Below, piece after piece: positions 1 through 46,636 of a stretch of 46,636 nucleotides of DNA. The stretch comes from a bacterium HR34 (GTDB lineage Bacteria; Patescibacteriota; Minisyncoccia; Minisyncoccales; HRBIN34), in NCBI GenBank assembly GCA_002923395.1, contig BEIK01000006.1, forward strand, positions 1-46,636. Direction: 5' to 3'. The position numbers and the translations under genes were made by a program. Under the pieces are notes generated by a model, which worked only from the letters and a program-made list of their open reading frames with translations, was not told the DNA's origin and did no database searches. Position 1 is the first letter of the stretch; each line of letters starts with the position of its first letter.

Positions 1-2
1 TG

Positions 3-2747
3 ATAATAACCGTTGCGAAAATTAACTATTCTCAAAGTGGTAATACTAGGAATATAACTATTATCGCTGGATCTGAAAAAGAGATAGCAAAATGTGCAAG
101 AAGCAAAAGTGATAACGATAAAATAGTTACTTTAACAAGTGATGGTAAAGAGTATTCAGGAATCGTTAAGGTGGGAACTTATAAAATTGCAAATAATCAA
201 GGCCAGGTAGAAGGAGGAGAGTATACAATGTGGAAATGTCCTTCTGGTGATTGGAATGAACAAACTTATCCTAATGGTGTAATTTTTGAAGTAAATAATA
301 ATACTTATACTCCTACTAATATAAGTGCAACCGATCAAACTTTTGGTACTTATGGAGATTGGGCTGTTTGTGTAAAAGCGGTTGATACGTCAAATAATGA
401 AACAAAGGTTTGTAAAAATGTTAAAGTTATTAATTCAGATACATCAAAACCAATAATTTCAGAATCATTTTTTAAGAGCGGGAGTGTAGATAACGAAGTT
501 ACCATTAAAAGCGATGGAACTGCGAATTTTGAGTTTAGGGTTGCGGCCACAGATAATAATATTTATGATTCTAATAAAGATAATTCTTTAGTTGTTACAT
601 TAAGAGAAAAAAATAAGAACGCTGATTTACTTGTAGTAAAATTTGATAAAAATAAATGTTATAATCATGCACAATTTGGTTATGCTCATGTTAGATGCCC
701 TAATTGGAATTATAGATATGCGACTTTGGATAATAATAAGAAAAAAATAATTTTTAAAGATGAGGGTGGTAATACTAAGTGGGAAGTACCTTTTAAATAT
801 AGTACTTATTCTTTTCATGGGGGTGATTATGATTTAATAGTGAAAACGACAGATAAGTCTGGTAATACCATAGAAACTAAAAAAACAATTAAATTTTATA
901 ACCAAGACAACACAGCTCCCGAGTTTTATAGCATAGATCCTATTTTTAGCAGTAATAAATGCGATGACAATAAGGGTGATTGTATGTATTTATTTCCAGA
1001 TAATGGATTTTTGTACATAGGTTTTCAGGTTCATGTAAAAGATAATGTTGGAGTATCTCAAATAATAGGATACATTAAAGGAAATGAGAGTTATGAATTT
1101 AAATGCGGTGGTTTTTCGAATCCTCAGGATGTTTATTGCCCATCTTCCTTACAAATTGGAAATTCAATAAATTTAGATAAAAACAACGATGGAAAACCTG
1201 ATTTGTCCCAAGGTACATATAATTTATGTGTTAAGGCAGTCGATTTTTCTAATAACACAGCCGAAAAATGCAAAAACTTTAATATAATATCTTCCGATAA
1301 AACGCCGCCCTACAATACTCAAGATAAGTATTCTATAATATTTAAGCCAGCGACTTTAATAGTAGGCAATCCATCTTATATTAGGCTAAGAGTAGAAGAT
1401 AACTGGAAATTAAATTATATAGAGTTTTCAGTTGATAATAATCCTAATAATACAATAGATAGTGGCGAAAATAATCTTATTAAAAAATATATTTGCGATA
1501 ATGATCCTAACAACAACACATTATCAGGAAATCCTAAAGAAGTTAATACAAATCCTGATATTTTTGAGGTTGGGAATATTTGGGAGTGTCCATCGGCTAG
1601 TGCTAATTTTCCAATAATTTTTGATAAAGCCGGCACTTATGAACTTTGCTTCAAAGCTAGGGATGAGGCTAGAAATGAGTCTACTGCTTGCCAGTCATTT
1701 GAGGTATCTGCTAGTGGGTCTAGTAAGGACTCAAGGCCTAATGAATTGACTGATTTGAAGGTGACAATAAAATCAGAGTTTGGAAGTGGTAATGTTAAGG
1801 TTGAGTGTAAAAGTGTGGATGTAAATTCAATTTGCGAGAGTACAAACTCTAATCCAAACCCTGTTACGATTTATTTAGATCAAAATGAACAAAAGGATGT
1901 TATTTTTAAAGTTAAGTCAGATGAGACAGTAGCTTTTCCAATAGAAATTACTCCAGATGGTGGGAAAAAGCAAACAATATCTTATACTTTAAATATAAAT
2001 CCATTGCCAGTAATTAATCTTAATTTAACAGACGGTAAAACTAAGGGTGGTAAAATATACGATTATAGAGGAAATAGTGTAACCCCGCTTAAGTTAGAAT
2101 ATAGCATATCAGATGATGACCTTGTTAATTTTGAAATTAAGGCAGTTAATGGTGGGCGTACAACACTATCTAGCGGGTCATCTTCTGCAAGTGGTTCTTT
2201 TTATTTAACTAATCTTGCTACTGGCAAGTATTACGTTAAGGGTACCGCAAAAGATGGTCTATCTTTAACAAAAGGTGATGAAGCATCAGCTACTTCAGAA
2301 GATTTTTATATCCTTAAAGATATTTCAATAAATTCAATAGAATGCTCTAAAGATGGAATGACTTATGGAGATTGTTCTAATTTAATAGTAAGGGCAGGTC
2401 AAACTTTTTATATTAAAGCCATGGCAGAAGGTTCTGAGAATATAGATAGCCTAGGAACATATTTGCCTATTGTCTCTTATAATTGGGATTATAGCGATAT
2501 TGCAAATGGAATAGAGAAAGCCAATTGTAGTAATGAAGTATGCATAATAAAACTTAAAGAAGAAAGGTTTGGAATGAATGATGTTTCTATTAATTTGACA
2601 GTGCAAGATCAAGCACGTAGGCAAGCAGTCGACTCGGTCACTATTTCCAAAATTCTTCCACCTTTGCCAAAAATAAAAGAGACAAGCTTTTTTGATAAAG
2701 TAATTAGCGGTATTGTTTCTTTTTTCGCCGGGCTTTTTAATTTCTAA
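3..2747 (+). CDS. Large secreted surface protein with repeated Cys-paired Ig-like domains (5' end outside window)
   Basis: The frame is open from base 3, so the gene begins upstream of the window and the GTG at 171 is internal. The protein is rich in Asn, Ser, Thr and Asp and looks extracellular. At least three related modules end in a similar strand pair: GDWAVCVKAVDTSNNETKVC, GTYNLCVKAVDFSNNTAEKC and GTYELCFKARDEARNESTAC. Each is preceded by a second Cys in a W/Y-x-C-P-S context, so two disulfides per module are plausible. A fourth module (GGDYDLIVKTTDKSGNT) has the fold pattern without the cysteines. The C-terminus is a short hydrophobic stretch (FFDKVISGIVSFFAGLFNF) that could anchor or associate with membrane; no LPXTG motif is visible. 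The fold is probably Ig-like/cadherin-like as in other bacterial adhesins; ligand and role are unknown. Confidence 0.75.
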   Translation: MITVAKINYSQSGNTRNITIIAGSEKEIAKCARSKSDNDKIVTLTSDGKEYSGIVKVGTYKIANNQGQVEGGEYTMWKCPSGDWNEQTYPNGVIFEVNNNTYTPTNISATDQTFGTYGDWAVCVKAVDTSNNETKVCKNVKVINSDTSKPIISESFFKSGSVDNEVTIKSDGTANFEFRVAATDNNIYDSNKDNSLVVTLREKNKNADLLVVKFDKNKCYNHAQFGYAHVRCPNWNYRYATLDNNKKKIIFKDEGGNTKWEVPFKYSTYSFHGGDYDLIVKTTDKSGNTIETKKTIKFYNQDNTAPEFYSIDPIFSSNKCDDNKGDCMYLFPDNGFLYIGFQVHVKDNVGVSQIIGYIKGNESYEFKCGGFSNPQDVYCPSSLQIGNSINLDKNNDGKPDLSQGTYNLCVKAVDFSNNTAEKCKNFNIISSDKTPPYNTQDKYSIIFKPATLIVGNPSYIRLRVEDNWKLNYIEFSVDNNPNNTIDSGENNLIKKYICDNDPNNNTLSGNPKEVNTNPDIFEVGNIWECPSASANFPIIFDKAGTYELCFKARDEARNESTACQSFEVSASGSSKDSRPNELTDLKVTIKSEFGSGNVKVECKSVDVNSICESTNSNPNPVTIYLDQNEQKDVIFKVKSDETVAFPIEITPDGGKKQTISYTLNINPLPVINLNLTDGKTKGGKIYDYRGNSVTPLKLEYSISDDDLVNFEIKAVNGGRTTLSSGSSSASGSFYLTNLATGKYYVKGTAKDGLSLTKGDEASATSEDFYILKDISINSIECSKDGMTYGDCSNLIVRAGQTFYIKAMAEGSENIDSLGTYLPIVSYNWDYSDIANGIEKANCSNEVCIIKLKEERFGMNDVSINLTVQDQARRQAVDSVTISKILPPLPKIKETSFFDKVISGIVSFFAGLFNF

Positions 2748-2753
2748 TTATTT

Positions 2754-2782
2754 TTGACTTTCCTTATAATTTTTATTATACT
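2754..2782 (+). promoter_or_regulatory. Putative sigma-70 promoter for rny
   Basis: TTGACT (2754-2759) and TATACT (2777-2782) are separated by 17 bases, close to the vegetative consensus. They lie about 60 bases upstream of rny and just after the stop of the preceding surface-protein gene. Confidence 0.5.
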
Positions 2783-2840
2783 CATTTTATATGGGATAAT
2801 TTTTTGAGTTTTATGAAAATAACAACCTTAAATCAAAAAT

Positions 2841-4370
2841 ATGACAGACACAACCTTACTTTTAGTAGGGGTTTTTGCACTTTTAGCAGGAATTGTAATT
2901 GGGTATTTAATTCGCCAGCAAATAGCCAAAAAGCGAATAGGAACAATAGAGCAAAAACTCCAAGAAAAAATTAGAGCCACCAAAGAGGAGGCTCAAAAAA
3001 TTATAAATCAGGCTCACGAGAAAGCAGATGAAATTATAAAATCTGCTAAGTTTGACATTGAAAAGCAAAGAAAAGAACTTATAAAAATGGAGGAGATGCT
3101 GGTTAAAAGAGAAGGTATATTAAACGAAAAAGCAGGATTGTTAGACAAAAAAGAATCTGAGTTAAAAGAAAGTTTGGCTGGCATTGAAAAATCAAAACAA
3201 GAAATAGATAAACTTAAAGATGAACTTGTGAGTCAGATAGAGAGAATTACCCAAATGACAAAAGATGAAGCAAAAGAACTGTTGCTAAAGAACATAGAAA
3301 AAGAATATGAAGTTGATATTTTGGCAAGGATAAAGAAAATGGAGGAATTTGGAAAAGAAACATTAGAGAAAAGAGCAAAGGATATTTTAGCAACAGCAAT
3401 TCAAAGATATGCTTTACCGCAATGCCAAGAAATTTCAACAACAACAGTTATGTTGCCCAATGAAGATGTAAAAGGAAAAATAATTGGTAAAGAAGGAAGA
3501 AACATTAGAACATTAGAAAAATTAACAGGCGCAGAATTTATAATAGATGAAACTCCAGAAACAGTTGTGATATCCTGCTTTGACCCTGTAAGAAGGCACA
3601 TAGCAAAAGTTGCCTTAGAGAGATTAATTCAAGATGGCAGAATACAACCAGCAAGAATAGAAGAGACTGTTGCTAAAGTGCAAGAAGAAATACAAGAAGA
3701 GATAAAGCAGGCAGGCGAGCAGGCAGCCTATGAGGTTGGTGTTTTGGATTTGCATCCAAAGCTTTTGCAAATTTTAGGTAGGCTAAAATTTAGAACATCT
3801 TATGCTCAGAATGTTTTGCTTCATTCAATAGAAGTTGCGCACTTGGCAGGAATGATAGCAGCAGAATTGGGCGCTAATGTAAAAGTTGCAAAAAAAGGAG
3901 GATTGTTGCACGATATTGGAAAAGCAATAGACCAGGAGGTTGAAGGCTCTCATGTAAAAATAGGAATTAAAATACTTGAAAAATTTGGTGTTGAAAAGGC
4001 GGTTATTGATGCTATGAAATCGCATCATGAAGAGTTTCCTTTTGAAAATATAGAGGCTGTAATTGTAAAGGTTGCAGATCAAATATCAGGAGCAAGGCCG
4101 GGAGCAAGAAGAGATACAGTTGAAAATTATATTAAAAGACTTGAGGATTTAGAGAGAATAGCAACTTCTTTCCCCGGAGTTGAAAAAGCATGGGCTTTGC
4201 AGGCTGGAAGAGAGATAAGAATTTTTGTAAAACCGCAGCAGATTTCAGATTTAGAATGTTATAAATTGGCAAAAGATGTTGCCAATAAAATAGAAGAAGA
4301 GTTAAAATATCCCGGAGAAATAAAAGTTACTATTATAAGAGAATTAAGAGTTATAGAATATGCAAGATAA
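2841..4370 (+). CDS. rny: Ribonuclease Y
   Basis: This is a membrane-anchored endoribonuclease that starts mRNA decay. The 509 residues match the usual RNase Y length and order. There is an N-terminal transmembrane helix (about 5-24), then a long charged coiled coil (about 30-170). A KH domain follows with the KGKIIGKEGRNIRTLEKLTG loop. The HD domain has the catalytic pair in LLHDIGKA (H357, D358), and its later HHEE and ADQISGARPG motifs are intact. The start ATG has no clear Shine-Dalgarno sequence. It is followed 46 bases later by an HU gene, probably in the same transcript, which ends at the terminator at 4715. Confidence 0.96.
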   Translation: MTDTTLLLVGVFALLAGIVIGYLIRQQIAKKRIGTIEQKLQEKIRATKEEAQKIINQAHEKADEIIKSAKFDIEKQRKELIKMEEMLVKREGILNEKAGLLDKKESELKESLAGIEKSKQEIDKLKDELVSQIERITQMTKDEAKELLLKNIEKEYEVDILARIKKMEEFGKETLEKRAKDILATAIQRYALPQCQEISTTTVMLPNEDVKGKIIGKEGRNIRTLEKLTGAEFIIDETPETVVISCFDPVRRHIAKVALERLIQDGRIQPARIEETVAKVQEEIQEEIKQAGEQAAYEVGVLDLHPKLLQILGRLKFRTSYAQNVLLHSIEVAHLAGMIAAELGANVKVAKKGGLLHDIGKAIDQEVEGSHVKIGIKILEKFGVEKAVIDAMKSHHEEFPFENIEAVIVKVADQISGARPGARRDTVENYIKRLEDLERIATSFPGVEKAWALQAGREIRIFVKPQQISDLECYKLAKDVANKIEEELKYPGEIKVTIIRELRVIEYAR

Positions 4371-4416
4371 AGTAAAAAGGTCGACAATTATAAATTAAAA
4401 ATAATAATTTAAAACT

Positions 4417-4689
4417 ATGAGAAAAGAAGATATAGCGGAGACATTGGTAAAAAAGTTTGATTTACCAAAAAGTAGAGCAAGAGAAGTAGTCGAGACAGTT
4501 TTTGAAGCAATAACCAATGCATTGGTTAAAGGAGAAGAAGTTGTTGTTTCTGGTTTTGGAAAGTTTTATGTTGCACAGTCAAAAGAAAGACAGGGGATAA
4601 ACCCAAAAACAGGAGAAAAAATTACAATTCCAGCAAAGAAAACACCGAAATTTAGGGCTGGCAAACAGTTAAAAGAGGCTGTAAAATAA
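4417..4689 (+). CDS. hup: HU-family DNA-binding protein
   Basis: This 90-residue histone-like protein has the standard HU/IHF architecture: N-terminal helices (RKEDIAETLVKKFDLPKSRA), a beta saddle (VVVSGFGKFYVAQSKERQGI) and the DNA-clamping arm ending in the NPKTGEKITIPAKKTPKFR signature. It binds and bends DNA as a dimer and compacts the nucleoid. The arm contains the NPKTG sequence where family members carry the intercalating Pro. The gene is the last of the rny-hup pair and is closed by a strong intrinsic terminator 26 bases downstream. Confidence 0.96.
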   Translation: MRKEDIAETLVKKFDLPKSRAREVVETVFEAITNALVKGEEVVVSGFGKFYVAQSKERQGINPKTGEKITIPAKKTPKFRAGKQLKEAVK

Positions 4690-4714
4690 AATATATTTAA
4701 AATATTATTTTTTG

Positions 4715-4743
4715 CTGGCAGGTAGGAATCCTGCCAGTTTTTT
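4715..4743 (+). terminator. Rho-independent terminator after hup
   Basis: A perfect 8-bp stem CTGGCAGG/CCTGCCAG (4715-4722 with 4730-4737) closes a 7-base loop and is followed by six T residues. It is one of the clearest terminators in the window. Confidence 0.9.
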
Positions 4744-4915
4744 ATTTTAATGCTTTTAATATGTTTTCAACACTTTTTCCCAATTTTTTGGCGGACGGCG
4801 GGGCATGATTTATTTTATAGTCGCCCTTGTCCCACACTTCCCGCCTGTTTCGTAGTGTTCGCCACAGCCGGACTACTACTGGGTGCGCGCTCGCCAAAAT
4901 GAAGCTCCCTAAACT
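4742..4915 (-). other. GC-rich island with a start-less open frame (relic gene or repeat)
   Basis: About 4790-4910 is far richer in GC than the surroundings. On the minus strand a 57-codon frame without ATG runs to a TAA at 4742. Its C-terminal part (REVWDKGDYKINH, then SAKKLGKSVENILKALK) has protein-like composition. A second minus frame across the same DNA (GERAPSSSPAVANTTKQ) is also open, so coding is uncertain. The only possible start in the first frame is a TTG near 4897. I do not recognise a family. The stop lies just beyond the hup terminator stem. It may be the tail of a degraded gene or a copy of a dispersed repeat. Confidence 0.35.
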
Positions 4916-4932
4916 TTAGCAAATAAAAAATC

Positions 4933-4961
4933 TTGACATTGTTTATATTATCGTATAACCT
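4933..4961 (+). promoter_or_regulatory. Possible promoter and operator region for the AbrB-type gene
   Basis: A perfect TTGACA (4933-4938) precedes TAACCT at 17 bases, or TATAAC at 15 bases. Downstream, before the start at 5027, there is a short palindrome AGTATCATACT and two direct copies of GTAGTAT. These are candidate binding sites for autoregulation by the AbrB-type product, but this is inference. Confidence 0.35.
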
Positions 4962-5026
4962 AGATAGTAGTATCATACTTTTCATATTTGTAGTATAATT
5001 ATAAAAAATCATTAAAATTAATTTCT

Positions 5027-5281
5027 ATGTCTGATTGCGCAAAAAAATGTAAAAAAGAAAACGGGTTTTACGGCACAACCACTCTTGGAGAAAGAGGGCA
5101 GGTGGTTATTCCCGCAAAAGCAAGGAAAGATTTTAAACTGGAAAAGGGCGAACAGCTTTTGGTTTTTGGTATAGGCAAAAATATGATTGCTTTGGTTAAA
5201 GTGGAGCAAGTTAAAGAGTTTGCCGCGCATCTGTCAAAAAAACTGAAATTAATCAAGTCAATCCTAAAAAGGATAACTTAA
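5027..5281 (+). CDS. AbrB/SpoVT-type DNA-binding protein
   Basis: This 84-residue protein carries one swapped-hairpin AbrB/MazE/SpoVT domain (about 15-60): TTTLGERGQVVIPAKARKDF followed by LEKGEQLLVFGIGKN. A basic helical tail follows (KKLKLIKSILKR). The N-terminus has a Cys pair (SDCAKKCKK). Such proteins dimerise and act as transcription regulators. Relatives of this exact type commonly sit upstream of ABC transporter genes, and an ABC ATPase relic lies 730 bases downstream, which supports a former AbrB-ABC cassette. It could alternatively be an antitoxin, but no toxin gene is adjacent. Confidence 0.85.
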   Translation: MSDCAKKCKKENGFYGTTTLGERGQVVIPAKARKDFKLEKGEQLLVFGIGKNMIALVKVEQVKEFAAHLSKKLKLIKSILKRIT

Positions 5282-5333
5282 AGGTCGTTAATTATTATTA
5301 ATTTAACTCCTAACAGGAAAGGAGATGAAAAAT

Positions 5334-5954
5334 ATGAGCACATCAATCAATCCAATCGAAATTAAAATTATCCTTGGCAGTACTCGCCAAGGCCGCTTTA
5401 GCGAAAAGCCAGGCCAATGGATTCTTGAAGAAGCAAAGAAGCTTAACAATGTTGAGGCAGAGCTGCTTGATCTGCGCGATTATGAAATGCCGTTCTTTGA
5501 CAGCGCTATATCGCCGGCAATGGCACAAGGTAAATACGAGAACGAAACTGTACAAAAATGGTCTGAAAAAATAAATGAAGGCGATGCCTTTATTATTGTG
5601 ACGCCAGAATATAATCATGGCTATCCTGCGGTTCTTAAAAACGCGCTGGATGTTGTTTATCATGAATGGAATAGAAAACCAGTCGGATTTGTAGCCTACG
5701 GCGGCGCTATGGGTGCGCGAGCTGTGGAACAACTTCGTCAAGTTGCTGTTGAGCTTCAAATGGCGCCGATTAGAAATGCCATTCACATTCCAAATGAGAT
5801 ATTTTTCCCCGCCATAATGGGTAAGGGTCCTTCAGATATAAAAGAGATGTTTGAGCCTATGCGCAAAGGACCCATGGGAGATCCTGTAGAGAAATTCTTT
5901 GACGAGCTTCTCTGGTGGGCAAGGGCGCTTAAAAGGGCGCGAATGGAAAATTAA
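5334..5954 (+). CDS. NAD(P)H-dependent FMN reductase, flavodoxin-like fold
   Basis: The protein is an NADPH-dependent FMN reductase-family oxidoreductase. The phosphate-binding loop is near the N-terminus (IILGSTRQGRFSEK). TPEYNHGYPAVLKNALD is the family signature around the FMN ring, and VAYGGAMGARAVEQLRQV completes the site. Length (about 206) is normal. Two ATGs exist, at 5325 and 5334. The Shine-Dalgarno AGGAAAGGAG (5315-5324) abuts the first but is 9 bases from the second, so 5334 is preferred. This strong ribosome site and the higher-GC codon choice (GCG, CGC, GGC) differ from neighbours and suggest lateral acquisition. It separates the AbrB-type gene from its likely ABC partner. Confidence 0.9.
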   Translation: MSTSINPIEIKIILGSTRQGRFSEKPGQWILEEAKKLNNVEAELLDLRDYEMPFFDSAISPAMAQGKYENETVQKWSEKINEGDAFIIVTPEYNHGYPAVLKNALDVVYHEWNRKPVGFVAYGGAMGARAVEQLRQVAVELQMAPIRNAIHIPNEIFFPAIMGKGPSDIKEMFEPMRKGPMGDPVEKFFDELLWWARALKRARMEN

Positions 5955-6014
5955 TAAAACTATGCATTTTGTTGTGCACTCTGTTCTTTCTGAGGGGTTT
6001 GTGTCTATCACCTG

Positions 6015-6217
6015 AACATTATCGAAGTAAAAAACCTAACCAAAAAATTTAACGGACTAATAGCCGTTTGAAGTAAAAAAAGGGAGAGGTTTTTAGTTTT
6101 CTAGCCCCAAATGGAGCTGGTAAAATTACAACCATCAATATGCCTTCCACTCTTTTAACGCCTACCGAAGGCAGCGCCACCATCAATAATTTTGACGTGT
6201 TAACCGAAGTCAGATTT
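6015..6217 (+). pseudogene. ABC transporter ATP-binding protein, 5' relic
   Basis: Hand translation gives an ABC ATPase N-terminus in pieces. The first piece is NIIEVKNLTKKFNGLIAV, ended by TGA at 6069. After a frame change, EVFSFLAPNGAGKITTINM carries a damaged Walker A (GPNGAGKTT in intact relatives), followed by LLTPTEGSATINNFDV. Similarity stops at the tRNA-Gly gene, so the signature motif, Walker B and any permease are gone. No start codon is seen. It is non-functional; together with the upstream AbrB-type gene it is the remnant of an efflux-type ABC cassette. Confidence 0.8.
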
Positions 6218-6292
6218 TGGTGCGGGTGACGGGAATCGAACCCGTATCACCAGCTTGGAAGGCTGGTGTACTAGCCATTGTACTACACCCGC
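6218..6292 (-). tRNA. tRNA-Gly (anticodon TCC)
   Basis: The minus strand folds as a full cloverleaf: acceptor GCGGGTG/CACCCGC, anticodon stem CCAGC/GCTGG around the loop CTTCCAA, and T arm with GGTTCGATTCC. The 3' CCA is encoded (6218-6220). The 5' end overlaps the 3' end of the P-type ATPase gene by 10 bases. Confidence 0.96.
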
Positions 6293-8856
6293 TCTATTTT
6301 AATTATTTTGTACATTTTGCTTAAAAATTCGTTTTCTTTTTCAGATAATTTTATTATATACTTTGGAATCTTCATTGCAAGATAGTAGCCTATCGAAGCG
6401 CCAATTACAAGGATTATCCATGAATAAACGTTCATTGGCTCAACATTAAATACTTTATTTAAAGGCGAGTATATTGCCAATATTTGTAAGACAAAAGACA
6501 ACAAAAGAGAGATGATTAAAATTTTATTTGAAAACCAACCAAGTTTTTCCTGGCTTCTTATAACGCCTATTTTTACAAATTCATACAATACAAAGCCCAT
6601 AAATAGGGCAGAGCGGGCCTGTTCTTCTCCAAACAACACTGAGATAACAAAAAAAATCGACAACAAAGTAAAAATCTTTTCCAAACCAATTAATACAATT
6701 GTTAATTTTGTTATATTGTCTATTATACCCTCATCTCTTTTTCTTGGAGGTTTTTGCATTATGTTTTTTTCAGCAGGATCCAAGCCCAATGCTATTGCTG
6801 GAAGGCCATCTGTTAAAAGGTTTATCCATAAAATTTGCAAAGGTAGCATCGCAGGCGTTTTAAGAGGAAAAAACATCAAAGCCAAAAATATAACAAGAAC
6901 CTCGGCAAAATTGCTCGTTAAAAGATATTTTATAAACTTTCTTATGTTTGTAAATATTCTTCTTCCTTCTTTTATTGCTTCAACTATTGTTGCAAAATTA
7001 TCATCTAATAAAATAATGTCGCCTGCTTGTTTTGAAACTTCTGTTCCTTTCTTGCCCATAACAACTCCCACATCTGCTTTTTTAAGTGATAGGGCATCAT
7101 TAACACCGTCTCCTGTCATTGCAACCCTATAGTCTTTTTGCAAAACTTCTAATATTTTTAGTTTATGAAAGGGCGAGACTCTAGCAAAAACATTCACGCC
7201 TTCTTTTAATTTCTGATCAAGTTCTTTGTCAGATAATTTATCAAGTTGTTGGCCTGTTATAATTTCTTTTGTTTCTATGCCAACTATATTGGCAACTGCT
7301 TTTGCTGTGATGGGATCGTCTCCTGTTATCATTATTACTCTTATTCCTGCTGCTTTGCACAATTTTACTGCTTCTTTTACATTTTCTTTTGGAGCATCAA
7401 GCATAAACTCAAGGCCTAAAAATACTAAGTTTTCTTCATAATCTTCGTTTTCTGTTGCGATTTCTTTGAAAGCAAAAGCCAGAACTCTATATCCTTTGCT
7501 TGAAATTTCTTCTTTTTCTTTTATGACTTTTTCTTTATATTGCTGAGTTAATTTTTTCACATCGCCGTTTATTAGAATTTTAGAACACTTGCTTAAAATA
7601 ATTTCTGTTGCTCCTTTTGAAAAAATATATTTTTTGCCGTTATTTTTCACAACCACAGACATCATTTTTCTGTCAGAAGAAAAAGGAATCTCATCGATTC
7701 TTTTATATTCTTTCGACAATTCTTGTTTTTTAAAACCAAATTCTTCTGATAGTTTTAGTATTGCTTTTTCTGTTTCATCTCCCAATAAATTTTCGCCGTC
7801 TTTCGTGGTCATAATATCAACATCGTTGCACAGGGCGCCTGCCAGAAGCATTTTTTCTGCATCTTCCCTTGAAAACTCACCTTTATAAAGTGTTTTAAAT
7901 GGCAAAGATATGCCTTTTACTTCCATTTCGTCTTTTGTTATTGTGCCTGTTTTGTCAGAGCATATTACATCAACAGATCCTAGTGTTTCAATAGCGCTTA
8001 ACTTTCTTACAACAGCGTTTTTCTTTGCCAGAACACGCGCTCCTCTCGCCAAGCTTAAAGTTAAAACAGCAGTTAGACCTTCTGGAATAGCAGCAACTGC
8101 CAAAGAAATTGAAATCAGCAAAGATGTAATAATGTCGTATTTAATTATGGCTATTATAAAAATTAAAGAGGCTATAAAGATAATTATATAAAGCAGTGCT
8201 TTGCTTAATTTTTCTATTTCTATTTGAAAGCCGCTTTTTGTTTCTTCTATGTCCTGCAATTTTTGTGATAATTTTCCTATTTCTGTTTGCATACCAATTG
8301 CATGAACTTTAGCAAAAGCCTTCCCTTCTTTTACTAATGTTTTGGCGTAGCATTTATCGCCTTTTGTTTTATAAACATCTTCTGGCTCTCCTGTTAAAAT
8401 TGATTCGTCTATTTTAAGGTTAAAAGATTCTAAAATTTCACAATCTGCTGGGACAATATCTCCTTCATTTAGTAGCACAATATCTCCAATAGTAACCAAA
8501 CCAACATCTATTATTTTTACTTTCCCCTCCCTTATTACTTTTATTTTTGGCGTCGAAATTTTTTGGAGTGCTTCTATTGTTTTTTCTGCTTTGTATTCTT
8601 GTAAAAATCCTGCAACTCCTGAAATTATTACTATTAGCAAAATAAATATAGGTTCAAGATAATTTCCCTCTCCCTTGAAATAATTTATGCCGAAAGATAT
8701 AAAAACAGTCGTTATTAAGATTAAAAGCAGGGGAGAGGTAAATTGGGAAATGAAAAGTTTTAAAACAGAAACTTTTTTTACAGCTTCAAGTTGATTTTTG
8801 CCGTATTTTTGCAGGTTTTCCTGCGCTTGCTTTTCCGATAGGCCTTTATAGTTCAT
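6283..8856 (-). CDS. P-type cation-transporting ATPase (Ca2+ type, P2A-like)
   Basis: This ion pump has 857 residues, the usual length for SERCA/PMCA-like bacterial pumps. Visible motifs are the cation ATPase N-terminal domain (GLSEKQAQENLQKYGKNQL), actuator TGEP (155-158) and membrane PEGL (258-261). The phosphorylation site is CSDKTGT with Asp301. The nucleotide-binding domain (FSSDRKMMSVVVK, then KGA) and the hinge (MTGDGVNDALSLKKADVG) are also present. The helix after the hinge contains NLLTDGLPAIALGLDP, typical of Ca2+ or related pumps. Ion specificity cannot be fixed from this. The stop codon TAG lies inside the tRNA-Gly gene. The upstream antiporter remnant overlaps its start by 11 bases, so the two were once an ion-transport operon. 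Confidence 0.95.
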   Translation of the reverse strand: MNYKGLSEKQAQENLQKYGKNQLEAVKKVSVLKLFISQFTSPLLLILITTVFISFGINYFKGEGNYLEPIFILLIVIISGVAGFLQEYKAEKTIEALQKISTPKIKVIREGKVKIIDVGLVTIGDIVLLNEGDIVPADCEILESFNLKIDESILTGEPEDVYKTKGDKCYAKTLVKEGKAFAKVHAIGMQTEIGKLSQKLQDIEETKSGFQIEIEKLSKALLYIIIFIASLIFIIAIIKYDIITSLLISISLAVAAIPEGLTAVLTLSLARGARVLAKKNAVVRKLSAIETLGSVDVICSDKTGTITKDEMEVKGISLPFKTLYKGEFSREDAEKMLLAGALCNDVDIMTTKDGENLLGDETEKAILKLSEEFGFKKQELSKEYKRIDEIPFSSDRKMMSVVVKNNGKKYIFSKGATEIILSKCSKILINGDVKKLTQQYKEKVIKEKEEISSKGYRVLAFAFKEIATENEDYEENLVFLGLEFMLDAPKENVKEAVKLCKAAGIRVIMITGDDPITAKAVANIVGIETKEIITGQQLDKLSDKELDQKLKEGVNVFARVSPFHKLKILEVLQKDYRVAMTGDGVNDALSLKKADVGVVMGKKGTEVSKQAGDIILLDDNFATIVEAIKEGRRIFTNIRKFIKYLLTSNFAEVLVIFLALMFFPLKTPAMLPLQILWINLLTDGLPAIALGLDPAEKNIMQKPPRKRDEGIIDNITKLTIVLIGLEKIFTLLSIFFVISVLFGEEQARSALFMGFVLYEFVKIGVIRSQEKLGWFSNKILIISLLLSFVLQILAIYSPLNKVFNVEPMNVYSWIILVIGASIGYYLAMKIPKYIIKLSEKENEFLSKMYKIIKIERV

Positions 8857-9556
8857 TTGTTTTTATTTTTCTTAAAATTAGTGAAAATATCAAACGAACT
8901 CCTACGGCAAAGAAAATGTCTGCCGAAACCAACAAAGAAAATAGGTTATCTTGTATAAGTTTGTTGTTAAACATTAATTGTATTACGATAAGGCCTGTGC
9001 TAAAGTTTACCATAGTTCCTGTTGCGACCACCAAAATTTCTTTGTTGCTTAATGTTTTCTTAAAAATGCTAGCAATCGGAAGGAATTTTCCAAAACTTAC
9101 CAATAATATCGAAATAATTAACACGGGCAGCAATTCTATTTTAAAGTATTGTGGGTTAACTTGATAGCCAACATTTATAAAGAAAAAGGGAGCAAACATT
9201 CCATAGGTTATTAATTTTAACTCTTTTTCTACGAATTGGAGCTTTTCTTTTGTGATAAGGTTTCTTGCTATAATGCCAGCCAACAAAGTTCTCAAACCTC
9301 CAGCATCTACTAAATTTACTATTCCAACTAATACAAATATCAGTCCCATTAACACGATAAACATTGATTATACCGGCAGAATGCTAAGCATTTTTCTTTC
9401 TTTTGAAGAAAATCTGAGAAGCAAAAGCGATATTCCCCCTAGTAAAATTAAGTATATTATTAAGCTTGTTTGCGTTTGTTCAAGCCCAACAGAAGACAAA
9501 AAGGAAATTACCAAATTCATTCGCTCTGCTACAATAAGTATAACAATGACAAAGTT
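8846..9556 (-). pseudogene. Na+/H+ antiporter (CPA2/Kef type), truncated and interrupted
   Basis: The 172-residue open part (8846-9364) is the C-terminal half of a cation/proton exchanger. It has AGIIARNLITKEKLQF, GMFAPFFFINVGYQV and several membrane helices. Upstream in the same frame the protein continues (FLSSVGLEQTQTSLIIYL, then GGISLLLRFSSKERKMLSIL), but a TAA at 9368-9370 interrupts it where a TAT Tyr codon would restore the frame. At 9557-9559 the frame meets another stop and similarity ends, so roughly the first third of a normal exchanger is missing. The ATG at 9364 could still allow a half-protein, but function is doubtful. Confidence 0.8.
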
Positions 9557-9560
9557 TTAG

Positions 9561-9865
9561 AGCAAGCGTATTGAAAAAGTGATAAATAAAGTCGTTAAAT
9601 TTACAGAATACATAACTGGCAATAGAGATTTTAAAAAATTAGAAGCTCTTAATGTATTAAATCTGATCAATAGTTCTGACTACAATTTAAATTTATATAA
9701 AGGAATCTTAGCTGTTCATTATTTTTTAAGGTTTGGTGAATTTCCAAATAGCAACCTTGAAAAATTAAAAATAGACGAGAATTTTCTAAAACTCTTTTCG
9801 TTTTTAGTTTTTAAAGGAAGACGCTTTACTTCCTCCTGAAAAATTAGTAGACGTATTTTTAAATA
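9561..9865 (+). pseudogene. Unrecognised gene fragment with a frameshift
   Basis: An open frame starts right after the breakpoint at 9560 without a convincing start (first GTG at 9579) and encodes a helical polypeptide (VINKVVKFTEYITGNRDF, then YKGILAVHYFLRFGEF). Near 9820 a one-base change of frame turns FLVFKGRRFTSS-stop into FLVFKEDALLPPEKLVDVFL, which reads more naturally, and the frame then runs into tRNA-Pro. Both ends therefore look damaged. I do not recognise the family. Confidence 0.5.
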
Positions 9866-9939
9866 TGGTCGGGGTGCTGGGAGTTGAACCCAGGCCGCAT
9901 GCTCCCAAAGCATGCATACTACCGTTATACGACACCCCG
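9866..9939 (-). tRNA. tRNA-Pro (anticodon TGG)
   Basis: The minus strand gives a cloverleaf with acceptor CGGGGTG/CACCCCG, anticodon stem CATGC/GCATG around TTTGGGA, and T arm GGGTTCAACTCCC. The CCA end is encoded (9866-9868). Confidence 0.96.
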
Positions 9940-10032
9940 AGTAATCAGTTTTATTTTGTATTTTTTATTTTACACAAAATATTGTTGTAGTCAAAGCGAG
10001 TTTTGGGTATTATTAAATATTAGTTATATAAT

Positions 10033-10965
10033 ATGAAAATAAAAACAGGTATAATATGTGATCATTGCGGTTTAAAGTTTTGGCAGTGTCCGAATATAGT
10101 TTTTGGGATAATTGGAATAATTACCTTAATTTCTCTTCTAACAGTTTATAATTTTGCCATAAATGTTTTGCCACCTGATATTGTTATAATAATAATGTCA
10201 GGATTGTCTATTTTTTTACTTGTTATTTCGTTTGTGGTTTCAAAGAGTTTAGAATATTTTGCAAGGGCTTATAAATTAAAATCAGAATTTATTAATATAC
10301 TTTCGCATCAAATAAAATCTCCTTTATCTAATATACAATGGGCTTGCGAAATAATTGAATCTGGGAAAATAGGCAGTGTTTCTGAAAAACAACGAGGATA
10401 TATAGATGAAATAAAAGAGAGTATAGTAAGGTTAAAAAAGTTTATAGATAATGTCATTTTGATTTCAAAAACAGAAAGTTTGGTAAAGAACAAGGCATTA
10501 AACTTGGAGCTTTTAAGTTTGAAAGATTTAATTCAAGATGTTTTAAGAGAGTTTCAGAGTTTAGCAGAAAGGCAAAAAGTTTCTGTTGTTTTTGACGCAA
10601 ATCAAGATGATGTTAAAATTAAAACAGACACGTTTCTTTTGAAAGAAGTCTTAAAGTCAGTGTTGGAGAACGCTATTATTTATTCTAATGAAAATGGCAA
10701 GGTAATTGTGAGGTTTTATCAAAATTTAGGAAATGTTTTTGTCGAGATAAAAGATAATGGTATAGGAATACCAGAGGACGAGAAAAAATATATTTTTGAG
10801 GAGTTTTTTAGAGGGAGTATTGCAAAAACTAAGTTTGTTGGTGGAAGTGGGTTAGGTCTTCCTTTAGCAAAAAATGTTATGAAAGCATTAAGAGGTGATA
10901 TTAGCTTTAAATCAAAAGAAGGAAAGGGGTCGACATTTTTTATAAAAATACCAAAGAATATTTAG
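10033..10965 (+). CDS. Membrane sensor histidine kinase
   Basis: This is a 310-residue two-component sensor. The short N-terminus carries three Cys (C9, C12, C19) in CDHCGLKFWQC, followed by two transmembrane helices (about 22-46 and 50-72). There is no large extracellular domain, so the signal is probably membrane-borne or cytoplasmic. The HisKA domain has the phospho-acceptor His92 in SHQIKSPLSNIQW. The HATPase domain shows the N box (LENAIIYSNENG), G1 (DNGIGIPEDEKKYIFEEFFRG region) and G2 (GGSGLGLPLAKNV), all intact. The receiver gene follows after 4 bases and pilB after that, so the pair may control pilus function. The N-terminal Cys cluster could bind a metal; this is inference. Confidence 0.93.
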   Translation: MKIKTGIICDHCGLKFWQCPNIVFGIIGIITLISLLTVYNFAINVLPPDIVIIIMSGLSIFLLVISFVVSKSLEYFARAYKLKSEFINILSHQIKSPLSNIQWACEIIESGKIGSVSEKQRGYIDEIKESIVRLKKFIDNVILISKTESLVKNKALNLELLSLKDLIQDVLREFQSLAERQKVSVVFDANQDDVKIKTDTFLLKEVLKSVLENAIIYSNENGKVIVRFYQNLGNVFVEIKDNGIGIPEDEKKYIFEEFFRGSIAKTKFVGGSGLGLPLAKNVMKALRGDISFKSKEGKGSTFFIKIPKNI

Positions 10966-10969
10966 AATA

Positions 10970-11335
10970 ATGAAAAAAATTTTATTAATAGAAGATGAAA
11001 GGAATTTACATAAAGTTTTAAATGATTATTTGCAGGGCGAAGAAATTGAAATTATAAGCGCTTTTGATGGAGAAGAGGGTATAAAAAAGGCAAAAGAATT
11101 AAAACCTGACGTTGTAATTTTAGATTTAGTATTGCCAAAGATACAAGGAATGGATGTTTTAAGGGAGTTAAAGAAAGATGAAGTAACTAAACATATTCCA
11201 ATTATAATTTTTACAAATTTGCACGATTTCAACGCCATTCAAGAAAGTGTAGAGTGTGGTGTTAATTGTTATCTTTTGAAAAGCGATTACAAGATAGAGG
11301 ATCTTTTAAAAAGAGTAAAGCAGGTTATTAAATAA
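10970..11335 (+). CDS. Response regulator, receiver domain only (CheY-like)
   Basis: This 121-residue protein is one receiver domain. Acidic residues are in the IEDE region (E8-D9-E10), the phospho-acceptor is Asp52 in VILDLVLP, Thr82 sits in IIFTNL and Lys104 in LLKSDY. No output domain is present, so it likely acts by protein contact, as CheY does, or as a phosphorelay shuttle. It sits between the kinase gene and pilB with gaps of 4 and 3 bases, which suggests that the phosphorylated form influences pilus assembly. Confidence 0.93.
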   Translation: MKKILLIEDERNLHKVLNDYLQGEEIEIISAFDGEEGIKKAKELKPDVVILDLVLPKIQGMDVLRELKKDEVTKHIPIIIFTNLHDFNAIQESVECGVNCYLLKSDYKIEDLLKRVKQVIK

Positions 11336-11338
11336 CAT

Positions 11339-13093
11339 ATGAAAACATTAATAGAACAAGAACAATTAGAATCTTTTTTAATAGATTCTGGTTTAGTAAC
11401 CAAAGAAGTTTTAGAAAAAGCAAAAGAAAAGGCTTTGAAATCTAATAAAAGTTTGGAAGATGTTTTGCTTGAAGATAAAATTGTGGCTCAGGAAAATTTA
11501 ACAAAACTTAAGGCCTATATTTTAGGCATACCATTTGTTAATTTAGAAAAAGAAAAAGTACCAGAAAAAATTTTAAAATTGATACCTGAAAATGTTGCGA
11601 GAAGATATAATGTTGTGCCTTTTAAACTTGTTGGCAATAATTTAGAAGTTGCTATGTTAGATCCTCAAGATTTAAGAATAATAGATTTTGTTAAGAAGAT
11701 TACGGATCTAAATATAATTCCTCGCTTAACTACAAAAGAATCAATTAAAAATGTTTTAAAACAATATGAAGGAACTTTAAAAGAAGAATTTGAAAACTTA
11801 ATTGAAAAAACAGAAGAGGGGGAGATAGTTTCTGTTAAAGAAGGAGGAGAGAAAATAAGTAAATCAGAACTTCAAAAAACAGCAGAAGAATTTCCAATAA
11901 TAAAACTTGTAGATACTATATTAAAACATGGAATAGTTCAGAGCGCTTCTGATATACATATAGAGCCAACAGAAAAAGATGTTATTGTTAGATATAGAAT
12001 AGACGGCGTTTTAAGAGATGCAATGGTTTTGCCGAAATCTTTGGCTTCTGGTATTGTGGCGAGAATTAAAGTTTTATCAAACTTAAAACTTGATGAATAT
12101 AGATTACCGCAAGACGGCCGTTTTAAAGTTGAAACACCAGAGTATAGTTATTCTGTTAGGGTTTCTATTCTGCCTGTTACCACAGGAGAAAAAGTCGTAA
12201 TGAGGCTTTTGCCAGAATCTACTAAACCTTTGAAATTAGAAGAATTGGGTTTTTGGGGAGTATCTTTAGAAAGGGTAAATATGGCTCTAACAAAAACAGC
12301 AGGACTTATTTTAGTTACAGGGCCAACAGGTTCTGGTAAAACAACTACTCTTTATTCAATGCTTCATATTTTAAACACACCAGAAGTTAATATATCTACA
12401 TTAGAGGATCCTGTTGAGTATAGAATGCCAAGAATAAATCAAAGTCAAATAAGGCCAGAAATAGGCTTTACTTTTGCGAATGGTTTAAGAGCGTTGGTAA
12501 GGCAGGACCCTGATATTATTATGGTTGGTGAGGTAAGAGATACAGAAACAGCAATGCTTTGTGTTAACGCTGCTTTAACAGGGCACTTAGTTCTGTCAAC
12601 TTTGCATACAATTAATTCATCTGGTGCTATCACTCGTTTAATTCATATGAATGTGGAACCGTTTTTGTTGGCTTCTACAGTAAATATTGTTATAGCTCAA
12701 AGACTTGTAAGGAAACTATGCGCAAAAGAAGAGTATAGTCCTAGCCAGGAATTGATAGATAACATTTCCAATTATTTAGATATTAAAAGATTAGAAAGCC
12801 TTTTAGTCCAAGAAAATATAATTAAGAAAGGTCAAACAATAAAAGATGTGAAGTTTTATAGACCTAAAGGAACAAAAGAGTGTCCTGATGGTTATAAAGG
12901 AAGAATTGGAATATTCGAGGTTTTAGAAATTACAGACGAAATAAGAGATTTAATTGTTAAAAAAGCAGATGCCACCGATATTGAAAAGGTTGCTTTGCAA
13001 CAGGGAATGATAACAATGATAGAGGATGGTTTTATAAAAGCAGCAAAGGGTATAACTTCAGTGGAAGAGGTTTTAAGAGTTATAACGCAATAA
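11339..13093 (+). CDS. pilB: Type IV pilus assembly ATPase PilB (GspE/PulE family)
   Basis: This hexameric motor powers pilin assembly at the inner membrane. The 584 residues hold an N-terminal MshEN-type domain (about 1-160) and the ATPase core. Core motifs are Walker A GPTGSGKTTT (about 328), the Asp box (LEDPVEY), Walker B (DPDIIMVGEVRDTETA) and the His box (TGHLVLSTLHTINS). The zinc module usually has two CxxC pairs before GYKGR. Here one Cys remains at each place (KLCAKE and KECPDGYKGR), so tetrahedral zinc binding is probably lost. No pilT, pilC or pilin gene lies in the window. Confidence 0.95.
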   Translation: MKTLIEQEQLESFLIDSGLVTKEVLEKAKEKALKSNKSLEDVLLEDKIVAQENLTKLKAYILGIPFVNLEKEKVPEKILKLIPENVARRYNVVPFKLVGNNLEVAMLDPQDLRIIDFVKKITDLNIIPRLTTKESIKNVLKQYEGTLKEEFENLIEKTEEGEIVSVKEGGEKISKSELQKTAEEFPIIKLVDTILKHGIVQSASDIHIEPTEKDVIVRYRIDGVLRDAMVLPKSLASGIVARIKVLSNLKLDEYRLPQDGRFKVETPEYSYSVRVSILPVTTGEKVVMRLLPESTKPLKLEELGFWGVSLERVNMALTKTAGLILVTGPTGSGKTTTLYSMLHILNTPEVNISTLEDPVEYRMPRINQSQIRPEIGFTFANGLRALVRQDPDIIMVGEVRDTETAMLCVNAALTGHLVLSTLHTINSSGAITRLIHMNVEPFLLASTVNIVIAQRLVRKLCAKEEYSPSQELIDNISNYLDIKRLESLLVQENIIKKGQTIKDVKFYRPKGTKECPDGYKGRIGIFEVLEITDEIRDLIVKKADATDIEKVALQQGMITMIEDGFIKAAKGITSVEEVLRVITQ

Positions 13094-13098
13094 AGTTT

Positions 13099-13344
13099 AT
13101 GGTGGTTAATAAAAGCAGTATAATGTCAGCCTTTATATCTTTTTTATCCTCTTCTTTGCCAGTGGTGTTGGTTTTAATTAGAGGGGCAAGCGTATCATCT
13201 GCATTATATATAGGTAAAGAAAAGAAAGTTTACGGCATAAGTTTATTGAAAGATAAACATTTTCAAAAAACATTTGCCAGAAGTATTTTGATATTTTTAA
13301 TTTTTTATCTTATATTTGAAATTATATGGGAAGTTTTTGGATAA
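13099..13344 (+). CDS. Small membrane protein of unknown function
   Basis: The 81 residues contain two hydrophobic segments: about 8-28 (SAFISFLSSSLPVVLVLIRG) and about 60-80 (ARSILIFLIFYLIFEIIW). A basic patch with KEKKVYG and KDKHFQK lies between them, a plausible helical hairpin with a charged loop. It starts 5 bases after pilB and is probably co-transcribed with it. I recognise no family; a pilus-related or membrane accessory role is only suggested by position. Confidence 0.65.
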   Translation: MVVNKSSIMSAFISFLSSSLPVVLVLIRGASVSSALYIGKEKKVYGISLLKDKHFQKTFARSILIFLIFYLIFEIIWEVFG

Positions 13345-13382
13345 AATTAGGATTTTACAATCAAAACTAAATTATTAAATTT

Positions 13383-14102
13383 ATGAAAAAAAATAAAAAT
13401 ACAAAAAATAATAATAACGAAAAATGCGTTCCAGAAGCTTTTTTGCCTCCTCAAAAAGAAGACTTTCGTAATACTGTTTATTGGAGAATTTTTAGAATAA
13501 TGGCAGAGTTTATAGAAGGATTTCAGTTTATCGCAGATGTTAGAAAATCAGTTGCTTTTTTTGGGTCAGCGAGAATTGATGAAAAGAATAAATACTATCA
13601 GAAAGCAAAAGAATTGGCTTTTAGGCTTTCTAAGAGCGGTTACTCAATAGTTACAGGAGGAGGACCTGGCATTATGAGGGCTGCGAATGAGGGCGCTTAT
13701 ATGGCAAAAGGGGATTCAATAGGGTTAAATATACAATTGCCAAAAGAACAGGTTGTTAATAAGTTTGTTAAAAAAGCAATAGGGTTTCATTATTTTTTTG
13801 TGAGAAAGGTCATGTTTTCTTTTGCATCTGATATTTATGTTTTTTTCCCTGGAGGGTATGGTACATTAGATGAGTTTTTCGAAATGATAACTTTGGTGCA
13901 GACCAATAAAAGGCCAGGGCCTGTGACAATAATAGTTTTTGGGAAAGATTATTGGAGTGGACTAATTGAATGGATTGATAAAAAAGTTTTAAAAGAATAT
14001 AAAGCAATATCTCCAGAAGATTTGAAAATTTTTAAACTTGTTGATTCTGTTGATGAAGCTTTTAAGATAATTAAAGAAGCAAAATACAAATACGATTTTT
14101 AA
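13383..14102 (+). CDS. LOG-family Rossmann protein (TIGR00730, lysine decarboxylase-like)
   Basis: The 239 residues show the LOG signature: SVAFFGSARI near the start of the fold, GGGPGIMRAANEGA and PGGYGTLDEFFEM. Some members are cytokinin-activating phosphoribohydrolases that cleave nucleoside 5'-monophosphates; the bacterial role is often unknown. The N-terminal 60 residues are an Asn/Lys-rich extension (KKNKNTKNNNNEK) and an amphipathic linker, as in the longer subgroup. The gene converges on corA. The two stop codons share the palindrome TTAA at 14099-14102, so there is no intergenic terminator. Confidence 0.9.
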   Translation: MKKNKNTKNNNNEKCVPEAFLPPQKEDFRNTVYWRIFRIMAEFIEGFQFIADVRKSVAFFGSARIDEKNKYYQKAKELAFRLSKSGYSIVTGGGPGIMRAANEGAYMAKGDSIGLNIQLPKEQVVNKFVKKAIGFHYFFVRKVMFSFASDIYVFFPGGYGTLDEFFEMITLVQTNKRPGPVTIIVFGKDYWSGLIEWIDKKVLKEYKAISPEDLKIFKLVDSVDEAFKIIKEAKYKYDF

Positions 14103-15035
14103 AGCCACTTTTTGAGGATAAATATAACAAGAGATAAAAGAGACACAAAAAATATAATTAGCACCACAATAATAAAAGCGAAAGGACTTTGCTGTAAAGG
14201 TAAACTTAAGTTCATTCCATAAATACTTGCTATCATTGTTGGGATTGTAAAGATAATTGTGATCGCCGTTAAAAACTTTATTGTTTTGTTAAGGTTGTTT
14301 TGCATTATTGTAGAGTATGATTCCCTTGCGTTAACTATACTCTTTAACAAAAGGTTCGTTCTTTGTAAAAGCTGTTTGTTTGATATAAAAAGATCTTCTA
14401 TTAAATCTTTATCGGCTTCGTATAAAGAAAAATATTTTCCCGAAAGGACATTTTCTAACATAAGCTCGTTGGCATTCAAAGAAGAATAAAAGTCATTTAA
14501 AATTCTCTCAAATTGAACAAATCTTACAATATCTTTGTTGTCTATTTTTTCCAAGTTAATTGCTACATTTCTCATTGCCTTTTCTATGCCAGCTATAAAT
14601 TTTGAGTAATCATTATTTATTTCATAAAATATTTGAACTAGCAACTTTATTTTTTGTGTTGTATAAAACTTTATTTTATCATTTTTAAATTTATCTAATA
14701 AAATATTTTTTTTTGCCAGACAATGTTAATATAAAATTATTGTGTACTGCTATTAAAAAAGGAACCGTAAAAACATCATTATTTTCTGCGATAGGCAGTC
14801 TTGTGATAATATAAATTATTCCTTGTTCGAATTCTAACCTTGGAACTTCATGGGGGTCTAAGACATCTTTTAGTAAACTTTTTTCTAAAGGAAAATTTTT
14901 CACAATATGTTTTAATTCGTCTTCTGTTGGATTTTCAACATTAACCCATATGCCTCTTTTTTCCCAAGGTTTATCATTTTCTTGAAGTTTTATTAGGTTT
15001 TTTTCTTTTATTGTTTTGTAGAAATATTGAATCAT
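14099..15035 (-). pseudogene. corA: CorA-type Mg2+ transporter, frameshifted
   Basis: Two open frames together make one complete CorA. The N-terminal cytoplasmic domain (14691-15035) includes RGIWVNVENPTEDELKHI and LLKDVLDPHEVPRLEFEQG. The C-terminal part has the long helix and two membrane segments (14099-14644) with the pore motif YGMN intact. The break is in a run of nine A residues (minus strand, near 14712-14720). With eight A the frame continues as GKKNILLDKFKNDKIKFYTT straight into the second part, giving a protein of about 310 residues, normal for CorA. This may be a real frameshift, an assembly error at a homopolymer, or a site for ribosomal slippage. Everything else in the protein looks functional. 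Confidence 0.85.
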
Positions 15036-15153
15036 ACTCTTTGTTTTTTTTGGATAACTTTAGTTATAAGTAAATAGATGTCAAGATATATTTTATCATA
15101 TTTTGATTTTTCTTTCTTATTTTGATATTTTATTTATATATTCAATTTATTAA

Positions 15154-15225
15154 GCCCCCGTAGTTCAATGGATAGAACACGGGCCTTCTAAGCCTGAAAT
15201 GCAGGTTCGATTCCTGCCGGGGGCG
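15154..15225 (+). tRNA. tRNA-Arg (anticodon TCT)
   Basis: Cloverleaf with acceptor GCCCCCG/CGGGGGC, D arm GTTC/GAAC, anticodon loop CTTCTAA and T arm GCAGG/CCTGC. CCA is not encoded; the genomic bases after the discriminator are CGCCGAG-like. A dense hairpin cluster begins immediately downstream. Confidence 0.95.
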
Positions 15226-15460
15226 CCGAGCGAAGCGAGGCGAACATGGCAGGTAAGAACCCACAGAGGGGGTCGGGGAGATTGGGTATCTCCCCGTGAA
15301 GGAAAATAGCTCCGACTTAAAGTCGCAGCGCAAGAAACCGTGGGTTTCTTGGAAGCAAACTTAGTTTGCGACAGGTCCGCTTCGTGCCGGAAGCGTCCTA
15401 TCATTCGATAGGGCAGGCCCCGTCATTCGATAGGGTAAACGCCGACGCAAGGGAGGAGCG
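15226..15460 (+). ncRNA. GC-rich hairpin cluster after tRNA-Arg (possible structured RNA or repeat element)
   Basis: This stretch is much more GC-rich than the genome around it and holds at least six consecutive perfect inverted repeats: CGGGGAGAT/ATCTCCCCG (15274-15296), CGACT/AGTCG (15313-15325), AAGAAACC/GGTTTCTT (15332-15350), GCAAAC/GTTTGC (15355-15369), CGCTTC/GAAGCG (15378-15395) and CCTATC/GATAGG (15397-15412). The 13-base sequence TCATTCGATAGGG occurs twice (15401 and 15423). Open frames on the minus strand through here are antisense to the tRNA and lack protein character. A diverged copy of the central part lies after the other tRNA-Arg (28897-29040). Function is unknown; a processed tRNA trailer, regulatory RNA or mobile repeat are all possible. 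Confidence 0.45.
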
Positions 15461-15502
15461 AGTTTATATATTTTATAAAGCAAAACAACTAAAAAATAAC
15501 CT

Positions 15503-15575
15503 GGGCCGGTAGCTCAGTTGGTAGAGCGCCGCTATGGCATGGCGGAGGTCAGGGGTTCAAATCCCCTCCGGTCCA
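15503..15575 (+). tRNA. tRNA-Ala (anticodon GGC)
   Basis: Cloverleaf with acceptor GGGCCGG/CCGGTCC, D arm GCTC/GAGC, anticodon loop ATGGCAT and T arm AGGGG/CCCCT. CCA is not encoded: the discriminator A is followed by CAAAA. Confidence 0.95.
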
Positions 15576-15608
15576 CAAAATTAATACAAATTATGCTAAA
15601 GTAATTAT

Positions 15609-15698
15609 ATGGCCATCGTTCAAGATCAGGCTACAAGAATTCCCTTTAAAATGCACTGTTGGAGAATTCGGATGCTAAGTTTCTTTTATAAACTATAA
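15609..15698 (+). other. Possible 29-codon small ORF
   Basis: An ATG-TAA frame between tRNA-Ala and the aminopeptidase gene encodes a basic peptide containing IPFKMHCWRIRMLSFFYKL. Its base composition is richer in GC than the flanks. No Shine-Dalgarno site is seen and no family is recognised, so it may be non-coding. The rest of the gap 15576-15719 shows nothing else. Confidence 0.2.
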
Positions 15699-15719
15699 TC
15701 TATAGCGCTTGTAAAACAT

Positions 15720-18158
15720 ATGAAAAACATAAAATACGATATTTTATTAGATATAGATTTTAATAACTTTGTTTTTAAGGGGAAAGAAAAAATATTTTTT
15801 GACACAGAGAAAGGAGAGGAGGTAATTTATCCAAACAGTGTTGCTTTAGATATTAAAAAAGTTTTGCTAAACGGGAAAGAAATAGATTTTTATTTAAAAG
15901 AGGGCAAAATAGTTTTATCTGAAAACTACAAAGAAGGCGGCAATGTGTTAGAAATAGATTTTTCAGGAAAATTAAGAGATGATTTAACAGGGCTTTATTT
16001 GAGTAGGTATACAGACGACAATAACAAAGAAAGATACATTGCCACAACTCATTTTGAGCCCGTAGACGCAAGAAAGGCTTTTCCTTGTTTTGATAAGCCA
16101 GACAAAAAAGCAAAATTCAAGATATCTCTTTTAATAGATAAGAACTTTAAAGCAGTTTCTAATACTTTACCAGAAAAAGAAGAAATTTCAGATGATAAAA
16201 AATTAGTAGTTTTTAAAGAAACTCCTTTAATGTCAACATATTTGGTTTATATTGGGGTTGGAGATTTTGATTTTTTAGAAGATGAATACAGACCTGCTTT
16301 ATCATCAAACAGAAATGTTTTGTTAAGAGTAGTTGGCGTAAATGGAAAATCAAAATATGGAGAAAAAGCATTATATTACTGCAAAAAAACCTTAGAGTAT
16401 TTGGAAAATTATTTTGGAATAGAATATCCCTTAGAAAAACTTGATTTACTTTCTATTCCTGATTTTTCAGTTGGTGCCATGGAAAACTGGGGAGCAATAA
16501 CATTTAGAGAGAATTTACTTTTATTTGATAAAGAAAAAAGTTCGAAAGTAACAGAGCAGAGAATAGCAATTGTTTTATCGCATGAGTTGGTGCACCAGTG
16601 GTTTGGCAATTTAGTTACTATGAAATGGTGGGATGATTTATGGCTTAATGAGAGCTTCGCAACCTTTATGGCTTATAAAGCGATTGATAGTTATAAAAAA
16701 GAATGGAATGTTTTTGAAGATTATCTTCTTTATGAAACTTTTGGAGGGAAAGATTTTGACAGCAAAAAAACCTCTCACCCAATAAAAGTTAGCATAGAAA
16801 ATGAAAGTCAAATAGAAGGTATATTTGATGAGATTTCTTATAACAAAGGAGGAAGTGTTTTAAGACATATTGAGGAATTTATTGGAGAAGAAAATTTTAT
16901 GATGGCTTTAAGGGATTATTTGAATAATTTTAAATATTCTAACGCTTCTGCAAGTGATTTATGGCAAAGTTTTGCGAAATACAACAAAGATATATTAGAA
17001 GTGATAGAAGATATGGTAAACAAAGTCGGTTTTCCAAGAATTAGGTACGAGGTTTTACAAGATGAAAATTTAAACTACAAAATTTCACAAGAAAGATTTT
17101 TAAAAACAGGCGAAAAAGATGAAAATTTATACAATGTGCCATTAGTTGTTAGGCTTGAAGATAGCGAAATTCACAAATTAGTAATGAAAAGTAAGGAAGT
17201 TGAAACAAGTTTTAACAAAAAACCTTTATATTTTAATGTCAATGGAGCAGGGTTTTATTTAGTTGATAATTTTATTAACAAAAATGATTTTGAAAAATTG
17301 AATTCCCTTGAAAAACTTTCTTATGTAGATGACATATATCTAAAAACAAAAAGTTGCGAATTGAAAGTAGAAGATTTTATTAATTATCTTGACGAACTTT
17401 TAAATGGTGAGAGCAATTCAACGGTTTTGTATTATTATTTATATTGTCTTTTAGGTTTTTGGGTTTTTCTTGATAAAAAAATAATTGTTGAGAGCGCCAA
17501 TAAAACAGCAGAAAAAATTGTAAACATTCTTGGCTTCGAAACAAGGGAGGAAGATAATTTCTTACATACAACATCAAGAAAACTCGCTGTGTTATGGCTT
17601 GGTTTGTTAGGAGATGAAAGAGCAAAAGAAAAGGCTTTTAATTTATTCAATAAATACATAAAAGGTGATAAGTTTGATAAAGATTTATTGCAGGCTGTTT
17701 TTCCAATAGTTTTGGTGCAAAATCCAGAAAGCTATAATTTGATTTTCGATAGATATTTAAAGAGTAAACTTCAAGAAGAAAAATCAATTTTAATGCAGGC
17801 CTTTTTGTTTTGCAAAGACATTAATATAACAAATAAGATTTTAGAGAACGCTAAAAACAATAACATTATAAAACTTGGAATGTTGCCTTATTTATTTAAT
17901 CCATTGGCCTTAAAAGACGAAAACATAAAAAACAAAGTATTAGAATGGATATTTGATAACTGGGATTATTATAGTAAAAATGTTATGATAACAGAAAAAA
18001 TTTTCAAACTAACCATACCTTTATTAGGAGTTTCCAATTACGAGAAAACAATTAAGTTTTTAGAAGATAAAGAAAAGGTGCCATCTTTTGAAAAACAAAT
18101 GAAGGAGTTTAAAGAGGAGGTTGAAATAAATATGAGATTTGTTAAATACAACTCTTAA
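15720..18158 (+). CDS. pepN: M1-family zinc metalloaminopeptidase
   Basis: This cytosolic exopeptidase removes N-terminal residues from peptides. The 812 residues carry the substrate-anchoring GAMEN motif (252-256). The gluzincin site is HELVHQW, with zinc ligands H288 and H292 and catalytic E289, and the third ligand E311 is in WLNESFA. The Tyr that stabilises the transition state is likely in EISYNKGGSVLRH. The C-terminal ERAP1-like helical domain (about 500-812) is present, so the protein is full length. There is no signal peptide. The gene stands alone after the tRNA cluster. Its closest relatives are probably the tricorn-interacting-factor F2/F3-like bacterial M1 peptidases. Confidence 0.94.
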   Translation: MKNIKYDILLDIDFNNFVFKGKEKIFFDTEKGEEVIYPNSVALDIKKVLLNGKEIDFYLKEGKIVLSENYKEGGNVLEIDFSGKLRDDLTGLYLSRYTDDNNKERYIATTHFEPVDARKAFPCFDKPDKKAKFKISLLIDKNFKAVSNTLPEKEEISDDKKLVVFKETPLMSTYLVYIGVGDFDFLEDEYRPALSSNRNVLLRVVGVNGKSKYGEKALYYCKKTLEYLENYFGIEYPLEKLDLLSIPDFSVGAMENWGAITFRENLLLFDKEKSSKVTEQRIAIVLSHELVHQWFGNLVTMKWWDDLWLNESFATFMAYKAIDSYKKEWNVFEDYLLYETFGGKDFDSKKTSHPIKVSIENESQIEGIFDEISYNKGGSVLRHIEEFIGEENFMMALRDYLNNFKYSNASASDLWQSFAKYNKDILEVIEDMVNKVGFPRIRYEVLQDENLNYKISQERFLKTGEKDENLYNVPLVVRLEDSEIHKLVMKSKEVETSFNKKPLYFNVNGAGFYLVDNFINKNDFEKLNSLEKLSYVDDIYLKTKSCELKVEDFINYLDELLNGESNSTVLYYYLYCLLGFWVFLDKKIIVESANKTAEKIVNILGFETREEDNFLHTTSRKLAVLWLGLLGDERAKEKAFNLFNKYIKGDKFDKDLLQAVFPIVLVQNPESYNLIFDRYLKSKLQEEKSILMQAFLFCKDINITNKILENAKNNNIIKLGMLPYLFNPLALKDENIKNKVLEWIFDNWDYYSKNVMITEKIFKLTIPLLGVSNYEKTIKFLEDKEKVPSFEKQMKEFKEEVEINMRFVKYNS

Positions 18159-18341
18159 TTTCTTTTAATATTTCTATCGTTTTTTTTTATTGCGCCCTTG
18201 CCAGGATTTTTCAAGTTGTGGAAGATTATATCTCTTGATACAGGAAAAATTATTTTATTTTTCCTTTCTTTACAATTACCTGATACGATGCTCCTTTTTT
18301 GTATCTTTATTTATTTCTGGAGACATCGGCATTCTTTCCAT
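18142..18341 (-). pseudogene. Possible degraded small gene, antisense to the prs upstream gap
   Basis: On the minus strand an ATG at 18341 opens ERMPMSPEINKDTKKEHR. Protein-like sequence then continues in other frames as YQVIVKKGK, NKIIFPVSRDIIFHNLKNPG and TIEILKEIKSCI, ending in TAA at 18142 inside the aminopeptidase 3' end. About three frame changes are needed for a protein of roughly 66 residues, two of them at A-rich runs. The plus-strand frame in the same gap lacks protein character. This is a hand reconstruction of an unrecognised family and may be chance. Confidence 0.3.
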
Positions 18342-18402
18342 AGGATTTTTTATTTATAGTATTATAGCAGAATTTGTGATAAAATAAATTAAAGTAAATA
18401 AT

Positions 18403-19341
18403 ATGCCTAGAAATAATTTGAAAATAAAAGTTTTTTCAGGGAACTCAAATTTAGGTTTAGCAAATGAAGTTGCGAAAAAGTTAAATATAAAATTAGGAGA
18501 AGTTGAAATTACAAAATTTCCAAATTCCGAAAAGAGGATAATGGTCAAAGAAGATGTGAGAGATAAAATTTGTTTTTTAATACAATCATTTTCAAATCCG
18601 ACAGATGAAAACATAATGGAATTTTTGCTTTTTTGCGACGCTCTTAAAAGGAGTGGAGCTGAGAAAATAATAGCGATTATTCCTTATTTCGGCTACGCAA
18701 GACAAAATATGCAATTTAGAGAAGGTGAGTGTATATCGGCAAATGTTGTTGCGAGGCTTTTGAGTTTGTATGTAGATAAAATAATTACTGTTGACATTCA
18801 TGATCCAACAACAGAAGGATTTTTTAATATTCCTTTGACAAACTTAAAACCATATGAAGTTTTTTATAATGAGGTTAAAAAAATTGCACATATAAGTAAA
18901 GTTTGTATTGTTTCGCCAGACAGCGGAGGGGTAAAAAGGGCAAGAGAATTTGGGGAAGTGATTTTTAGAAAAAACTTTTTCCCAATGGCAGTTGTTGATA
19001 AAAAAAGAGACAGGCAGGCTGTTGGCAAGGCAGAATCATATGATGTTTTTGGCGATGTAAAAAATAAAGTTGTTTTTATAATAGATGATATATTAAGCAG
19101 TGGAGGAACCTTGAGAAGAGCGTGCGATATTTGTTTGGAAAAAGGCGCTAAAAAAGTTTTTGCTTTTGTTACTCATCATGATTTGGTTGATGGCGTGCTT
19201 GAAAAACTTTTAAACTGCAAAATAGAAAAAATTTTTACAATAAACACAATTGCTGATATATGGGGGTTGAAAGATAAGAAAATTTTCAAAGAATTATCTG
19301 CAGCAGAGTTAATAGCGCAAGAAATTAAAAAATACTATTAA
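18403..19341 (+). CDS. prs: Ribose-phosphate pyrophosphokinase (PRPP synthetase)
   Basis: The enzyme makes PRPP from ribose 5-phosphate and ATP for nucleotide, His and Trp synthesis and supplies the phosphoribosyltransferase at 29069. The 312 residues are normal for class I enzymes. Visible are the ATP loop region IPYFGYARQNMQFREGE (RQD/RQN element), the metal site VDIHDPTTEGFF, the flexible-loop region SPDSGGVKRAREF and the PRPP-binding loop FIIDDILSSGGTLRRA. It lies 10 bases upstream of ppsA, so the two may share a transcript. Confidence 0.95.
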   Translation: MPRNNLKIKVFSGNSNLGLANEVAKKLNIKLGEVEITKFPNSEKRIMVKEDVRDKICFLIQSFSNPTDENIMEFLLFCDALKRSGAEKIIAIIPYFGYARQNMQFREGECISANVVARLLSLYVDKIITVDIHDPTTEGFFNIPLTNLKPYEVFYNEVKKIAHISKVCIVSPDSGGVKRAREFGEVIFRKNFFPMAVVDKKRDRQAVGKAESYDVFGDVKNKVVFIIDDILSSGGTLRRACDICLEKGAKKVFAFVTHHDLVDGVLEKLLNCKIEKIFTINTIADIWGLKDKKIFKELSAAELIAQEIKKYY

Positions 19342-19351
19342 TTTTAAAACC

Positions 19352-21670
19352 ATGGAAAAGCACAAAAATGCATACATTCTTTGGTTTAAAGACATTACTT
19401 ACAAGGATATATCTTTGGTTGGTGGTAAAAATGCGTCTCTGGGAGAAATGTATTCTAATCTTTCAAAAAAAGGAATAAATGTTCCTAATGGTTTTGCCAT
19501 AACTTCTGATGCTTATTGGCGATATTTAGAGCACAACAATCTTTTAGAAAAACTTAAAAAAGTTTTTTCAAGTTATAAAAAAGGTGATGTTAAAAGTTTA
19601 AGAGAAACCGGTAAAAAAGCGAGGAGTTTAATAATGAAAGGCGAAATTCCAGAAGATTTAAAAAAAGAGATTATAAGAGCCTACAAAGAGTTGTCGGTGC
19701 GATACAAACAAAAATTTACTGACGTGGCTGTTAGAAGTTCTGCTACAGCAGAGGATTTACCAACTGCGTCTTTTGCAGGCCAGTTTGAAACATTTTTAAA
19801 TGTAAAAGGAGAAAAAGAATTGATTGACACCGTGAAAAAATGTTTTGCCTCTATGTTTACAGACAGAGTAATATCTTACAGGGAAGAGCACAATTTCTCT
19901 CACTTTGATGTTGCAATATCAGTTGGCGTTCAAAAAATGGTAAGATCTGATAAAGCGTGTTCTGGGGTTATGTTTACTTTGGACACCGAAACAGGTTTTA
20001 AAAATGTCGTTTTAATAAACGGAATATGGGGGCTTGGTGAGAATATTGTAAAAGGAAGAGTTATTCCAGATGAGTTTATTGTTTTTAAAGAAACTCTTAA
20101 AAAAGGTTTTAAACCAATAGTTGATAAAAAACTTGGCTTTAAAGATAAAAAATTAATTTATAAAGGAGTTGGCGTAAAAGAAATTTCAACTTCTAAAAAA
20201 GAAAAAGAGAGTTTTGTTTTAAATGACGAAGAAATTTTAACTCTTGCGAAATATGCTGTTGCTATAGAAGATTATTATTCTAAAAAGAATGGAAAATGGA
20301 TACCTCAGGATATAGAATGGGCAAAAGACGGAATAACAAAAGAATTGTTTATAGTTCAGGCAAGACCAGAAACAGTTCATTCGCAGCAAAAAGTTTTATC
20401 TTATAAAGAATATAAAATTGAATCTAAAAGAGCAAAAGTTTTATTAAAAGGGATTTCTGTAGGAGAGAAGGTTGCTTATGGAAGGGCAAGGGTAATTAAA
20501 AATATAAATAAAATAACAGAATTTAAAGAAGGAGAAATTTTAGTCATACCATTAACAACTCCAGATTGGGAACCTGTTATGAAAAAGGCAGCAGGTATAA
20601 TAACAGATAGAGGTGGAAGAACTTCTCATGCTGCGATTGTTTCAAGAGAATTGGGAGTGCCAGCCATAGTTGGAACTCAATATGCAACTCAGAAAATAAA
20701 AACAGGCGACATTGTTACTTTAGATTGCACTAGTTATGAAGGTAAGGTTTTAAAAGGAAAAGTTAAGTTTTCTGTAAAAGAATACAAAATTGATAGAATT
20801 CCAAAAATGAAGACAAATATAATGGTAAACATTGGCGAGCCTGATTTAGCTTTTAAGTATTCGTTTTTACCTGTTAAAGGAGTTGGTTTGGCAAGAGAGG
20901 AGTTTATAATTGCAGAGAAAATAAAAGTCCACCCCTTGGCCTTGGTTAATTCTAAAAAAGGAAAAGAGTTTTTTGTTGATAATTTGGCAATGGGTATAGG
21001 TAAGATAGCGTGCGCTTTTTATCCAAAAGAAGTTATAGTTAGATTTTCAGATTTTAAAACCAATGAATACAGAAAATTAAAATACGGAGAAAAGTTTGAG
21101 CAAATAGAAGAAAACCCAATGCTTGGTTTTAGAGGCGCTAGCAGGTATTATGATAAAAGTTTTAGAAAAGCTTTTGAAATGGAATGTCTGGCAATTAAAA
21201 AAGTTATAGACGATTTTGGGTTAAATAATGTTTCTGTTATGATCCCATTTTGTAGAACTCCTGAAGAGGGTGCAAAAGTTTTAGATATTATGAAACAATT
21301 CGGCTTGTTTAAAGGAAAACTTAAAGTCTATGTAATGTGCGAAATACCATCTAATGTTTTACTTGCAAAAGATTATCTTAAAATTTTTGATGGTATGTCT
21401 ATTGGTTCTAATGATTTATCCCAGTTGGTTTTAGGTATGGATAGAGATAATTCAAAAATAGCGCATATAGCAGACGAAAGAAACGAAGCAGTAAAAATTA
21501 TGATTAAACAGGTTATAAAAGTTTGTAAAGAGAATAATAAATATGTTGGAATTTGCGGCCAAGCGCCTTCAACATTTTTAGATTTTGCAAAGTTTTTAGT
21601 GGAAGAAGGGATAGATTCAATTTCTTTGAACCCAGACGCAGTTTTAAAGTTTATGTTTTCTTTTAAGTAA
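19352..21670 (+). CDS. ppsA: Phosphoenolpyruvate synthase
   Basis: The enzyme turns pyruvate and ATP into PEP, AMP and phosphate, the gluconeogenic entry step. The 772 residues follow the family order. First is the ATP-grasp domain with GGKNASLGEMY, then VRSSATAEDLPTASFAGQF. The swivelling domain holds the phospho-His in GGRTSHAAIVSRELGVPAIVG. The PEP-binding barrel follows, with GLAREEFI, ENPMLGFRGASRY, SIGSNDLSQLVLGMDRD and the catalytic Cys in GICGQAPS. With the malic enzyme at 44766 it forms a malate-pyruvate-PEP route. No pyruvate kinase is in the window. Confidence 0.96.
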   Translation: MEKHKNAYILWFKDITYKDISLVGGKNASLGEMYSNLSKKGINVPNGFAITSDAYWRYLEHNNLLEKLKKVFSSYKKGDVKSLRETGKKARSLIMKGEIPEDLKKEIIRAYKELSVRYKQKFTDVAVRSSATAEDLPTASFAGQFETFLNVKGEKELIDTVKKCFASMFTDRVISYREEHNFSHFDVAISVGVQKMVRSDKACSGVMFTLDTETGFKNVVLINGIWGLGENIVKGRVIPDEFIVFKETLKKGFKPIVDKKLGFKDKKLIYKGVGVKEISTSKKEKESFVLNDEEILTLAKYAVAIEDYYSKKNGKWIPQDIEWAKDGITKELFIVQARPETVHSQQKVLSYKEYKIESKRAKVLLKGISVGEKVAYGRARVIKNINKITEFKEGEILVIPLTTPDWEPVMKKAAGIITDRGGRTSHAAIVSRELGVPAIVGTQYATQKIKTGDIVTLDCTSYEGKVLKGKVKFSVKEYKIDRIPKMKTNIMVNIGEPDLAFKYSFLPVKGVGLAREEFIIAEKIKVHPLALVNSKKGKEFFVDNLAMGIGKIACAFYPKEVIVRFSDFKTNEYRKLKYGEKFEQIEENPMLGFRGASRYYDKSFRKAFEMECLAIKKVIDDFGLNNVSVMIPFCRTPEEGAKVLDIMKQFGLFKGKLKVYVMCEIPSNVLLAKDYLKIFDGMSIGSNDLSQLVLGMDRDNSKIAHIADERNEAVKIMIKQVIKVCKENNKYVGICGQAPSTFLDFAKFLVEEGIDSISLNPDAVLKFMFSFK

Positions 21671-21674
21671 GTTT

Positions 21675-21683
21675 TGTTATAAT
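21675..21683 (+). promoter_or_regulatory. Putative extended -10 promoter
   Basis: TGTTATAAT (extended TG-N plus TATAAT at 21678-21683) lies 42 bases upstream of the small membrane protein gene at 21725, right after the ppsA stop. No good -35 is visible. It could start the long rlmE-to-GT2 run. Confidence 0.4.
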
Positions 21684-21724
21684 ATTAATAATTGTTAATT
21701 TTAATTGTTAATTAAAAAATTAGT

Positions 21725-22093
21725 ATGGAAGAAAATTTAACCAAAAATAATAACGAAAATCAAAATCAGCAAGAAAACCGAACCGCAGAAAAACAACCAG
21801 AAAAAAAGATCGTTGCAAAAAAGATTAAATTTTATATGAAAATTTTTTTAATCGTTGTTTTAATTGGCATTGTTGCTTATGTTTATTATATTGTTAGTAA
21901 AGCCAATAACTTGGCAGAAGAGTCAGAGAAGGTCATAGAGCATGCAAAACAGTATGATTTTATAATTAATGAAATTAGAAAAGAAAGAGATAAATGCGCC
22001 ACTCTTCTTGCACCATCAGGTCAGGAAACAGACTTAGGGACATTTAAATATTGTGAGAAGTTTATTGAGTGGTCAAATAGATTCCAAAAGTAG
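21725..22093 (+). CDS. Single-pass membrane protein of unknown function
   Basis: The 122 residues consist of an Asn/Gln/Glu-rich cytoplasmic head (about 1-35, ENLTKNNNENQNQQEN), one membrane helix (about 38-60, MKIFLIVVLIGIVAYVYYIV) and an outer helical tail with two Cys (C97 and C115 region: KCATLLAPSG, KYCEKF) that could form a disulfide. No family recognised. It begins the tightly packed run with rlmE, whose start is 3 bases downstream. Confidence 0.7.
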   Translation: MEENLTKNNNENQNQQENRTAEKQPEKKIVAKKIKFYMKIFLIVVLIGIVAYVYYIVSKANNLAEESEKVIEHAKQYDFIINEIRKERDKCATLLAPSGQETDLGTFKYCEKFIEWSNRFQK

Positions 22094-22096
22094 TTT

Positions 22097-22681
22097 ATGC
22101 ACCCAATTTACAGCAAGAAGGATACCTTTTCTAAAAAAGCAAAAGAAAAGAATTATCCAGCAAGATCAGTTTTCAAACTTCAAGAGATAAATAAAAAATT
22201 CAAAATAATAAAACCAGGGACCACAGTTCTTGATTTAGGAGCAAGTCCTGGCTCGTGGACAATGTATTGCGCAGAAGAGTTAAAAGGTAAGGGAAAAATT
22301 GTGGCAGTTGACATAAAGGATATAAAAAATGATATTCTTAAAATTAAAAATATAGAGTTTTATAAAATGTCGATATTTGATGATAAAATTTTTAATTTAG
22401 GGGAGTTTGATGTTTTGCTTTCTGATGCGGCCCCAAATACTACCGGAATTAGAGAAGTTGATCACGCAAGGCAGATAGAATTGGTAAAAAGAGTTATAGA
22501 AATTGCGAAAACTAATCTAAAAAGAGGAGGAAATGTTGTTTGTAAGGTATTTGAAGGTGCAGAAATGAGAAATATAATTAATGAATTTAAAAAACTATTT
22601 AAAAAGGCTTTATTGTACAAACCAGAAGCATCAAGAAAAGAGAGTAGGGAAATTTATTTAATAGGACTTAAAAAAATATGA
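22097..22681 (+). CDS. rlmE: 23S rRNA 2'-O-ribose methyltransferase RlmE (FtsJ)
   Basis: This SAM-dependent methyltransferase modifies the 23S A-loop uridine (U2552 in E. coli numbering). The 194 residues have SAM motif I LDLGASPGSW, the acidic loop VAVDIKDI and LLSDAAPNTTG. The K-D-K-E catalytic tetrad can be placed in SVFKLQEI (K), SDAAP (D), VVCKVFEG (K) and SREIYLIGL (E). Length is normal. The stop TGA overlaps the ATG of the next gene (ATGA), so translation is coupled. It is the only confident large gene here that ends in TGA. Confidence 0.94.
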   Translation: MHPIYSKKDTFSKKAKEKNYPARSVFKLQEINKKFKIIKPGTTVLDLGASPGSWTMYCAEELKGKGKIVAVDIKDIKNDILKIKNIEFYKMSIFDDKIFNLGEFDVLLSDAAPNTTGIREVDHARQIELVKRVIEIAKTNLKRGGNVVCKVFEGAEMRNIINEFKKLFKKALLYKPEASRKESREIYLIGLKKI

Positions 22682-24054
22682 ATGCTTTTACGAAATTAAG
22701 AAACTATAAAATAGAACAAAAAATAAAAGAAGATCTTTTTGAGAAAGCCAAAAAAGTTTTAGATGAAAATTGGGTTGAGCTTCCAAATGGATTAGGTTAT
22801 ACGAGGCCAGCTGACAAACTTTATCCTTTTCAATGGAATTGGGACTCAGGATTTACTGCTTATGGTTATTGTCATTATGATATTGAAAAAGCAATAAAAG
22901 AAATGGATTCTTTGTTTTTTGGGCAGTGGAAGAATGGTTTTTTGCCAAGTATAGTTTTCCATATACCAAGCGTGAATTATTTTACAAACGCTGAATTTTG
23001 GAATGTTAAAAAAGTTACAGATCAAGCGCCAAACGTTGACACATCTGGAATATCTCAACCACCTGTGCACGCTCTTGCTATATGGCATATTTACAAAAAA
23101 CTATTAGAAAAAGATTATAAAAAAGCAATAAAGTTTTTAGAAGAATATTATCCTCGCCTTTTTAAACTTCATAAGTACTACTTAGAAAAAAGAGATCCTG
23201 AAGGAACAGGTTTAGTTACTATTTACCATCCTTGGGAATCTGGTTTTGACAATTCTCCAAGATGGGACGAGATTTTAAGTAGAATAAAAGTTGATAAAGA
23301 TGACATTCCTCCATATAAACGTCACGATATTAATGTTGTTGATAAAAAATATAGGCCATCTGACGAAGATTACGATAAATATGTTTACCTTGCTATACTT
23401 CTTAAAAACAATGGTTATGAAGATGAAAGAATATATAGAGATCATCCTTTCAGAATAAAAGATAAAGTTTTTTCAACTATTTTGTACATAGCCAACAAAA
23501 GATTGCTGGCAATGTCAGGTATTCTAAAAACAGGAGACGATAATGAAATAAAAGAGTGGATGAGGAGGTTTGAGTTTAGTTTTTATCATATTTTGTGGAA
23601 TGAAGAAGATAAGCTTTGCTATGATTTTGATTTGACAATTCACAAACAAATTAAAATTAAATCAGTAGACTCTTTGCTTCCTGTTATTTTAGCTGGCATA
23701 TTCCCAAGAAGTAAAATTAAACAACTGGCATACCACTTAGATTCTGTTAACTTTTGCGGTAAGAATATGTGCAAGGTCAAACTTCTACCTTCTTTAGACA
23801 TAAGAGATGAAAGATTCTCTCAGTATTTGTATTGGAGGGGGCCAATATGGATAAATGTTAACTGGTTAATATGGAAGGGATTTATGGAGTATCAATTAAA
23901 AGAAAGAGCAAGAGATTTTCAAATTCATATATTAAATCTTGTTAACAGAGAAGGTTTTTGGGAATATTATTCTCCTTTAACAGGCAAAGGGTTGGGCGCT
24001 GATAATTTTTCTTGGACCGCCGCTTTAACAATTGATTTGTTGAATCACTTGTAA
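22678..24054 (+). CDS. GH63/MGH1-type glycoside hydrolase
   Basis: The 458-residue protein resembles trehalase-like (alpha/alpha)6-barrel hydrolases of the MGH1 (mannosylglycerate or glucosylglycerate hydrolase) type. Marker segments are YPFQWNWDSGFTAYGY (Asp as likely catalytic acid), TIYHPWESGFDNSPRWD and the C-terminal WRGPIWINVNWLIWKG and NFSWTAALTIDLL. There is no signal peptide, so it acts in the cytoplasm. It overlaps rlmE by 4 bases and is followed 4 bases later by a ROK sugar kinase. This suggests release of a sugar that is then phosphorylated. The exact substrate (a compatible solute such as mannosyl- or glucosylglycerate, or another glucoside) is inferred only. Confidence 0.82.
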   Translation: MNAFTKLRNYKIEQKIKEDLFEKAKKVLDENWVELPNGLGYTRPADKLYPFQWNWDSGFTAYGYCHYDIEKAIKEMDSLFFGQWKNGFLPSIVFHIPSVNYFTNAEFWNVKKVTDQAPNVDTSGISQPPVHALAIWHIYKKLLEKDYKKAIKFLEEYYPRLFKLHKYYLEKRDPEGTGLVTIYHPWESGFDNSPRWDEILSRIKVDKDDIPPYKRHDINVVDKKYRPSDEDYDKYVYLAILLKNNGYEDERIYRDHPFRIKDKVFSTILYIANKRLLAMSGILKTGDDNEIKEWMRRFEFSFYHILWNEEDKLCYDFDLTIHKQIKIKSVDSLLPVILAGIFPRSKIKQLAYHLDSVNFCGKNMCKVKLLPSLDIRDERFSQYLYWRGPIWINVNWLIWKGFMEYQLKERARDFQIHILNLVNREGFWEYYSPLTGKGLGADNFSWTAALTIDLLNHL

Positions 24055-24058
24055 AAAT

Positions 24059-24889
24059 ATGTATTTTTCTTGCGATGTTGGAGCAACCAAAACAAGGATA
24101 GGTTTTTCAAGGGATTGTAAAAAAATTGAAAATATTATAATTAAAAATACGCCAAAAAATTTTAATGATGGAGTTAACAATATAGTTGGCAGTATTTTAG
24201 ATATTTTAGCGCACCAAAAAACTAAAAAGATAAGAGGTGTTATTTTGGGTGTGCCGGGTCTTTTGGATAAAGAAAAGATAAAAATAAAAAAAGCACCAAA
24301 TTTGCCCTTGTGGCAAAACAAACCTATTAAAAAGTATTTAGAAAATAAATTAAGAACAAAAGTTTTTTTGGAAAATGATACTGCTTTAGTTGGTTTAGGA
24401 GAGGCTGTTTATGGCGCTGGCAAAGGATACAAAGTTGTTTCTTATCTAACAATAAGCACAGGAGTTAACGGAGTTAAAATTGAAAACGGCAAAATAGACG
24501 AAAATGTTTTTGGTTTTGAATTAGGACATCAAGTTTTGGCAATAGAGAAAAACAAACCTGTTTATATTGAAAGATTGATAGGAGGAAGATGGTTAAAAGA
24601 AAAATATAAAAAAGAACCATATAATATAAAAGATAAAAAAGTTTGGCAGGAGGTTGAGAAGAATGTTGCAATTTTAGTGAACAACGCCATAGTTCATTGG
24701 TCGCCAGAGTGCGTAATTCTTGGCGGTTCTATAACAAAAAGTTTAAATATTAACAATGTTAGAAATATAGTTAAAGAAATTTGCATATTTCCTAGATTGC
24801 CTTACATTTTAAAATCTAAATTTTCTGATGTGGCAGGTATTTATGGTGGCCTTTATTTTCTTTATAAAAATGATAGGTGTTCTTTATAA
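24059..24889 (+). CDS. ROK-family sugar kinase
   Basis: This is an actin-like sugar kinase of the ROK family, 276 residues. The phosphate-1 loop is DVGATKTRIGFS, the second loop GVPGLLDKEK, the catalytic base lies in LENDTALVGLGEA, and the adenosine region is ILGGSITKSL. After ELGHQ the usual zinc cluster (CxCGxxGC) is absent and replaced by KNKPVYIERLIGG, so it belongs to the zinc-less variants and its sugar may differ from glucose. It is next to the GH63-like hydrolase. The 3' end overlaps the SpoU methyltransferase start by 20 bases. Confidence 0.85.
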   Translation: MYFSCDVGATKTRIGFSRDCKKIENIIIKNTPKNFNDGVNNIVGSILDILAHQKTKKIRGVILGVPGLLDKEKIKIKKAPNLPLWQNKPIKKYLENKLRTKVFLENDTALVGLGEAVYGAGKGYKVVSYLTISTGVNGVKIENGKIDENVFGFELGHQVLAIEKNKPVYIERLIGGRWLKEKYKKEPYNIKDKKVWQEVEKNVAILVNNAIVHWSPECVILGGSITKSLNINNVRNIVKEICIFPRLPYILKSKFSDVAGIYGGLYFLYKNDRCSL

Positions 24890-25349
24890 CATTAGAAGTA
24901 TTTTTAATACAGCGTCTATCTTTAGGAGTTCAGATGCTCTTTGTTTGGAAAAATTATATCTTGTTGGTTATACGCCAGAGCCTGTAAATAAATTTGGAAG
25001 GGAGGTTGAAAAATTTAAAAAAGTGTCTCTTGGAGCAGAAAAAACAGTTCCTTGGGAGAAGAAAAAAGATATAATAAAACTAATTAAAAAATTAAAAAAA
25101 GAAGGATATAAAATTTTGTCTTTGGAGATAACAGATAAAGCAATTCCTTATTTTGAGTATTACCCAAATAATGATAAAATAGCATTAATTGTTGGCAATG
25201 AAATTGATGGCCTTCCTAAAAAAGTTTTAGATAATTCAGATAAAGTTTTGTATATTCCCATGAAAGGCAAAAAAGAATCTTTAAATGTTGCAATCGCTTT
25301 TTCTATAGTTGCCTTTCATTTAAAATATCGTAAAACAAAAAGATTATAA
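24870..25349 (+). CDS. TrmH/SpoU-family RNA 2'-O-methyltransferase
   Basis: This SPOUT trefoil-knot methyltransferase has about 159 residues and uses SAM on tRNA or rRNA ribose. Motif 1 is NIRSIFNTASIFRSSDA, motif 2 ALIVGNEIDGLP and motif 3 IPMKGKKESLNVAIAFSI, all intact. The longer frame from 24828 adds only codons that overlap the ROK gene. The ATG at 24870 places motif 1 directly at the N-terminus as in short family members, so it is chosen. The target nucleotide cannot be told; a TrmL-like or TrmH-like role is possible. Confidence 0.88.
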   Translation: MIGVLYNIRSIFNTASIFRSSDALCLEKLYLVGYTPEPVNKFGREVEKFKKVSLGAEKTVPWEKKKDIIKLIKKLKKEGYKILSLEITDKAIPYFEYYPNNDKIALIVGNEIDGLPKKVLDNSDKVLYIPMKGKKESLNVAIAFSIVAFHLKYRKTKRL

Positions 25350-25364
25350 GTTAGGTAAAAAAAT

Positions 25365-26408
25365 ATGTCTTTGTCTATTGGAATAGTAGGTTTGCCAAAT
25401 GTTGGGAAATCAACCCTTTTTAAGGCGTTGACAAAAAAGCAGGTTGATATAGCAAACTATCCTTTTTGTACAATAGAGCCTAATGTTGGAATAGTTGAGG
25501 TCCCAGATGAAAGGCTTTTGAGATTGGCGGATCTTTCCAAGTCGCAAAAAATAGTGCCAACCTTTGTGAAGTTTGTAGATATAGCAGGTTTGGTGCAAGG
25601 CGCTTCAAAGGGAGAAGGTTTGGGCAATAAATTTTTATCTCATATAAGAGAGGTTGATGCTATAGCGCATGTGGTTAGAGCGTTTGAAAATCCAAACATA
25701 ATTCATGTTAACAAGAGCGTAGATCCTGAAAGAGACATTCAAATTATTGAGTCAGAACTTATTTTGGCAGATTTGGAAACTGTTGGTAGAAGAATTGAGG
25801 AATTGAAAAACAAAGCAAAATCAGGAGATAAAGAAACGCTAAAACTTTTAGAATTCACTCAAAAACTTCAAGATTGGTTAAACCAAGGAGAACTTGCAAA
25901 AGATTTTTCAGTTGAAGATGAAAAACTTAAAGAATATCTATCTCAAATGCACCTTTTAACATCAAAACCGATTATTTATGTTTTTAATGCGCCTGAAAAT
26001 TATCATGTTCCAGATGACTTTAAAAACTCAGATTATGTTATTTTAGATATTAAAGCAGAAGAAGATATATTGGAAATGCCACCAGAGGAATTAAAAGAGT
26101 TGGGAGTAAGGAGCAATCTATATAAATTAATTAAAAAATCTTATAACATTCTTGGTTTAATAACTTTCTTTACAACAGGCGAAAAAGAAACAAGGGCATG
26201 GACTATTAAAAAAGGAACTACCGCAAAAAGAGCCGGCAGGGTAATACATTCAGATTTTGAAGAAAAATTTATTTGCGCTAATGTTATTTATTGGGAGGAC
26301 TTAATTAAAGCCGGTTCTTTTGCAAGAGCAAGGGAATTGGGGCTTTTGAGAACAGAAGGAAAAGACTATATTGTAAAAGACGGCGATGTTATTGAATTTA
26401 AAATATAA
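25365..26408 (+). CDS. ychF: Ribosome-associated ATPase/GTPase YchF (EngD/OLA1)
   Basis: The 347-residue Obg-related P-loop protein has G1 GLPNVGKST (8-16), G3 [20 protein letters not shown] and the altered G4 region (YVFNAPENY, where family members replace NKxD and so prefer ATP). A coiled-coil insert (about 130-200) and a C-terminal TGS domain ([19 protein letters not shown] to [10 protein letters not shown]) follow. It binds ribosomes and influences stress responses in other bacteria. It lies 15 bases after the SpoU gene and 2 bases before the GT2 gene. Confidence 0.96.
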
Positions 26409-26410
26409 AA

Positions 26411-27934
26411 ATGGGGGTTGTTTTACATATATCAAGAGCAAGCGATCTTAAAAACAAAAAAGAAAGATTTTTGTATAGATTATTGGAGATATTTCCTGGT
26501 TTTTTGAGTTATGGAACATTTGCCTTGTTTGTTTTTTTATCTTTCTACAATCCTTTTTTTGTTGCTGTTTTTATAATTTTATTTGCTCTTTTTTGGTTTT
26601 TTAGGATGCTTCACTTTTCTTTTTATGTAAAGTATGGCTTTGATAGATTAAAAAACAATATAAAAATAAATTGGTATGAGAAACTTAAAAAATTAAATAA
26701 CAGCGAAAAAATTTATCACTTAGTGGTTGTGCCATGCTATAAAGAATCTTACGAAATTTTAAAAGATACCATAAATTCAATTTATAAAGACAGTTTCCCA
26801 AATGAAAGAACGATAGTCTGCGTAACAGTTGAAGAGTTGGCAGAAGACAAAGAAAGAATTATTTCAAAACTAAAGGAAGATTTTGAAGGTAAATTTCTTA
26901 AATTTATAATAACAGTTCACCCAAAAGATTTGATGTGCGGGAAAGCGGCAAACGAGAATTGGGGAGCAAAAAAAGCAAAAGAGTTTATAGATAATATTTC
27001 AATACCGTATGAGAATATAATTTATACATCTTTGGATGCAGATACTATTGTTTCAGAGCATTATTTTTCTTGTGTTGCTTTTAAGTTTTTAACTTGTGAA
27101 AAACCTTTAAGGTCAGCATACCAACCAATACCATTTTTCTTAAACAATATTTTTGAAGTTCCTTTTTTCTCAAGGGTGTTCTCTTTCTCAGCGACGATGT
27201 GGAATATTAGATGCCAGGAGAGAGGGGACAAACTCATAACTTTTTCTTCTCACTCAATGCCTTTTAAAGCTTTAGTTGATGTTGGTTTTAAAACAGAAAA
27301 AGTTGTTTCTGACGATTCAAGAATATTTTTTCAATGTTTTTTTAAGTATGATGGCGATTGGAGAACAATTCCTCTTTTTTATCCTGTATCTATGGATTCA
27401 AATGCTGCTTCCAGTGCATGGAAAACTTTTATAAATATGTATAAACAACAAAGAAGATGGGCTTATGGTGTGACTGAAATACCATATTTTATTTTTAATA
27501 GTTTAAGAAATAAAAATATTCCGTTGCGCAAAAAAATTTCCTTTGCAATAGAATTAATTGAAGTTCATTGGACATGGGCAACTGCTCCAATATTAATTTT
27601 ATCTTTGGGATTTTTGCCTGTGTATTTTGGCGGAGAGAATTTTACTCAAACAGTTCTTTCTTATAACTTGCCAAATGTAGTAAGTACAATAGTTAGATTT
27701 TCAATGGTGGGTATGGTTGTTTCGGCTCTGTTTAGCATTTTTATATTAATGGCAAAACAATTCAAACTTTCTTCTTGGAAGATGGGTCAGTTTTTTGCAG
27801 AGTGGATTATTACACCATTTCTTATGATATTTTTTTCTGCCCTTCCAGCGCTTGATGCTCAAGCAAGATTAATGTTAGGGCGTTATATGGGATTTTGGCC
27901 TACAGAGAAAGTTAGAAATAGAAAACACGATTAA
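26411..27934 (+). CDS. Membrane glycosyltransferase, family 2
   Basis: The 507 residues have two N-terminal membrane helices (about 32-78), a GT-A catalytic domain, and three or four C-terminal helices (about 385-490). Catalytic signatures are the nucleotide-sugar start (LVVVPCYKESYEILKDTI), DADT in SLDADTIVSEHYF, an acidic DDSRIF site and QQRRWAYG (the Q/RxxRW acceptor motif of processive synthases). This resembles cellulose or hyaluronan synthase-like enzymes that extrude polysaccharide, but a lipid-linked product is equally possible. It closes the rlmE-to-GT2 run and converges with tatD, leaving a 6-base gap. Confidence 0.88.
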   Translation: MGVVLHISRASDLKNKKERFLYRLLEIFPGFLSYGTFALFVFLSFYNPFFVAVFIILFALFWFFRMLHFSFYVKYGFDRLKNNIKINWYEKLKKLNNSEKIYHLVVVPCYKESYEILKDTINSIYKDSFPNERTIVCVTVEELAEDKERIISKLKEDFEGKFLKFIITVHPKDLMCGKAANENWGAKKAKEFIDNISIPYENIIYTSLDADTIVSEHYFSCVAFKFLTCEKPLRSAYQPIPFFLNNIFEVPFFSRVFSFSATMWNIRCQERGDKLITFSSHSMPFKALVDVGFKTEKVVSDDSRIFFQCFFKYDGDWRTIPLFYPVSMDSNAASSAWKTFINMYKQQRRWAYGVTEIPYFIFNSLRNKNIPLRKKISFAIELIEVHWTWATAPILILSLGFLPVYFGGENFTQTVLSYNLPNVVSTIVRFSMVGMVVSALFSIFILMAKQFKLSSWKMGQFFAEWIITPFLMIFFSALPALDAQARLMLGRYMGFWPTEKVRNRKHD

Positions 27935-27940
27935 ATATGA

Positions 27941-28765
27941 TTAAACAGAAAAAAATTCTTTTGCGTTTTGATAGGTGATTTCCTCGATTTTTTCTGGTTT
28001 CTCATTCTTAATTTCACCTATCTTTTGGATAACATATTCAAGAAAAATAGGTTCGTTTAATTTTTCGCCTTCTTGAGGAGGTGTGAGATAAGGAGCATCA
28101 GTTTCAATTAAAATTTTTTCAAGAGGAGTTTTTTTAATAATGTTCCCGAGCCAATCTAATTTAAAAATTAGACCATTAACTCCTATTAAATATCCATAAC
28201 TTAAAACCCTTTCAAGTTCTTGTTCGTTTCCTGTGAAAGAGTGGCATACTGCTTTTTTTGGTCTTATTTCTTTTAGTGTTTCAAAAAGATATTTAAATCC
28301 AAGTCGGCAGTGGAAAATTACAGGCAAACTAAATTCTTCCGCTAATTTTAATTGTTTTATTAGTTCTTGTTTTTGTTTTTCCACGAAAGCAATTTTCTTG
28401 TTATTTGTTTTTGGTCTTCTCCACAAATCAAAACCAACTTCTCCTATGGCAACAACTTTTTTATTGTTTTTGATAAGTTCTCTATATTTATTTTCATCAA
28501 ATCCATTTTCTTCTAAAAGCGAATAATCTTCCATTTTATCTAATGGCTGTTTAACTAAATCTGTTTTTATGTGCAGGGGATGTAGTCCAACAGAGCAATA
28601 CATAAAATCGTGTTGAGAAATCAATTCCAAAGCCTTTTTGCTTGTTTCAAAGCAAGTTCCAACATTTACGAGTTTTACATTGTTATCTTTACACCTTTTT
28701 ACAACTTCATCTCTTGTATTATTAAAAGCCGTAAACTGCAGATGACAATGAGAGTCGAATATCAT
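27941..28765 (-). CDS. tatD: TatD-family metal-dependent hydrolase
   Basis: The 274-residue TIM-barrel nuclease/amidohydrolase has the metal ligands DSHCHLQF at the N-terminus, GEVGFDLWRRP, PVIFHCRLGF, KAVCHSFTG and the C-terminal ETDAPYLTPPQEG, all in place. Family members are 3'-5' DNases. A short insert after GFDLWRRPKTNNKK is longer than in E. coli TatD but usual for this lineage. It is alone on the minus strand and divergent from tRNA-Arg(GCG). Confidence 0.93.
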   Translation of the reverse strand: MIFDSHCHLQFTAFNNTRDEVVKRCKDNNVKLVNVGTCFETSKKALELISQHDFMYCSVGLHPLHIKTDLVKQPLDKMEDYSLLEENGFDENKYRELIKNNKKVVAIGEVGFDLWRRPKTNNKKIAFVEKQKQELIKQLKLAEEFSLPVIFHCRLGFKYLFETLKEIRPKKAVCHSFTGNEQELERVLSYGYLIGVNGLIFKLDWLGNIIKKTPLEKILIETDAPYLTPPQEGEKLNEPIFLEYVIQKIGEIKNEKPEKIEEITYQNAKEFFSV

Positions 28766-28822
28766 ATTTATTTTACTTAATTGTTAATTTTATTATAACT
28801 AAATATAGAATAATTATTAAAT

Positions 28823-28896
28823 GTCCCCGTAGTTTAATTGGATAAAACGCCAGACTGCGGATCTGGAAACTGGAGGTTCAAATCCTCCCGGGGACA
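28823..28896 (+). tRNA. tRNA-Arg (anticodon GCG)
   Basis: Cloverleaf with acceptor GTCCCCG/CGGGGAC, D arm GTTT/AAAC, anticodon stem CCAGA/TCTGG around CTGCGGA and T arm GGAGG/CCTCC. The anticodon is GCG rather than the ACG (inosine) form common in bacteria. CCA is not encoded. Confidence 0.94.
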
Positions 28897-29040
28897 CCGA
28901 AGGTGGGTTAGACATCTTTGTGGACAGGCAGGCGTGAAGTCAGATTACAAAAAACCGTTGGTTTAGTGGGACAAGTTTATCTTGTGGTAAATTCAAATCT
29001 TACCGCAAGCTTAAATATACCAGAAGACCTAAAGGATACG
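28897..29040 (+). ncRNA. Diverged copy of the post-tRNA-Arg element
   Basis: About 28952-28992 aligns with 15333-15375: both read AAACCGT, then GGTTT, TGG, and a hairpin with CAA...TTG. The hairpin stem is CAAAC/GTTTG in the first copy and CAAG/CTTG here (28971-28985), so an A-T pair has become G-C on both sides. A T-arm-like segment TTCAAAT lies next to it (28992-28998), so a decayed tRNA is another possibility. No protein frame is seen. Confidence 0.35.
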
Positions 29041-29042
29041 TG

Positions 29043-29073
29043 AAATAAAAAATTAACTTTTAAAAACGTTAAT
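29043..29073 (-). terminator. Rho-independent terminator of the phosphoribosyltransferase gene
   Basis: On the minus strand a 6-bp stem ATTAAC/GTTAAT (29052-29057 with 29068-29073) is followed by a T6 run and more T residues. The stem overlaps the stop codon. It is AT-rich, so moderate strength. Confidence 0.5.
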
Positions 29074-29686
29074 TATTTCTTAATATTTTCAAAACTTCTT
29101 CGTCTGACAATTGTGGGAAATTTTCATAAAATTGGCCTACTGCTTCAAAGTACCAAGGAGCGTCTATATAAACCAATTTATAATTTTTAAAATTTTTCAG
29201 GGCTTCTTGTGGAAGAACAGGAACGGCTACAACAATATCTTTTGGTTTTTGTTTTTCTAGCCATTTTAGAGCGGCTTTCATTGTGTATCCTGTTGCAATA
29301 CCGTCATCGGTTATTATTACTGTTTTATTTTCAAGATTATACTCTTTGTCTCCCCTAAAAACTTTTTCTCTTCTTTTTGCTTCTTGCATTTTACTTTTAA
29401 TTTCATTTTCCAAATAACTTTCACTTAAACCAAGATAAGAAACCATTCTTTCATCCAATACAAAAGTTCCGTCTGGCATTACAGCGCCAATTGCAAATTC
29501 GGGATTGTCATGAGGCGTAATTTTTTTAGGGCAAACAACATCTAAGGACAAATTCAGTTTATCTGCCAAGACTTTTCCAACTTCAACTCCGCCCCTTGGA
29601 ATAGCTAAGACTACCCCGTTTTTAATGTTTAAATTTTTCAATTTTTCAGCCAAAATTTCTCCTGCTTCATGCCTATCTTTGAACAT
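29069..29686 (-). CDS. Phosphoribosyltransferase (PRTase type I fold)
   Basis: The product is about 205 residues starting at MFKDRHEAGEIL (29686). The longer frame to 29800 adds non-homologous codons that overlap the divergent glycerate kinase remnant. Motifs are GVVLAIPRGGVEVGKVLAD, CPKKITPHDNPEFAIGAV and the PRPP loop VIITDDGIATGYTMKAAL. It resembles the predicted phosphoribosyltransferases often fused or linked to dienelactone hydrolase domains. The base substrate is unknown. PRPP would come from Prs. Only 28 bases separate its start from the divergent remnant. Confidence 0.88.
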   Translation of the reverse strand: MFKDRHEAGEILAEKLKNLNIKNGVVLAIPRGGVEVGKVLADKLNLSLDVVCPKKITPHDNPEFAIGAVMPDGTFVLDERMVSYLGLSESYLENEIKSKMQEAKRREKVFRGDKEYNLENKTVIITDDGIATGYTMKAALKWLEKQKPKDIVVAVPVLPQEALKNFKNYKLVYIDAPWYFEAVGQFYENFPQLSDEEVLKILRNN

Positions 29687-29714
29687 ATTTTTTGTAGTTG
29701 TATAATTTAATTGT

Positions 29715-30981
29715 ATGATAATAAAAAATTTTAAACAATTAGCAATAACAAAGCAAAGAAAACAAGTTCTGGAAATTTTAGAAGATGGTTTGAAGGCCAT
29801 TGATCCAGAAAAGGAATTTTGGTTATTTTAAGAAAAGAAAAATAAATTATAAAAATAAAAACATATATTGCGTTTGCATTGGAAAGTGTGCCGTAAAATC
29901 TTTTTTAGGATTCAAGAAAGTTTTTAATAAAAAATTGAAAGGTGGCGTTGTTTATTATGTGTCTTTCAAGCGTTTTTAACACACAAAAAAATTAGAAAAT
30001 ACAAGAACTTTATTTTTTTGCAAGGGACTCATCCAACGCCAAGTATCAAAAACTTTCAAAATCGCGGAAAACTTATTAGTTTTTTAAAAAGTAGGAGTAA
30101 AGATGATGTTATTATTTTTTAATATCAGGTGGAGGGTCATCTCTTTTATGCTTTCCTAAAAACAAAACTTTTATTAAAAAAGAAATTGAAATATTTAAAC
30201 AATTAACCGAAAGAGGAGCTGATATAAAAGAGTTAAATATAATTAGAAAACACTTGTCTTTTTGCAGGGGAGGGTGGCTTTGTTGTTTTGCTTTTCCAGC
30301 AAAAATTAAATCTTTAATTATTTCAGACATACCAAGAGATGATATTAGTTTTGTTGCATCTGGGCCAACTTTTTTTGATTCTTCAACTTCAAAAGACGCT
30401 TTAAATATATGCAAAAATACAAAATAAAAATAGACAAAAGGTGTTTTGTTGAAACTCCAAAAGACAAAAAATATTTTAAAGGTTGCCAAAATACTCTTTT
30501 ACTATCAAACAAACACGCTTTATTCCCTACGAGAAAGAAAGCAAAAGAATTAGGTTTTAAAAATGTAATTGTAAAAAGTGACATATCTTGTGAAGTAAAT
30601 AAAATAGTGGGCGATATTATAAGTTATCTTAAGAAAACCACAGATAAATTAATTTTAATACTTTGGGGAGAAACCACTCTGGAAATAAAAGGCAAAGGAA
30701 AGGGTGGAAGGAACCAGTACTTTGCTTTGAAGTTTTTGCAAAAAACAAAAGGTAAGTATTTATTGGCGAGCTTGAACACAGACAGCTTTGACAACACGCC
30801 TTTTGCAGCAGCTTTAGTTGATAACATACTTTACGAAAAAGTTTTGAAAAACAAAGAGAATATAAATCGCTATATTCAAAACGCTAATTCTTATGAATTT
30901 TTTAAAAAATACAAAACCTATATTATTACTGGCAAAACAGGTTTGAATGTTGCCGACATAATTGTTGCCAGTAAGATTTAA
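29715..30981 (+). pseudogene. Glycerate 2-kinase (DUF4147 + MOFRL), broken
   Basis: The full length of a GckA-type glycerate kinase can be followed through changing frames. The start ATG at 29715 gives FKQLAITKQRKQVLEILEDG and ends in TAA near 29829. CIGKCAVKSFLGFKKVF and THPTPSIKNFQNRGKLISF follow. The nucleotide region LISGGGSSLLCFPK is next, then RKHLSFCRGG, IISDIPRDDISFVASGPTFF, and finally an open 190-codon MOFRL domain (30409-30981: WGETTLEI, GKGGRNQYFALKF, TGKTGLNVADI). At least three frame breaks occur, mostly at A or T runs. Glycerate phosphorylation is therefore probably lost, unless the breaks are assembly errors. Confidence 0.85.
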
Positions 30982-30991
30982 TTTTTTATTT

Positions 30992-31000
30992 TGTTATAAT
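30992..31000 (+). promoter_or_regulatory. Putative extended -10 promoter for dut-thyX
   Basis: TGTTATAAT (TATAAT at 30995-31000 with an upstream TG) lies about 30 bases before the dut start, within the gap after the glycerate kinase remnant. No convincing -35. Confidence 0.4.
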
Positions 31001-31030
31001 TTATAAAAGCAATTACAATTAACAAAAATT

Positions 31031-31465
31031 ATGGAAATTAGAATTAAAAGAATTGACAAATCCCTGCCATTACCTATTTATCACACAAAAGGTTCTGTTG
31101 GCTTTGATTTATATGCAAGAGAGGATGTTAAGGTGCCTCCTTTCACGCCAACTCTTATACCATCTAACATAATTTGTAAAGTCCCAAAGGGTTATATGCT
31201 AATGATAGCAAGCAGGAGTTCTTTACCTCTTAAAAAAGGTTTAATGCTTGCAAATGGAGTTGGCATAATAGATCAAGATTATTGCGGACAAGATGATGAA
31301 ATAAAAATACAGGTTTTAAATTTTACAAAGAAGACTGTTTTAGTGAAAAAAGGAGACAGAATCGCTCAAGGAATAATCGTAAAAATTGAAAAACCAAAAT
31401 TTAAAGAAGTTAATAAAATAAAAAGCAAGAGTAGGGGAGGGTTTGGTTCAACAGGCGGCCATTAA
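31031..31465 (+). CDS. dut: dUTP diphosphatase
   Basis: The 144-residue trimeric dUTPase hydrolyses dUTP to dUMP, which protects DNA and supplies the thymidylate synthase substrate. The five motifs are seen in order: GSVGFDLYARED, ASRSSLPLKKG, LANGVGIIDQDYCGQDDEI with the catalytic Asp in IDQDY, GDRIAQGIIVKI, and the C-terminal P-loop-like arm SRGGFGSTGG. Length is standard. It is 16 bases upstream of the ThyX-like gene, so the two act in sequence on dUMP. Confidence 0.94.
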   Translation: MEIRIKRIDKSLPLPIYHTKGSVGFDLYAREDVKVPPFTPTLIPSNIICKVPKGYMLMIASRSSLPLKKGLMLANGVGIIDQDYCGQDDEIKIQVLNFTKKTVLVKKGDRIAQGIIVKIEKPKFKEVNKIKSKSRGGFGSTGGH

Positions 31466-31481
31466 AAATTAAAAATTACTT

Positions 31482-33080
31482 ATGAAAAAGAATATTCTTT
31501 CACATTTTTTTACGAACTTGGACGACAATGTTTTTTGTTTAATTAACTTGCCAGAGGTTATTAAAGGCACTCTTTTTTCAAGATATTCAAGATCAAGCAA
31601 AGATTTAAGAACTCTTTTCAAGGAAGAATTTTTAACCAACAAAGACATTGCAGACATTATTCCTAAAAGTAGTATTAAAAGTTCAAAAATTTTAGATGTT
31701 AAAAAAGCAGAAGATTTTTATGAAAGAGTTTTAGTTGGTTATGGAGATGATTCTGTTGCTGAGTTGGGTGGCGCCCATATTGCCATAGAAAACATTAGTA
31801 TGCTTGCAACAAAAAGTATAGAAGAACATAGAATTGGATTATCACCCTTGGAAAAATCAACAAGATATGTTTTATTTAATAAAAAAATAAAAGGCAGATA
31901 TCCCTACTATATTGACAAAAATATAGAAAAATCAAAATATAAAAAAGACTATATTAACACAATGGATTATGTTTTTGATGTTTATTCTAAAATTGTAAAA
32001 GATATTCAGCCAATTTTAATGAAAATTTTTCCAGGAGACGATTCTAAGGCATATAAATTTTCAATAAGAGCAAAAGCTTGCGATATTGCGAGAGGTCTTT
32101 TGCCTCTTTCTGCCTTCACTAATATGGGAGTTTTTGGAAACGGAAGAGCTTTTGAATATTTAATAACAAATTTACTTAACGACCCTTTGCAAGAGGTTAG
32201 AACAATTGCTTTGAAAATGAACGAAAACTTAAGAAAAGTAATACCAGCGTTTATTAAAAGAGCGACGAATGAAAAAGGAAAAATGTTTAGAGACTATATT
32301 AAAAAAAGGGAAAGAGCTTTAAGTGTAGTTGTTAGAAAATTAAACAAAAAAGATACTCAATCACCACTAAAAAATCAAAAAGTAAAATTAATAGATTATG
32401 ATAAAAACGGAGAAATAAAAGTTATTGCTGCAATCTTATTTGAAAGAACTCAAAAAACTCACAAAGATTGCTTAAACCTTGCTAAAAAATTATCAAAAAA
32501 GCAAAAAGAAGAAATTTTAAAAAAGTATTTAGATTTTAGACAAAACAGACATCACAAACCAGGAAGAGCATTGGAAGAGATTTATTTTTCGTTTGAAATA
32601 ACCGCTGATTGGGGAGTATATAAAGATTTAATGAGGCATAGAATTTTAACAAGATACAGGCAATCATTTACAAACAAACTCGGCTTTTGTATTCCAAAAG
32701 AAATAACAATGACAGGTTTTGAAAATATGTACAAGTCAGCCTGCCAAAGCGCTTTAGAACTTTATGAAAAACTAAAAGAAAAACTTCCTTTTGAATCTCA
32801 GTATGCTGTTTTGCACGGCGCTTACAACAGATTTTATATAAAAATGAATTTAAGAGAAGCAGTACATCTTTGCGAATTAAGAAGTTCGAGACAAGGCCAT
32901 CCAACCTACAGGAAAATAGCGCAAGATATAGCAAGAGAAATAATTAAAATTTATCCGTTGTTGGGAAAATTAAGTTTAAAGTTTGTCGATTACAAAGGTT
33001 ACGACTTAGAAAGATTGCAAGCCTTCAAAGAACTAGAAGAAAAAGCAAAAAAACTTGGCGTAAAAGGTTTCGAGGAATAA
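31482..33080 (+). CDS. thyX: Tandem-domain ThyX-like flavin-dependent thymidylate synthase
   Basis: The 532 residues are about twice a normal ThyX and contain two ThyX-like halves. The first half has YERVLVGYGDDSVAELGGAH and EEHRIGLSPLEKSTRYV. The latter is close to the RHRxxSxxExSxRY signature but has one extra residue and Glu for the first Arg. The second half has DLMRHRILTRYRQSF, a degenerate signature, and REAVHLCELRSSRQGHPTYRKIAQDIA, matching the C-terminal dUMP-site helix. The protein likely makes dTMP from dUMP with FAD and methylene-folate, possibly with composite sites between halves. Position next to dut supports this. The altered motifs leave activity open. No thyA is present in the window. 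Confidence 0.8.
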   Translation: MKKNILSHFFTNLDDNVFCLINLPEVIKGTLFSRYSRSSKDLRTLFKEEFLTNKDIADIIPKSSIKSSKILDVKKAEDFYERVLVGYGDDSVAELGGAHIAIENISMLATKSIEEHRIGLSPLEKSTRYVLFNKKIKGRYPYYIDKNIEKSKYKKDYINTMDYVFDVYSKIVKDIQPILMKIFPGDDSKAYKFSIRAKACDIARGLLPLSAFTNMGVFGNGRAFEYLITNLLNDPLQEVRTIALKMNENLRKVIPAFIKRATNEKGKMFRDYIKKRERALSVVVRKLNKKDTQSPLKNQKVKLIDYDKNGEIKVIAAILFERTQKTHKDCLNLAKKLSKKQKEEILKKYLDFRQNRHHKPGRALEEIYFSFEITADWGVYKDLMRHRILTRYRQSFTNKLGFCIPKEITMTGFENMYKSACQSALELYEKLKEKLPFESQYAVLHGAYNRFYIKMNLREAVHLCELRSSRQGHPTYRKIAQDIAREIIKIYPLLGKLSLKFVDYKGYDLERLQAFKELEEKAKKLGVKGFEE

Positions 33081-33086
33081 AGTTTT

Positions 33087-33194
33087 ATGTCGAATTGGTT
33101 TGACTTACCAGCAAAAAACGATAGATTGAAGAATATAGGAGTTTATAAAAAAGTGTTAATAAATTTTATTTATGCGTATTATTATAAAATTTGA
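33087..33194 (+). other. Possible 35-codon small ORF after thyX
   Basis: ATG at 33087, six bases after the thyX stop, opens a frame with SNWFDLPAKNDRLKNIGVYK and a hydrophobic, Tyr-rich tail ended by TGA at 33192. The first 24 codons look protein-like. It could be a short translated gene or the start of a decayed one. No family recognised. Confidence 0.25.
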
Positions 33195-33249
33195 GAAAAA
33201 AGAGAAGATACCTTATACGCAGAATCAAGTTTTCACCGAACTAATGTAG
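33172..33249 (+). other. Short Cas6-like N-terminal frame (possible relic)
   Basis: An ATG at 33172 gives 25 codons beginning MRIIIKFEKKEKIPY, the pattern of the first beta strand of Cas6 endoribonucleases (R-I-x-I-x-F with a later PY). The frame stops at TAG (33247) inside the CRISPR-repeat-like sequence. No further Cas6 homology is visible downstream. The resemblance is short and rests on memory of the family, so it is weak evidence. Confidence 0.15.
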
Positions 33250-33258
33250 GATTGAAAC
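33229..33258 (+). CRISPR. Orphan CRISPR-repeat-like sequence (single copy)
   Basis: A 30-base sequence starts with GTTTTCACCG and ends with GGATTGAAAC, the typical 5' GTTT and 3' ATTGAAAC ends and length of type I/III repeats. No second copy is seen within spacer distance on either side, so this is not an array. It could be a solitary or relic repeat, or chance. Confidence 0.3.
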
Positions 33259-33369
33259 GGACATCATAATACAAAATAAAAAAGCAAGGCATAAAGATAG
33301 AAAACATTCAAAGAAAATTTTTTTGGCAAAAAGCTAAACTATCAAAAATGTACTCATCTTATACAGGGT

Positions 33370-33398
33370 GTTGACAAATTTTTTTGGGTTTATTATCA
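33370..33398 (+). promoter_or_regulatory. Promoter of the rpoBC operon
   Basis: A perfect TTGACA (33370-33375) is followed after 17 bases by TATCAT (33393-33398), one mismatch from TATAAT. It lies about 155 bases upstream of rpoB, leaving a structured leader. Confidence 0.65.
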
Positions 33399-33462
33399 TA
33401 TAAAGTATATTCAATGCTTTTTTTAATATTAGAAAAAATTGAAGATAGGTAAACTCAACAGT

Positions 33463-33501
33463 TCTCATTAGTGAGAAAAGTTTTTGTTTTTCTCGTTTTT
33501 T
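33463..33501 (+). terminator. Candidate attenuator in the rpoB leader
   Basis: Two hairpins share one strand. Hairpin A is TCTCA/TGAGA (33463-33467 with 33472-33476). Hairpin B is GAGAAAA/TTTTCTC (33473-33479 with 33488-33494), followed by G and a T6 run, so it looks like an intrinsic terminator. Formation of A blocks B. It sits 55 bases before the rpoB start, where control of RNA polymerase synthesis by attenuation would be plausible. Function is inferred. Confidence 0.4.
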
Positions 33502-33555
33502 GTTTTACTTAAAAGAACTTAATTTAAATTTAAAATATTTAAATAAAAATATATT

Positions 33556-36500
33556 ATGAAGACTCAAGTTAAAGTTAAGAACTTTAATAAATCAAAAATC
33601 TCTTGCCCTCTACCTCATTTGTTAGATGTTCAGTTATCTAGTTGGAAAAGGTTTTGGGATGAGGATTTAAGAAAGATATTAAAAGAACTTTCTCCAATAA
33701 GAGATTATTCTGGCAAAAAACTTGAATTGTGGTTTGAAGATTATTATTTAGACAAACCAAACTACGATAATTATTTTGACGCCTGGATCAACGACGACAC
33801 TTACGAAGCTCCTTTAAGAGTTAAAGTAAAACTTGTTAACTTAGAAACAAAAGAAATAAAAGAGCAGGAAGTTTACTTATGTGACATACCTCTTATGACA
33901 GAAAGAGGTACTTTTATTGTTAATGGCGTTGAAAGAGTTACTGTTTCTCAGCTTATAAGATCTCCGGGCGTATTTTTCACAATGAATTATGTAAACAAAG
34001 AAAAAAACTTTGGCGCAAAAATTATTCCTTATAGGGGAGCGTGGCTTGAGTTTGAAACAGAAAAATCAGGTTATATTTCAGTTAAAATAGACAGAAGAAG
34101 AAAAGTTCCAGCAACAACTTTACTTAAAGCCTTTGGTTTGACAATGGACCAAATAAAAGAATTGTTTTCAGATGTTGATATAGGAGAAGTAAAGTATATA
34201 GAAAGCACCTTTGCTAAAGATTCTACTATAGATCAAACAGAGGCCCTAATCGATATTTATACTAAATTGAGACCGGGAGATTACTCCAGTGCTGATAATG
34301 CAAAAGAACTAATATTTAATATGTTTTTTAACATTGAGAGGTACGATTTGTCTGAGGTGGGAAGGTGGAAAATGTTAATGAGATTACCACAACTTAAAAA
34401 ATATGAAAGATTTCAAGAAGAAGAGATTTCAATGAAAAATAGAGTTTTAACAAAGGAAGATGTTATAGAGACAATAAGAGAGATCATAAGAATGAATAAC
34501 AATCCTTTTGCCGAACCCGATCAGATAGACCACCTTGGTAACAGGAGAGTAAGGACATTAAATGAATTGCTCGGCAATAGAATAAAAATAGGTTTAACAA
34601 GAATGTCAAGAATTATAAAAGATAGGATGTCAACGCTTGATACAGCAACCTTAACGCCTTTGCAAGTTATCAATCCAAATACAGTTATTTCTGTTGTAAA
34701 AGAATTTTTCTCTTCGTCTCAAATAGCCCAGTTTATGGACGCTGAAAATCCTTTGGCAGAATTAGAACATAAAAGAAGGGTTTCATCAACAGGACCAGGA
34801 GGTTTAACCAGAGAAAGAGCAGGCTTTGAGGTAAGAGATGTTCAACCATCTCACTATGGAAGAATATGCCCTATACAAACTCCAGAAGGTCAAAATGTTG
34901 GTTTAGTAAATTACCTCGCAGTTACAGCAAGAATTAACAAATATGGCTTTATAGAGGCGCCTTATTATAAGGTTGAAAATGGAATTGTAAATATGGATAA
35001 GGTTTATTATATGTCTGCTTTTGAAGAAGAAAAATATATTATAGCGCACGCTGGCGTGGAAATCGACGAAAACAATAGAATTGTAAACAGCAAAGTAGAG
35101 GCAAGAATTTATGGAGAGCCAGGTTTAGCTGACAGAAAAGATGTTCAATATATAGATGCTTCTTATTTGCACCCTATATCAGTTGCAACTAGTTTAATAC
35201 CATTTTTAAGACACGACGATGCAAACAGGGCTTTGATGGGTTCTAATATGCAAAGACAAGCTGTGCCTCTAGTTAAACCACAGGCTCCTTTAGTGGGAAC
35301 TGGTATGGAATCTTATGTCGCAAGCTGCAGTGGGCATGTTTTAATAGCAGAAGAGGACGGTGTTGTAACATATGTTGACGCTTCCACAATAAAAATAAAA
35401 GAAAAAACAGGCGAGGAAAGAGAATATAAACTTAAAACTTTTGTTAGAACAAACCAGTATACATGTTTTCATCAAAAGCCAATAGTTAAGGTTGGTGATA
35501 AGGTGAAGAAAGGAGATATTATTACAGATGGTCCTGCAATAGATAAGGGGAGACTAGCTTTGGGAGCAAATGTATTAGTTGCTTTTATGCCTTTCAGAGG
35601 AAATACTTTTGAGGATGCTATTGTTATATCTGAAAGGTTAGTTAAGAATGATACCTTTACTTCTATTCACATAGAAAATTTTGTTTGCGATGTAAGAGAA
35701 ACAAAACTGGGGCCAGAAATCACTACTCCTGATATTCCTAATGTTAGTGAAGAGAGATTAAAAGATTTGGATGAAGAAGGGATAGTTAGAGTTGGTGCTG
35801 AGGTAAATCCAGGAGATATTTTAGTTGGAAAAATTTCTCCTAAAGGTGAAGTTGATTTAACTCCTGAAGAAAGGTTATTAAGGGCTATATTTGGTGAAAA
35901 AGCAAAAGATGTTAAAGATACATCTTTGCTAATGGAGCATGGTAAAAGAGGTATAGTAATAAGAGTTAAAATATTTGAAAGAGAAAAAGGCTACAAACTT
36001 GAAGCAGGAGTTATAAAGAGAATAATTATTGAAGTTGCTGAAATGAGAAAAATACAAGCAGGAGATAAATTAGCTGGAAGACATGGGAACAAGGGAGTTG
36101 TGGCAAAAGTTTTGCCAGAAGAAGAAATGCCATTTATGGAAGATGGAACTCCTATTGATATAGTTTTAAATCCATTGGGGGTTGTTTCAAGAATGAATAT
36201 CGGTCAAATTTTTGAAACTCATTTAGGATGGGCTGCTCACAAACTTGGGTATTTAGCTGAAACACCAGGTCTGACTGGAGCAGTAGAAGAAGACATTAAG
36301 AGAGAGTTAAAAGAGGCAGGATTGCCAGAAGATGGAAAAGTTGAGCTGTACGACGGACGTACAGGAGAACCATTTCCTCAGCCAATTACAGTTGGTTACA
36401 TTTATATGATGAAGTTAATACATATGGTTTCAGACAAGATACATATGCGTTCAATTGGTCCTTATTCTTTGATAACCCAACAACCTCTTGGAGGAAGGGC

Positions 36501-36771
36501 TCAATTTGGTGGGCAGAGATTTGGGGAAATGGAGGTGTGGGCGTTAGAAGCCTATGGAAGTGCTTTTACATTACAAGAAATGCTTACACTAAAATCAGAT
36601 GACGTTTTAGGAAGGGTTTCAACTTATGAGGCTATTATAAAAGGTCAGCCAATAAAGACTCCTAATATTCCATCTTCTTTCACGTTGTTGGTTAATGAAC
36701 TTAAATCTCTAGCAATAAATGTAATTATAGGAGGTAAAACTATATTAGAAGATGAAAGTAAAAATAATTAA
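33556..36771 (+). CDS. rpoB: RNA polymerase beta subunit
   Basis: The 1071-residue catalytic subunit is shorter than in E. coli (1342) because lineage-specific inserts are missing. Conserved blocks are present. The rifampicin region appears as SSSQIAQFMDAENPLAELEHKRR and STGPGGLTRERAGFEVRDVQ. HYGRICPIQTPEGQNVGL, the GRLALGANVLVAFMPFRGNTFEDAI segment and AGDKLAGRHGNKGVVAKV follow. The C-terminal clamp GGRAQFGGQRFGEMEVWALEA region is intact. Where E. coli has S531 and H526 the row reads KRR, which does not clearly retain the His-Lys-Arg-Arg pattern beyond HKRR itself (EHKRR). rpoC follows after 6 bases. No L7/L12 gene precedes it; thyX does. Confidence 0.97.
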   Translation: MKTQVKVKNFNKSKISCPLPHLLDVQLSSWKRFWDEDLRKILKELSPIRDYSGKKLELWFEDYYLDKPNYDNYFDAWINDDTYEAPLRVKVKLVNLETKEIKEQEVYLCDIPLMTERGTFIVNGVERVTVSQLIRSPGVFFTMNYVNKEKNFGAKIIPYRGAWLEFETEKSGYISVKIDRRRKVPATTLLKAFGLTMDQIKELFSDVDIGEVKYIESTFAKDSTIDQTEALIDIYTKLRPGDYSSADNAKELIFNMFFNIERYDLSEVGRWKMLMRLPQLKKYERFQEEEISMKNRVLTKEDVIETIREIIRMNNNPFAEPDQIDHLGNRRVRTLNELLGNRIKIGLTRMSRIIKDRMSTLDTATLTPLQVINPNTVISVVKEFFSSSQIAQFMDAENPLAELEHKRRVSSTGPGGLTRERAGFEVRDVQPSHYGRICPIQTPEGQNVGLVNYLAVTARINKYGFIEAPYYKVENGIVNMDKVYYMSAFEEEKYIIAHAGVEIDENNRIVNSKVEARIYGEPGLADRKDVQYIDASYLHPISVATSLIPFLRHDDANRALMGSNMQRQAVPLVKPQAPLVGTGMESYVASCSGHVLIAEEDGVVTYVDASTIKIKEKTGEEREYKLKTFVRTNQYTCFHQKPIVKVGDKVKKGDIITDGPAIDKGRLALGANVLVAFMPFRGNTFEDAIVISERLVKNDTFTSIHIENFVCDVRETKLGPEITTPDIPNVSEERLKDLDEEGIVRVGAEVNPGDILVGKISPKGEVDLTPEERLLRAIFGEKAKDVKDTSLLMEHGKRGIVIRVKIFEREKGYKLEAGVIKRIIIEVAEMRKIQAGDKLAGRHGNKGVVAKVLPEEEMPFMEDGTPIDIVLNPLGVVSRMNIGQIFETHLGWAAHKLGYLAETPGLTGAVEEDIKRELKEAGLPEDGKVELYDGRTGEPFPQPITVGYIYMMKLIHMVSDKIHMRSIGPYSLITQQPLGGRAQFGGQRFGEMEVWALEAYGSAFTLQEMLTLKSDDVLGRVSTYEAIIKGQPIKTPNIPSSFTLLVNELKSLAINVIIGGKTILEDESKNN

Positions 36772-36777
36772 AAATTT

Positions 36778-39700
36778 ATGAAAGTAGAAAACTTAGAATC
36801 AATACAAGTTAAGTTGGCTTCTCCAGAGGAGATTTTATCTTGGTCTCATGGAGAAGTTCTAAAACCAGAAACGATAAATTATAGAACTCAAAGGCCAGAG
36901 AGAGACGGTTTGTTTTGCGAAAGGATATTCGGGCCAGTAAAAGATTATGAATGTTACTGTGGGAAATATAGAAGAATAAGATTTAAAGGAATAGTTTGCG
37001 ATAAATGTGGGGTTGAAGTTACAACCTCTTCTGTTAGAAGGGAAAGAATGGGACATATAAAGCTTGCCTCACCTGTTTGCCATATTTGGTTTTTAAGAGG
37101 AGTGCCATCTTTCTTATCTACACTTTTAGATGTTCCACTTCCACAATTAGAAAAAGTTATTTATTTCGCAGCTTATATAATTACCAATGTAAATGAAGAA
37201 AAGAGAAAATATTATTACGAACAAATACAAAAAGAATACGAGCAAAGTGTTAAAAAAGCGAAAAGTGAAGCAAAGTCAAAAAAGGAATTAAATGAAAAGT
37301 TAAAACTATTAAAGGACAAAAAAACATTAGCAGAGGAAGAGTTGGCTTCTATCCAAAAATTGAAGGTTATTTCAGAAGTTGAAAATTATAACTTATCTTT
37401 AAAGTATTCTTCTTTATTCGAAGTAGGTACTGGTTCTGAAGTTTTAAAGAAAATTGTGCAGGAATTGGACATTAATAAGTTAGAAAAAGAGTTACTTGAA
37501 AAATTAAAAGACAGAGATAATCCTGATTATAAAAAATACTTAAGAAGATATAAGCTTATTGTTTCAATAAAAAAATCAGGTATAAGGCCAGAGTGGGTAT
37601 TCTTAGAAGTTCTGCCTGTTTTGCCAGCAGACTTAAGGCCGATGGTTCAATTAGACGGTGGAAGATATGCTTCATCTGATTTAAATGATCTTTACAGAAG
37701 AGTTATTAATAGAAATAATAGATTGAAGTATTTGTTAGAGATAAAGGCACCAGAAGTTATAATAAGAAATGAAAAAAGAATGTTGCAAGAGGCTGTAGAT
37801 GCCCTTTTAGATAACTCCATGAGAAAAACTGCTGCTACTCAAGCTACAACAGGTGGAACAAGATTATTAAAGTCATTAGCAGACATTATAAAAGGTAAAC
37901 AAGGAAGGTTTAGACAAAATCTTTTGGGTAAAAGGGTTGATTATTCTGGGAGATCAGTTATTGTTGTTGGACCTGAGTTGAAAATTGATGAATGTGGCTT
38001 ACCGAAGAAAATGGCTCTTGAAATATTTAAACCTTTTGTTATTCATAAAATTTTAGAAAGAGAACTTGCTTATAATGTAAGCGGCGCTTCAAGACTAATT
38101 GCCTCTCAAATACCTGAGGTGTGGGCTATTTTAGATGAAATTGTTAAAGATAAATATGTTTTGCTCAACAGAGCGCCAACATTGCATCGTCTTGGTATAC
38201 AGGCATTTAAACCTATATTAATAGAAGGAGAAGCCATAAGACTGCATCCTCTTGTTTGTAAAGCATATAACGCTGATTTTGATGGTGATCAAATGGCAGT
38301 GTTTTTACCTCTATCAGAGCAAGCCCAAAAAGAAGCTAAAGAGATAATGGTTTCAAGTAAAAATTTGTTAAAACCAGCTACTGGAATTCCAATTGTGGGT
38401 CCAACAAAAGATATGGTGTTGGGTTGTTATTGGTTAACTCAGATTAAAGAAGGAGCGAAAGGGGAAGGTAAAATGTTTTCTTCAAGAAATGAGGCAATTT
38501 TAGCTTATCAAACAGGGTATGTAGATTTAAGGGCGAGGATTAAAGTAAGAATATTTGGAACTATTTATGAAACGACGGTTGGCAGAATATTTTTCAATAA
38601 TACCTTGCCAGATGACTATCCATTTGTTAACGAGGAGATGAATTCTAAGAAATTAGATGCTGTTGTTGAGGATATTATAGATAAATACCCAAATGAGGTT
38701 TGTAAAGAGGTTTTAGATAGAATAAAAGAGTTGGGTTTTGAATATTCTACTATTTCTGGAATAACCTTAGGAATGGATGATTTAATTATTCCTGAGGAAA
38801 AGGATATAACAATTAAAGAAGCGGAAAAAAAGGTGTTACAGATAGAAGAGTATTATAAACAAGGTTTGTTTTCAAGAGATGAAAAATCGACAAGAGTAAT
38901 TGAAGTATGGCAGGAAACGAAATCCAAAATAGAAGATTTAGTAAAGAAAACTTTGCCTCCACTTGGGAATGTTGCTGTGATTATTAATTCTGGAGCAAGA
39001 GGTTCTTGGTCACAAGTTGTGCAAATGACAGGTATGAAGGGATTGGTTATAAGTCCTACGGGTAAGATTATAGAATTACCTGTTAAAAGTTCTTTCAAAG
39101 AAGGTTTTGATGTATTGGAGTTCTTTATTTCTACTCACGGTGCTAGAAAAGGAACTGTTGATACTGCCTTGAGAACATCAACGGCAGGATACTTAACTCG
39201 TCGTTTAGTTGACGTTGCTCATGACGTTATTACAATAGCTAGAGATTGCGGTGATGATAAGGGGATTGTTATAAGTAAGGAAGACGCCGAAAAAATAGGG
39301 CAGGATTACTTTAATAAGATTTTTGGAAGGGTTTTACTTGAAGATGTAAAGGATAAAAAAGGAAAAGTTATAGCCCAAAGAGGAGAATATGTTACAAAAG
39401 AAGTCGCTGATAAAATTGTAAAAGATGAATCTATAAAATACATTAGAGCAAGAAGTCCTCTTACATGTAAAACAAAAAGAGGTGTTTGTGTAAAATGTTA
39501 TGGTTTTGACCTTGGGGTTAATAAAGAAATTGAATTAGGACAAGCCGTGGGTATTATTGCCGCTCAATCTATAGGTGAGTGGGGAACTCAGCTTACGATG
39601 AGAACATTTCATACAGGTGGTATTGCAGAAGCTAAAGATATTACTCAAGGTTTACCAAGAGTAGAAGAAGTTTTTGAGGCAAGAACTCCTGTTAACAAAG

Positions 39701-40356
39701 CTGAATTTGCAAAAGAAGATGGTAAAGTGATTGATGTTAAAGATGAGCTAATAAAAATACAAGACACTAAAGGAAAAGTTAAAGAATACAAGGTACCAGC
39801 TAAAAGAACAATACTTGTTAAAAAAGGGCAGATTGTTAAAAAAGGAGATCAGTTGTACTCTGGTAGTTTGGATATAAGAGAACTATTTGAAACTTGCGGG
39901 GAAGAGGTAACAAAGAAATACATTCTTAATGAAATACAGCAAATATATTATTCTCAAGGTGCTTCGATTAATGATAAACATGTTGAACTTATAATAAGGC
40001 AGATGTTCTCCAGAGTACAAATAACAGATCCGGGAGAAACTGGCTTGATTATAGGAGAGGTGCTTCCAAAATATGTTGTTTTGGATATAAACGATCAGGC
40101 AGAAGAAGCAAAGAAACAGCCTGCGAAATACAAAGAAATAGTTTTGGGAATAACAAAAGTTGCTCTTACAACGGATTCCTTCCTATCAGCAGCATCATTC
40201 CAAGAGACGTCAAGAGTTTTAATAAAAGCATCATTGGAAGGTAAAGAGGATAAATTGTTTGGCTTAAAGGAAAATGTTATAATAGGTAAATTAATCCCGG
40301 TTGGAACTGGTTTCCAATATAGTATTTATGCCAAACAACAAGAAAAAGAAAAATAA
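36778..40356 (+). CDS. rpoC: RNA polymerase beta' subunit
   Basis: The 1192-residue subunit includes the N-terminal zinc finger (YECYCGKYRR, then CDKCGVEV), the zipper, the switch/rudder region GKQGRFRQNLLGKRVDYSGRSV, the active-site triad NADFDGDQ (498-505), the trigger loop near GARKGTVDTALRTSTAGYLTRRL and the second zinc site (CKTKRGVCVKCYG). The triad is followed by MAVF (F509) where nearly all bacteria have MAVH. The 3' end overlaps the start of ftsK by 29 bases. Confidence 0.97.
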   Translation: MKVENLESIQVKLASPEEILSWSHGEVLKPETINYRTQRPERDGLFCERIFGPVKDYECYCGKYRRIRFKGIVCDKCGVEVTTSSVRRERMGHIKLASPVCHIWFLRGVPSFLSTLLDVPLPQLEKVIYFAAYIITNVNEEKRKYYYEQIQKEYEQSVKKAKSEAKSKKELNEKLKLLKDKKTLAEEELASIQKLKVISEVENYNLSLKYSSLFEVGTGSEVLKKIVQELDINKLEKELLEKLKDRDNPDYKKYLRRYKLIVSIKKSGIRPEWVFLEVLPVLPADLRPMVQLDGGRYASSDLNDLYRRVINRNNRLKYLLEIKAPEVIIRNEKRMLQEAVDALLDNSMRKTAATQATTGGTRLLKSLADIIKGKQGRFRQNLLGKRVDYSGRSVIVVGPELKIDECGLPKKMALEIFKPFVIHKILERELAYNVSGASRLIASQIPEVWAILDEIVKDKYVLLNRAPTLHRLGIQAFKPILIEGEAIRLHPLVCKAYNADFDGDQMAVFLPLSEQAQKEAKEIMVSSKNLLKPATGIPIVGPTKDMVLGCYWLTQIKEGAKGEGKMFSSRNEAILAYQTGYVDLRARIKVRIFGTIYETTVGRIFFNNTLPDDYPFVNEEMNSKKLDAVVEDIIDKYPNEVCKEVLDRIKELGFEYSTISGITLGMDDLIIPEEKDITIKEAEKKVLQIEEYYKQGLFSRDEKSTRVIEVWQETKSKIEDLVKKTLPPLGNVAVIINSGARGSWSQVVQMTGMKGLVISPTGKIIELPVKSSFKEGFDVLEFFISTHGARKGTVDTALRTSTAGYLTRRLVDVAHDVITIARDCGDDKGIVISKEDAEKIGQDYFNKIFGRVLLEDVKDKKGKVIAQRGEYVTKEVADKIVKDESIKYIRARSPLTCKTKRGVCVKCYGFDLGVNKEIELGQAVGIIAAQSIGEWGTQLTMRTFHTGGIAEAKDITQGLPRVEEVFEARTPVNKAEFAKEDGKVIDVKDELIKIQDTKGKVKEYKVPAKRTILVKKGQIVKKGDQLYSGSLDIRELFETCGEEVTKKYILNEIQQIYYSQGASINDKHVELIIRQMFSRVQITDPGETGLIIGEVLPKYVVLDINDQAEEAKKQPAKYKEIVLGITKVALTTDSFLSAASFQETSRVLIKASLEGKEDKLFGLKENVIIGKLIPVGTGFQYSIYAKQQEKEK

Positions 40357-42544
40357 AGAATCTCGCAAAAAAAGTCTGTCTTTTAGTTTAAATTTAGGAT
40401 TGTCTCCTAATGTAAAGAATATAATCTTTGCTATATTTTTGATTTTTGTTTCTACCTTGTTTATTATGTCGCTTTTAAATATGGCAGGGGAAGGGGGTGA
40501 GATGATTTTGAAAGTTGGTAATTTTGTTATTGGGAAAATGTTTTATTTACTGCCGTTTTTACTTTTGTTTTATGCAATTTTATTAATAAAACAGCGAAGA
40601 TTAGAAGTTTTAGAAGATAATGACTTTAGGGTAAATATTATAGGTTTTATTTTGTTATTTTTGTCGTTTGCAGGATTGTTTGGTTCTGTTGATTCTCAAG
40701 ACAGGCATGGTGGCATTTTAGGTTATTTTATTTCCTTGCCGATGATGAAAATCTTTAGTACCCCTGTTGTTATTACTTTTTTTATATTCACTTTTTTAAT
40801 TGGAATAACGATATTATTTAGAAACAATTTAATTGATTTGTTTAAATCAATCCAAAAACAACCAAAGAAAGGAAAAGTTGAGTTTAAGAAAGTTTTCGAG
40901 AAAAGATTTAAGATAAAAGAATTGCCAGCGATAAAAGAAATATCCTCTTTAGTTCCAAAACTTGAAATTAAAAAAGAATTACCCTTGAACAAAGTAGTAA
41001 ATGAAAGTGGTAATGTTGATATAGAGATAGATAAAAAATTAAGCAATAAAAGGTTCAAAGAATTTGCTGGTAAACTTCCACCAACAGATTTGTTAGAAAA
41101 AGAGAAAGGTAAACCAGAATCAGGAGATATAAAAATTAATGCTGCTATAATTAAAAGAACGTTGCAAAATTTTAACATACCGGTAGAAATGGGAGAGGTC
41201 AATGTAGGACCATCTGTCACTCAGTATACTTTAAGGCCAGCAGAGGGAATAAAACTTTCAAAAATATCTGCTTTGGCAAATGATTTAGCCTTGGCTTTAG
41301 CAGCACCTTCTGTTAGAATTGAGGCTCCAATACCAGGTAAATCTTTAGTTGGAATAGAAGTTCCTAATGTTAAAAGGCATAATGTTAGGTTGAGAGATTT
41401 AATTGAAAATACAATATTCCAAGATTCTGCATCAAGTTTAACTTTTGTTTTAGGGAGGGATGTCTCAGGAAATCCTATATATGCTGATTTAGGAAAAATG
41501 CCACATCTTCTGATCGCTGGAAGTACTGGAAGTGGTAAAACTATTTGTATTAATGCTATAATTATAAGTCTTTTATACAAGAATACTCCCGAAACTTTAA
41601 GGTTTATAATGGTTGACCCCAAAAGGGTTGAGTTATCTCTATACAATGACATTCCCCACTTACTATGTCCCGCAATTTTAGATCCAAATAAAGCTATTGC
41701 TGCTCTAAAATGGCTGATCGGTGAAATGGATAGAAGATTTACCGTTCTTAGCAATGCTAGAAAAAAAGATATAAATTCTTATAACGAATATATTAGGAGC
41801 AAAAAAGAGGAAGCTATGCCATATATTGTTTGTATTATTGACGAGATGGCAGATTTGATGGCCGTAAAAGGAAAAGAGTTGGAGGCTGGAATAATAAGGC
41901 TTGCTCAAATGGCAAGGGCAGTTGGAATACATTTAATTTTAGCTACCCAGAGACCATCTGTTAATGTTATTACAGGTTTAATTAAAGCCAACATAACATC
42001 AAGGATTGCCTTTAGGGTTGCTTCTCAAGTTGATTCAAGGACTATTTTAGATACCTCTGGTGCTGAAAAACTTTTGGGTAAAGGAGATATGTTGTTTATT
42101 ACCAATGAGAGTCCGAAACCAAAAAGAATACAAGGTGCTTATGTTTCTGAAAAAGAAGTAAAGAGAGTGGTTGATTGGTATGTCGAAAATTACGCTTTGG
42201 AGAATTTTTCACAGGAACAAGGTTTGAAAGAAGAACTTGAAAAAAGTGACATTTCCCAGTATGATATAACAGGGAGTTTAAATAATGTTTTAGAGAGCGA
42301 TTCAGGTTTTAGTGTAGATGAAGATCCTCTTTTAGAGCAGGCCAAAAAAATTGTAATAGAAGCAAGAAAAGCTTCTGCATCTCTTTTGCAAAGAAGGTTA
42401 AGGATAGGATATGCGAGGGCAGCGAGATTAATAGATATTTTAGAAGAAAAAGGAATAGTTGGACCAGCAGATGGTGCAAAACCAAGAGATGTATTAGTTG
42501 GCGAGGAAGCTTTAAGGGAAGATAATGAAGAAGATAAAGTTTAA
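40328..42544 (+). CDS. ftsK: FtsK/SpoIIIE DNA translocase
   Basis: This septal DNA pump has about 738 residues. Four membrane helices (about 30-170) anchor it. A short linker (about 175-270) is followed by the alpha/beta motor with Walker A AGSTGSGKTICIN, Walker B YIVCIIDEMADLM and the arm ATQRPSVNVITGLIK. The C-terminal winged-helix gamma domain (VIEARKASASLLQRRLRIGY to AARLIDILEEKGIVGPADG) reads KOPS-type DNA signs. The ATG at 40328 is chosen over the longer frame from 40301. It overlaps rpoC in a different frame, so translation is coupled. recA follows 19 bases later. Confidence 0.95.
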   Translation: MPNNKKKKNKESRKKSLSFSLNLGLSPNVKNIIFAIFLIFVSTLFIMSLLNMAGEGGEMILKVGNFVIGKMFYLLPFLLLFYAILLIKQRRLEVLEDNDFRVNIIGFILLFLSFAGLFGSVDSQDRHGGILGYFISLPMMKIFSTPVVITFFIFTFLIGITILFRNNLIDLFKSIQKQPKKGKVEFKKVFEKRFKIKELPAIKEISSLVPKLEIKKELPLNKVVNESGNVDIEIDKKLSNKRFKEFAGKLPPTDLLEKEKGKPESGDIKINAAIIKRTLQNFNIPVEMGEVNVGPSVTQYTLRPAEGIKLSKISALANDLALALAAPSVRIEAPIPGKSLVGIEVPNVKRHNVRLRDLIENTIFQDSASSLTFVLGRDVSGNPIYADLGKMPHLLIAGSTGSGKTICINAIIISLLYKNTPETLRFIMVDPKRVELSLYNDIPHLLCPAILDPNKAIAALKWLIGEMDRRFTVLSNARKKDINSYNEYIRSKKEEAMPYIVCIIDEMADLMAVKGKELEAGIIRLAQMARAVGIHLILATQRPSVNVITGLIKANITSRIAFRVASQVDSRTILDTSGAEKLLGKGDMLFITNESPKPKRIQGAYVSEKEVKRVVDWYVENYALENFSQEQGLKEELEKSDISQYDITGSLNNVLESDSGFSVDEDPLLEQAKKIVIEARKASASLLQRRLRIGYARAARLIDILEEKGIVGPADGAKPRDVLVGEEALREDNEEDKV

Positions 42545-42563
42545 AAATTAATTTATTATAAAA

Positions 42564-43589
42564 ATGGCAAAACAAAAAAAAGATAAAGAAAATGATAAAG
42601 ATGAAAAAAGTAATGGTAAATCGAAACTGTCAGATATTTTAACTAATTTAAGAAAGAAGTTTGGTGAGAGCGCTATAATGACTTTAAAGGAAGTAAGGCC
42701 TGTGAATGTTGATGTTATATCAACAGGTTCATTTTCTTTAGATATTGCTTTGGGAGTTGGTGGTTTGCCAAGGGGCCGTATAATTGAAATATTTGGGCCT
42801 GAGAGTTCTGGTAAAACGACGGTTGCCTTACATGCTATTGCTGAGGCTCAGAAAAAAGGTGGAGTTGCTGCTTTTATAGATGCTGAGCACGCCCTAGATC
42901 CTGATTATGCCAAAAAAATAGGAGTTGATATTGAAAATCTTTTAATATCTCAGCCGGAATCAGGAGAGCAGGCTTTGCAAATAGTTGAAAGTTTAATAAG
43001 ATCCGGTGAAGTAGATATAATAGTTGTTGATTCAGTCGCTGCTTTAGCGCCGAAAGTTGAAATAGCAGGAGAAGTAGGTGATCAATTTATAGGTTTACAA
43101 GCAAGGTTAATGTCTCAAGCATTGAGAAAGTTAGCTGGGTTAATATCAGAAACAAGAACTATAGTTATATTTTTAAATCAGACAAGAATGAAAATAGGTC
43201 AATTAATTGGGAATCCTGAAACAACGCCGGGAGGTTTGGCGTTGAAATTTTATTCTTCTGTAAGAATAGATTTAAGAAGAATAGCGCAGATAAAACAGGG
43301 CGATAATATTATTGGAGGAAAACACAAAGCAAAAATTGTAAAAAATAAAGTTGCGCCTCCTTTCAAGACGGCAGAGTTTTATATTTATTATAACGAAGGA
43401 ATTGCTTATGAGGCAGATGTTATAGAAACAGCCCTAAGGTATGGAGTATTAAAAAAATCAGGTTCTTTTATAGAGTATAATGGTAAAAAAATTGGCCAAG
43501 GAATGGAACAATCCAGAAAAGCATTAAAAGAAAACAAGGAACTTTTAGAAGAAATTAAAAAAGCCTGCTTGGAAAAAGCAAGAGAGTAG
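42564..43589 (+). CDS. recA: Recombinase RecA
   Basis: The 341 residues cover strand exchange and SOS coprotease functions. Walker A is [14 protein letters not shown], the catalytic Glu lies in DAEHALDP, Walker B is [14 protein letters not shown], loop L1 contains [19 protein letters not shown] and loop L2 reads [19 protein letters not shown], where most bacteria have TTGGNALKFY. The N-terminus is a Lys/Asp-rich extension ([20 protein letters not shown]) of about 22 residues. The gene converges on rpsR with a 3-base gap and no terminator between. Confidence 0.97.
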
Positions 43590-43592
43590 TAT

Positions 43593-43790
43593 TTATTGAG
43601 GGGTGAAAGGCAATAATCCTAAAAATCTTGCTCTTTTAATGGCTTGGGCAATTCTTTTTTGATGAAATTGACAATTGCCTGTTTTCTTTCTGTGTTTAAT
43701 TTTTGCCATCGCCGATATATATTTTTGCAACAATTGTGTATCTTTGAAATCTATTTCCTTTATGTTTTTTTGACAAAAGTAGCAAACCAT
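43593..43790 (-). CDS. rpsR: Small ribosomal subunit protein bS18
   Basis: This 65-residue ribosomal protein pairs with bS6 on the 30S platform. It has the core HRKKTGNCQFHQKRIAQAIK region and RARFLGLLPFTP, the typical S18 end. The N-terminus has CYFC, which together with Cys and His in GNCQFHQK could bind zinc (C+ form). It is the last gene of rpsF-ssb-rpsR, the standard order. Confidence 0.93.
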   Translation of the reverse strand: MVCYFCQKNIKEIDFKDTQLLQKYISAMAKIKHRKKTGNCQFHQKRIAQAIKRARFLGLLPFTPQ

Positions 43791-43821
43791 ATTTTTATTT
43801 CTAAATTCTTAATTTTAATAT

Positions 43822-44710
<889 letters not shown>

Positions 44711-44737
44711 TTTCTTTATTATTAATTAATAATTTTA

Positions 44738-44765
44738 ATTATAACTTAAAAATATAAAAAATCAA
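44738..44765 (-). promoter_or_regulatory. Putative promoter of rpsF-ssb-rpsR
   Basis: Read on the minus strand, TTGATT (44760-44765) and TATAAT (44738-44743) are separated by 16 bases, within the 55-base gap between the malic enzyme stop and the rpsF start. Confidence 0.45.
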
Positions 44766-45881
44766 CTACACGGCTTTTGCAACTATTTTGTGAAGGTTTT
44801 TTTGAAAAATTGAAGGAATTATCTTGTTTCTACTTAATCTTTTTACAGAATTTGCTATTGCCATTGCTACCTTTACTTTCATTTCCATTGTTAGTTCTTT
44901 TTTTCCTTTTTCTATCATCCCTTTGAATAATCCAGGGAAGACGAGGGCATTATTTATTTGATTTTTAAAATCTGATCTTCCTGTTGCTACAACAAAAGCG
45001 CCAGCTTTTAATGCATCTTGTGGGTATATTTCAGGTATTGGATTGGCCAGAGCGAAAATTATTGGTTTTTCTGCCATTTTCCTTATAAGATCTTTATTTA
45101 AAACATTTGGTGCAGAAACACCCACAAAAGCATCAGCGTTTATAATGGCTTCTTTAAGGGTTTTAACTTTTTCTTTGTTTGTATAATTTGCAACCTCTTT
45201 TTTATAAACATTCATATTCGGCCTGCCTTTATAAAGAGCGCCTTTACTATCACAGGCTATTATGTTTTTTACTCCAAAATAATGCAAAAGTTTTACAATA
45301 TTGAAACCAGCGGCACCAACGCCATTTACTACTATTTTTGAATTTTTAAGGTTTTTATTTGCAAGTTTGAAAGCATTGATTAACCCTGCCAATACAACTA
45401 TTGATGTTGCGTGTTGATCATCGTGAACAACAGGAACATCACATTCTTTTTTTAATTTTTCTTCTATTTCAAAGCATTTTGGCGCTGCTATGTCTTCTAA
45501 ATTTATTGCTGAAAACGGAGTTTGTATATTTTTTACAACATTTACAAATTCTTCTGGGTCTTGAGTTTTTATAGTCATTGGAAAAGCATTCAGACCGCCA
45601 AACTTTTTAAATAAAATACACTTTCCTTCCATCACAGGTAAAGCCGCTTCTGCTCCTAAATTTCCAAAACCCAAAATAGCAGAGCCATCTGATATTACAG
45701 CAACACAATTCTTTTTTATTGTAAAATCAAATAAAAGTTTTTTATTTTTAGATATCTTTTTTGAAATTTCTCCAACGCCAGGCGTATAAAAAACAGCAAG
45801 ATCTTTTTTATTCCTAATTTTTGGCTTAATTTCTGTTTCTATTTTTGGGGAATTTTTTTTATGTTTTTGTGCTATGTTCAT
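44766..45881 (-). CDS. NAD(P)-dependent malic enzyme
   Basis: The enzyme decarboxylates malate to pyruvate. The 371 residues are the short bacterial form without a phosphotransacetylase domain. Seen are YTPGVGEISKKISKNK (catalytic Tyr), VISDGSAILGFGNLGAEAAL with the metal/substrate region, INLEDIAAPKCFEIEEKL (metal-binding Asp/Glu), HDDQHATSIVVLAGLINAF and the cofactor loop VVNGVGAAGFNIVKLL. The Asp in ACDSKGAL after the second strand favours NAD. FALANPIPEIYP is also typical. Pyruvate would feed PpsA. Confidence 0.95.
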   Translation of the reverse strand: MNIAQKHKKNSPKIETEIKPKIRNKKDLAVFYTPGVGEISKKISKNKKLLFDFTIKKNCVAVISDGSAILGFGNLGAEAALPVMEGKCILFKKFGGLNAFPMTIKTQDPEEFVNVVKNIQTPFSAINLEDIAAPKCFEIEEKLKKECDVPVVHDDQHATSIVVLAGLINAFKLANKNLKNSKIVVNGVGAAGFNIVKLLHYFGVKNIIACDSKGALYKGRPNMNVYKKEVANYTNKEKVKTLKEAIINADAFVGVSAPNVLNKDLIRKMAEKPIIFALANPIPEIYPQDALKAGAFVVATGRSDFKNQINNALVFPGLFKGMIEKGKKELTMEMKVKVAMAIANSVKRLSRNKIIPSIFQKNLHKIVAKAV

Positions 45882-45885
45882 AATT

Positions 45886-46068
45886 TTAGGTTTTAAATGT
45901 TTTTAGCTTTTTAGTGTAGCTATGTAAATATGGACGTGCTACTCCAAATATTTTTTCTAATTCTCTTAGATCTACATTGGTATGATTATATATTTCTGCT
46001 ATTATGGCTATCTTTACTTTATCTGGGATATCTTTAGTTTTGATAGGTGTATGTGGCTTTTTTTTCAT
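45886..46068 (-). CDS. Small unknown protein with HTH-like helix pair
   Basis: The 60 residues are basic at both ends (KKKPHTPIKTKDIPDKVK and KKLKTFKT). The middle, VKIAIIAEIYNHTNVDLREL followed by EKIFGVARPYLHSYTKKLK, could form a helix-turn-helix. It overlaps the preceding gene by 35 bases in another frame and lies 4 bases before the malic enzyme start. No family is recognised; DNA binding is a guess. Confidence 0.5.
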   Translation of the reverse strand: MKKKPHTPIKTKDIPDKVKIAIIAEIYNHTNVDLRELEKIFGVARPYLHSYTKKLKTFKT

Positions 46069-46306
46069 TTATATCTTGCATTATAATATCTTTGACTTTT
46101 TCTATTATTTTATCTTTATTTGAATCTAAAAATTTTTGTATTATCTCTATTCTTGCGCCTAGTATTTCACTTTCAGAAGGCAGGTTTGCTTTTATTTCAT
46201 TAATCTTCAAATTTGTAATATTTTTAATGTCTTCTTCAAATTCATTTTCATTATATTTATTTTCGATATTAAATTTACTTTTATATTGGCCCTCCTTAAT
46301 CGTCAA
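46034..46306 (-). CDS. Unknown 90-residue charged helical protein
   Basis: The protein is Asn/Lys/Glu-rich (MTIKEGQYKSKFNIENKYNE, then EFEEDIKNITNLKINEIKAN) with a likely coiled coil around IIQKFLDSNKDKIIEKVKDI. No membrane helix or cysteines. It overlaps the upstream gene by 11 bases and the downstream gene by 35, an operon-like packing. I do not recognise the family. Confidence 0.55.
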   Translation of the reverse strand: MTIKEGQYKSKFNIENKYNENEFEEDIKNITNLKINEIKANLPSESEILGARIEIIQKFLDSNKDKIIEKVKDIIMQDINEKKATYTYQN

Positions 46307-46628
46307 ATTTTTTTTTCAGCCCTATAATTTCTTTAATAAAATTTTTACTTATATAATTACAGTCTTTCGTAGTTTCATAAATAATATAAAGAAGAGATCG
46401 CTTAATTTCCTCATCGTTTTTATTTTTTTCGTCTATTACAATATTTTCTATTTCAATGATGTTCTGTTTAATGTTTTCTATTAAAATTTTATACAAGTTA
46501 TTAAAACCTTTACTTACAAGTGGTTCAATAATATCGCTGATTTTTCTTAATAATATTTCTTCTTTGTATCAATCAAATATTGCCTCCTTTTTATTTTTTA
46601 CATTTGGTACCAATTCTCTTTCTTTCAT
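46296..46628 (-). pseudogene. Unknown helical protein with an in-frame TGA
   Basis: An ATG at 46628 gives KERELVPNVKNKKEAIFD and then TGA at 46569-46571. The same frame continues as YKEEILLRKISDIIEP and on to the stop at 46296, about 110 residues. Trp (TGG) at the TGA would fit the sequence, so this looks like a point nonsense mutation. Without it only a TTG start at 46496 gives 66 residues. The protein is Ile/Lys/Asn-rich and helical, with no recognised family. Confidence 0.5.
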
Positions 46629-46636
46629 ATTATTCC

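What the first reader, a model, noticed from the sequence alone, without database searches (positions are those of the whole stretch)
15226..15460. Dense GC-rich hairpin cluster directly after tRNA-Arg(TCT)
Six or more consecutive perfect inverted repeats and a 13-base direct repeat are packed in 235 bases of an otherwise AT-rich, compact region with no credible protein frame. This is not explained by a tRNA trailer or one terminator. It could be a novel structured RNA, a repeat element using tRNA genes as sites, or a recombination hotspot.
Basis: seen in the sequence. Interest (0 to 1): 0.55.

Follow-up and report, generated by a model that had tools for sequence, protein, structure and literature searches.

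The report
Self-retargeting hairpin element at gene ends
The hairpin cluster is one worn copy of a small non-coding mobile element, found across a large group of tiny bacteria, that settles at the ends of tRNA and protein genes and carries copies of the end of the gene it sits beside, one of them back to front; how it moves is unknown.

Summary
The stretch is a decayed copy of a dispersed element, not a private tRNA trailer. In the window's own genome the matches lie at six sites, all after tRNA genes (His, three Arg, two Glu). A covariance model finds it in 82 of 247 genomes of the order and 22 of 379 sampled across the phylum, own genome included in both.

Anatomy, from 122 copies: gene end (A-B), then A' (reverse complement of A), then a core of covarying hairpins usually ending GCGAC, then a second copy of A-B. 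A' pairs with its own upstream gene end in 60/122 (control 3/244). The gene end is repeated downstream in 64/122 (control 0/244). Both features share one left edge within 3 nt in 43/60. The two gene-end copies differ mainly synonymously (pN 0.084, pS 0.518), so they look like ends from different lineages.

Best reading: a non-autonomous homing element that restores the gene it enters and re-copies its target at each new site. No enzyme family tested explains movement. The mechanism is inferred.

The parts
15154..15225 (+). tRNA-Arg(TCT), host gene of the insertion
15202..15225 (+). A (upstream copy): T-arm and 3' acceptor strand of the tRNA; the part repeated after the core
   Evidence: 24-nt direct repeat with 15372-15395, 79% (D3)
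15226..15247 (+). B: spacer between tRNA end and A'; nearly the same spacer follows tRNA-Arg(TCG) on contig C8, a related one follows tRNA-Arg(CCT) on C2
15248..15261 (+). A': imperfect reverse complement of the tRNA T-arm segment (rc GGTTCTTACCTGCC against GGTTCGATTCCTGCC)
   Evidence: family-wide test
15262..15372 (+). Core of the element, from CACAG to the terminal GCGAC (model R1 match 15260-15358, 97.8 bits)
15274..15296 (+). Hairpin 1, 9 bp perfect, loop TGGGT
15309..15329 (+). Hairpin 2, variable or absent in other copies
15331..15351 (+). Hairpin 3, 9 bp perfect
15355..15369 (+). Hairpin 4, 6 bp, next to the 3' terminus
15368..15372 (+). Element 3' terminus GCGAC, followed directly by the downstream copy of the gene end
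   Evidence: GCGA at this junction in 52 of 69 copies
15373..15395 (+). A (downstream copy): decayed second copy of the tRNA-Arg 3' end
15396..15439 (+). Insert inside the decayed downstream copy, with the 13-nt direct repeat (15401-15413, 15423-15435)
15440..15456 (+). Probable remnant of the second copy of B (76% to 15224-15240)
   Evidence: D7

Best explanation
The feature is a worn copy of a non-coding, non-autonomous mobile DNA element of Patescibacteria that homes to gene ends. SHOWN (for the copies that carry the features): a hairpin core of roughly 80-165 nt with conserved motifs and a usual 3' terminus GCGAC sits at the edge of a tRNA or protein gene. The gene's own edge (A-B) is intact on the left. 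A reverse-complement copy of A (A') is fused to the 5' side of the core. A second, diverged copy of A-B follows the core directly. The two gene-end copies differ as orthologous coding sequences differ. INFERRED: the moving unit is [A-B-A'-core]. It enters a homologous gene end at the left edge of A, so the gene is restored by the end the element brings and the native end is left displaced downstream, as when integrative elements enter tRNA genes. Recognition works by homology or base-pairing to A rather than by a fixed attachment sequence. At a new gene, the target's 3' end folds back on itself and is copied up to the cut, which makes the new A'; the core is then joined. Movement depends on host strand-exchange and replication functions (possibly DNA taken up by competence) or on a trans factor not yet recognised.
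For: Copies in own genome, all after tRNA genes, some in tandem with duplicated tRNA 3' ends. 82 of 247 genomes of the order, up to 16 copies each. A' against own upstream gene end 60/122 versus 3/244 control; direct repeat 64/122 versus 0/244. Shared left edge within 3 nt 43/60; GCGA at the junction 52/69 versus 161/2440. pN 0.084, pS 0.518 over 44 pairs, stop codon kept 20 of 21. A' matches the upstream copy better than the downstream one (60 versus 27 of 122 at score 12 or more), so A-B-A' go together. Fold-back switch readable in L107: native ...GCTTTCGACA|AAAC, upstream copy ...GCTTTCGACA|TTGTGGG, templated by CCCACAA. Same spacer B after two tRNA-Glu genes and after two tRNA-Arg genes in one genome. 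Nearest core relative is in the same genome for 11.0 of 43 copies, 2.6 expected.
Against: No mobilising enzyme identified. Of the families tested only the tyrosine recombinase is in all 16 element-rich genomes, and it is also in 14 of 16 element-free ones. 58 of 122 copies show no direct repeat at score 14, and 31 of 122 show neither a repeat nor A' pairing at the thresholds used. The loci were the best-scoring ones, so the figures describe the better preserved copies. Which gene-end copy is native was tested once (EF-G of G189) and only leans to the downstream one: among the 16 orthologues read (of 20 other genomes hit), downstream closer in 7, upstream in 4, 5 ties. No empty site in a near-identical strain was available, so no insertion event was seen. 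Mean core identity hardly differs: 0.765 within a genome, 0.778 at the same gene in other genomes, 0.748 otherwise (p 0.08 and 0.05). In 33 of 124 copies the long frame on the left runs the other way; at least 5 of these are really tRNA-adjacent, so up to 28 may have a 5' gene end as target. ComEC does not discriminate: 14 of 16 element-rich, 15 of 16 element-free genomes.
Confidence: 0.6

Rival explanations
1. RNA-templated retrohoming. The transcript 5'-A'-core-A-3' works like a natural prime-editing guide: A' is the spacer, the core the scaffold, A the primer-binding segment. One strand is nicked at the left edge of A and primes reverse transcription of the RNA.
For: The order A'-core-A and the common left edge fit (43 of 60 within 3 nt). 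The downstream copy usually starts at a fixed core terminus. Core stems covary.
Against: No RVT_1 domain in the own genome or in the three genomes with 16 copies, G172, G017, G198; 13 of 32 genomes have one, without pattern. TnpB/Cas12f zinc-ribbon in 2 of 32. G-U pairs nearly absent.
Confidence: 0.12
2. Miniature integrative element mobilised by a tyrosine recombinase, with A as attachment site, like satellites of ICEs or phages at tRNA genes.
For: Targets are classic integration sites (tRNA 3' ends, conserved gene ends). The gene is intact and a second, orthologous end lies on the far side. A tyrosine recombinase is in all 16 element-rich genomes.
Against: A differs completely between target genes, which one sequence-specific integrase should not serve. 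The own genome has only one tyrosine recombinase, of Xer size. Integrated ICEs do not carry an inverted copy of the target next to a fixed core (recalled).
Confidence: 0.1
3. Structured RNA of the 3' untranslated region or tRNA trailer (processing, stability or termination) that spread by recombination because it helps the host gene.
For: Strong covariation; left-hand gene on the same strand in 70 of 124; conserved, often highly expressed genes as hosts (expression recalled).
Against: Up to 28 of 124 lie beside 5' ends of genes on the other strand. G-U 9 of 1689 cells. No Rfam family matches the core, even at E up to 10. Duplicated gene ends need a mobile or recombining origin anyway.
Confidence: 0.12
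4. No special mobility: hairpin-prone sequence multiplied by replication slippage and template switching, then spread by ordinary homologous recombination.
For: Tandem arrays in the own genome. Fold-back copies resemble template switching (L089, L120, L123; L107). Hairpin arms can be corrected against each other at DNA level, which would also remove G-U and A-C pairs.
Against: Conserved unpaired motifs (GGGGTC, loop TGGGT, GGAAA) and terminus, with model matches in 20 sampled genomes outside the order. Up to 16 copies in one genome, at different genes.
Confidence: 0.1

Closest known systems
Integrative elements that enter tRNA or conserved genes at their 3' ends (ICEs, phages, genomic islands, recalled; casposons beside tRNA and aEF-2 3' ends, PMC4046053, passages seen)
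   Same: Target = end of a conserved gene; gene kept intact; second copy of the gene end on the far side; EF-G and tRNA genes among the targets.
   Different: Core of roughly 80-165 nt, no genes; no Cas1 and only one tyrosine recombinase in the own genome; target sequence differs per gene; inverted copy of the target fused to the core.
MITEs and REP/BIME-type bacterial palindromic repeats (recalled)
   Same: Short, non-coding, hairpin-forming, many copies at gene borders.
   Different: No fixed terminal inverted repeats: the inverted arm A' follows the local target. Direct repeats are parts of the gene end of varying length, not short constant target duplications.
E. coli tyrT 178-bp repeats / rtT RNA (recalled; searches listed no paper about them)
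   Same: Tandem repeats after a tRNA gene, each carrying the tRNA 3' end.
   Different: Here dispersed over many tRNA and protein genes and many genera, with conserved hairpins and A'.
Prime-editing guide RNA / group II intron retrohoming (recalled)
   Same: Order spacer-like (A'), scaffold-like (core), primer-site-like (A).
   Different: No reverse transcriptase in the own genome; stems look like DNA hairpins; no Rfam intron match.

Membership tests
MITE (non-autonomous DNA transposon) | Fixed terminal inverted repeats shared by all copies | tested here: not met
   A' differs between copies and follows the local gene
MITE (non-autonomous DNA transposon) | Short constant-length target site duplication | tested here: not met
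   Direct repeats of 14 to 113 aligned nt made of the gene end in the 33 of 60 copies listed
REP / IS200-IS605 derived palindromes | Y1 transposase in the genome | tested here: not met
   PF01797 absent from element-rich G000, G172, G017, G069, G070, G067; 17 of 32 overall
tRNA/gene-end integrative element | Gene intact and second copy of its end on the far side | tested here: met
tRNA/gene-end integrative element | Own or resident site-specific integrase with fixed att site | tested here: not met
   Target sequences differ per gene; the own genome has one tyrosine recombinase, of Xer size. Serine recombinases not tested.
Casposon | Cas1-family integrase | tested here: not met
   PF01867 in 2 of 32 genomes, not in G000
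IS110 / bridge-RNA element | Resident IS110-type (Transposase_20) recombinase | tested here: not met
   PF02371 in 1 of 32 genomes, not in G000
Retroelement (group II intron, retron, DGR) | Resident reverse transcriptase | tested here: not met
   PF00078 absent from G000, G172, G017, G198; 13 of 32 overall
Known RNA family | Match to a Rfam covariance model | tested here: not met
   Only tRNAs at gathering score; no match to the core at E up to 10
Structured RNA in general | Covariation including G-U pairs | tested here: inconclusive
   Covariation strong, G-U 9 of 1689
rtT / tyrT repeats | Repeat unit carries the 3' end of the preceding tRNA | tested here: met
   Own genome arrays; but dispersed copies at protein genes do not fit that family

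The most novel reading that the evidence does not exclude
A self-reprogramming homing element. At each insertion it makes a new inverted copy of a short piece of its target (A') next to a fixed hairpin core. That copy then serves as the guide, as RNA or single-stranded DNA, that directs insertion into the same gene in other cells: a natural counterpart of a prime-editing guide that writes its own spacer, working without any of the nuclease, recombinase or reverse transcriptase families tested here.
Probability: 0.2. Interest if true: 0.95.

Novelty: categorically new. Interest (0 to 1): 0.75.

Why it matters
No kind of mobile element that I tested or recalled carries a fixed core flanked by an inverted and a direct copy of whatever gene end it sits beside. 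If the homing reading holds, it is a minimal gene-end-targeting element that re-targets itself by copying its target, in bacteria with very small genomes and poorly understood gene exchange. It also leaves paired gene ends that look like two lineages at known positions, a direct record of gene exchange. The question is testable: a trans factor that acts on the core should exist, or host functions alone should suffice. The paper searches done (listings only) turned up no description, but that library lacks most subscription journals and holds no bioRxiv collection.

Tried and rejected
Rfam scan at gathering and at E 10: nothing but tRNAs and weak matches on or antisense to them. Protein-coding reading: short ORFs only. 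Resident enzymes: RVT_1, Y1_Tnp, TnpB/Cas12f zinc-ribbon, Phage_integrase, Transposase_20, Cas1 and ComEC were looked for in 32 genomes (16 with many copies, own genome included, 16 without a match); none separates the groups. Serine recombinases and DDE transposases were not tested. Phages: no exact pattern match in viral contigs. Longer cargo-carrying forms: 57 copies without a near direct repeat were searched for a distant second gene end; 2 hits, one a second copy of the element nearby, one 14 nt long; no cargo seen. A search for half-cores split by an insert gave no candidate; its expression for hairpin 3 missed many ordinary copies (59 of 114 flagged), so it is weak. EF-G orthologues as arbiter of which copy is native: only a lean (one search had picked the wrong reference row and was redone). 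A tRNA control for G-U pairs first failed on stem offsets and was redone; the offsets were chosen to maximise pairing, which lowers the tRNA G-U count.

Full report
1. What is there. Directly after tRNA-Arg(TCT) (15154-15225) lies a stretch of 57% GC in a window of 31.6% GC. It holds five non-overlapping perfect inverted repeats by a strict count (0 of 1000 shuffles reach it; 3 of 929 windows of the same length do), a sixth imperfect one and a 13-nt direct repeat. It folds better than shuffled sequence (z -3.98) and has no credible gene. Rfam has no family for it.

2. It is a repeat, and its relatives explain it. In the own genome (579 kb, 22 contigs) BLAST gives 10 matches at six sites, all directly after tRNA genes: tRNA-Arg(TCT) (the window), tRNA-His, tRNA-Arg(CCT) as a tandem array with 163-nt spacing, tRNA-Glu(TTC) as a tandem array that appears to break into contigs C9 and C14 (inferred from matching ends), tRNA-Glu(CTC) as a truncated copy, and tRNA-Arg(TCG) as a 49-nt remnant. 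At the tRNA-His, tRNA-Arg(CCT) and tRNA-Glu(TTC) sites each full unit is followed by a second copy of the 3' end of its own tRNA (T-arm and acceptor strand).

3. Distribution. A BLAST search with the tRNA-His copy hit 8 of 60 genomes, the own one included. From 19 cores a covariance model R1 was built. It hits 82 of 247 genomes of the same order at E <= 1e-4, own included, with up to 16 copies each (only 16 candidates per genome were scored, so a lower bound). Across the phylum it hits 22 of 379 sampled genomes at E <= 1e-5, of which 2 are of the order, 9 of the class and 11 elsewhere in the phylum. Outside the phylum only an exact degenerate pattern was searched: 91 stretches, 80 loci listed. 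Many records are named only 'bacterium'; those with a specific name are Patescibacteria (Staskawicz-, Yanofsky-, Wildermuth-, Kaiser-, Zambryski-, Vogel-, Portnoy-, Nealsonbacteria and others), except one labelled Euryarchaeota, probably a mis-binned contig. Viral contigs: none.

4. Anatomy. 127 distinct copies were pooled, 122 of them with enough flank. About half come from the 60 best-scoring new hits, so better preserved copies are favoured. From left to right: the edge of a gene (A-B), A', the core (CACAGAGGGGGTC, hairpin 1 with loop TGGGT, GGAAA, variable hairpin 2, hairpin 3, optional further hairpins, usually ending GCGAC), then a second copy of A-B. A' is the reverse complement of A: local alignment score 12 or more in 60 of 122 copies against the copy's own upstream flank, and in 3 of 244 when paired with another copy's flank. 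Against the downstream flank it is 27 of 122 versus 1 of 244. The direct repeat of the gene end on both sides reaches 14 in 64 of 122, control 0 of 244. 91 of 122 show at least one feature (A' at 10 or more, or repeat at 14 or more), control 17 of 244; 31 of 122 show none (all). Where both can be measured, the left end of the segment that A' pairs with and the left end of the direct repeat agree within 3 nt in 43 of 60. The sequence GCGA stands at the left edge of the downstream copy in 52 of 69, against 161 of 2440 control 18-mers. One point in the target therefore defines both the inverted and the direct copy. In the window itself A' is imperfect.

5. Targets. The long frame on the left runs toward the element in 70 of 124 copies and away from it in 33; 16 have no long frame and 5 are ambiguous. 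At least 5 of the 33, the window among them, are beside tRNA genes, so up to 28 may have the 5' end of a gene as target; I read two by eye, fusA in L100 and what looks like dnaX in L086 (recalled start motif). Of 68 left-hand proteins scanned, Pfam gives ribosomal S9 nine times, EF-G five, S7 three, and GAPDH, PGK, S10, L11, peptidase S41 and several others twice each (34 families, 25 shown). Sixteen of 122 copies follow a tRNA 3' end.

6. The two gene ends look like different lineages. For 44 of 122 copies with a same-strand frame the two gene ends could be compared codon by codon: 194 synonymous and 127 non-synonymous differences, pS 0.518, pN 0.084, stop codon kept in 20 of 21. A target duplication decaying after insertion should not look like this; two orthologues should. 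A few of the 44 frames are doubtful (L100 is antisense to fusA, L011 covers 5 codons). In L124 the first 63 nt of the repeat are identical and the differences fall in the last codons, as expected from recombination within the repeat. For EF-G in G189 the two ends differ at 23 of 78 positions, within the range by which each differs from other species (15 to 30). Nine congeners lean to the downstream copy as native (5 to 1, 3 ties), all 16 orthologues read less so (7 to 4, 5 ties). A' fits the upstream copy better than the downstream one, so A, B, A' and core appear to travel together. In the own genome much of the spacer B after tRNA-Glu(TTC) recurs after tRNA-Glu(CTC), and the spacer after tRNA-Arg(TCT) recurs after tRNA-Arg(TCG). 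In tRNA copies such as the window and L020 the downstream end is decayed, so the upstream copy is the working gene.

7. How A' arises. In L107 the native end reads ...GAAAGCGCTAGCTTTCGACA|AAACTC (downstream copy), while the upstream copy reads ...GCTTTCGACA|TTGTGGG, the complement of CCCACAA at the left edge of A. That is what a 3' end folding back on itself and being extended to the cut would leave. L089, L120 and L123 show A' as the outward continuation of a terminator-like hairpin. This is inference from a few clear cases.

8. RNA or DNA. On 100 distinct cores 98.6% of cells are standard pairs, and 281 cells are changed on both sides. The covariation score is 0.434 against 0.186 shuffled, and falls to 0.026-0.155 when partners are slid. 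G-U is found in 9 and A-C in 3 of 1689 cells. Acceptor and T stems of 107 tRNAs from the same loci give 46 G-U of 1278 (Fisher p about 1e-9, ignoring relatedness). This favours a hairpin that acts, or is corrected, as DNA. The rows are fitted to the model and many are young, so it is not proof.

9. Movement. A core's nearest relative lies in the same genome in 11.0 of 43 cases (2.6 expected), and among other genomes at the same gene in 2.8 of 26 (0.8 expected). Mean identities differ little, however: 0.765 within a genome, 0.778 at the same gene elsewhere, 0.748 otherwise (p 0.08 and 0.05). So there are signs of both within-genome spread and same-site transfer, neither strong. No resident enzyme family accounts for it: reverse transcriptase in 13 of 32 genomes, Y1 transposase 17, TnpB/Cas12f zinc-ribbon 2, Transposase_20 1, Cas1 2; the own genome lacks all five. 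A tyrosine recombinase is in 30 of 32, all 16 element-rich ones included, one of them in the own genome ('Xer' is my reading of its size and ubiquity). ComEC, needed for DNA uptake, is in 29 of 32 and does not discriminate. No cargo-bearing form was found.

10. Verdict. The full picture is a non-coding element, known so far from Patescibacteria (wider search by one exact pattern only), that sits at gene ends, brings what looks like its own version of the gene end and carries an inverted copy of its target. How it moves is not shown.

Noticed in passing
L009 1816-1861 (C2 array end), L012 around 938-987 (C8), L013 1-99 (C14): Two unlinked sites in the own genome end exactly after CACAGAGGGGGTC, at the base of hairpin 1, and a third ends a few bases later. 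Either a precise excision scar or a preferred break point; not explained.
   Followed up: partly
L016, L027, L040, L043 near the core: A second G-rich insert (with GGGAGGGTGGT-type runs) sits inside hairpins of the core in several genomes; it may be another small element that targets hairpin loops.
   Followed up: no
L012 844, 991 and 1121: Three copies of the palindrome TGTTCCACGTGGAAC, which resembles parS (recalled), within 300 nt around tRNA-Arg(TCG) and tRNA-Pro.
   Followed up: no
own genome, start of contig C9 and start of contig C14: The assembly seems to break inside the tRNA-Glu(TTC) tandem array; the two contigs are probably neighbours.
   Followed up: partly
L227 (JADFQH010000057.1): A record labelled Euryarchaeota carries the element; probably a mis-binned Patescibacteria contig.
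   Followed up: no
L119: Here the downstream copy includes A' as well (89 nt, 2 mismatches), so insertion or recombination happened at a site that already had the fold-back copy.
   Followed up: partly
L193, L205, L215, L224, L236: A subtype, mostly at tRNA genes, with A' ending in GAACC, core start AGAG/AGAA and, in several, a 3' end near GCAGTGAG instead of GCGAC; possibly an older tRNA-specific branch.
   Followed up: no
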